A DNA stretch of 33,112 bases from an uncultured Bacilli bacterium (GCA_947588765.1 CANPZG010000015.1:1-33112), one strand, 5' to 3'; shown: positions 1 to 33,112, counted from the first letter of the stretch. Numbers and translations: made by a program. The notes: generated from the sequence alone by a model not told the origin.

Positions 1-2
1 AT

Positions 3-257
3 AAAAAAATACCACTTATAACTAATGAAATAAATAGTATTGTGGTATATGCGTCGAAAGAAAATATTGAAAAATTAAAATCTAATCAAGAAAATTATTT
101 TAAAGCGCAAGAAAAACTTGATAATCAAATTAATTATTATGAAAATATAATTGCAACTGAAGAACAGAAAATTGAAAATTATAAAAGTAAATTATTGGAA
201 TATAAGGATAAAATAGAGGAATATGAAGCAATAATATCTACTTATGAAAATGAATAA
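3..257 (+). CDS. C-terminal fragment of a coiled-coil protein (5' end outside window)
   Basis: The reading frame is open from the window edge (frame 3) to a TAA at 255-257, so the real start lies upstream; the internal GTG at 42 has no convincing ribosome binding site. The visible 84 residues are almost entirely Glu/Lys/Asn/Tyr/Ile, with heptad-like spacing from about residue 20 onward, which predicts a long coiled coil ending at the C-terminus. No catalytic motif is visible and the family is not recognised. A hairpin with a T-run follows directly, so this is probably the last gene of its transcript. Confidence 0.6.
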   Translation, partial: KKIPLITNEINSIVVYASKENIEKLKSNQENYFKAQEKLDNQINYYENIIATEEQKIENYKSKLLEYKDKIEEYEAIISTYENE

Positions 258-262
258 TGATT

Positions 263-300
263 AAAGTAAACTAATGCTAAAAGTATGAGTTTACTTTTTT
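263..300 (+). terminator. Rho-independent terminator after the coiled-coil gene
   Basis: AAAGTAAACT (263-272) pairs perfectly with AGTTTACTTT (288-297) across a 15-nt loop and runs into a T-tract. The stem motif AAAGTAAAC recurs at 313-321, so a second role as a regulator binding site is possible. Confidence 0.65.
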
Positions 301-309
301 CTTAGTAAA

Positions 310-328
310 ACTAAAGTAAACCTTTAGT
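310..328. promoter_or_regulatory. 19-bp palindrome, candidate operator of the downstream XRE gene
   Basis: ACTAAAG-TAAAC-CTTTAGT is a perfect 7-bp inverted repeat with a 5-bp centre, about 50 bp before the XRE start codon. Its size and position fit an autoregulatory operator for a dimeric HTH protein. The binding partner is inferred. Confidence 0.45.
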
Positions 329-379
329 ATGTTTTAAATTTAAAGATTAATGGTATTATTAATGCGAAAGGAGCAAATT

Positions 380-886
380 ATGGATCAAGTACAAATTGGT
401 AAATTTATTGCCGAACAAAGAAAATTGAAAGGATTAACTCAAGAGAAATTGGCAGAAATGTTAGGAATTACCAAAAATGCTATTAGTAAATGGGAAAGAG
501 GTTTATGTTTAATGGATATGTCTTTACTAAAACCTTTAAGTGATATTTTAGGAGTAAGTATAAATGAAATACTTTCAGGAAAATTAATAAAAAATCAAGA
601 TATTTCTAAAACAAGTGAAGAAAATATTATTAAATTAACAGAATTAGTTAATTTACAATCAATGAAATATGGCATTATTGGCATGGCTTTATTTTTTATA
701 GTGTTAGTTATTATTTCTACGTGGAAAAATATACCGGCTTCTGCTTTAGTTAGTATGTTATGTGCTTACAATTCCGTGACGTTTTTAAGTCGTTATAAAA
801 TCAAAAAAGATAAAACTGATTTATTAACCGGAGTATTATTTTTTATTGCTCTTATTTGTAATACTATTGCTTTTATTTTATCTTAA
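380..886 (+). CDS. XRE-family transcriptional regulator with C-terminal membrane segments
   Basis: This is a 168-residue protein. Residues about 5-60 form a helix-turn-helix of the Cro/cI (HTH_3) type, with the typical GLTQEKLAEMLGITKNAISKWERG core followed by a DILGVSINEIL helix. The C-terminal half has two or three hydrophobic stretches (around residues 95-115, 118-135 and 148-167), giving a membrane-tethered regulator architecture common in Firmicutes. The ATG at 380 is preferred over an upstream in-frame start at 350 because AAAGGAG (367-373) sits directly before it. A 19-bp palindrome upstream suggests autoregulation. The next gene starts 35 bp downstream on the same strand and may be co-transcribed. 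The ligand and targets are unknown. Confidence 0.85.
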   Translation: MDQVQIGKFIAEQRKLKGLTQEKLAEMLGITKNAISKWERGLCLMDMSLLKPLSDILGVSINEILSGKLIKNQDISKTSEENIIKLTELVNLQSMKYGIIGMALFFIVLVIISTWKNIPASALVSMLCAYNSVTFLSRYKIKKDKTDLLTGVLFFIALICNTIAFILS

Positions 887-921
887 TTTTATGTTTATAT
901 ATTGAAAGGTATAATGAATAT

Positions 922-1398
922 ATGAATAAAAATAAAATTATAGTTATATGTTTAATTTTCTTATTAATTATTGTAGGAATAATTATTACATATAAAGTAA
1001 TGAATAATCAAAATATAAATAATGCAAATACAGAAGATAATATAAATAATGAAGGAGAAAACATGGATAATATAAAAGTAATTATAAATGAAAAAACTTA
1101 TGTTGCTAAATTAGAGAATAATGAAACAGTTAAAACTTTTTTAAGTTGGTTACCTCAAGAATATAAGATGCAAGAGCTAAATGAAAATGAAAAATATATT
1201 TATATGGATAAGTCTTTACCAACAGAGGCAATAAACCATAAACATATTAATAAAGGAGATATTATGTTATATGGCGATAATTGTTTAGTTATCTTTTATA
1301 AATCATTTGATACCAGTTATAGTTATACGCGAGTAGGACATATTGATAATTTGAAAGATTTAGGTACCGATAGTATAACTGTTAGATTTGAAAAATAA
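922..1398 (+). CDS. Membrane-anchored cyclophilin-like-fold protein
   Basis: The protein has 158 residues. An N-terminal hydrophobic segment (about residues 5-25) anchors or exports it, followed by an Asn-rich linker. From residue about 50 the sequence matches what I recall of the small bacterial cyclophilin-like fold family (Cyclophil_like2 type): an INEKTYVAKLENNETVKTFLSWLP strand/helix start, MxELNENEKYIYMDKSLP, then GDIMLYGDNCLVIFYKSFDTSYSYTRVGHI. These family members are related in fold to peptidyl-prolyl isomerases, but enzymatic activity is not established. It probably acts outside the membrane. It follows the XRE gene closely and may share its transcript. No Cys lipobox is present. 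Family assignment is from memory of motif spacing. Confidence 0.75.
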   Translation: MNKNKIIVICLIFLLIIVGIIITYKVMNNQNINNANTEDNINNEGENMDNIKVIINEKTYVAKLENNETVKTFLSWLPQEYKMQELNENEKYIYMDKSLPTEAINHKHINKGDIMLYGDNCLVIFYKSFDTSYSYTRVGHIDNLKDLGTDSITVRFEK

Positions 1399-1417
1399 AT
1401 CAAATTATTAAATAAAC

Positions 1418-1455
1418 TTATTCCGAAAAAATAAAAAAAATTGATTTTTTCGGAA
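1418..1455. repeat. Left copy of a palindromic hairpin flanking the ATPase gene
   Basis: TTCCGAAAAAAT (1421-1432) and ATTTTTTCGGAA (1444-1455) are perfect 12-bp complementary arms with an 11-nt loop. The 18-mer TTATTCCGAAAAAATAAA at 1418-1435 recurs exactly at 2696-2713 on the other side of the ATPase gene. The hairpin lies 37 bp before that gene and could also terminate transcription from upstream. Confidence 0.8.
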
Positions 1456-1491
1456 TATGTTATATAATAAATATAAGAAGGTGATTTATTT

Positions 1492-2688
1492 ATGAAATTA
1501 ATTAAAAGAGAAAGTTACTTAAATAAATTAATAAATGTAATAGGAAGTCCTGATATAAAAGTTATAACAGGAATTAGGCGTTCTGGAAAATCAAAACTTT
1601 TAGAGTCATTTAAAAAATATATTGAAGAAAATATTGATAACTATAATATTATTCATATAAATTATAATTTAAAAAAATTTGATAATTTGAAAAATCAACA
1701 ACAATTATATGATTTTATAGATAAAAATTATAAAGAAAAAAAACAAAATTTTCTTTTGATAGATGAAATTCAAATGTGTGAAGGGTTTGAAAATGTAATA
1801 AATTGGCTTCATGCTGAAGAAAAATATGATATTTATATAACTGGTTCGAATGCCTTCTTATTAAGTAGTGATTTAGCTACATTGTTTACAGGTAGAACAT
1901 TTCCCATTGAAGTATATCCATTTTCATTTGCTGAATTTATGGATTATTATAATTATGATGATATTGATAAAGCTTTTGACAAGTATGTTTTAGAAGGTGG
2001 AATGGCAGGTTCTTATATTTATAATGAACCTAAAGATAAGTATAAGTATATTTCAGAGGTATATAATACATTAATAATAAGAGATATAAAAACAAAATAT
2101 AATGTGAGAAATGAAAAAATATTAACTAATTTAAATAATTTTTTAATGGATAATATTTCTAATATTACATCAACTTTAAATATTACAAAAGTACTTAATA
2201 CTCAAAAAGAAAATGTTACGGACAAAACAATAAATAAATATATTGATTATTTTTGTAGAGCTTTTGCGTTTTATAAAATAGGAAGATATGATATAAAAGG
2301 AAAGAAGTATTTAAATTCATTAGATAAATATTATGTTGCTGATCATTCCTTTAGATATGCAATATTAGGTTTGACTAATATGGATTATGGTAGAACATAT
2401 GAAAATATTGTAGCGATAGAACTTATGCGTAGGGGATATGATGTATATGTTGGAACATTATATGGTAAAGAAATAGATTTTATTGCTCAAAAACAAGATG
2501 AAAAAATGTATATTCAAGTGTCAGATAATATAAGTGATGAAAATACTTTTAAAAGAGAAATTGATTCATTATTAAAAATAAAGGATGCTTATCCTAAAAT
2601 ATTAATTGCGAGAACAAAGCATGATGATTATACATATGAAGGAGTTTTAGTTAAAGATATTGCAAATTGGCTAATTAATAATAAATAA
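1492..2688 (+). CDS. AAA-type ATPase with DUF4143 C-terminal domain
   Basis: This 398-residue protein belongs to the AAA_14/DUF4143 family. The Walker A motif GIRRSGKS is at residues 27-34, the Walker B motif FLLIDEIQ at about 91-98, and a sensor-like ITGSNAFLLSSDLATLFTGR lies near 116-135. The C-terminal DUF4143 part contains GKEIDFIAQK followed by YIQVSDN, a layout resembling a PD-(D/E)XK core (family knowledge; nuclease activity not shown). The start ATG follows GAAGGTGA. The gene stands alone between two near-identical 35-bp hairpins, which suggests a self-contained cassette. DUF4143 ATPases are often present in many copies per genome; their role is uncertain, with toxin-antitoxin or mobile-cassette functions proposed. 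Confidence 0.85.
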   Translation: MKLIKRESYLNKLINVIGSPDIKVITGIRRSGKSKLLESFKKYIEENIDNYNIIHINYNLKKFDNLKNQQQLYDFIDKNYKEKKQNFLLIDEIQMCEGFENVINWLHAEEKYDIYITGSNAFLLSSDLATLFTGRTFPIEVYPFSFAEFMDYYNYDDIDKAFDKYVLEGGMAGSYIYNEPKDKYKYISEVYNTLIIRDIKTKYNVRNEKILTNLNNFLMDNISNITSTLNITKVLNTQKENVTDKTINKYIDYFCRAFAFYKIGRYDIKGKKYLNSLDKYYVADHSFRYAILGLTNMDYGRTYENIVAIELMRRGYDVYVGTLYGKEIDFIAQKQDEKMYIQVSDNISDENTFKREIDSLLKIKDAYPKILIARTKHDDYTYEGVLVKDIANWLINNK

Positions 2689-2695
2689 AATAACA

Positions 2696-2733
2696 TTATT
2701 CCGAAAAAATAAATTTTTTTGTTTTTTTCGGAA
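2696..2733. repeat. Right copy of the hairpin flanking the ATPase gene
   Basis: TTCCGAAAAAA (2699-2709) pairs with TTTTTTCGGAA (2723-2733), and the first 18 bases (2696-2713) are identical to 1418-1435. Both copies are in the same orientation, so the ATPase gene lies between direct copies of a palindrome. It can also act as the ATPase terminator. Confidence 0.8.
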
Positions 2734-2778
2734 TAGAAAAATATATAAAATAAATAAATTATAAACTTAAAAAAATGT

Positions 2779-2784
2779 TATAAT
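2779..2784 (+). promoter_or_regulatory. -10 box of the nifJ promoter
   Basis: TATAAT lies 22 bp before the nifJ start codon. No good -35 hexamer is visible at the expected spacing. Confidence 0.4.
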
Positions 2785-2806
2785 TACTATGTAAGGATGT
2801 GAACAT

Positions 2807-5800
2807 ATGAAAAAAATAGTTGATGGTAATAATGCTTGTAGTAGAATAGCTTATTTATTTAGTGAGGTATGTAGTATTTATCCGATTACACCTTCTAGTC
2901 CAATGGCTTCTAATATTGATTTGCTTTCGACAAGTGGCTTGCTTAATTTATATAATGATGTTCCAAGAGTAATTGAAATGGAATCGGAAGCTGGGGCTGC
3001 GGGAGCCTTTCATGGAGCTTTATTAAGTGGTAGTTTAGCTTCAACTTTTACAGCAAGTCAAGGTTTACTTTTAATGATTCCTAATATGTATAAAATTGCT
3101 GGGGAAATGTTGCCGGGAGTAATTCATGTTGCATCTAGAAGTTTAGCAACTCATGCTTTATCTATCTTTGGTGACCATCAAGACATTTATGCTTGTCGAG
3201 CTACTGGTTTTTGTATGCTTGCATCATCAAATGTGGAAGATGCGCAAAACCTTGCTGCTGTTGCTCATTTATCAGCAATAAAAGGTAGTCTACCTTTCCT
3301 ACATTTCTTTGATGGTTTTCGAACTAGCCACGAACTTAATACCATAAACACTCTTCGTGATGAAGACCTTTTAGCTTTAGTGGATAAAGATGCTTTAACT
3401 AAATATAAAAATAGATGCTTAAATGTAGGGCATGATGTGCAATATGGTATGGCCCAAAATGAAGACATTTATTTTGGCGTTATGGAAGCTCGAAATACAA
3501 TGTATAATAATATGCCGGATATCGTTAATGATTATATGCAAAAAATTAATGCTTTGACCGGTTTAAATTATAAACCATTTAACTATTATGGTGATGAAAA
3601 TGCTAAAAACATAATTGTAGCTATGGGTAGTGTATGTGATACAATTAAATTAGTTGTGGAAAAACTTAAAAATGTTGGTTTAATTGAAGTTCATTTATAT
3701 CGTCCATTTAGTTTAAAATATTTACAAGATGTATTACCTAAAACCGTCAAAAATATTGCTGTATTAGATAGAACTAAAGAAGCAGGGAGTATTGGCGAAC
3801 CATTATATTTAGATATTTGTTCTGCTTTAAAGACTCGTGATATTAATATTGTGGGTGGTAGATATGGCTTATCAAGTAAAAATACGACCCCAAGTGATAT
3901 ATATAGTGTTTATCAAATGTTAGATGGGGAACTTAAAAATAACTTTACTATTGGTATTACTGACGATGTTACTAATTTAAGTTTACCAAAGACTGATTTT
4001 ACTTTAGAATCAAATGCGCAAGAAATTAAAATCTTTGGTTTTGGTTCTGATGGTATGGTTAGTGCTAGTAAGGAAATTCTAAAGATAGTTCATGAAAATT
4101 TAGATAAATATGTTCAAGGTTATTTTGAATATGATTCAAAGAAAAGTGGGGGAGTTACAGCTTCTAATTTAAGAATAAGTAATGAAAAAATAAATATGCC
4201 ATTTTATGTAACTAATCCTGATTTAGTAGTCGTAACTAAAGATATTTATTTTAAAACTTTTGATATTGTAAATAATTTAAAAGAAAATGGTACACTCCTA
4301 ATTTCGACGATTAAAAATGAAGAAGAATTAAATGAATTGTTACCAGCACATGTTAAAAATGAATTATTAAAGAAAAACATTAAAGTGTTATATATTGATG
4401 CCGAAAATATTGCTTTAAATGCTGGTATTAAAGGTAAAATAAATAAAATAATCGAAACAATTATTTTAAATCTATTAGGTATTAATAATGCTTTAGATTT
4501 AGTAAAAGAAAAAATTAAACAAGATTTTATTACTAAGGGTGAAGATGTTATTAATAGTAATAGTAAAGCCGTTGAAGAAGCGTTAACTAATATTCATGAG
4601 TTACATATTAAAGAAACTGTTGAAAATGAAAATGCAAAAGAAGAAAGTGTCATCGATATGATTAATCATCGTAAAGGTAATGAAATACCAGTTAGTAAAT
4701 TAGTACCTTTATCATATGGAGCATTTCCTAATGGTTTAACCAAATATGAAAAAAGAAATATTTCCAATATTGTACCGATTTGGCATAAAGAAAATTGTAT
4801 TGAATGTGGAATGTGTTCTTTAGTTTGTCCTCATGCTGTTATTCGTCCATTTATGCAAAATGGTGAATTTAAAATTGTTGTTAGTGAAAAAGATTGCACG
4901 GGCTGTGGAGTTTGTGAAAGCGTTTGCCCGGGTAAGATGGGAAATAAAGCTTTAACAATGGAACAAAAAGTAACTAAAGAAGATGTTGATTTTACGAAAA
5001 TGACAAGTGAAGAAGTGAAGACACCTAAATTTACTATTAAAGGAAGTCAATTCCAAAAACCATTATTTGAGTTTTCGGGTGCTTGCGCTGGCTGTGGGGA
5101 AACCCCTTATATTAAACTATTAACCCAATTATTTGGTGAAAAATTAGTTATTGCCAATGCGACAGGTTGTTCTTCTATTTATGGTGGTAGTGTTCCATCA
5201 ACTCCTTATAGTATTCCTTGGGCTAATTCCTTATTTGAAGATAATGCTGAATTTGCTTTAGGTATTCACTTATCTTATAAACAAAAAAGAGAACGAATTG
5301 AAAAAATAATGCGTGATTCTCTAGATAGTGTTACTGATGAAGAAAAATCCTTATTTAACGAATGGTTAGATAATAAAGATGATATAGAGGTAACAACTAA
5401 AGTTAAAGAAAGAATAAAAGATTTAACTATTCCTAAAGAATTACAAGATTTATTAGATTATGTTCCAGCTCGAACAGTTTGGGCTATCGGTGGTGATGGC
5501 TGGGCTTATGATATTGGTTATGGTGGTTTGGATCATGTCTTACATTCAAATGAAAATATTAAGGTGTTAGTACTTGATACGGAAGTTTATTCCAATACTG
5601 GAGGTCAAGCTAGTAAATCAACTAAACTTGGTGCGGTTGCCGAATTTGCTAATTTTGGTAAAAAAACCGGTAAAAAAGATTTATTTAGAATTGCGACAGC
5701 TATTCCTAATTGTTATGTTGCAAGTATCTCTTTAGGTTCTAATATGATGCAAGCTATAAAAGCTTTTGAAGAAGCCGAAAAACATGAAGGACCAGCAATC

Positions 5801-6100
5801 ATTATTGCTTATGCTACTTGTGTAGAACATGGTATAAAACAAGGCATGAGTTGCAGTATGAAAGAACAAAATCTTGCTGTTGCTTGTGGATACCAATTGC
5901 TTATGCGTTATGATGGCGAAAAATTAACTTTGGATAGTAAAGAACCAAACTTTGATTTATATGAAGACTTTTTAAATAATGAAGTAAGATTTAATGCTTT
6001 AAAAATCAAAAATCCAGAACTTGCTGATGAAATTTTAGCTAAACAAAAAGAAAATGCTATTAAAAGATATAATTACTATAAAGATTTAGTAACAAAATAA
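2807..6100 (+). CDS. nifJ: Pyruvate:ferredoxin (flavodoxin) oxidoreductase
   Basis: This is a 1097-residue single-chain PFOR, slightly shorter than the usual 1170-1200. It oxidises pyruvate with CoA to acetyl-CoA and CO2 and reduces ferredoxin or flavodoxin in the anaerobic cytoplasm. Domains in order: the N-terminal pyruvate-binding domain (YPITPSSPMA, then EMESEAGAAGAFHGAL); the central gamma-type domain; two 4Fe-4S clusters at CIECGMCSLVCPH (from C664) and CTGCGVCESVCPG (from C697); a third Cys set at CAGCGETPY (C760) and GCSSIYGG; and the thiamine diphosphate site GDGWAYDIGYGG near 896 with NTGGQASK near 930. The start ATG follows AAGGATGTG. A terminator overlaps the stop codon, so it is monocistronic. 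All cofactor-binding motifs appear intact, which points to anaerobic energy metabolism. Confidence 0.97.
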   Translation: MKKIVDGNNACSRIAYLFSEVCSIYPITPSSPMASNIDLLSTSGLLNLYNDVPRVIEMESEAGAAGAFHGALLSGSLASTFTASQGLLLMIPNMYKIAGEMLPGVIHVASRSLATHALSIFGDHQDIYACRATGFCMLASSNVEDAQNLAAVAHLSAIKGSLPFLHFFDGFRTSHELNTINTLRDEDLLALVDKDALTKYKNRCLNVGHDVQYGMAQNEDIYFGVMEARNTMYNNMPDIVNDYMQKINALTGLNYKPFNYYGDENAKNIIVAMGSVCDTIKLVVEKLKNVGLIEVHLYRPFSLKYLQDVLPKTVKNIAVLDRTKEAGSIGEPLYLDICSALKTRDINIVGGRYGLSSKNTTPSDIYSVYQMLDGELKNNFTIGITDDVTNLSLPKTDFTLESNAQEIKIFGFGSDGMVSASKEILKIVHENLDKYVQGYFEYDSKKSGGVTASNLRISNEKINMPFYVTNPDLVVVTKDIYFKTFDIVNNLKENGTLLISTIKNEEELNELLPAHVKNELLKKNIKVLYIDAENIALNAGIKGKINKIIETIILNLLGINNALDLVKEKIKQDFITKGEDVINSNSKAVEEALTNIHELHIKETVENENAKEESVIDMINHRKGNEIPVSKLVPLSYGAFPNGLTKYEKRNISNIVPIWHKENCIECGMCSLVCPHAVIRPFMQNGEFKIVVSEKDCTGCGVCESVCPGKMGNKALTMEQKVTKEDVDFTKMTSEEVKTPKFTIKGSQFQKPLFEFSGACAGCGETPYIKLLTQLFGEKLVIANATGCSSIYGGSVPSTPYSIPWANSLFEDNAEFALGIHLSYKQKRERIEKIMRDSLDSVTDEEKSLFNEWLDNKDDIEVTTKVKERIKDLTIPKELQDLLDYVPARTVWAIGGDGWAYDIGYGGLDHVLHSNENIKVLVLDTEVYSNTGGQASKSTKLGAVAEFANFGKKTGKKDLFRIATAIPNCYVASISLGSNMMQAIKAFEEAEKHEGPAIIIAYATCVEHGIKQGMSCSMKEQNLAVACGYQLLMRYDGEKLTLDSKEPNFDLYEDFLNNEVRFNALKIKNPELADEILAKQKENAIKRYNYYKDLVTK

Positions 6101-6121
6101 AAACTGCTGTGGCAGTTTTTT
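6100..6121. terminator. Bidirectional terminator between nifJ and the XRE gene
   Basis: AAAACTGC (6100-6107), loop TGTG, GCAGTTTT (6112-6119) and further T residues. The 5' A-run makes it functional for the convergent minus-strand XRE gene as well. It overlaps the last base of the nifJ stop codon and abuts the XRE stop. Confidence 0.85.
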
Positions 6122-6377
6122 ATTGTTGAACAAGAACCTTTTCTTTGTCTAATAATATTGATTTAGGATATGGTTCTCTTTCATCAGTTCTTCCCAATAG
6201 ATAATCAGTTGAGGTATTATAAAAATCCGCGAGAATTACTAATTTTTCCACGGGTAAAATTTGAATACCAAGTTCGTATCTCGAATATTGTTGTTGAGTA
6301 GTATGCAAAACTTTCGCAATATCTTTTTGAGAATAACCTCGGTCTTTTCTAATTTCCTTGATTCTTCCTATAATCAT
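6120..6377 (-). CDS. Small XRE-family transcriptional regulator
   Basis: The protein has 85 residues. A single HTH_3 domain covers most of it: IKEIRKDRGYSQKDIAKVLHTTQQQYSRYELG, then LPVEKLVILADFYNTSTDYLLGRTDER, the typical signature of phage-type Cro/cI repressors. The start is supported by AGGTGATGTG (complement of 6381-6389). It is divergent from the unknown gene at 6520, whose promoter lies in the shared 142-bp intergenic region, so repression of that gene is a reasonable inference. A short tail after residue 65 has no recognisable domain. It converges on nifJ through a shared terminator. Confidence 0.88.
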   Translation of the reverse strand: MIIGRIKEIRKDRGYSQKDIAKVLHTTQQQYSRYELGIQILPVEKLVILADFYNTSTDYLLGRTDEREPYPKSILLDKEKVLVQQ

Positions 6378-6471
6378 TTCACATCACCTAAAATTATTTT
6401 CTTATATAAATTAATAATTTACTTTTAAATACACTAAAATTGTTGTAAAAGTGTAAAAGAAATAATTATTA

Positions 6472-6501
6472 TTGCAAATCATAATTGAATAGTTATATAA
6501 T
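6472..6501 (+). promoter_or_regulatory. Sigma-A type promoter of the 6520 gene
   Basis: TTGCAA (6472-6477), an 18-bp spacer and TATAAT (6496-6501) precede the start codon by 18 bp. It lies in the divergent region shared with the XRE gene. Confidence 0.65.
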
Positions 6502-6519
6502 ATTAATGGTGAAAAAATA

Positions 6520-6921
6520 ATGGATGGTTTAAGGAAAACAACTACAAAAGAAAATAATATTAGATATCAAGGAATTACAGATGAAGAAGCATATAAGCTA
6601 TCTTATTTTATTCTTAATTGTTTGGATATCGCTGATGGTGAATTAGAAAATTTATATATAAATTATAGTAATGGTTTACTTACAGCAAGTGGCTGTATTT
6701 TAGATCGAGTTTTGAAATATTTTTCTTGTCGCTTAGATTATGATGGTAATAGTCTAACTATCATATCAAATATTAAAGAGGGAGAAGAAAGTTATAATAC
6801 AACTGATACTTTCTATTTTGAACCGGATAATATTTTAGTAGTTAGTAACTTGCCAGGTATGGATAAAGAATCAAAAATAAAAAGAGAAATAAGTTATATA
6901 AGTGAACATCGAAAAATCTAA
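6520..6921 (+). CDS. Unrecognised 133-residue protein
   Basis: No family is recognised. The protein is soluble, with no signal peptide or membrane segment. It has an N-terminal helical part (DEEAYKLSYFILNCLDIADGELENLYINY) and then alternating strand-like segments (LTASGCILDRVLKYFSCRLDYDGNSLTIIS; DTFYFEPDNILVVSNLPG). This alpha/beta pattern suggests a small globular domain. The ribosome binding site (GGTGA at 6509-6513) is close to the ATG. It has its own promoter, is divergent from an XRE regulator, and ends in a terminator before the two-component system. It is probably controlled by the neighbouring XRE protein (inference). Confidence 0.7.
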   Translation: MDGLRKTTTKENNIRYQGITDEEAYKLSYFILNCLDIADGELENLYINYSNGLLTASGCILDRVLKYFSCRLDYDGNSLTIISNIKEGEESYNTTDTFYFEPDNILVVSNLPGMDKESKIKREISYISEHRKI

Positions 6922-6937
6922 ATGTTCATTTATTTTT
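6903..6937 (+). terminator. Terminator overlapping the 3' end of the 6520 gene
   Basis: TGAACAT (6903-6909) pairs with ATGTTCA (6922-6928), followed by TTTATTTTT. The stem begins inside the coding sequence. Confidence 0.65.
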
Positions 6938-6973
6938 CACAAAAATAGATTAAAATAATTATAGGTGAAAAGA

Positions 6974-7636
6974 ATGCGTGTATTAATAGTTGATGATGAA
7001 GAGTTAATTCGAAATGTTATAAAAGAATATCTTATATTAGAAAATTATGAAGTTAAAGAAGCCAGTAATGGCGTTGAAGCCGTTGATTTAGCTTTAAAAG
7101 AAAACTTTGATATTATTATCATGGATATAATGATGCCTAAAATGGATGGTTATACAGCTTGTCGGGAAATTAAAAAAAGTAAAGATGTGCCTTTTTTAAT
7201 GTTGTCTGCTCGGGGAGAAGAATACGATAAATTAATTGGTTTTGATTTAGGAATAGATGACTATGTAACTAAACCTTTTAGTCCCAAAGAGTTGGTGGCT
7301 CGTATTAAAGCTATAACTAAAAGAAAAAATAATAATGAAAAAATATATCAAATAAAGGGCATAAAAATGGATGATTTAGCTCATGAAGTTTATATTGATA
7401 ATGAAGAAGTTACTTTAACTCCCAAAGAATATGATTTATTAAAGTATTTTATTGAAAACAAGAATGTCGCCTTATCTCGAGAAAATTTACTTAATAATAT
7501 CTGGGGTTATGATTTTTATGGTGATGATAGAACTATTGATACCCATATCAAAATGTTAAGAAAGCATTTAGGTAAATATAAAGATATGCTTCTTACCGTA
7601 AGGGGAAGGGGGTATAAATTTGAATACAAAGAATAA
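6974..7636 (+). CDS. OmpR/PhoB-family response regulator
   Basis: The protein has 220 residues. The receiver domain (1-115) has the acidic pair D7/D8, the phospho-acceptor D51 in FDIIIMDIMMPKMDG, S78 in MLSARG and K100 in KPFSPKEL, all canonical. The C-terminal winged helix (about 125-220) carries LTPKEYDLLKYF, ENLLNNIWGYDFYGDDRTIDTHIKMLRKHL and VRGRGYKF, so it binds DNA in the PhoB manner. ATG 6974 is chosen because AGGTGA (6963-6968) precedes it at the right distance; a GTG at 6965 is in frame but overlaps that site. The gene overlaps the following kinase gene by 17 bp, so the two are co-transcribed and probably translationally coupled. The regulon is unknown. Confidence 0.95.
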   Translation: MRVLIVDDEELIRNVIKEYLILENYEVKEASNGVEAVDLALKENFDIIIMDIMMPKMDGYTACREIKKSKDVPFLMLSARGEEYDKLIGFDLGIDDYVTKPFSPKELVARIKAITKRKNNNEKIYQIKGIKMDDLAHEVYIDNEEVTLTPKEYDLLKYFIENKNVALSRENLLNNIWGYDFYGDDRTIDTHIKMLRKHLGKYKDMLLTVRGRGYKFEYKE

Positions 7637-9017
7637 AAAGAAAAGAAGTATTCAAAGTAAAACTCTCTTTTATTTAATTGTTTTTAATGTTATTATTGTT
7701 CTATTACTATGGTTATGCCAAATATCTATTTTTGATACTTATTATGAAAAATATCAAATAAAAATATTAGATGATTTAGTTAAAAATGTTAAAGATAGTA
7801 AAGACGAAGAAGATATTGTCACAAAGTTAGAAAATGCAGCTTATCAAAATGATGTCTGTATTGCTATAACTAGTGATATGAACTATATTGCTAAATTTAA
7901 TGCTAATATGGATGGTTGTGTTTTTAATAAAATAAATTATAATATTGGCAATATGATGAATACTTTTATTAACAATGATGAAGATAAAAAAACATATAAA
8001 TTTGTTAATGAAGATAGACATGTTGAAGCTATGATGTATGCTTTAAAATATAAGAATCAAAATATCTTCATGTATTCTAACTTGGAAGATATCTCAATGG
8101 TAACAAAAGTTGTTAAAAAACAATTATTTTATTTGTCAATCTTAGCTATTATTATCGCGGTAGTTATTTCCGTATTTTTAGCTAATAAAATAACTAATCC
8201 AATCACTAAAATAACTAAAAAGGCTAAATTACTAGGTAAAGGAAATTATAATGTTACTTTTGATGAAAGTGATATTAAAGAAATAGATGATTTATCCCTA
8301 ACTTTAACACAAGCTAAAAATGAATTAAGTAAGACTGATGAATTAAGAAGAGATTTGATGGCTAATGTTTCTCATGATTTAAAAACCCCACTTACAATGA
8401 TTAAAGCTTATGCCGAAATGATTAAAGATATTTCCTATAAAGATAAAAAGAAAATGAATGAACACTTAGATATTATTATTGATGAAACTGATAGATTAAC
8501 CTTGCTTGTTAATGATATCTTAGAACTTTCGGCATCCGAAGCTGGTAAAAATGAAAAATTAACTTTGGAAGAATTTGATTTAACTAAAGAAATTGAAAAT
8601 ATTTTAAAACGTTACGATATTATTAAAGAAACAGAACAATATAATTTCGTGGTTAAAGTACCAACAAAAGCGATAATAAAAGCTGATAAAAAAAGAATAA
8701 ATCAAGTTATTTATAATTTAATTAATAATGCGATTAATTATACGGGAGAAGATAAAAAAGTAACTATTAAAGTTACCAAAATAAAAAAAGATTATAAAGT
8801 AGAAATAAGTGATACTGGTAAAGGCATACCAGAACATGAATTACCACTTATCTGGGATAAATATTATAAAAATAATAAAGAACATAAAAGAAATGTCATA
8901 TCAACAGGTTTAGGTTTATCCATTGTCAAACAAGTACTGGAAGCTCACAATTTTGAATATGGTGTAACAAGTACTTTAAATAAAGGAACAACTTTCTATT
9001 TTACAATTAAAGGTTAA
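7620..9017 (+). CDS. Sensor histidine kinase
   Basis: The protein has 465 residues. It has a transmembrane segment at about 16-38, an extracytoplasmic sensor domain of about 130 residues, a second transmembrane segment at about 168-190, and a HAMP linker (NKITNPITKITKKAKLLGKG...). The HisKA domain has phospho-acceptor H252 in NVSHDLKTPLT, and the HATPase domain has NQVIYNLINNAINYT (N box), DTGKGIP (G1) and TGLGLSIV (G2). All catalytic boxes are present. Translation starts at a TTG (7620) behind a very G-rich site, AAGGGGAAGGGGGT (7600-7613), located inside the response regulator gene. It is the cognate kinase of that regulator. The signal is unknown; the layout resembles WalK/PhoR-type kinases but lacks an obvious PAS domain. 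Confidence 0.94.
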   Translation: MNTKNKKKRSIQSKTLFYLIVFNVIIVLLLWLCQISIFDTYYEKYQIKILDDLVKNVKDSKDEEDIVTKLENAAYQNDVCIAITSDMNYIAKFNANMDGCVFNKINYNIGNMMNTFINNDEDKKTYKFVNEDRHVEAMMYALKYKNQNIFMYSNLEDISMVTKVVKKQLFYLSILAIIIAVVISVFLANKITNPITKITKKAKLLGKGNYNVTFDESDIKEIDDLSLTLTQAKNELSKTDELRRDLMANVSHDLKTPLTMIKAYAEMIKDISYKDKKKMNEHLDIIIDETDRLTLLVNDILELSASEAGKNEKLTLEEFDLTKEIENILKRYDIIKETEQYNFVVKVPTKAIIKADKKRINQVIYNLINNAINYTGEDKKVTIKVTKIKKDYKVEISDTGKGIPEHELPLIWDKYYKNNKEHKRNVISTGLGLSIVKQVLEAHNFEYGVTSTLNKGTTFYFTIKG

Positions 9018-9127
9018 TTTTCAAATAAATTACATATATATTTCACATTTCTTTGTTATTCTTAATTAAAGGAAGGTGATAAAGAGAATAAAACAATAAT
9101 CAATATGTAAAACTAAACTCACACTTT

Positions 9128-9158
9128 AAAAGGACTTCACTCCAAGTCCTTTCTTTTT
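9128..9158 (+). terminator. Terminator of the two-component operon
   Basis: AAAGGACTT (9129-9137), loop CACTCC, AAGTCCTTT (9144-9152), then CTTTTT. The tail overlaps the stop codon of the convergent uppP. The preceding 110 bases after the kinase hold no convincing gene. Confidence 0.85.
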
Positions 9159-9966
9159 ATCTAAAATATATAAATATAAATAAAGCTAGTAGAACACAGT
9201 AGATAGAAAACTTCCAAAGTTTACCTTTTTTAACTAAATTACTTAACCATTGATAAGAAAAATATGTTACAATACCCGCAGATATTAAACCTAAGGAATA
9301 TGGTAAAATCATATCCGTTATATTTGGTGTTGCTATTAAATCTTTCATTCCTAACACAAATGTGGCTATACTAACTGGGAAATAAAGAATAAAAGTATAT
9401 TTTAAAGCAGTTTCTCTTTTTAGTTTGCATAATAGACAAGCTACTAATACGGTACCACTACGGGATATACCCGGAACAATAGTTACAGCTTGAAATAAAC
9501 CAATGATTATCGCATCTTTGATAGTCAAATCTTTATCTTCTTTTTCTCCTTTAATGTTACGAACAATAAACAAGGCTAAAGCCGTAATTAGGAAAGCAAA
9601 AGCTAATCCTTTTAAAGAATAGACATTTTCTAATTTATCTTTAAATATAATACCAGTTATCCCAACGGGTATAGTACTAATAACTATATACCAACAATAT
9701 TTAAAATTAACTTTATTTTCTTTTCTCATTTTTTTATTAAAGATATAAGTGAAAAAAGATTTTACTAAATTAACAATATCCTTCCAAAAGATAATAAGAA
9801 TAGCTATGAAAGAACCAAAATTAGATATTATTTCAAAATTTAAGGAATTAAATAAATTAGTATTAAATAATTGTTTAAATAAAAAAATATGGCCACTACT
9901 AGAAATAGGTAATGGTTCCGTTAATCCTTGAATTATTCCTAAAACTATATACTTTAATATTGTCAT
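9157..9966 (-). CDS. uppP: Undecaprenyl-diphosphatase (BacA/UppP type)
   Basis: This 269-residue integral membrane protein has about eight hydrophobic helices. It dephosphorylates undecaprenyl pyrophosphate to recycle the lipid carrier for peptidoglycan and wall polymers, and confers bacitracin tolerance. The two signature motifs are present: GLTEPLPISSSGH (residues about 14-26, with the catalytic Glu) and PGISRSGT (about 165-172, with the catalytic Arg). The first motif has Pro where most homologues have Phe (TEFLP). The length matches the family. The start is supported by GGTGATAG. Its presence implies that the organism makes an undecaprenyl-linked cell wall, unlike true Mycoplasma. Confidence 0.95.
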   Translation of the reverse strand: MTILKYIVLGIIQGLTEPLPISSSGHIFLFKQLFNTNLFNSLNFEIISNFGSFIAILIIFWKDIVNLVKSFFTYIFNKKMRKENKVNFKYCWYIVISTIPVGITGIIFKDKLENVYSLKGLAFAFLITALALFIVRNIKGEKEDKDLTIKDAIIIGLFQAVTIVPGISRSGTVLVACLLCKLKRETALKYTFILYFPVSIATFVLGMKDLIATPNITDMILPYSLGLISAGIVTYFSYQWLSNLVKKGKLWKFSIYCVLLALFIFIYFR

Positions 9967-10044
9967 TTACTATCACCATTATAATTATATATTAATTTCT
10001 CATAAATTTCACTATTTTTCAAAAAACTTTCCAATTGGTATTTT

Positions 10045-10476
10045 TTATTGCTTATTTAATAACCAATTTAGTGATTTTTTGGTTAATTTAGCTATTTCAA
10101 TTATAAATAAAGTTGGTACACTTGTTTTGCCACTTTCATAGGCACTAATAACGGAATGAGTTGTATTTAATTTACTTGCTAATTTTTCTTGAGTATAATT
10201 TATTTGCTTACGAGCTTGACGTATACGTTTTCCTAATTCTATTTTATCTATTTCAACTTTTTGAAATTTACAATTTTTATTATTTGATAAATTAACTAGG
10301 TAATCAATATTAATATTAAATATATTAGATATTTGATTTAAGTAATATAAAGGAATTGTATTTTTATTTAGTTCCCATAGAGAATAAGTAGATCGTTTAC
10401 ATCCAATCATTTTAGCCATTTCAGTTTGGGTTAATTCTAATTCTTCTCTTAGGCATTTTAATCTATCGTTATTCAT
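10045..10476 (-). CDS. Tandem-HTH XRE-family regulator (two HTH_3 domains)
   Basis: The protein has 143 residues with two Cro/cI-type HTH domains in one chain. The first (about 1-57) has CLREELELTQTEMAKMIGCKRSTYSLWELNK. The second (about 78-140) has IRQARKQINYTQEKLASKLNTTHSVISAYESG. The start at 10476 is chosen over an upstream in-frame ATG at 10515 because AGGTGATAGC precedes it and the protein then begins directly with the HTH. It is divergent from a LamG surface protein, with an 11-bp direct repeat in the intergenic region. The gene at 25379-25813 has the same architecture, orientation and type of partner. Binding of one chain to two half-sites is inferred. Confidence 0.9.
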   Translation of the reverse strand: MNNDRLKCLREELELTQTEMAKMIGCKRSTYSLWELNKNTIPLYYLNQISNIFNINIDYLVNLSNNKNCKFQKVEIDKIELGKRIRQARKQINYTQEKLASKLNTTHSVISAYESGKTSVPTLFIIEIAKLTKKSLNWLLNKQ

Positions 10477-10502
10477 GCTATCACCTAAGATGATTATTAC
10501 AC

Positions 10503-10557
10503 TTTTGCTATTCAAATTAACATTTTGCTATTCTATACGACATTTTTATGATATAAT
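10503..10557 (+). promoter_or_regulatory. Candidate operator (direct repeat) and -10 box of the LamG gene
   Basis: The 11-mer TTTTGCTATTC occurs at 10503-10513 and again at 10523-10533, exactly 20 bp (about two helical turns) apart. A perfect TATAAT follows at 10552-10557, 29 bp before the LamG start. The second copy overlaps the place of the -35 region. The tandem-HTH neighbour is the obvious candidate binder. Confidence 0.55.
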
Positions 10558-10585
10558 ATTTATGAATTATAGAAGGAGCAAATAT

Positions 10586-11500
10586 ATGAAAAGAAAAAAA
10601 TTAATAGTTATTATTGTACTAATATTTATAACTATAACTTTTATTGGAGGTATTTTATCAAATAATTTATTTTCGAAAGAAGAACAAGTTAAAACTGCAG
10701 ATATGTTAAGTATTTATTTACAAGATACTGATGGCGAATACTATAAACAAGAAAACTATGACTTTCCAAAAGAAGGATATAGTTTAGATAAAAGCCAAAG
10801 TTATTGTGAAAATGAATCATCAATTGATTTCATAAATAATAAAATAAAAATAGTAGGAAATAAAAGTGATAAATGCTATTTATATTTTTCAAATAATAAT
10901 TTCGTTAAAGATTTAAGTGGTAATAATTACAATGGTGTAATTCAAAATGGTGGAATTATTAAATTAGATGGAGAAAGAAGACAAGGATTATATTTTGATG
11001 GTGAAGATGACTATGTTGATGTTGCTGATTTACCAGAAACAATAAATTGGGAAAATGGATTTACAATAGAATTTGAGGCAAAATGGGAAAATTTTAATTT
11101 TTGGTCAAGGATAATAGATATTAGTCGAGGAAACAAATGCGTTGATGGTATTTTAATAGCAAATTATGATTGTGAAAATTCTATAAGAACTGATATACGG
11201 AATAATACAGTACCTTATGCAGGTAATGTTGTGCCCAATATATTAGAATTAAATAAAACAGCTCATATAAAATTAGAAGTAAAAAAAACGGATAATAAAT
11301 TTACCATAAATACATACTTGGATAATAATTTAAAAGATACAAAAACATTAGAAGTTGAGCTAATAAGAAATATAGAAAGAACAGAAAATTATTTAGGTAA
11401 ATCTTGTTTTGATAATGATGGATATTTCAATGGTTACATATACAATATAAAAATAACTGAGGCAAGTGGTAATGTAATTTTATGGTATGATTTTACATAA
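10586..11500 (+). CDS. Membrane-anchored LamG/concanavalin-like surface protein
   Basis: The protein has 304 residues. A Lys/Arg-rich start and a hydrophobic segment (about residues 5-27) without a lipobox form an uncleaved signal anchor. A short region (about 30-105) with paired Cys follows. From residue about 110 a LamG_3/concanavalin A-like jelly-roll domain is recognisable: VKDLSGNNYNGVIQNGG, GLYFDGEDDYVDV, GFTIEFEAKW, and a final FNGYIYNIKITEASG...WYDF. Such domains bind glycans or proteins, so adhesion to host or polymeric substrates is plausible. ATG 10586 is chosen because AGAAGGAG precedes it; the open frame extends upstream without a ribosome binding site. It is divergent from and probably controlled by the tandem-HTH XRE protein. 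Confidence 0.85.
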   Translation: MKRKKLIVIIVLIFITITFIGGILSNNLFSKEEQVKTADMLSIYLQDTDGEYYKQENYDFPKEGYSLDKSQSYCENESSIDFINNKIKIVGNKSDKCYLYFSNNNFVKDLSGNNYNGVIQNGGIIKLDGERRQGLYFDGEDDYVDVADLPETINWENGFTIEFEAKWENFNFWSRIIDISRGNKCVDGILIANYDCENSIRTDIRNNTVPYAGNVVPNILELNKTAHIKLEVKKTDNKFTINTYLDNNLKDTKTLEVELIRNIERTENYLGKSCFDNDGYFNGYIYNIKITEASGNVILWYDFT

Positions 11501-11508
11501 TAGTTTAA

Positions 11509-11537
11509 TTGACAACTTCTAAATAAATGTATAAAAT
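11509..11537 (+). promoter_or_regulatory. Sigma-A promoter of the phospholipase C-like/serine hydrolase operon
   Basis: TTGACA (11509-11514), a 17-bp spacer and TAAAAT (11532-11537), 18 bp before the start codon. Confidence 0.75.
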
Positions 11538-11555
11538 ATATCTAGTGATTGATAT

Positions 11556-12269
11556 ATGGCAGGAACATTAACTCATTTTAAATTTGGTAATGATTTATAT
11601 AAAAGTTTAAACAATTCTTTAATAAATAAAGATTACTTTTTAATTGGAAATCAAGGCCATGATTTAATATATTTTATTAGATTATGGGAATATCCTATTC
11701 GTAATAAATATTTTAAATATACTAAAGAGCTTCAAAAAGTTGATTTTGAGAATTTTAAGAATAGTATAAAAACTGATAACATTAAAGTTAAAAGTTTTAT
11801 GTATGGATATCTCGTTCATGAGTTATTAGATCGAAAAGTTCACCCCTATATTAATGAAGTTACTCATGATGATGAGAATGTTCATGCTCTACTTGAAAGT
11901 ACGATAGATGTTAAAATAAATGACTTGAAAGAAATTAAAAAAATAATACCCAAACATTTAAAAATAGATACAGAATTTAAAGCAGAAATAACTAAGATAT
12001 TTGATACTTATTTTAATAATAATTACTATAGTAAAAGAATATTAAAAGGGATTAATCATGTTTATCCTTTCTTATGGTTATATCGTTTTGATAAATTAGG
12101 AATTAAAAGAATATTATATAGTATTTTAAATAAAAAACATTTAAGATTTTTATCTTATCATTATTCTTTAAAAGAAATAAGTAATATTGATATAACAGAT
12201 TTTATAAAATTATATAATGAAGCATTATTAGATAGTGAAAAATTAATTAATGATTTGGAAAAGAAGTAG
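11556..12269 (+). CDS. Zinc-dependent phospholipase C-like protein
   Basis: The protein has 237 residues and no signal peptide. It matches the zinc-dependent phospholipase C/S1-P1 nuclease-like family found widely in Firmicutes. It has an early THF (T5, H6) for the N-terminal metal position, GNQGHDLIYF (the family usually has GxxGPD), YGYLVHELLDRKVHPYI with the HxxxD-type metal ligands, and HALLESTID. The His/Asp/Glu spacing fits a helical zinc enzyme, but the substrate is unknown; most such bacterial proteins are uncharacterised. The ribosome binding site is weak (GTGATTGAT). The serine hydrolase gene starts 6 bp after its stop, so the two are co-transcribed. Confidence 0.8.
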   Translation: MAGTLTHFKFGNDLYKSLNNSLINKDYFLIGNQGHDLIYFIRLWEYPIRNKYFKYTKELQKVDFENFKNSIKTDNIKVKSFMYGYLVHELLDRKVHPYINEVTHDDENVHALLESTIDVKINDLKEIKKIIPKHLKIDTEFKAEITKIFDTYFNNNYYSKRILKGINHVYPFLWLYRFDKLGIKRILYSILNKKHLRFLSYHYSLKEISNIDITDFIKLYNEALLDSEKLINDLEKK

Positions 12270-12275
12270 GTAATT

Positions 12276-13700
12276 ATGAATAGAAAGTGGATTATTTTAA
12301 TTTGTGTTATTTTGATAATAAGTTTTGTTTTTGGTTTAAGTTTTAAGCCTTATATTAAATTAAATATTAAGGGTGCAAGAGAAGTAAGTATAAATTATGG
12401 GGATGAGTATATAGATGAAGGTTATGATTTATTGAAATGTAGTTTATATGGTTGCAAAAAAATAGATGAAGAAGTAAATATAGAGAATAATGTTAATACT
12501 AAAGTAGTAGGTAGTTATGAAGTAAAATATACTTATGAAAATATGACAAGCAAGAGAAAAGTAATTGTTAGTGAAAAAGTAGCTCCCGAAATAAAACTAA
12601 AGGGTCAAAAAGAAATTAATGCTTGTTTAGGCTATTATTATGAAGAAGAAGGATACACTGCTACCGATAATTATGATGGGGATATAACTGATAAAGTAGA
12701 AGTTAAAAGAGAAAATGGTAATATATATTATAAAGTAAGTGATAGTTCTACTAATACGACGGAAGTAGTTAGAAAATTTACTTATGAAGATAAGGAAAAA
12801 CCAACAATAACTTTAAATGGTTCTGGAAAAATTCATTTAACTGTTGGTGATGAATACAAAGAAGAAGGATTTATTGCTACAGATAATTGTGATGGTGATT
12901 TATCTAATTATGTTATAATAACCGGTGAAGTTAATACGGAAAAAAGTGGTACTTATAAATTAACTTATACAGTTAAAGATAATTTAGGTAATGAAGCTAG
13001 TGTTGATAGACAAGTAGTAGTTCATGATATAAATGATGAAAATAATATTAATACATATATAAGCAGTTTAGAAAAATATATCCAAGATAAAAAATATGAT
13101 GTCAGCATTGGTTTTTATAATATCGAAAATAATTATACTTATAAATATAATGGCGATGTTGTTTATTATGGAGCTAGTTTAGTTAAAACATTAGAGGCTT
13201 TGTATGTTTATGAAAAAATGGAATTAACTGATGAGTTAAAGTCTTTAGTTAAACCTCTTATTGAAACATCAAATAATCAAGCTCATATGAAATTAGTTAA
13301 AATAATTGGCCTTAATAATATAAGAAATTATGGTCGGAATATGGGAGCTAAAAATTTATTAACAAGAGGGAATGATGATTACTTTGGTAATACAACCGTA
13401 GATGACCAATTAATATTTATGAAATACTTATATAATTATATAAATGATAATAGTATTGAGGAAAGTAAAAGAGAAGAATTAAAAAATTATTTTATAAATG
13501 ATTACTCTAATTATTTACTTTTTGAAGAAATACCTACAACAATGCATAAGTTTGGTTATTTTGGTGTTTATTATCATGAATCAGGTATTGTCTTTGATGA
13601 AAGTCCTTATATTGTAGTAATCTTAACTAAAGAAGCTGATGATTTTGAAGTAGTTACTGATTTATCTCAAAAAATATATAAATTAAATAGTTTAGTATAA
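12276..13700 (+). CDS. Membrane-anchored Ig-repeat protein with class A beta-lactamase-like serine hydrolase domain
   Basis: The protein has 474 residues. An N-terminal signal anchor (about 5-24) is followed by three Ig-like repeats of the DUF5011 type (about 30-95, 98-170 and 173-250); repeats 2 and 3 contain EEEGYTATDNYDGDIT and KEEGFIATDNCDGDLS. The C-terminal domain (about 255-474) has the penicillin-binding/beta-lactamase triad S301-L-V-K304 (SxxK), S332-N-N334 (SxN) and K425-F-G427 (KTG-like). It is probably an extracellular D,D-peptidase or serine hydrolase held away from the membrane by Ig spacers. The second Cys-bearing motif and the KFG variant make true beta-lactamase activity uncertain. 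It shares a transcript with the phospholipase C-like gene and ends in a strong terminator. Confidence 0.85.
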   Translation: MNRKWIILICVILIISFVFGLSFKPYIKLNIKGAREVSINYGDEYIDEGYDLLKCSLYGCKKIDEEVNIENNVNTKVVGSYEVKYTYENMTSKRKVIVSEKVAPEIKLKGQKEINACLGYYYEEEGYTATDNYDGDITDKVEVKRENGNIYYKVSDSSTNTTEVVRKFTYEDKEKPTITLNGSGKIHLTVGDEYKEEGFIATDNCDGDLSNYVIITGEVNTEKSGTYKLTYTVKDNLGNEASVDRQVVVHDINDENNINTYISSLEKYIQDKKYDVSIGFYNIENNYTYKYNGDVVYYGASLVKTLEALYVYEKMELTDELKSLVKPLIETSNNQAHMKLVKIIGLNNIRNYGRNMGAKNLLTRGNDDYFGNTTVDDQLIFMKYLYNYINDNSIEESKREELKNYFINDYSNYLLFEEIPTTMHKFGYFGVYYHESGIVFDESPYIVVILTKEADDFEVVTDLSQKIYKLNSLV

Positions 13701-13732
13701 AAAAATTACTCATTATTCTTGAGTAATTTTTT
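13699..13732. terminator. Bidirectional terminator between the serine hydrolase and cyclophilin genes
   Basis: AAAATTACTCA (13702-13712) and TGAGTAATTTT (13720-13730), flanked by A- and T-runs, so it works in both directions. The cyclophilin stop codon lies in the loop (13713-13715). Confidence 0.9.
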
Positions 13733-14306
13733 CTAGCTTGTACTCTTTACCAAAAGTATCAACAGTCATTTTAGTTATTTTAATATTTTCTTTTAATTTA
13801 CCTGATTTCTCATCTTCAACTTCGGCTTCATTTTCAATTTTCTTAATTACATCCATTCCTTCAGTAACTTTACCGAATGAAGCATATAAGCCATCTAAAG
13901 AATATTTAGCTTCATCACTTAAAACGATAAAGAATTGACTACCGGCAGAATCATAACTAGTAGCTCGAGCCATCGAAATAACCCCTTCACTATGACTTAA
14001 ATTATTTACAAAATCATTTTTGCTAAATTCACCTTTGATGGTATAACCAGGACCACCTGTACCATTACCTAATGGATCTCCTCCTTGAAGAACAAAGCCT
14101 TTGGATAAACGATGAAAGTTGTTGCCATCATAAAACCCATCATTAATTAAACTGACAAAATTAGCTACCGTATTTGGGGCAATACTTGGATATAATTCCA
14201 TTTTTACGGTTCCATAATTTTCAATTTCCATTGTTACAAGAGGATTTTTATTCCCACATCCTGTTAATAATAAAATTGTTATAAATATTCCTAATAATTT
14301 TTTCAT
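13713..14306 (-). CDS. Peptidyl-prolyl cis-trans isomerase lipoprotein (cyclophilin type)
   Basis: The protein has 197 residues. The signal peptide ends in the lipobox LLTGC (Cys17), so it is a lipid-anchored extracytoplasmic protein. The cyclophilin domain covers about 25-190: VTMEIENYGTVKMELYPSIAPNTVANFV, DGNNFHRLSKGFVLQGGDP with the catalytic Arg, GGPGYTIKGEF, SQFFIVLSD, and LDGLYASFGKVTEGMDVI. It isomerises Xaa-Pro bonds and helps exported proteins fold. Its ATG directly follows the TAA of copZ, and its ribosome binding site lies inside copZ, so it is the last gene of the copper operon. This is an unusual partner for a copper system and may support folding of surface proteins under copper stress (inference). 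Confidence 0.92.
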   Translation of the reverse strand: MKKLLGIFITILLLTGCGNKNPLVTMEIENYGTVKMELYPSIAPNTVANFVSLINDGFYDGNNFHRLSKGFVLQGGDPLGNGTGGPGYTIKGEFSKNDFVNNLSHSEGVISMARATSYDSAGSQFFIVLSDEAKYSLDGLYASFGKVTEGMDVIKKIENEAEVEDEKSGKLKENIKITKMTVDTFGKEYKLEKITQE

Positions 14307-14516
14307 TTAATTTATCTCCTTTATTTCAAATCCTAAATCTTCAATTTTATTTTTAATAATAGTATCATCTATTTCTTTATTTAAAGTAATAATTACTTTT
14401 TTCGTATCTAAGTTTACATCAATATCTTTTATTTCTTCTATAGCACCTAATACTTTTTTAATTCGGTTAGCACAATTTTCACAATGCATACCATCTACTA
14501 ATAATTCCCTTTTCAT
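14307..14516 (-). CDS. copZ: Copper chaperone CopZ-like heavy-metal-associated domain protein
   Basis: The protein has 69 residues and is a single HMA ferredoxin-like fold. The metal-binding motif GMHCENC (MxCxxC type) is near the N-terminus, followed by RIKKVLGAIEEIKDIDVNLDTKKVIITL. It carries Cu(I) to CopA in the cytoplasm. Its ATG overlaps the TGA stop of copA (ATGA, 14513-14516), so translation is coupled. The overlap also shows that TGA is a stop codon in this organism. The family and gene order are standard for Gram-positive copper operons. Confidence 0.93.
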   Translation of the reverse strand: MKRELLVDGMHCENCANRIKKVLGAIEEIKDIDVNLDTKKVIITLNKEIDDTIIKNKIEDLGFEIKEIN

Positions 14517-16717
14517 TTTTCTCCTCCTTTCTTTAATCTTAAAGCATTTAAGACAACTGTAAAACTACTTAGCATCATTGCCAAAGATGCAATCATGGGA
14601 TTCATTTCTATTTTCCAAGGTCTAAATAAACCTATAGCTATTGGTATCATACAAACATTATAAAAGAAAGCCCAAAATAAATTTTCTTTAATATTTAAGA
14701 TAGTTTTTTTACTTATATTAAATAAAGTTATTATTTTTTCTAAATCATCATGCATTAAGATAACATCAGCAGTATCAGCAGCAATATCTGTTGCTTTTTT
14801 AAAACTTAAACCAATGGTGGCCTCAGCAATAGAAGGGGCATCATTAATACCATCACCAACCATCATTACTTTATGACCATCCTTAATTAAATCTTTAATA
14901 ATTTTATTTTTTTCTTTGGGACTAACATTGGCTTTTATATTGGTAATACCTATTTTACTACCAATTAAACTAGCTGTTTTTTCATTATCTCCCGTCAACA
15001 TTATAATATCTTTATTCATTTTAAGTAAAGCATTAATCGTTTTTTTTGCATCAGTTCTAATGGTATCTTGGACGCCAATTAAACCAATTATTTTATTTTC
15101 TTCAATAACATAAACAATGCTATTACCATCGCTAACTAATTTTTCTTCATCTAATAGATAATCATTTTTAATTTTTAATTTGGTAACTAATTTGCGATTC
15201 CCCACATAAATTTGTTTATTTTTGATTTTACCTTGTAAACCTAAACCATTTAAGTTTTTAAAATCTTTCACGGGTAATAAATCTATTTTTTTGTCTAAAG
15301 CGTATTCTTTAAAAGCATTAGCAATTGGATGAGTAGAACTATTTTCTAACGATGCCACTTTACTTATTAAAGTATTAACATTAGCTTTAGTATAGTTATT
15401 TATTTTAGAAATTTTTAAATTACCATAGGTTAGAGTACCAGTTTTATCAAAAACAATGGTGTCTATTTTGTGAGCATTTTCTAAAGTCTCACTGGATTTA
15501 ACTAAAATACCTTGTTTCGCACAGGACCCAATACTTACAACTATAGCAAGAGGAGTAGCTAGACCTAAAGCACAAGGACAAGCGACAACTAGGATGGTAA
15601 CAAAAGTTTTTATAGCATCCGCTAAAGCGTAACCGACAAGTAAATGGTCAAATAAAACGATACAAGCAATTACGATAATAGCCGGTACAAAATAATTACT
15701 TACTTTATCAGCAATTCTAGCAATGGGAGCTTTCGTGTTAGTGGCTTCAACTACTAATCGAACTATTTCGGATATGGTGGAGTTTTTACCAATTTTTTCA
15801 GCTTTGTATTCGATTACACCATCAATATTAGTACTACCAGCAATAACGGTATCATCCTTTTTCTTTTTATTAGGTTTGGATTCCCCAGTTATAAAACTTT
15901 CATTTAAATGCGTAGAACCTTTAGTAATTATCCCATCCACTGCAATTCGCATTCCAGGCTTAGCAATTAAAATGTCACCTTTTTTAATTTCATCAATGGT
16001 AACTTCTTTTTCCCCATCTTTAGTTTTTAGTAAAGCCATAGTTGGTGTAATTTGTACTAATTCTTTAATAGCACTTTTAGTTTTTTCTTTACTTTTCTTA
16101 TCGATAAATCTACCTAACTTAATAAAATAAATAACAATAGCACAACTTTCAAAATATAAATTATGTACTAATGATGTATTACCTTGCCATATTAATATGG
16201 TATTAACTAAACTATAAATAAAACTAGCACTTACACCTATCGTAACTAATGAATCCATATTAGGAGATAAATGCTTTAAATTTTTAATTCCACTTTTACT
16301 GATATCTATGCCATAGATAATAAACATTATAGCTAAAATCATTAAAGTAGTGGTATAGGCAAGAGGACGTGCCATCATATCTAAAAAAGGAATGGCTGGT
16401 AGATGAATCATACTACCCATAGCAATATATAAGACTAATAGAGCTAGAATAGTAAAAACAATTAATAAGTATTTATCTTTTTTATTTTCATTTTCTTCTT
16501 TACCATTATATATACCTAAGGCTTCGAAACCAGCAGCTTCAATAAATGATTTTAAATCATCATAAGTTAGATCATCATCATATTCAATTAAAGCTTGCGC
16601 TAAAACTAAATTTACAGAAGCATTTTTAATCTTTTCTTGTTTATTTAAATATTTTTCTAAAGAATTAGAACAAGCACTACAACTCATTCCCCCAATATTA
16701 ATTATTATCTTCTTCAT
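14513..16717 (-). CDS. copA: Copper-translocating P1B-type ATPase
   Basis: This 734-residue copper exporter starts with one N-terminal HMA domain (GMSCSAC, about 9-15). It has eight predicted membrane helices, the actuator domain with FITGESKP (TGES), the transport motif C380-P-C382, the phosphorylation site D424 in DKTGTLT, an ATP-binding HP-type region (STHPIANAF), and hinge GDGINDAP. All residues needed for transport are present. It pumps Cu(I), possibly Ag(I), out across the membrane. The TGA stop overlaps the copZ start. The start is preceded by GAAAGGAAAAAAG. It is regulated by CsoR encoded 13 bp upstream on the same strand. The CPC motif and the partner genes support copper rather than zinc or cadmium. 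Confidence 0.97.
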   Translation of the reverse strand: MKKIIINIGGMSCSACSNSLEKYLNKQEKIKNASVNLVLAQALIEYDDDLTYDDLKSFIEAAGFEALGIYNGKEENENKKDKYLLIVFTILALLVLYIAMGSMIHLPAIPFLDMMARPLAYTTTLMILAIMFIIYGIDISKSGIKNLKHLSPNMDSLVTIGVSASFIYSLVNTILIWQGNTSLVHNLYFESCAIVIYFIKLGRFIDKKSKEKTKSAIKELVQITPTMALLKTKDGEKEVTIDEIKKGDILIAKPGMRIAVDGIITKGSTHLNESFITGESKPNKKKKDDTVIAGSTNIDGVIEYKAEKIGKNSTISEIVRLVVEATNTKAPIARIADKVSNYFVPAIIVIACIVLFDHLLVGYALADAIKTFVTILVVACPCALGLATPLAIVVSIGSCAKQGILVKSSETLENAHKIDTIVFDKTGTLTYGNLKISKINNYTKANVNTLISKVASLENSSTHPIANAFKEYALDKKIDLLPVKDFKNLNGLGLQGKIKNKQIYVGNRKLVTKLKIKNDYLLDEEKLVSDGNSIVYVIEENKIIGLIGVQDTIRTDAKKTINALLKMNKDIIMLTGDNEKTASLIGSKIGITNIKANVSPKEKNKIIKDLIKDGHKVMMVGDGINDAPSIAEATIGLSFKKATDIAADTADVILMHDDLEKIITLFNISKKTILNIKENLFWAFFYNVCMIPIAIGLFRPWKIEMNPMIASLAMMLSSFTVVLNALRLKKGGEK

Positions 16718-16730
16718 ACTTTTTTCCTTT

Positions 16731-17015
16731 CTAATCTAATCTACCAAATAAATCAATTACTTCATCAATTATTTCTAAATTATCATTTTTGATGTTTTCA
16801 ACGACACAAGTTTCTAAATGTGTTTTTAAAAGTTTATTACCCAAACTTTTAATAGATTTATTAATAGCGGCAAGTTGAATTAAAATATCATCACAATAAC
16901 GATCTTCATCAATCATCTTTATTACCCCATTAACTTGACCATCAATTATCTTTAATCTTTTAGTTAAATCTTTCTTTTCATCTTCACTTCGATATTTATT
17001 TTTATGATTATTCAT
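16731..17015 (-). CDS. csoR: Copper-sensing transcriptional repressor CsoR
   Basis: The protein has 94 residues and is all-helical (DUF156/CsoR-RcnR family). The Cu(I) ligands have the exact family spacing, C41-x24-H66-x3-C70, in DRYCDDILIQ...KTHLETC. The N-terminal helix has LTKRLKIIDGQVNGVIKMIDED, typical of the family. The start at 17015 is chosen because GGTGA (complement of 17024-17028) precedes it; an upstream TTG at 17033 overlaps that site. Apo-CsoR would bind the GC-rich CCCTAGGG-containing operator inside its own promoter and release it when copper binds, inducing copA, copZ and the cyclophilin lipoprotein. Confidence 0.95.
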   Translation of the reverse strand: MNNHKNKYRSEDEKKDLTKRLKIIDGQVNGVIKMIDEDRYCDDILIQLAAINKSIKSLGNKLLKTHLETCVVENIKNDNLEIIDEVIDLFGRLD

Positions 17016-17034
17016 GATATATGTCACCAACAAA

Positions 17035-17063
17035 ATAATAACACCCTAGGGGGGTATTGTCAA
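17035..17063 (-). promoter_or_regulatory. Copper operon promoter with CsoR-type operator in the spacer
   Basis: On the minus strand TTGACA (17063-17058), a 17-bp spacer (17057-17041) and TATTAT (17040-17035). The spacer contains CCCTAGGG within ACACCCTAGGGGGGT (17041-17055), the only GC-rich block in the region and the known form of CsoR sites. A repressor bound here would cover both hexamers. Confidence 0.85.
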
Positions 17064-17129
17064 TGAAACTATATTTATTATTCAAATAATTGTCCTTTTT
17101 ATTGTTTTAATTATAGTAGAATTAATTAG

Positions 17130-17285
17130 ACGTTTGACAATTACACTGAAATTGTGTCTTTTTTCAGTGTAATTGTCAAAGAAAGTTATTCTCGAAAGAA
17201 TAGTTATGCTAGAAATCTAGAATTTGATGAAACTATAAAATATTTAGAAGATTTTATTGATATAATAGTATCAATGGCTATATAA
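17130..17285 (+). other. Possible gene remnant (51 codons, no start)
   Basis: An open frame ends with FDETIKYLEDFIDIIVSMAI and TAA, a protein-like composition. It has no start codon with a ribosome binding site and overlaps the 19-bp inverted repeat, so it is probably a decayed gene end or chance. The surrounding intergenic stretch 17064-17423 otherwise holds only the inverted repeat, a 14-bp palindrome (17323-17336) and a terminator. Confidence 0.2.
17133..17180. repeat. Perfect 19-bp inverted repeat in intergenic DNA
   Basis: TTTGACAATTACACTGAAA (17133-17151) and its exact complement (17162-17180) are separated by 10 nt. No T-run follows in either direction, so it is not a typical terminator. 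Each arm carries a TTGACA hexamer facing inward. Confidence 0.9.
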
Positions 17286-17349
17286 AACAAAAAATATGTA
17301 AAATTATTTTGGAGACTAGTGAATATAACGTTATATATTATTACTATAT

Positions 17350-17396
17350 AAAAGAGAAGAAATGAACGATTATTAACTATCTTCTCTTTTATTTTT
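17350..17396. terminator. Terminator-like hairpin downstream of the 17424 XRE gene
   Basis: AAAAGAGAAGA (17350-17360) pairs with TCTTCTCTTTT (17380-17390), with a 19-nt loop and a T-run on the plus side. In the minus direction the A-rich flank reads as T-rich, so it can end the XRE transcript. It could also end a plus-strand transcript of the intergenic region. Confidence 0.6.
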
Positions 17397-17423
17397 TTAA
17401 TGCAATTACCATCGCTTCAAAAA

Positions 17424-17666
17424 TTACTTTTCAAATAACCGAGTTATATCAATTTCCAAAGCGTCAGCAATACGACCTATGACTATTAATGTAAAGTATT
17501 TGTAAGGTTTAGCACTTTCAATTTGAGAGATATAATGCATAGAAACATCAATCCTATCAGCAAGTTCTTGTTGTGTTAAATTGGCTAACTTACGATATTT
17601 TTTAATGTTTTTTCTAACAATGTCATAGTAATAATAGTCATTATGTAATTTAATTTTTCCGTTCAT
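17424..17666 (-). CDS. Small XRE-family transcriptional regulator
   Basis: The protein has 80 residues with one HTH_3 domain: NIKKYRKLANLTQQELADRIDVSMHYISQIESAKPYKYFTL followed by IGRIADALEIDITRLFEK. The sequence resembles the short transcription regulators found beside conjugative elements and surface genes. It is divergent from the TasA-like surface protein at 17768, and the 100-bp intergenic region is nearly symmetric, with a TATAAT for each direction. Repression of the surface gene and itself is inferred. It is shorter than the tandem-HTH regulators in the two similar modules of this window. Confidence 0.87.
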   Translation of the reverse strand: MNGKIKLHNDYYYYDIVRKNIKKYRKLANLTQQELADRIDVSMHYISQIESAKPYKYFTLIVIGRIADALEIDITRLFEK

Positions 17667-17694
17667 TTTTATTCACCCAATATAATTATTTCAA

Positions 17695-17752
17695 ACTATT
17701 GGTTACAATTATATGCACTGACAGTTCGAATTTGTGATATAATTGAAATAGT
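17695..17752. promoter_or_regulatory. Divergent, nearly symmetric promoter region between XRE and surface genes
   Basis: ACTATT (17695-17700) and CAATTATATGCAC (17706-17718) are mirrored by GTGATATAATTG (17734-17745) and AATAGT (17747-17752), around the palindrome TTCGAA (17725-17730). TATAAT reads rightward at 17738-17743 and leftward at 17713-17708. A single dimer at the centre could control both promoters. Confidence 0.5.
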
Positions 17753-17767
17753 AAGGAGTGGTGATTT

Positions 17768-19312
17768 ATGAAAAAATTTAAAAAGAAAATAATAATACTT
17801 TTAGTAATAGGAATACTTATAGTAACAACAATGTCAATTGGAGTTACATACTCATATATGAAACCAAAAGCAGAAAAAGAAAATAACCAAACAGAAATAG
17901 GAATAAATAATTGTGCTAAAATAACCTTAAAAGATAATAATAGTACAATAAATCTAACAAATATGTATCCAATGGAAGAAGAAATGGGATTACAAACAGA
18001 AGCCTATGAATTTACGATAAGTAGTACATGTGAAGAATATACTGGATTTAATTTATATTTAACAACATTAAATGATAATGAAATAAAAGATAAAGATATA
18101 AGATATGCAGTAACTGATATGGATGATAATATTTTAATAACAGATTTACTAACAAATAAAAATGAAGAACTAGATTTAACAGAAGAAGAAATAAAAGAAT
18201 TAGAACAAGGGATAGAAAATAAAAGAGGTAATACATACAAAGTATTTAATAATAATTTATCTATAAAGGAAGAGAAAACTTATAAACTACGTTTATGGCT
18301 AGATGAAAATGCTAATAATGATACAATGAAACAAAGTTTTAAAATAAAAGTCTCAATAAAAGGATATGATTGGGATGGAACAATAGCAAATTATCTAATT
18401 ACAAATAGAAATAATAGTTTACTATATCATAATGGAACAATAAAAGATATGGATGGAAATATAATAGATGCTGAAGATTTATCATATCGATATAGTGGAG
18501 GAAATGATATAGTTCATAATTATGTTTGTTTTGGTTCAAGTGAAGAAAAATGCCCTGAAGAAAACTTATATCGAATAATAGGATTATTTCAAAATAATCA
18601 AAATCAATATGAAATGAAAATAATAAAAGCAACTTTAGCAACAAGCACCTCACTTGGAGTAAATGCTGCTTTTGATGGGGATTCTTACTATTGGAATTAT
18701 TCAAAAACTGAAGAATATGAAGGAAAAGAAACGAACGATTGGGGAAAAAGTAATTTGAATATAGATAATTTAAATGGTTATTATTTAAATGAATATTTAA
18801 AACCTAAAGATGATGGTAAATGGTATTCTATGATAAAAAAACATACCTGGATAACCGCAGGAAATACCGTGGATAAGATTGTTCCTTGGAATGAATTTTT
18901 ATACATAAAACAGGTGTATGAAAATGAAATAGAAAATCCAAATGTAGGAATAGTTTTATCAAATGTAGCAAAAGAAGTAACAGCAAAAGTCGGTTTAATG
19001 TATATAAATGATTATGGATATGCGACATATAAGAAAGCATGGTATGAAAAATCATTAAATTATTATGATAATGAAGAAGTAAAAGAAAATAATTGGATGT
19101 ATAGGGGCACTTATGAATGGACAATAACTCGTAATGCAACATATGATAATCATGTTTATTCAATAGATATAAACGGAAATATTATTGGTAGTAATGGAAA
19201 TGGTGTAAAAGATTGGGCATTTCATGCAAGGCCAACTATGTATCTTGATACAAATGTGAAAATTATTTCAGGTACTGGTACTGCTAATAATCCATATGTT
19301 ATTGATATATAA
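17768..19312 (+). CDS. Surface protein with TasA/SipW-like N-terminus and conserved C-terminal domain
   Basis: The protein has 514 residues. A Lys-rich start and a hydrophobic segment (about 8-28) end in the SIGVTYSYM motif, resembling the TasA/camelysin class of exported fibre proteins. Residues about 40-205 form a beta-rich domain. From about 215 to the end it is homologous to the product at 25925: YRYSGG...NYVCFG, LYRIIG, YEMKIIKA, YYWNY, NDWGKSNLN, WYSMIKKHTWITAG, AKVGLMYINDYGYA, NNWMYRGTYEWTITR, ARPTMYLDTNVKIISGTGTANNPY. The Trp/Gly-rich C-terminus recalls C-type lectin/DUF6273-like folds (low certainty). The start follows AAGGAGTGGTGA. It faces an XRE regulator. The likely role is surface display, with possible ligand binding. 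Confidence 0.8.
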   Translation: MKKFKKKIIILLVIGILIVTTMSIGVTYSYMKPKAEKENNQTEIGINNCAKITLKDNNSTINLTNMYPMEEEMGLQTEAYEFTISSTCEEYTGFNLYLTTLNDNEIKDKDIRYAVTDMDDNILITDLLTNKNEELDLTEEEIKELEQGIENKRGNTYKVFNNNLSIKEEKTYKLRLWLDENANNDTMKQSFKIKVSIKGYDWDGTIANYLITNRNNSLLYHNGTIKDMDGNIIDAEDLSYRYSGGNDIVHNYVCFGSSEEKCPEENLYRIIGLFQNNQNQYEMKIIKATLATSTSLGVNAAFDGDSYYWNYSKTEEYEGKETNDWGKSNLNIDNLNGYYLNEYLKPKDDGKWYSMIKKHTWITAGNTVDKIVPWNEFLYIKQVYENEIENPNVGIVLSNVAKEVTAKVGLMYINDYGYATYKKAWYEKSLNYYDNEEVKENNWMYRGTYEWTITRNATYDNHVYSIDINGNIIGSNGNGVKDWAFHARPTMYLDTNVKIISGTGTANNPYVIDI

Positions 19313-19342
19313 AAAAACAGTTAAAATTCTAACTGTTTTTTT
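19312..19342 (+). terminator. Terminator of the 17768 surface gene
   Basis: AAAAAACAGTTA (19312-19323), loop AAATTC, TAACTGTTTTTT (19330-19341). It begins at the stop codon. Confidence 0.9.
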
Positions 19343-19356
19343 CAAATAAATGATAT

Positions 19357-19452
19357 AAAAAGGTGGAGCCATATTGCTATGGCTCCTAAAGAATAAAAAG
19401 GGGTTGACTAGTGTGATACTAGCACCAATTCGCCTTCTCAAGTGAATTGGTG
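19357..19452 (-). ncRNA. Candidate small RNA gene on the minus strand upstream of recG
   Basis: A promoter-like TTGACA-17-TAGTAT (19487-19459, minus) predicts a start at about 19452, which is exactly the first base of hairpin 1, CACCAATTC/GAATTGGTG read from both arms (19423-19431 and 19444-19452). Hairpin 2 is CTAGT/ACTAG (19408-19412 and 19418-19422). A single-stranded linker reads CAACCCCTTTTTATT on the RNA. The last hairpin, GGAGCCATA-loop-TATGGCTCC (19365-19386), is followed on the minus strand by ACCTTTTTAT, a terminator. No open frame of use is present. The hairpin-hairpin-linker-terminator design fits a trans-acting sRNA of about 95 nt. It matches no class I recognise. Confidence 0.55.
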
Positions 19453-19458
19453 ATTAAT

Positions 19459-19487
19459 ATACTAACCGATAAGCCTTATTTTGTCAA
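19459..19487 (-). promoter_or_regulatory. Promoter of the minus-strand candidate small RNA
   Basis: TTGACA (complement of 19482-19487), a 17-bp spacer and TAGTAT (complement of 19459-19464, 4 of 6 matches to TATAAT). It is divergent from the recG promoter. Confidence 0.5.
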
Positions 19488-19494
19488 CAATTTT

Positions 19495-19523
19495 TTGCAA
19501 CTTTTTTAAATTTTTGTTATAAT
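19495..19523 (+). promoter_or_regulatory. recG promoter
   Basis: TTGCAA (19495-19500), a 17-bp spacer and TATAAT (19518-19523), 16 bp before the recG start codon. Confidence 0.75.
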
Positions 19524-19539
19524 TTTTCTAGGAGTAGAT

Positions 19540-21525
19540 ATGAAAATAGAACAACTGAAGGGAATTGGACCTAAAAATCAAGAATTATTAAATAAAATTG
19601 GAATTTTTAATGTTGAAGATTTGTTAACATATTATCCTTATAAATATTTATTTATTAATATTATAAATATTAATGAAGCAAATGAAAATGATACAGTATA
19701 CGTTAAAGGAAATATTGTTACTGTACCTAAAGTTGGATATATTAGAAGAAACTTTAATGTTTTATCTTTTTTAGTAAATATAGATAATACAATTGTAAAT
19801 GTTAGAATATTCAATCGAGCATTTATGAAAAATAATTTAGTAGTTGGTAAATCCATTGTTTTAGTGGGTAAATATAATAAATTAAAAAATACATTTGTTG
19901 CTAGTGATATTAAGTTTAATATTGAAGGTGATAAAATAGAAGCTAAATATCATTTAATCAATGGCTTAAAAGAAAGTGTTTTAGTTAAGGCAATTGATTT
20001 GGCTTTAAAAAGTAACTATAAAGTAGAAGATTTAGTTCCTGATAATCTAAATAAAGAATATAAGTTTATTGATAAAAATAAAGCTATTAATATTATTCAT
20101 CAACCTAATAGTTATGAAGAAATAAAACAAGCTAAATTAAAATTAATATATGAAGAATTATTTAACTATACTTTTAAAATAAATGCTTTAAAAATTAAAA
20201 ATAAAAGAGCCTTAGGCATAAAAAGAGATATTAATAGAGATGAAATAGATGAATTTTTAAGCACTATTCCTTTTAAATTAACTGAAGATCAATTAAATGC
20301 TATTAATGAAATATTAGAAGATTTAGCTACACCGGAAAGAATGAATCGGTTAATTTTAGGGGACGTAGGTTCTGGGAAAACTATTGTTGCTGTTATTGCT
20401 ATTTTAGCCAATTACTTAAGTGGGTACGAATCAGCATTTATGGCTCCAACGGAAATTCTTGCTAAGCAACATTATGATTCTCTAATTAATTATTTCGCGG
20501 GTACTGATATTAAAATTGCTTTACTTACTGGTCATTTAACTAAAAAAGAAAAAGAAAAGATTTATGAAGATTTAAATGAAGGTAAAATTAATTTAGTAAT
20601 TGGGACTCATGCTTTAATAAATGATAATGTTAAATTTAAAAAATTAGGTTTAGTCATCATTGATGAACAACATTTATTTGGCGTTAAACAAAGAAATGCT
20701 TTACAAGAAAAAGGACAAATTGGACCTGATGTATTATATTTATCAGCTACCCCTATCCCAAGAAGTTATGCTTTATGTTTATATGGTGACTTAGATTTAT
20801 CCATGATTAAAACTAAACCAAAGATGCGTAAAGAAATAATAACGATTGTAAAAAAAGAAAATGAAATAAAAGATGTTTTATTTAAAATGCTTGAGGAAAT
20901 AAAAGCAGGTCATCAAGTGTTTATTGTTTCTCCTTTAATTGAAGATAGTGAAGAGTCTAACTTAAATAGTGTTTTAAAATTAAAAGAAAAAATGGATATA
21001 GCCTTTAATTATAAAATAAAAATAGAAATTATTCATGGTAAAATGAAACAAAAAGAAAAAGATGAAATAATGAATGATTTTCTAAAGGGAGAAATAAAAA
21101 TATTAATTTCAACTACTGTAATTGAAGTTGGTATTGATATACCTAACGCCACAATGATGGTTATATTTAATGCGGAACGCTTTGGTTTAGCGGCTCTTCA
21201 CCAATTAAGAGGTAGAGTAGGAAGAAATGATTTACAAAGTTATTGTTACTTAATATCTAATATGGATAATGAACGTTTAAAAGTTATGGAAGAAAGTACT
21301 GATGGTTTTTATATTAGTGAAAAAGATTTTGAACAAAGAGGCCAAGGTGATTTATTTGGGGTTAAACAAAGTGGGGACATTATTTTTAAAATTGCTAATA
21401 TAAGAACTGATAGTAAAATATTATTACAAGCTAGTAAAGATAGCGAAAAGTATTTAAAAAATAAAGAATATGAAAATAGTAAACACTATAAAAATGTTTT
21501 AGCAGAAATAGATTTCTTAGATTAA
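19540..21525 (+). CDS. recG: ATP-dependent DNA helicase RecG
   Basis: This 661-residue protein is close to the usual 680. It remodels stalled replication forks and branch-migrates Holliday junctions. The N-terminal part has the helix-hairpin-helix-like KGIGPKNQELLNKIGIFNVEDLLTYYPYKY and the wedge/OB-fold domain (about 55-150). The helicase motor follows: Walker A GDVGSGKT (about 274-281), MAPTEILAKQH (motif Ia), VIIDEQHLFGVKQR (DEQH box), LSATPIPR (motif III), then STTVIEVGIDIPNATMMVI and QLRGRVGRN (motifs V and VI). The C-terminal part keeps ERLKVMEESTDGFYISEKDFEQRGQGDLFG, the family TRG signature. The ribosome binding site is TAGGAGTAG. It is a single gene flanked by two candidate small RNA genes. 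Confidence 0.97.
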   Translation: MKIEQLKGIGPKNQELLNKIGIFNVEDLLTYYPYKYLFINIININEANENDTVYVKGNIVTVPKVGYIRRNFNVLSFLVNIDNTIVNVRIFNRAFMKNNLVVGKSIVLVGKYNKLKNTFVASDIKFNIEGDKIEAKYHLINGLKESVLVKAIDLALKSNYKVEDLVPDNLNKEYKFIDKNKAINIIHQPNSYEEIKQAKLKLIYEELFNYTFKINALKIKNKRALGIKRDINRDEIDEFLSTIPFKLTEDQLNAINEILEDLATPERMNRLILGDVGSGKTIVAVIAILANYLSGYESAFMAPTEILAKQHYDSLINYFAGTDIKIALLTGHLTKKEKEKIYEDLNEGKINLVIGTHALINDNVKFKKLGLVIIDEQHLFGVKQRNALQEKGQIGPDVLYLSATPIPRSYALCLYGDLDLSMIKTKPKMRKEIITIVKKENEIKDVLFKMLEEIKAGHQVFIVSPLIEDSEESNLNSVLKLKEKMDIAFNYKIKIEIIHGKMKQKEKDEIMNDFLKGEIKILISTTVIEVGIDIPNATMMVIFNAERFGLAALHQLRGRVGRNDLQSYCYLISNMDNERLKVMEESTDGFYISEKDFEQRGQGDLFGVKQSGDIIFKIANIRTDSKILLQASKDSEKYLKNKEYENSKHYKNVLAEIDFLD

Positions 21526-21552
21526 TTTTTTGTAAAAAACTAACAAAAATAA

Positions 21553-21581
21553 TTGACAAAAAAATTAAAACAAGTTATAGT
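21553..21581 (+). promoter_or_regulatory. Promoter of the plus-strand candidate small RNA
   Basis: TTGACA (21553-21558), a 17-bp spacer and TATAGT (21576-21581). There is no coding sequence downstream on this strand before a terminator. Confidence 0.75.
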
Positions 21582-21587
21582 TAAGAT

Positions 21588-21715
21588 AGCATAGGATACA
21601 GTAAATGTATTTTATGCTCTTTAAAACAAGTCTTCGCTTACGATGAAATCGTTAAGACAAAAGTGAGCAAAGACAACCAAAACCCCCTTTGGACCCTTTT
21701 GGGTCCATTATTTTT
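21588..21715 (+). ncRNA. Candidate small RNA gene downstream of recG
   Basis: The predicted transcript is about 128 nt from the promoter at 21553-21581. It opens with a 13-bp hairpin (AGCATAGGATACA at 21588-21600 with TGTATTTTATGCT at 21606-21618, two G-U pairs). The segment GTCTTCGCTTAC (21630-21641) can pair with either of two partners: locally through ATCGTTAAGAC (21648-21658), or with GTGAGCAAAGAC (21663-21674, 10 of 12 positions). An unpaired AACCCCCTTT (21681-21690) precedes the terminator TGGACCC-TTTT-GGGTCCA (21690-21707) and ATTATTTTT. The downstream gene is on the opposite strand, so it is not a leader. It is not recognisable as 6S, SRP, tmRNA or RNase P RNA. Confidence 0.65.
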
Positions 21716-21725
21716 GTGTAAAAAA

Positions 21726-21745
21726 AAGATAGCTATTGCTATCTT
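21726..21745 (-). terminator. Terminator of the 21744 Ig-domain gene
   Basis: AAGATAGC (21726-21733), TATT, GCTATCTT (21738-21745). On the minus strand it is followed by a run of eight T. It overlaps the stop codon of the gene. Confidence 0.85.
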
Positions 21746-22742
21746 ATGGTAAATTATATTTATTTATTGAGTAACTTCTTGTACCATCATTTTTAAGATG
21801 ATATTGTTCAATTATTTCATTACTACCATTTTTTAAAGTTACTTCTAGGCCATAACCTACGAAACCTGTACCTTCAGAATTTGCTATTGGTAATTGATTT
21901 AAATCTAAATACATAGTTCCGGGAATATTTAATTTTTTAAATTCATTTTTAATTTTTTGAGATTCACTGTTTGATAAATTTTTGATAGCTTGTAAGACGC
22001 TTTCATTATTATATAAAGCTGGATCAATAGCACAACCATTTTCACTAACAGATATTGCTAGAATATTTTCTTCAGTATTGTATTCATCAGTACCAAATTT
22101 ACATTTTGGTTGAGGTACTTCTTCTTTTCCATCACCAATTATTAATATAGCCTCAGTTGGAGCAGTTTGATTACCACTTGCATCTTTGGCAATTATTTGA
22201 ATTGGATAAGTACCACTTTCTGTATATGTTGTATAATCAATTGGATTTCCTTCTTGAGTTGTAGCTAAATTATAAAATTCAATGATACACTCTTCATTAC
22301 TATTATCAGTACAACTACTAACAAAATCTTGAGCGGCATAAGTAGCACCTTCATCAATAGTTACATTTTTAATTTCTAATATAGGAGAAATAGTATCTAC
22401 AACTTTAAGAATAGTTTTATATTTTTTACGATAGACTTTAACTTCTAATTCGTAATCACCAACTTTTTTTAAATCCACATTGTCAAAATTAATACTTATA
22501 TTTTCTTCATCTATTTGTTCTAATTTGGTGAAAAATACTGTTTTATCTGGTAGCTCACCATTTACTTCAACCGCTACAGAATCACGCATTTCAATAACGG
22601 CATCTTTAGGTATTTTCTTGTTAAAATAATTAACAATTAATAAGCATGCAACTATGCCTATAACACATATACTAATAATGATGATTTGAGTTATAGTTTT
22701 TTTCTTATTTGAAACTTTTTGGTTAAAAAACTTTTTAGCCAT
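21744..22742 (-). CDS. Membrane-anchored protein with Ig-like domains (DUF5011-like)
   Basis: The protein has 332 residues. A basic cytoplasmic start and one membrane segment (about 18-40: IIIISICVIGIVACLLIVNYF) anchor it with the bulk outside. Residues about 50-115 and 117-205 look like tandem Ig-like strands: DYELEVKVYRKKYKTILKVVDTISPILEIKNVTIDEGATY, then SGTYPIQIIAKDASGNQTAPTEAILIIGDG, the DUF5011/cadherin-like end motif. Two Cys (about 150 and 158) may form a disulfide. The last 120 residues have no recognised family. The ATG at 22742 is preferred because GGGAGATGATTCT precedes it; the longer frame start at 22799 has none. It may act in adhesion or envelope organisation; related Ig repeats occur in the 12276 protein. 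Confidence 0.75.
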   Translation of the reverse strand: MAKKFFNQKVSNKKKTITQIIIISICVIGIVACLLIVNYFNKKIPKDAVIEMRDSVAVEVNGELPDKTVFFTKLEQIDEENISINFDNVDLKKVGDYELEVKVYRKKYKTILKVVDTISPILEIKNVTIDEGATYAAQDFVSSCTDNSNEECIIEFYNLATTQEGNPIDYTTYTESGTYPIQIIAKDASGNQTAPTEAILIIGDGKEEVPQPKCKFGTDEYNTEENILAISVSENGCAIDPALYNNESVLQAIKNLSNSESQKIKNEFKKLNIPGTMYLDLNQLPIANSEGTGFVGYGLEVTLKNGSNEIIEQYHLKNDGTRSYSINKYNLP

Positions 22743-22816
22743 AGAATCATCTCCCTTTTTTATCAAGATAATTTTAACATAAATTGTTAATTTAGCCAAT
22801 ATTTAATCAAAAATTG

Positions 22817-22845
22817 TTGTTTTTATTGACATTTTATGATATTAT
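22817..22845 (+). promoter_or_regulatory. rplK-rplA promoter
   Basis: TTGTTT (22817-22822), a 17-bp spacer and TATTAT (22840-22845). A TTGACA at 22826-22831 lies inside the spacer but has no well-placed -10. Confidence 0.45.
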
Positions 22846-22851
22846 CATTAA

Positions 22852-22946
22852 TGCCAATTAAGTTTTAATTGGATAAGTGGAAGGGAAAGAAGCGGACTTG
22901 CCCAATTCCCACTTACGCGAAAAATATTTGTATAGGAGGTGTTTTC
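22852..22946 (+). promoter_or_regulatory. Structured leader of rplK-rplA, candidate L1 binding site
   Basis: Hairpin CCAATTAA/TTAATTGG (22854-22861 with 22865-22872) is followed by TAAGTGG (22874-22880) pairing with CCACTTA (22909-22915), with inner GGG/CCC. Bacterial L11-L1 operons are autoregulated by L1 binding a leader with a GTGGGA-like stem, so the same mechanism is inferred here. Confidence 0.5.
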
Positions 22947-23561
22947 GTGGCTAAAGAAGTCGTAAAGAAAATTAAATTACAAATTGAAGCAGGAAAAGCA
23001 ACACCTGCTCCACCAGTTGGTACTGTATTAGGTCCTGCTGGAATTAATTTACAAGATTTCTGTTCTAAATTTAATGAAGCAACTAGAGATAAGATGGGAG
23101 ATGTTCTTCCATGCGAAATTTCTATTTATGATGACAGAAGTTTTGATTTTGTTCTTAAAACTGCTCCAGCTGCCTTTTTATTAAAGAAAGCTGCTGGTAT
23201 CCAAAAAGCTAGTAAGAAAGGTGCCAATGAAATTGTTGCGACAATTTCTAAAGATGAATTAAGAAAGATTGCAGAAACAAAATTACCAGATTTAAATGCG
23301 TATGATGTGGATGCCGCTATGTTAGAAATCGCTGGTACTGCTCGTAATATGGGTATTGCAGTTAAAGGTTTGAATGATGCTGAACTTGCTGAACAAGCAG
23401 CAGAAGCAGCCGAAGAAGAAAAAGAACAAGCAAAAAGAGAAGCTGAACTTGAAGAACTTGAAGCTGAAGCTAAAGAAATGGCTACAGCTAGTGCTGAAGT
23501 TCCAACTCACGCTGATGAAGCTGAAGAAAAAGCTGAAGAAGCCGAAGAAAATAATAATTAA
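22947..23561 (+). CDS. rplK: 50S ribosomal protein L11 with long acidic C-terminal extension
   Basis: The product is 204 residues against about 141 for normal L11. Residues 1-141 are a regular L11: N-terminal KKIKLQIEAGKATPAPPVGTVLGPAGINLQDFC, central SFDFVLKTAPAAFLLKKAAG, and C-terminal rRNA-binding domain ending with MLEIAGTARNMGIAVKG. The next 60 residues (from LNDAELAEQAAEAAEEE) are almost only Ala, Glu and Lys, predicting a long charged helix or disordered tail. The GTG start at 22947 follows TAGGAGGTG. L11 organises the GTPase-associated centre of 23S rRNA. The reading frame has no sign of a frameshift, so the tail is probably real. rplA follows 31 bp downstream in the same operon. Confidence 0.95.
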   Translation: MAKEVVKKIKLQIEAGKATPAPPVGTVLGPAGINLQDFCSKFNEATRDKMGDVLPCEISIYDDRSFDFVLKTAPAAFLLKKAAGIQKASKKGANEIVATISKDELRKIAETKLPDLNAYDVDAAMLEIAGTARNMGIAVKGLNDAELAEQAAEAAEEEKEQAKREAELEELEAEAKEMATASAEVPTHADEAEEKAEEAEENNN

Positions 23562-23592
23562 TCCGCTAATGAACCACAGTTAGGAGGGAAAA

Positions 23593-24291
23593 ATGAAAAA
23601 GTATAGTAAGAAATATGTGGAAGCATCAAAAAATATTGATAAAACTAAAACTTACAATGTTGAAGATGCAATTAACTTAGTAAAAAGTTCATCTGTTACT
23701 AAATTTGATAGTACAGTTGAAGTTGCTATAAGATTAAAAATTGATGCTAAGAAATCTGACCAACAATTAAAAGGTTCTTTATCACTTCCTCATGGAACTG
23801 GTAAAACTAAAAAAATCTTAGTAATTACTACTGGCGCTAATGCTGAAGAAGCAAAGAAGGCTGGTGCTGATTATGTTGGCGATAAAGATATGATTCAAAA
23901 AATTAAAGAAGAATCATGGTTTGATTTTGATGTTATTGTAGCAACTCCAGATATGATGCCAGAACTTGGTAAAATTGGTAATATTCTAGGACCTAGAAAT
24001 CTAATGCCAAACCCTAAAACTGGTACTGTAACTACAAAAGTAGCTGATACTATTAAAGAAATCAAAAAAGGTATGGTTACATATAAGAATGATAAATTTG
24101 GTAATGTTCATACTATTATTGGTAAAGTATCATTTGATGCTGCTAAGTTAAAAGAAAACTTAGAATATGTTGTTACAACTATTGCTAAGGCAAGACCTGC
24201 ATCTGTAAAAGGTGTATATATGCAAAATATCACAATTTCAACAACTATGGGACCTGGTATAAAGGTTGATAAAAATAGTTTTGACATTTAA
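23593..24291 (+). CDS. rplA: 50S ribosomal protein L1
   Basis: The product is 232 residues, the normal length. Recognisable features are the N-terminal MKKYSKKYVEASKNIDKTKTYNVEDAI, the SLSLPHGTGKTKKILVI block, EEAKKAGADYVG, FDVIVATPDMMPELGKIGNILGPRNLMPNPKTGTV (the most conserved L1 signature) and KARPASVKGVYMQNITISTTMGPGI. It forms the L1 stalk of the large subunit and is a translational repressor of its own operon in many bacteria. Start at ATG after TAGGAGGG. Its last codons and stop overlap the promoter of rplJ. Confidence 0.98.
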   Translation: MKKYSKKYVEASKNIDKTKTYNVEDAINLVKSSSVTKFDSTVEVAIRLKIDAKKSDQQLKGSLSLPHGTGKTKKILVITTGANAEEAKKAGADYVGDKDMIQKIKEESWFDFDVIVATPDMMPELGKIGNILGPRNLMPNPKTGTVTTKVADTIKEIKKGMVTYKNDKFGNVHTIIGKVSFDAAKLKENLEYVVTTIAKARPASVKGVYMQNITISTTMGPGIKVDKNSFDI

Positions 24292-24309
24292 TTAATAATA
24301 TATTATAAT
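24281..24309 (+). promoter_or_regulatory. rplJ-rplL promoter overlapping the rplA stop
   Basis: TTGACA (24281-24286), a 17-bp spacer and TATAAT (24304-24309). The -35 hexamer lies inside the last codons of rplA, before its TAA at 24289-24291. It allows rplJL to be transcribed independently of rplKA. Confidence 0.85.
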
Positions 24310-24314
24310 ACGAA

Positions 24315-24415
24315 TTGAAAACCGAAGACAGTAGGCAATTAGTAAGTCCTACCGAGGGAATCTTAATAAAATTATAAAATTTTTAAGCTTCCCGATGCGG
24401 AGGCTTTTAATTTGA
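24315..24415 (+). promoter_or_regulatory. Ribosomal protein L10 leader (L10-L12 autoregulation element)
   Basis: The leader has the conserved ACCGAAGACAGTAGGC (24321-24336) and CCTACCGAGG (24348-24357) strands with a variable loop, the kink-turn hairpin recognised by the L10(L12)4 complex in the Rfam L10_leader family. A second stem, GGGAATCTTAA with TTAAGCTTCCC (24356-24366 and 24383-24393), follows. Excess L10-L12 binding would reduce rplJL expression. The ribosome binding site lies a few bases further on. Confidence 0.9.
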
Positions 24416-24430
24416 TAAGGAGGATTTAAA

Positions 24431-24928
24431 GTGGCAAGTGAAAAAATAATTGGCCAAAAGAAAGCTATTGTTGATGAAATAGTTAATAATCTAAAAAATA
24501 GCGAAGCGGTTATAATTTTTCAATATCAAGGTTTAACAGTTGCCGACTTAAAAGAATTAAGACGCGAACTTAAAAATGTTGATGCTGAAGTTAAAATTTA
24601 TAAAAATACCTTACTTAAAAGAGCTACTGATGAATTAAAAATTAATATTGATAGCTTTTTAGAAGGACCAAATGCTATTTGTTTTGGTAAAACACTATTA
24701 GAACCAATTAAAATAGTTTCGGATTATGCTAAAACGCATGACAAATTAGATATTAGAGTCGGTGTTATAAGCGGTGATGTTGCGGATATTGCAACAATTA
24801 AAGAATATGCAGAAATTCCATCAAGAGAAGGATTACTTACAATGCTTGCTGGTGGTATGATGCAATATGTTAAAGATTTAGCTATAAGTTTGAATTTATA
24901 TTCAGAACAAAAGGAAGGAAAGGAATAG
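24431..24928 (+). CDS. rplJ: 50S ribosomal protein L10
   Basis: The product is 165 residues. The N-terminal rRNA-binding domain has KKAIVDEIVNNLKNSEAVIIFQYQGLTVADLKELRRELK, followed by VKIYKNTLLKRATDE and the L7/L12-binding C-terminal helix (MLAGGMMQYVKDLAISLNLYSEQKE). It anchors L7/L12 dimers at the stalk base. The GTG start follows AAGGAGGATTTAAA. It is preceded by its own promoter and an L10 leader and followed after 4 bp by rplL, so it is translationally regulated as a unit. Confidence 0.98.
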   Translation: MASEKIIGQKKAIVDEIVNNLKNSEAVIIFQYQGLTVADLKELRRELKNVDAEVKIYKNTLLKRATDELKINIDSFLEGPNAICFGKTLLEPIKIVSDYAKTHDKLDIRVGVISGDVADIATIKEYAEIPSREGLLTMLAGGMMQYVKDLAISLNLYSEQKEGKE

Positions 24929-24932
24929 GAAT

Positions 24933-25304
24933 ATGGCAAAATTAACAAAAGATGAATTTATAAGTTCATTAAAAGAAATGACAATTCTTGAAGTTAAAGA
25001 ATTAGTCGATGCAATGAAAGAAGAATTTGGAGTAGATCCTATGGCTGTTGCTGTAGCTGCTGCTCCAGCTGCAGGAGCTAGTGAAGATACTGGTTCTGCA
25101 ACTAAAACAGTAGTTTTAAAATCTGCAGGTGGAAACAAAATTGCAGTTATTAAACTATTAAAAGAAATTACTGGTTTAGGTTTAGTTGAAGCAAAAGCTT
25201 TAGCGGACAATGGTGGTAATGTTAAAGAAAACATTCCTGCTGATGAAGCTCAAGGATATGCTGATCAATTAACTGAAGCTGGTGCTGAAGTAGAATTAGC
25301 TTAA
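24933..25304 (+). CDS. rplL: 50S ribosomal protein L7/L12
   Basis: The product is 123 residues. It has an N-terminal dimerisation helix (TKDEFISSLKEMTILEVKELVDAMKEEFGVD), an Ala-rich flexible hinge (VAVAAAPAAGASE), and the factor-binding C-terminal domain (KTVVLKSAGGNKIAVIKLLKEITGLGLVEAKALADNGG...). This is the multi-copy stalk protein that recruits translation GTPases. The Shine-Dalgarno AAGGAAAGGAA lies in the rplJ 3' end. A strong terminator follows, and rpoB does not come next as it does in most bacteria. Confidence 0.98.
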   Translation: MAKLTKDEFISSLKEMTILEVKELVDAMKEEFGVDPMAVAVAAAPAAGASEDTGSATKTVVLKSAGGNKIAVIKLLKEITGLGLVEAKALADNGGNVKENIPADEAQGYADQLTEAGAEVELA

Positions 25305-25312
25305 TTAAAATT

Positions 25313-25338
25313 ACCAAGTTTAGTGCTTGGTTTTTTTA
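25313..25338 (+). terminator. Terminator of the rplJ-rplL operon
   Basis: ACCAAG (25313-25318) pairs with CTTGGT (25326-25331), followed by TTTTTT. Confidence 0.85.
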
Positions 25339-25344
25339 TTGCAA

Positions 25345-25380
25345 TAAAAAACTTTCTATTTATTTTGGAAAGTCTTTTTT
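25345..25380. terminator. Terminator of the convergent XRE gene
   Basis: ACTTTC (25351-25356) and GAAAGT (25368-25373) are flanked by A- and T-runs. It mainly serves the minus-strand XRE gene and overlaps its stop codon. Confidence 0.6.
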
Positions 25381-25813
25381 ATTTTTTACGACCTAATATT
25401 TCATCAATTGAAAAGTTTGGATATATTAAAGATAAATTATAAAGAAAAGTTGTTGGTATTAAATATCTAGAATTTTCATAATGAGCATATCCAGCGGAAC
25501 TAGTATTTAAAACTTTAGCAATTTTTTCTTGTGTTAATTTATGTTTCTTTCTTATATTTCTTAAATTAACACTAATAATATCAAGATTAATTTTTAATGG
25601 TTTATATATTTCATTATTCTTTTTTAAACCAAATAAATAATCTAAACTATAGTTGTATTTATTAGCATATTTAATTAATTGTCTTAAGGGAATAGTATCT
25701 TTTCCAGTTTCCCATCCTGATATTGTTGAATAAGTTACACCAAAAAGGGAAGTTAAATCTTTTTGCTTAAGGTTTAATAATTCACGTGATTCTCTTAAAT
25801 TCTTAACAATCAT
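25379..25813 (-). CDS. Tandem-HTH XRE-family regulator (two HTH_3 domains)
   Basis: The protein has 144 residues with two HTH domains: NLRESRELLNLKQKDLTSLFGVTYSTISGWETGKDTIP and NLRNIRKKHKLTQEKIAKVLNTSSAGYAHYENSRYLIP. It has the same length, architecture and strand as the regulator at 10045, so these are paralogues. The start follows AAAGGTGAAAAG on the minus strand. It is divergent from the TasA-like surface protein at 25925, whose promoter lies in the 111-bp gap. The second HTH core differs in the recognition helix (AGYAHYE against HSVISAYE), so the paralogues probably bind different operators. Control of the neighbour is inferred. Confidence 0.9.
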   Translation of the reverse strand: MIVKNLRESRELLNLKQKDLTSLFGVTYSTISGWETGKDTIPLRQLIKYANKYNYSLDYLFGLKKNNEIYKPLKINLDIISVNLRNIRKKHKLTQEKIAKVLNTSSAGYAHYENSRYLIPTTFLYNLSLIYPNFSIDEILGRKK

Positions 25814-25865
25814 ATACTTTTCACCAATATAATTTTTTCATTATTTGACAAAAAAATAAATTTTC

Positions 25866-25895
25866 TTGGGGAAATAGACCAAATTGTGGTATAAT
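25866..25895 (+). promoter_or_regulatory. Promoter of the 25925 surface gene
   Basis: TTGGGG (25866-25871), an 18-bp spacer and TATAAT (25890-25895). A short palindrome ACCA-AATTG-TGGT (25878-25890) lies just before and touching the -10 box and could be an operator half-site pair. Confidence 0.5.
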
Positions 25896-25924
25896 TAATT
25901 TAAGATATAAGAGGAGTGGATAAT

Positions 25925-27604
25925 ATGAATAAGAAAAAAGATATAGTATATCTAGTAATTGCAATAGTAACATTAATATCCTTAGTAATGGGAGCAACAT
26001 ATGCCTACTTTCAAGCCCAAACTAAAAACGGTGCTAATTCAAGCGTAGATATAACATCAGGTACTACTGATCATTTAGTATTTACAACAGATGGTAATAT
26101 TAGTATTAGTGCTAGTGCAGATAACTTTAAAGAAAATGGTCAAGACTTAAGTGAGACAGCAACAGCTAAAGCAATATTAACAGCGAATAATACTACTCAT
26201 ATAGCAAATGATACATATAATGTATATTTAGATATAACAAGTAATAATCTAGAATATAGTTCATATCAAAAAGAAAGTGATACAAAAATATATTTAAATA
26301 AAGCCAAAAAAGAAGAAGATATAACAAATGGAGTATTAGATACATATACTCCAGTACCAGAATTGTATTTAAAAATAGAAGGACCAAAAAGTTATAATAA
26401 AGAAATAAATACGATAGATATAACCGAAAAAAGAGGATTAATAACCATAGCCGAAGATGTACCAATAAGTACCACAGCCCCCGAAGGAATAACAACAGAT
26501 ACTTGGACAATAACAATAACTTTTAAGAATTTAGAAACAAATCAACAATTAAATACAGGAAAAGAATTAAAAGGAAAGATAATAATCCAAAAAGAAAAAT
26601 TAGCATTAAGTAAATTACTAGCAGATGCAAATAAAGAAGGAGAAGAACCAATACTTATATATCATGATGGGCAAAAAGATTATACCAAAGAAACCAATTA
26701 TGCATTAGAAGCTGAAGATAATTCATATCGCTATAGTGGAGCAAGTGAAAAGGTAAATAATTATGTCTGTTTTGGAGGAGAGTGTTCCAACAATCCAGCA
26801 GAAGCAGACAAATATTCCAATTTATATCGGATAATAGGAATATTTCCAACGGATTCATCACATACAACATATCAAATGAAAATAATTAAAGCCGATGCAA
26901 CAACAGAAACAGAAACTGGAGGAACAGGAGTAGTGGGACACAATGGTCCTTATGGTTCAACAAGTACATATAAAGGAAAATTAGATTTAAATAAAGTGAC
27001 CAGATATTATTGGAATTACGGTGCAGGAGGAACAAATAATAATAACTGGGGAGAAAGTAATTTAAATAAAGTAAATTTAAACGAAACATACCTAAATTAC
27101 ATAAAAGATAAAGATAAAGACAAATGGTACAACATGATAGAAGAACACACATGGATTACAGCTGGAAATGATTGGGTAAAAATAGGAGGACAAAATGCTA
27201 AAAATGCATATACTAGTGAAATAGTAAAACCAGAAGTAGGTTCAGCATTACCTTCTGTAGCACAGACATACCAAGCCAAAGTAGGACTAATGTATGTGAG
27301 TGATTATATGTATGGAGCTAGTAAAAAATATTGGATAAAACTTGGATGGAATACTAGCGAAACAAATGATTATAGATCAACAATAAATGACAACTGGTTA
27401 TATATGGGCTTATCAGAATGGACAATAACTCGTCGAGTCGATTCTTCAATCAGTGTGTTCATTGTGGATATTTCTGGTAATATACAAAGTAATATTGTTA
27501 CCGACATCAGCTATGCGGTTAGACCTACTATGTATCTAAACTCCAATGTTAAAATTATCTCAGGTGATGGAACTCCAACAAATCCATATAAATTATCTGT
27601 TTAA
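25925..27604 (+). CDS. TasA/SipW-like surface protein with conserved Trp-rich C-terminal domain
   Basis: The protein has 559 residues. Its N-terminal signal anchor ends in LVMGATYAYFQAQ, the typical TasA/camelysin-like SipW-processed motif. A beta-rich domain (about 30-230) ends in TWTITITFKN and a linker. The C-terminal half (about 245-559) is homologous to that of the 17768 product: LIYHDG, SYRYSGA, VNNYVCFGGEC, NLYRIIGIF, YQMKIIKAD, YYWNYG, NNNWGESNLN, WYNMIEEHTWITAG, YQAKVGLMYVSDYMYG, WLYMGLSEWTITRR, YAVRPTMYLNSNVKIISGDG. ATG 25925 is chosen over GTG 25916 because GAGGAG precedes it at proper spacing. It faces a tandem-HTH XRE gene. It is probably an exported fibre or adhesin. The last 190 bases have less A-ended codon use than the rest. 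Confidence 0.82.
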   Translation: MNKKKDIVYLVIAIVTLISLVMGATYAYFQAQTKNGANSSVDITSGTTDHLVFTTDGNISISASADNFKENGQDLSETATAKAILTANNTTHIANDTYNVYLDITSNNLEYSSYQKESDTKIYLNKAKKEEDITNGVLDTYTPVPELYLKIEGPKSYNKEINTIDITEKRGLITIAEDVPISTTAPEGITTDTWTITITFKNLETNQQLNTGKELKGKIIIQKEKLALSKLLADANKEGEEPILIYHDGQKDYTKETNYALEAEDNSYRYSGASEKVNNYVCFGGECSNNPAEADKYSNLYRIIGIFPTDSSHTTYQMKIIKADATTETETGGTGVVGHNGPYGSTSTYKGKLDLNKVTRYYWNYGAGGTNNNNWGESNLNKVNLNETYLNYIKDKDKDKWYNMIEEHTWITAGNDWVKIGGQNAKNAYTSEIVKPEVGSALPSVAQTYQAKVGLMYVSDYMYGASKKYWIKLGWNTSETNDYRSTINDNWLYMGLSEWTITRRVDSSISVFIVDISGNIQSNIVTDISYAVRPTMYLNSNVKIISGDGTPTNPYKLSV

Positions 27605-27617
27605 TAATAACTTCTAT

Positions 27618-27646
27618 TTGACTTAAAAGTTAATATTATATATAAT
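27618..27646 (+). promoter_or_regulatory. Promoter of the 41-residue membrane peptide gene
   Basis: TTGACT (27618-27623), a 17-bp spacer and TATAAT (27641-27646), 25 bp before the start codon. Confidence 0.75.
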
Positions 27647-27671
27647 TAATTTGTAAGTAAAGGAGCGAATT

Positions 27672-27797
27672 ATGAAATTAAATAATCATGGATGGGGTTT
27701 AGTTCAAATGTTATGTTTTTGTGCAGCAATCTTAATAGCTCTTTTAATTGCAGCATATTTTATCTATACATTTTATAAACAATTAGGTTTAAGTTAA
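27672..27797 (+). CDS. Small 41-residue membrane protein with prepilin-like N-terminus
   Basis: The peptide reads MKLNNHGWGLVQML then a hydrophobic helix (about 14-33) and a short polar tail. AAGGAG precedes the ATG with ideal spacing, the promoter is nearly consensus, and a tight terminator overlaps the stop, so it is a genuine monocistronic gene. The start has the form of type IV prepilins (NN-x-GW-x-L-x-x-ML), with Gly7 at the usual cleavage position, but Gln replaces the near-invariant Glu5. It may be a pilin-like or regulatory membrane peptide. No homologous family is named with confidence. Confidence 0.7.
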   Translation: MKLNNHGWGLVQMLCFCAAILIALLIAAYFIYTFYKQLGLS

Positions 27798-27819
27798 AGA
27801 CTAATTTTAGTCTTTTTTT
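27796..27819 (+). terminator. Terminator of the 41-residue peptide gene
   Basis: AAAGACTAA (27796-27804) pairs with TTAGTCTTT (27807-27815), followed by TTTT. It overlaps the stop codon. Confidence 0.85.
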
Positions 27820-27835
27820 CTTATGGAGGTAAATG

Positions 27836-28987
27836 ATGAATGAAATAAAATGTCCTAAATGTGGAACGATGTTTCAAATAAATGAAACGGATTATGAATC
27901 AATTTTAAAACAAGTAAAGAATCAAGAATTTACTAAAGAATTATCTTTTAGGGAAGAACAATTTAAAAAAGATAAGGAAAATGCTTTAATATTATTAACT
28001 AACGAAAAAGATAAAGAAATAAGTGAATTAAAAAATGAATTGAAGCTACAAGAAACAAAGAAAGAAATGGCGATTAAAGATGCTGTAAGTGAAAAAGAAA
28101 AAGCTATTGATGAATTAAATTTAAAAATTGAATCCCAAGAAAAAGAATATATATTAAAAGAAAATAATTTGAAAGTGGGATATGAAGAGAAAATAAAGAA
28201 TAGAGAAGAACAAATAGCCTATTATAAAGATTTAAAAGCTAAACAATCAACGAAAATGATTGGTGAATCTTTAGAACAACATTGTAGTGATGAGTTTAAT
28301 AAATTAAGACCATTATTTAAAAATGCTTATTTTGAAAAAGATAATGATGTTAAGACTGGTTCGAAAGGAGATTTTATCTTTAGAGATTTTGATGATGAAG
28401 GGACAGAAATTGTTTCTATTATGTTTGAGATGAAAAATGAAGCTGATAAGACAGCTACCAAACATAAAAATGAAGATTTCTTTAAAGAATTAGATAAAGA
28501 TAGGAAAGAAAAAAATTGTGAATATGCAGTTTTAGTATCATTACTTGAAATAGATAGTGAATACTATAATGTAGGAATAGTTGATGTATCTCATAAATAT
28601 CCTAAAATGTATGTAATTAGACCCCAATTTTTTATTCCTTTAATAACCTTAATTAGAGATAGTGCTATTAAATCCTTAGACTATAAGAAAGAATTACAAG
28701 TAGTGCGAAATCAAAACATTGATATTGCTCATTTTGAAGAAAATATGAATCTATTTAAAGAAGGGTTTGGTAGAAATTATCGTTTAGCTAGTGATAAATT
28801 TAAAAAAGCGATTGAAGAAATAGATAAAACTATTGATCACTTACAAAAAACAAAAGAAGCTTTAATTTCTAGTGAAAATAATTTAAGATTAGCTAATAAT
28901 AAAGCTGAAGAATTAACCATAAAGAAATTAACGCATAATAGTAAAACGATGGCCGAAATGTTTGAAAAAGAAAAAATTAATGAATAG
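27836..28987 (+). CDS. DUF2130 family protein
   Basis: The protein has 383 residues from ATG 27836 (or one more from the ATG at 27833; the GGAGGT at 27825-27830 is better spaced for 27836). It begins with a short CPKCG half zinc ribbon. Residues about 15-145 form a long coiled coil rich in Lys and Glu. From about 150 the DUF2130 core appears: GESLEQHCSDEFNKLRPLFKNAYFEKDNDVKTGSKGDFIFRDFD..., FEMKNEAD, DFFKELDKDRKEKNCEYAVLVSLLE, typical of the PD-(D/E)XK-like family. A C-terminal helical region follows. The function is not known; a nuclease-like role is suggested by the fold. The next gene starts 9 bp downstream. Confidence 0.8.
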   Translation: MNEIKCPKCGTMFQINETDYESILKQVKNQEFTKELSFREEQFKKDKENALILLTNEKDKEISELKNELKLQETKKEMAIKDAVSEKEKAIDELNLKIESQEKEYILKENNLKVGYEEKIKNREEQIAYYKDLKAKQSTKMIGESLEQHCSDEFNKLRPLFKNAYFEKDNDVKTGSKGDFIFRDFDDEGTEIVSIMFEMKNEADKTATKHKNEDFFKELDKDRKEKNCEYAVLVSLLEIDSEYYNVGIVDVSHKYPKMYVIRPQFFIPLITLIRDSAIKSLDYKKELQVVRNQNIDIAHFEENMNLFKEGFGRNYRLASDKFKKAIEEIDKTIDHLQKTKEALISSENNLRLANNKAEELTIKKLTHNSKTMAEMFEKEKINE

Positions 28988-28996
28988 GAGTATAAT

Positions 28997-30598
28997 ATGA
29001 GTAGTATAGTTGAAAAATTTGAGAAAAATCCCAACAAATTTGCTTTAGATGCCGTACTTGAAGCTAAAGCAAATAAAGGAAAGATAAATAAGGAATTGTT
29101 ATCCATAGTAGAAAATTATTATTTAAATATTAAAGATTATCAAGATAAAGAAATGCCTATGAGTGTTATTTATGCTATATTTTTACTCGCGGAATTTAAA
29201 GAAAAGAAATTATATCCTCTTTTAATTAAACTATTAAAAGAAGATAATCTAGATCATTGTATTTTAGATGTATTACATCGAATAATTATAAGTATTTTTG
29301 ATGGCAATTTTGATATTTTAAATGCTTTAATTGAAGATAAAAATACAGATGGATATATAAGAGAAAGACTATTACAATGTTATATATATTTTTATGAAAA
29401 TAAAATTGTTGATAAAAATGCTTTAGAATTATATTTACATAAATTAATAAAATTATATAATTATGAAGATGAAGATATATATAATACTATTATGGAAGTA
29501 ATAATTAATACGCATTTATTTTCATTTATAGAAGATGTAAAAGTGATGTGTGATGAAGGCGTTATTGATTATATGATAAGAGGAGGATATGATAGTTTTA
29601 TCGATGATATTTTTAATTATGATGATAATTTAGATAAGTTTTCTCCAATTATGGATACTGTTAAAGAAATGTCATGGTGGTATTGTTTTGATGAAAATCA
29701 AAAAGAATTTGATTATGAAAAAATAGAAGATGATTTAAAGAAAAAAATTTTAAATGATATAAAAGAAATAGATGAAAATCCTTTTTCCAATGTTGGTAGA
29801 AATGATCCATGTCCTTGTGGCTCAGGTAAAAAATATAAGAAATGTTGTATCGATAAAACAAATACTTTTCTTCCTTATCAAAAATATATAGAAGAAAGTT
29901 TAAAAAAATATCCTCAAAGAAAAAATAGAAAAGATATCTTAGATATTTATGATTTTTACAAAGAAGAGTATGTTGAAATAGATAAATTGATATATAAAGC
30001 TTTAAAGCATAAAACTATACCATTATTTATTAAAAGAGATTATAATACCGAAAATAAAATAAATTTAACGTTTTTAGATGAGGCTTTTGAAAAAATAAAA
30101 GAATTAGTTCAACGTGATAATTTTAATAATATTGATGATTATGATAAAGTAGTTAGTATTCATTATAGCTTGTATTTATTTTTTGATCAATATAGCAATT
30201 TATTAGAAACATTAATTAAAGATGATTTAAGTATTCATAAAGATACTTATGTAAGAAAATTGAGGGAATTAATAACATTTTTTTATCAGCATTTTGATTT
30301 AAATAATAGTTATGAAAACGTATTTCTAAACGAAATAAAATCTTTATATTTTTATGAAAAAAGATTTGATGAAGGAATAGAATATTTTAAAAATAGAATT
30401 AATAATTGCTTAGAAGAAAATAAATATGCTGTTTATGACAATTTATTTGATTTAATCTTGTGCAAGAATAATGATTTTAAAGAAATAGATAAGTTAATTA
30501 ATAAAGAAAAAGACTTGGTTTTAAAAAAGAAATTAAAAGATTTAAAAAAAGATTTACTTGAACTTAATGAAGAATATGAAGAATATGATTTTCAATAA
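28997..30598 (+). CDS. SEC-C motif protein with DUF1186-like N-terminal region
   Basis: The protein has 533 residues. The N-terminal 260 residues are helical-repeat-like and match the DUF1186 layout (LLKEDNLDHCILDVLHRI..., GGYDSFIDDIFNYDDN...). The zinc-binding SEC-C motif GRNDPCPCGSGKKYKKCC lies at about 273-290, as in SecA and YchJ tails. The C-terminal 240 residues are also alpha-helical and rich in Asp and Lys, with no recognised family. It is probably a scaffold or protein/nucleic acid-binding factor. Start ATG follows AGGAGTATAAT, and it is co-transcribed with the DUF2130 gene. Confidence 0.82.
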   Translation: MSSIVEKFEKNPNKFALDAVLEAKANKGKINKELLSIVENYYLNIKDYQDKEMPMSVIYAIFLLAEFKEKKLYPLLIKLLKEDNLDHCILDVLHRIIISIFDGNFDILNALIEDKNTDGYIRERLLQCYIYFYENKIVDKNALELYLHKLIKLYNYEDEDIYNTIMEVIINTHLFSFIEDVKVMCDEGVIDYMIRGGYDSFIDDIFNYDDNLDKFSPIMDTVKEMSWWYCFDENQKEFDYEKIEDDLKKKILNDIKEIDENPFSNVGRNDPCPCGSGKKYKKCCIDKTNTFLPYQKYIEESLKKYPQRKNRKDILDIYDFYKEEYVEIDKLIYKALKHKTIPLFIKRDYNTENKINLTFLDEAFEKIKELVQRDNFNNIDDYDKVVSIHYSLYLFFDQYSNLLETLIKDDLSIHKDTYVRKLRELITFFYQHFDLNNSYENVFLNEIKSLYFYEKRFDEGIEYFKNRINNCLEENKYAVYDNLFDLILCKNNDFKEIDKLINKEKDLVLKKKLKDLKKDLLELNEEYEEYDFQ

Positions 30599-30644
30599 AA
30601 AGGGTTTACATAAGGTTTGAAAATATAGATAAGAAAGTTAATGA

Positions 30645-30830
30645 ATGAATATTGATGTGGAAAGATTAAGAAGTGATTTAATAGATTATTTAGGTACGGC
30701 CTTTTATGCTGGATTTGGTCCTGCTGTTGTTGAAATTAGTGAAGTTGAAAATGCTACTTTAGAACAATTAGTAGAAATTGCTCTAAGATTTGGTTTTAAT
30801 ATAGAAGACTATAAAATAAGAAATAGATAA
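30645..30830 (+). CDS. Small uncharacterised acidic protein
   Basis: The protein has 61 residues and no signal peptide or membrane segment: MNIDVERLRSDLIDYLGTAFYAG..., then VEISEVENATLEQLVEIALRFGFNIEDY. It is predicted mostly helical. It has a protein-like composition and codon use. The ribosome binding site is weak (AAGAAAG). It follows the SEC-C gene by 46 bp and precedes a strong terminator, so it may be the last gene of that operon. I recognise no family. Confidence 0.6.
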   Translation: MNIDVERLRSDLIDYLGTAFYAGFGPAVVEISEVENATLEQLVEIALRFGFNIEDYKIRNR

Positions 30831-30844
30831 ATTAATTTATAAAA

Positions 30845-30884
30845 GTCAAGGAAAAGTAAGCGACAAAATGCTTACTTTTTTGAC
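30845..30884 (+). terminator. Terminator after the 30645 gene
   Basis: GTCAA (30845-30849) and AAAAGTAAGC (30852-30861) pair with GCTTACTTTT (30870-30879) and TTGAC (30880-30884), giving a long stem with T-rich 3' arm. Confidence 0.85.
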
Positions 30885-31031
30885 GTATTTAGATATATTT
30901 CGACAATCTTTTTAACAAATTTAAAAAATTTCAATTAAAAAAAAGGAAATCTGGGGGTAAGGGGATATATTATATAAGTGAAGGGACAATTTTACCTATG
31001 AATATAAATGCAACAAAAGGAGGATTCAAGA

Positions 31032-31868
31032 ATGCATACACAAGTAAATAATAAATGGCTATCTTGCAAATATGATAAAGTATTCAAAAGTATCATGTTA
31101 AGTAATGATTATTTATTCCTAGAGGTAATAATAAAAGAAATATTAGGTATTGAAGAAAAGATAATAAGTAATTTATCCACGGAACAAAAAATATCTAATA
31201 AAAAAGAAAGAGTAAAGATAATGGATATGCTATTTAAAACAGCAAATGCTTATATTAATATAGAAGTAAATACAGAAGTAAGAGGTGTTATAACTGAGAG
31301 AAACTTTAAATATGTAACTAATGTGTATAAAGAACAAATTAGAAGTGAAAAAAGTACTGAAAGAAAACGAGTATATCAAATAAATTTAAATTATAATAGC
31401 AAAGGAAATGTAATTAAATATGAGCATTTTATGCAAGATAGCAAAAATAATAAGAAGTACATTAATAATTTACAAATAGTGGAAATAAATATGGACTATT
31501 TAAAGAAACTATGGTATGCTAAAGACGAAAAAGTAAATGAATATATTCATGTATTGATGCTATGTTTAGAAAGAGAAGAATTAGAGCTTTTAAGAAAGAT
31601 GCGAAAAGGAGATGAAATAATAATGGCATATGAAAAAGCAATGAATAAAATGAATGAAGATTTAGTAATAAATTGGGATTATGATGAAGATAATGAAATT
31701 CTAATTGAAGGTCTTAAAAATGATTTTTTAGAAGAAGGTATAGAAAAAGGAATGAAGAAAAAAGAAATAGAAATAGTTAAAAATATGTTAAAAATAAACA
31801 TACCTATAGATAAGATAGCTCAAGTAACTAATTTATCCAAAATGCAAATTCAAAAACTAATTAAATAA
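31032..31868 (+). CDS. Rpn/PD-(D/E)XK nuclease family transposase-like protein
   Basis: The protein has 278 residues. ATG 31032 follows AAAGGAGGATTCAAG; the earlier in-frame start has no such site. The N-terminal DKVFKSIMLSNDYLFLEVIIKEILG, then MDMLFKTANAYINIEVNTEVRG is the PD-(D/E)XK core of the PDDEXK_2/Rpn family (recombination-promoting nuclease, transposase-like), with Asp and Glu retained but Asn where many members have Gln. The C-terminus has the typical EGIEKGMKKKEIEIVKNMLK and an IDKIAQVTNLSKMQIQKL tail. It probably acts in DNA mobility or defence-like plasticity. The gene is followed by a separate copy of its own tail. The upstream leader contains an unusual G-rich block at 30951-30964. 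Confidence 0.85.
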   Translation: MHTQVNNKWLSCKYDKVFKSIMLSNDYLFLEVIIKEILGIEEKIISNLSTEQKISNKKERVKIMDMLFKTANAYINIEVNTEVRGVITERNFKYVTNVYKEQIRSEKSTERKRVYQINLNYNSKGNVIKYEHFMQDSKNNKKYINNLQIVEINMDYLKKLWYAKDEKVNEYIHVLMLCLEREELELLRKMRKGDEIIMAYEKAMNKMNEDLVINWDYDEDNEILIEGLKNDFLEEGIEKGMKKKEIEIVKNMLKINIPIDKIAQVTNLSKMQIQKLIK

Positions 31869-31899
31869 TTTTATTGTATTTTTGAAAGGGAATAATCTA

Positions 31900-32139
31900 A
31901 TGAAAAAAAGAGAAGAAAAAGATATAGTAATAAATTGGGACTATGATGAAGATAATGAAATATTAATTGAAGGCCTTAAATATGAATATTATAAAGAAGG
32001 CATGAAAATAGGAATAAAAAAAGGTAAGAAAAAGGTATCGACAGAAGCGGCTAAGAAATTGCTAAAGTATAATTTGTCTATAGATACAATTGCTGAAGTA
32101 ACTAATTTATCTAAAGCCCAAATTCAAAAATTAATTTAA
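31900..32139 (+). CDS. Stand-alone copy of the Rpn-family C-terminal tail
   Basis: The protein has 79 residues. After a new MKKREEK start it is homologous to residues about 210-278 of the upstream Rpn protein: DIVINWDYDEDNEILIEGLKYEYYKEGMKIGIKKGKKK then a tail SIDTIAEVTNLSKAQIQKLI. DNA of 31921-31980 matches 31659-31718 at 55 of 60 positions. No nuclease core remains. The start ATG 31900 has AAAGGG upstream, and the frame is intact, so it may be expressed as a competing or antagonist fragment, or it is a deletion remnant of a second Rpn copy. Confidence 0.65.
   Translation: MKKREEKDIVINWDYDEDNEILIEGLKYEYYKEGMKIGIKKGKKKVSTEAAKKLLKYNLSIDTIAEVTNLSKAQIQKLI
31921..31980 (+). repeat. Second copy of the direct repeat shared by the Rpn genes
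   Basis: This 60-base block is 55/60 identical to 31659-31718 in the upstream Rpn gene, both in the same orientation and frame. It supports a partial duplication or deletion between two tandem copies. Confidence 0.9.
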
Positions 32140-32161
32140 TAAAATTTAAGATAATTTTTAC

Positions 32162-32190
32162 TTGACAATCATATAATAAATTGTTATATT
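32162..32190 (+). promoter_or_regulatory. rpsL-rpsG promoter
   Basis: TTGACA (32162-32167), a 17-bp spacer and TATATT (32185-32190), about 100 bp before rpsL. The distance implies a leader. Confidence 0.85.
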
Positions 32191-32195
32191 ATTTA

Positions 32196-32281
32196 TGCGT
32201 TTGAAAAATTGGTTCTATTTAGGTAGAACCTTTAAAAAGTAATAACTAGATACGCCTGGTTATGTGTTAATGGGAAGGAGA
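32196..32281 (+). promoter_or_regulatory. Structured leader of rpsL-rpsG
   Basis: GGTTCTA (32211-32217) pairs with TAGAACC (32224-32230), and the flanking GCGT (32196-32199) can close with ACGC (32253-32256). A conserved-looking AATGGGAAGGAG ends the leader. Autoregulation by S7 or S12 is known in other bacteria; whether it applies here is inferred. Confidence 0.4.
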
Positions 32282-32291
32282 GAAATAAAAA

Positions 32292-32705
32292 ATGCCTACA
32301 ATTAATCAACTTGTAAAAAAGAATCGTTCAAAAAAGACTAGAAAGAGTAAAAGCCCAGTATTAAATGTTGGATTTAATACTTTGGAAAGAAAAACAACTG
32401 ATGCTAAAAGTCCTCAAAAAAGAGGAGTTTGTACAAAAGTTGGTACTCGTACGCCAAAGAAACCAAACTCTGCATTAAGAAAATATGCTCGGGTAAGACT
32501 TTCTAATGGAAAAGAAATCGATGCTTATATTCCTGGTGAAGGACACAACTTACAAGAACACAGTGTTGTTTTAGTAAGAGGTGGTAGAGTTAAAGACCTT
32601 ATCGGTGTTCGTTATCACATTATAAGAGGAACACTTGATACTCATGGTGTTGAAGACCGTAAACAAGGTCGTAGTAAATATGGCGCTAAAAAGCCTAAAA
32701 AATAA
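32292..32705 (+). CDS. rpsL: 30S ribosomal protein S12
   Basis: The product is 137 residues. The highly conserved core is complete: [22 protein letters not shown], then [76 protein letters not shown]. The streptomycin-related lysines in [11 protein letters not shown] and GRVKDL are wild type, so ribosomal streptomycin resistance at these sites is not indicated. It is a decoding-centre protein. Ribosome binding site GGAAGGAG. rpsG starts 21 bp later in the same operon. Confidence 0.98.
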
Positions 32706-32726
32706 TAGAAGAAGGAGGAAAATATA

Positions 32727-33112
32727 ATGCGTAAAAGAAGAGCAGTAAAAAGAAATGTGCTTCCAGATCCTATATATAATTCCAAAGTTGTAACTAAATT
32801 GATTAATCAAATTATGACTGATGGTAAAAAAGGAACTGCCCAAAAAATATTATATGAAGCATTTGAAATAGTTGAAAAAGAATCTGGTCGTCCGGCTATT
32901 GATGTATTTAATGATGCTATGGAAAATATTAGACCAGCTTTAGAAGTTAAATCACGTAGGGTGGGGGGTTCTAACTATCAAGTACCTATTGAAGTAAACG
33001 ATGAAAGAGCTCAAACTTTAGCTTTACGTTGGTTAGTTAATTATGCAAGATTAAGAAATGGAAAGGGAATGGCCATCAATTTAGCAAATGAAATTATGGA
33101 TGCTGCTAATGG
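32727..33112 (+). CDS. rpsG: 30S ribosomal protein S7 (3' end outside window)
   Basis: The visible 128 codons run open to the window edge. The sequence is a standard S7: [39 protein letters not shown], then [60 protein letters not shown]. It nucleates assembly of the 30S head. The ATG follows GAAGGAGG (32711-32718). The gene is only partly in the window. Confidence 0.97.

What the first reader, a model, noticed from the sequence alone, without database searches (positions are those of the whole stretch)
19357..21715. Two candidate small RNA genes flank recG and share an unpaired ACCCC(C)TTT motif
Minus-strand candidate (19452 to 19357): TTGACA-17-TAGTAT promoter, two hairpins, single-stranded CAACCCCTTTTTATT, terminator hairpin. 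Plus-strand candidate (21588-21715): TTGACA-17-TATAGT promoter, 13-bp hairpin, unpaired AACCCCCTTT, terminator hairpin. Both are independent of neighbouring genes and have no useful ORF. C-rich single-stranded motifs that pair with Shine-Dalgarno sequences are the known mode of action of Firmicutes sRNAs such as RsaE/RoxS. Seen: promoters, stems and C-rich linkers. Inferred: a pair of trans-acting regulators.
Basis: partly seen in the sequence, partly recalled or inferred. Interest (0 to 1): 0.78.

Follow-up and report, generated by a model that had tools for sequence, protein, structure and literature searches.

The report
Two conserved small RNAs beside recG
The window carries two genes for small regulatory RNAs that are kept across an entire group of uncultured gut bacteria but are in no RNA catalogue; one contains a stretch of about 34 bases that hardly ever changes, and the two may control each other and genes for tiny membrane peptides.

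Summary
Both candidates are real, stand-alone RNA genes that are absent from Rfam.

sRNA-1 (window 19452-19354, minus): found in 261 of 288 genomes of its order and almost nowhere else in its class. The block CTAGTATCACACTAG-Y-CAACCCCTTTTTATTCTTT is unchanged in 99 of 101 loci of about 100 genera. Its promoter and terminator are kept.

sRNA-2 (21588-21715, plus): found in 156 of 193 family genomes. All 14 tested base pairs show compensatory changes. The unpaired seed is CAACCAAAACCCCC(TGA).

The two C-rich segments differ family-wide; the shared 'CCCCTTT' is peculiar to part of the window's own genus. I found no sign that seed 1 favours Shine-Dalgarno sequences.

New leads: (a) most sRNA-1 terminator loops carry UCAGGGGG, the complement of the sRNA-2 seed, which suggests a sponge; (b) 13-16 nt complements of the sRNA-2 seed lie in UTRs of 22-35 aa hydrophobic, toxin-like peptide ORFs in four genera whose sRNA-2 is known; (c) the 3' end of the sRNA-2 gene serves tyrosine-integrase elements as an insertion site.

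Function is inferred. Some genomes keep the G-rich sites without a detectable sRNA-2.

The parts
19459..19487 (-). sRNA-1 promoter: TTGACA (19487-19482), 17-base spacer, TAGTAT (19464-19459)
   Evidence: a TTGACA/T-like -35 box with 16-17 spacing and a TANTAT-like -10 box was found in all 101 loci
19354..19452 (-). sRNA-1 (candidate 1), about 95-100 nt, conserved across the order, not in Rfam
   Evidence: model R1 matches 19453-19354
19425..19450 (-). sRNA-1 hairpin 1 (ACCAATTC...GAATTGGT), loop variable
   Evidence: Fold; two pairs with double changes
19407..19423 (-). sRNA-1 hairpin 2 (GCTAGT-ATCAC-ACTAGY), practically invariant
   Evidence: outer pair G-C/G-U/A-U
19388..19406 (-). sRNA-1 unpaired C/U-rich segment CAACCCCTTTTTATTCTTT, presumed seed or protein site
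   Evidence: Unchanged in 99 of 101 loci; 119 of 119 matches of an upstream-only pattern are followed by TTTTTATTCTTT
19354..19386 (-). sRNA-1 intrinsic terminator; here with a plain loop, in most genera the loop carries UCAGGGGG
19540..21525 (+). recG, divergent from sRNA-1 and followed by sRNA-2
   Evidence: Pfam RecG_wedge, DEAD, Helicase_C, RecG_dom3_C
21553..21581 (+). sRNA-2 promoter: TTGACA, 17-base spacer, TATAGT
21588..21715 (+). sRNA-2 (candidate 2), about 128 nt; a divergent member of a family found in 156 of 193 family genomes
21588..21618 (+). sRNA-2 hairpin 1 (family: AGCGTGA...TCACGCT)
   Evidence: all six tested pairs have double changes
21630..21674 (+). sRNA-2 hairpin 2 (family: CUCUUACGAU...GUGAGAG)
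   Evidence: all eight tested pairs have double changes
21674..21690 (+). sRNA-2 unpaired seed CAACCAAAACCCCCTTT (family: CAACCAAAACCCCCTGA)
21690..21715 (+). sRNA-2 intrinsic terminator GGACCC-TTTT-GGGTCC + T run
   Evidence: version shared by a subgroup of the genus

Best explanation
Both candidates are independent, housekeeping-promoter sRNA genes that act in trans by base pairing through the unpaired C-rich segment in front of the terminator. Shown: the genes, their structure, conservation and complementarities. Inferred: transcription and all function. sRNA-2 probably uses CAACCAAAACCCCCUGA to bind G-rich sites (UCAGGGGGUUUUGG) on messages, including the UTRs of small hydrophobic, type I toxin-like peptide genes found in several genera, blocking translation or changing mRNA stability. 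In most genera sRNA-1 shows the same UCAGGGGG in its terminator loop, so it probably titrates sRNA-2 as a sponge, while its own invariant C/U-rich tail has further targets or binds a protein (not identified). In the window's own genus the sRNA-1 copies examined lack that loop, so there the two RNAs would act separately.
For: Conservation and specificity. Invariance of the tail without selection for it: 119 of 119. sRNA-2 covariation: 205 doubly changed cells against 42 in shuffles, 95.8% of cells paired, 14 of 14 pairs. Sponge: 82 of 101 sRNA-1 terminators hold GGGGG, 78 CAGGGGG, although the stems differ; 74 of the 82 have UCA in front of the G run; mean longest helix with seed 2 is 8.8 against 6.8 with shuffled flanks; mean duplex energy is -18.3 against -10.3 kcal/mol with sRNA-1's own seed. 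Targets: TTCAGGGGGTTTTGG-type sites 28-54 nt upstream of, or directly behind, ORFs for 22-35 aa hydrophobic peptides. Genera with a known sRNA-2: G012, G034, G067, and G011 (through its genus mate G155); 13-16 nt complementary. Random positions near such an ORF: 3.6%; GGGG runs: 6.2%. Precedents: RoxS/FsrA and their sponge RosA, and RsaI, which is reported as both regulator and sponge (PMC8216469).
Against: No expression data. sRNA-2 was not found in several nearly complete genomes whose sRNA-1 keeps the UCAGGGGG loop (G037, G070, G121), nor convincingly in G097, G083 and G088, whose peptide genes keep the site, so the loop may have another partner or sRNA-2 may be too diverged to detect. Loop and seed do not covary: genomes with altered loops (CCUUAGGGGGU) keep CCCCCUGA. 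Exact 12-nt complements of seed 1 in relatives are mostly sRNA-1 itself or chance sites in genes. No peptide target was found for the window's own genome (only the window and a few fetched stretches were examined). The peptides have no family match.
Confidence: 0.5

Rival explanations
1. Two unlinked conserved sRNAs of RsaE/RoxS type that silence many messages by pairing their C-rich segment with Shine-Dalgarno sequences; the G-rich loop of sRNA-1 is only a stable terminator loop.
For: C-rich unpaired segments are the known targeting regions of RoxS and FsrA (PMC8216469, PMC5419742). Pairing energy of both seeds is better at gene starts than inside genes.
Against: Seed 1 does no better than shuffled seeds at gene starts and AGGGG is rare in Shine-Dalgarno regions (18 of 406 genes). 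The loop's UCA-G5 sequence is kept over changing stems.
Confidence: 0.2
2. The conserved tail of sRNA-1 is a protein-binding site: sRNA-1 is a housekeeping ribonucleoprotein or protein-sequestering RNA, and antisense pairing is secondary.
For: About 34 of 36 positions invariant in 101 loci of about 100 genera, including the AUCAC loop, is far more than a typical antisense seed needs. Divergent copies keep a short stem plus CCAACCCCTTTTTATTC (G008 second copy) or a close variant (G036) while losing or changing the rest. No conserved complementary site was found.
Against: No protein partner known. The C-rich stretch lies in the classical sRNA seed position.
Confidence: 0.2
3. The UCAGGGGG(UUUUGG) motif in sRNA-1 loops and peptide UTRs has nothing to do with sRNA-2: it is a recognition signal for a protein, or, at the peptide genes, an attachment site of mobile elements that also use the sRNA-2 gene.
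For: Integrase elements really do use CCCCCTGAAG at sRNA-2 and apparently inside another gene. The motif survives in genomes without detectable sRNA-2. The peptide genes are often multicopy.
Against: Peptide sites lack the element's terminator cassette. They sit at a similar place relative to unrelated ORFs. The flanking UCA/UUCA in sRNA-1 loops matches sRNA-2 beyond the G run.
Confidence: 0.2
4. Chance promoter-, stem- and terminator-like sequences without a gene.
For: Weak promoter matches are common in such AT-rich DNA: 61 found, 52 expected.
Against: Conservation, synteny and covariation.
Confidence: 0.01

Closest known systems
RoxS/RsaE (with FsrA, CsfG), C-rich trans-acting sRNAs of Bacillus and Staphylococcus
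   Same: About 100-nt RNA, housekeeping-type promoter, hairpins, unpaired C-rich segment and an intrinsic terminator; the C-rich segment is a conserved part.
   Different: No Rfam match. Different sequence and structure, restricted to another group of Bacilli. The Shine-Dalgarno preference is not shown here.
RosA sponge of RoxS/FsrA in B. subtilis (PMC8216469)
   Same: A second sRNA presents G-rich stretches complementary to the C-rich targeting segment of another sRNA.
   Different: In sRNA-1 the G-rich stretch is in the terminator loop and the same RNA also has an invariant C-rich tail; RosA has no equivalent C-rich region.
RsaI of S. aureus
   Same: Reported as having a C-rich region that binds mRNAs and as a probable sponge of other sRNAs (discussed in PMC8216469); same two-in-one design as sRNA-1.
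   Different: Unrelated sequence (no Rfam match of sRNA-1). Its sponge role is itself stated as not definitively proven; no experiment here.
Type I toxin-antitoxin systems with an sRNA antitoxin (e.g. ZorO-OrzO, PMC3919570; TimP-TimR, PMC7667032)
   Same: Small hydrophobic peptide; sRNA complementary to an untranslated part of the message.
   Different: sRNA-2 is a core, mostly single-copy gene away from the peptide genes, with seed complements in several unrelated peptide families; toxicity and repression untested.

Membership tests
RsaE/RoxS | Match to a described sRNA family in Rfam | tested here: not met
   cmscan of both regions with E up to 1: nothing for candidate 1; only a below-threshold Histone3 hit on candidate 2's terminator. 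Fourteen relatives: no match to these RNAs
RsaE/RoxS | Conserved unpaired C-rich targeting motif | tested here: met
RsaE/RoxS | Targets bound at the Shine-Dalgarno or the 5' end of mRNAs | tested here: inconclusive
   Seed 1 no better than shuffles; seed 2 slightly better
RsaE/RoxS | Rex-controlled promoter | not tested
   Regulation not examined
Sponge of a C-rich sRNA (RosA/RsaI-like) | Conserved G-rich stretch complementary to the partner's C-rich seed | tested here: met
   82 of 101 loops with GGGGG, 78 with CAGGGGG; 8.8 bp mean helix. Not met in the window's own copy
Sponge of a C-rich sRNA (RosA/RsaI-like) | Both RNAs present together | tested here: inconclusive
   True in most genomes; sRNA-2 undetected in some genomes with the loop
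Sponge of a C-rich sRNA (RosA/RsaI-like) | Direct binding that lowers the partner's level or activity | not testable with these tools
   Needs EMSA, deletion, proteomics
Type I toxin-antitoxin | Small hydrophobic peptide gene whose message can pair with an sRNA | tested here: met
   Four genera with a known sRNA-2 (one through a genus mate), 13-16 nt complementarity; not established for the window's own genome
Type I toxin-antitoxin | Toxicity of the peptide and its repression by the sRNA | not testable with these tools
   Needs expression tests; no Pfam or NCBIfam match

The most novel reading that the evidence does not exclude
A whole order of gut Bacilli runs a core circuit in which one nearly invariant sRNA carries a decoy for a second core sRNA, and that second sRNA acts as a common antitoxin for dispersed, fast-changing families of type I toxin-like membrane peptides, while mobile elements insert at its 3' end and supply it with new terminators.
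Probability: 0.25. Interest if true: 0.88.

Novelty: new variant of a known kind. Interest (0 to 1): 0.74.

Why it matters
These would be two uncatalogued sRNA families, one of them exceptionally conserved for a small RNA (about 34 nearly invariant bases over about 100 genera), in uncultured, genome-reduced gut bacteria whose regulation is largely unexplored. They give a ready test case for sRNA-sRNA sponging in Bacilli and for a core sRNA that controls accessory toxin-like peptides. The use of the sRNA-2 gene as an integration site would add an sRNA gene to the tRNA and tmRNA genes known as chromosomal landing sites.

Tried and rejected
Rfam membership: none; the Histone3 hit on sRNA-2's terminator is below threshold and spurious.

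Covariation between the sRNA-1 loop and the sRNA-2 seed: looked for in genomes with altered loops (L314-L319) and not found.

Long exact complements of seed 1 as conserved targets: hits are mostly sRNA-1 itself or chance sites in coding sequence.

Shine-Dalgarno preference of the seeds: not shown for seed 1.

CCCCCTGA invariance as an artefact of mobile elements: considered because element cassettes start there, but genus mates with their own terminators and no cassette also have CCCCCTGA.

A protein reading of sRNA-1: only a GTG-start frame of a few codons; rejected.

A leader role of candidate 1 for recG: rejected, since sRNA-1 is transcribed away from recG and often lacks recG beside it.

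Full report
**What is there.** The window is contig 15 of a 1.27 Mb genome. RecG (Pfam RecG_wedge, DEAD, Helicase_C, RecG_dom3_C) lies at 19540-21525. On its left, read leftward, is candidate 1: TTGACA-17-TAGTAT at 19487-19459, two hairpins, the unpaired CAACCCCTTTTTATTCTTT (19406-19388) and a terminator hairpin (19386-19365) with a T run. On its right, read rightward, is candidate 2: TTGACA-17-TATAGT at 21553-21581, a 13-pair hairpin, a second hairpin, the unpaired CAACCAAAACCCCCTTT and a terminator. Folding is far better than shuffles (z -5.2 and -6.5, 0 of 200).

**Conservation of sRNA-1.** BLAST with 126 bases finds it in 181 of 193 genomes of the family. A covariance model (R1) finds it in 261 of 288 genomes of the order, all listed ones of the same family. 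In a sample of the class it is found in 29 family members but only marginally in two of the genomes outside the family (E 0.001-0.005). In 101 loci from about 100 genera the block CTAGTATCACACTAG-Y-CAACCCCTTTTTATTCTTT is unchanged except for the Y and for A to G in two loci; these loci are the better BLAST hits, and diverged members exist (G036). An independent check used a pattern that stops at CAACCCC: 119 of 119 exact matches in the loci returned from genome contigs are followed by TTTTTATTCTTT. A promoter is found in all 101 loci. Its stems covary weakly because they hardly vary: 100% of cells paired, 3 of 13 pairs with double changes. Of 101 loci, 65 are divergent from recG and 36 are not, so the gene is independent of recG. 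Rfam has no match. The records are mostly uncultured Bacilli, Tenericutes and Erysipelotrichaceae MAGs. That this is the GTDB order RF39 is my inference from these titles, the genome size and an OLE RNA found in one relative; OLE variants are reported from RF39 (PMC11332333).

**Conservation of sRNA-2.** By DNA alone candidate 2 is not conserved, but at least 37 of 63 loci with the end of recG in hand have an RNA of the same plan behind recG. Model R2 finds it in 156 of 193 family genomes. In a class sample it is nearly confined to the family, with one strong exception (G460, 64 bits). In 96 aligned matches 95.8% of cells pair, against 79.8% in shuffles. All 14 tested pairs have double changes, 205 cells against 42, and slid partners fall to 25-50% (the alignment was fitted to the model, so the counts lean towards it). 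The unpaired seed CAACCAAAACCCCCTGA is nearly invariant. In the window's genus a subgroup, including the window, has CCCCCTTTGG instead, while others have CCCCCTGA with their own terminators. So the 'shared ACCCC(C)TTT motif' is a local resemblance; the two seeds are different family-wide.

**A link between the two RNAs.** The sRNA-1 terminator stems differ from genus to genus, but 82 of 101 contain GGGGG and 78 CAGGGGG in the apical part; 89 of 119 in the independent set. In 74 of 82 the three bases before the G run are UCA. With the sRNA-2 seed the loops form a mean uninterrupted helix of 8.8 pairs, against 6.8 when the flanks are shuffled and 6.7 with sRNA-1's own seed; mean duplex energies are -18.3 and -10.3 kcal/mol. 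This is what a sponge for sRNA-2 would look like. RosA (sponge of RoxS/FsrA) and RsaI (regulator and probable sponge) are precedents (PMC8216469). Against it: loops with altered flanks are not matched by altered seeds; the sRNA-1 copies of the window's genus that I examined lack the loop although their sRNA-2 keeps the CCCCC seed; and several genomes with the loop have no sRNA-2 that I can find.

**Candidate targets.** In 145 genomes CAGGGGGTTTT occurs mostly in antisense of sRNA-2 itself. Many of the remaining places that I opened lie 28-54 nt upstream of, or directly behind, ORFs for 22-35 aa hydrophobic peptides with a Shine-Dalgarno. Examples: MNKLFILNILLILVIIVIVIFN (G083), MNKKCREDIFLLIVLILVLALLILIIKN (G088), MSKKDFLIFGLYILIIILLYIIYKLIFILI (G011), MNKKDNFNFLKQMIIILFLVLLIRVI and MIMTKKDFLIVILLIIIILLILF (G067), MKKDINPVFIIVLFFIIIVLLILY (G034), MKKDCQILFHYIIILLLLVIIIYLLNQQ (G012); with a shorter match also a 40 aa peptide in G097. 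Random positions have such an ORF nearby in 3.6% of cases, GGGG runs in 6.2%. These loci were chosen because they hold the motif, and copies within one genome are not independent; counted by genus, six genera support the link with the full motif. In G012, G034, G067 and, through its genus mate G155, G011, sRNA-2 is known (L041) and 13-16 nt are complementary. The peptides have no family match. They look like type I toxins; toxicity is not shown.

**Shine-Dalgarno pairing.** In 406 predicted genes of relatives the Shine-Dalgarno region has GAGG in 167, AGGAG in 143 and AGGGG in 18. Seed 1 pairs with start regions no better than shuffled seeds (-8.0 against -8.6 kcal/mol); seed 2 is slightly better than shuffles (-6.3 against -5.9).

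**Integration site.** Behind CCCCCTGAAG many genomes have a terminator cassette, then 'ttgtttataagggttt', direct repeats and, where examined, an integrase ORF facing the sRNA (Phage_integrase, E 1e-24 to 1e-28 in four loci). Identical cassettes recur in distant genera. In the window's own genome a similar cassette sits at a contig end inside another reading frame. So the 3' end of the sRNA-2 gene appears to be a landing site for tyrosine-integrase elements, which supply it with a new terminator.

**Conclusion.** Real genes: near certain. Trans-acting base pairing by the C-rich segment: likely for sRNA-2; open for sRNA-1, whose extreme conservation also fits a protein-binding RNA. Sponge and toxin-like targets: well-motivated, untested.

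Noticed in passing
L286, L292, L295, L300 downstream of sRNA-2; L079, L116, L297, L299: The 3' end of the sRNA-2 gene (CCCCCTGAAG + terminator) is an insertion site of tyrosine-integrase elements; identical terminator cassettes recur in distant genera.
   Followed up: partly
L460:2040-2122 (own genome, contig 37 end): A similar cassette CCCCCTGAAGGAGCCGAAAGGCTCC sits inside another reading frame, which resembles DUF4186 from memory (not tested), suggesting a second insertion site of such elements.
   Followed up: no
L437, L438, L447, L451, L502: Tandem or multicopy genes for 22-40 aa hydrophobic peptides with CAGGGGGTT(TTGG) in the UTR; no Pfam or NCBIfam match.
   Followed up: partly
L453:1970-2010 (G136): Near sRNA-1, an inverted repeat displays CAGGGGGTTTTTGGTTG, nearly the whole complement of the sRNA-2 seed, in its loop: a possible further decoy RNA.
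   Followed up: no
L186:5052-5307 and L465:1053-1308: Two sRNA-1 copies in tandem about 150 bases apart, one with and one without the GGGGG loop.
   Followed up: no
L463:1184-1276, L464:1221-1306: Degenerate second copies keep a stem and CCAACCCCTTTTTATTCTTTTT but lose hairpin 1 or the loop.
   Followed up: partly
L461:1302-1400 (G460, another family of the class): Strong sRNA-2 match with the cassette-like flank outside the family, on a 3 kb contig: transfer or contamination.
   Followed up: no
L282:4324-4343, L283:8117-8136: Two viral contigs records carry the exact sRNA-1 core.
   Followed up: no
L157:1-545: OLE RNA near sRNA-1 in G003 (339 bits); OLE variants in RF39 are already reported (PMC11332333).
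   Followed up: partly
window 24304-24419: L10 ribosomal protein leader behind a perfect TTGACA-17-TATAAT promoter.
   Followed up: no
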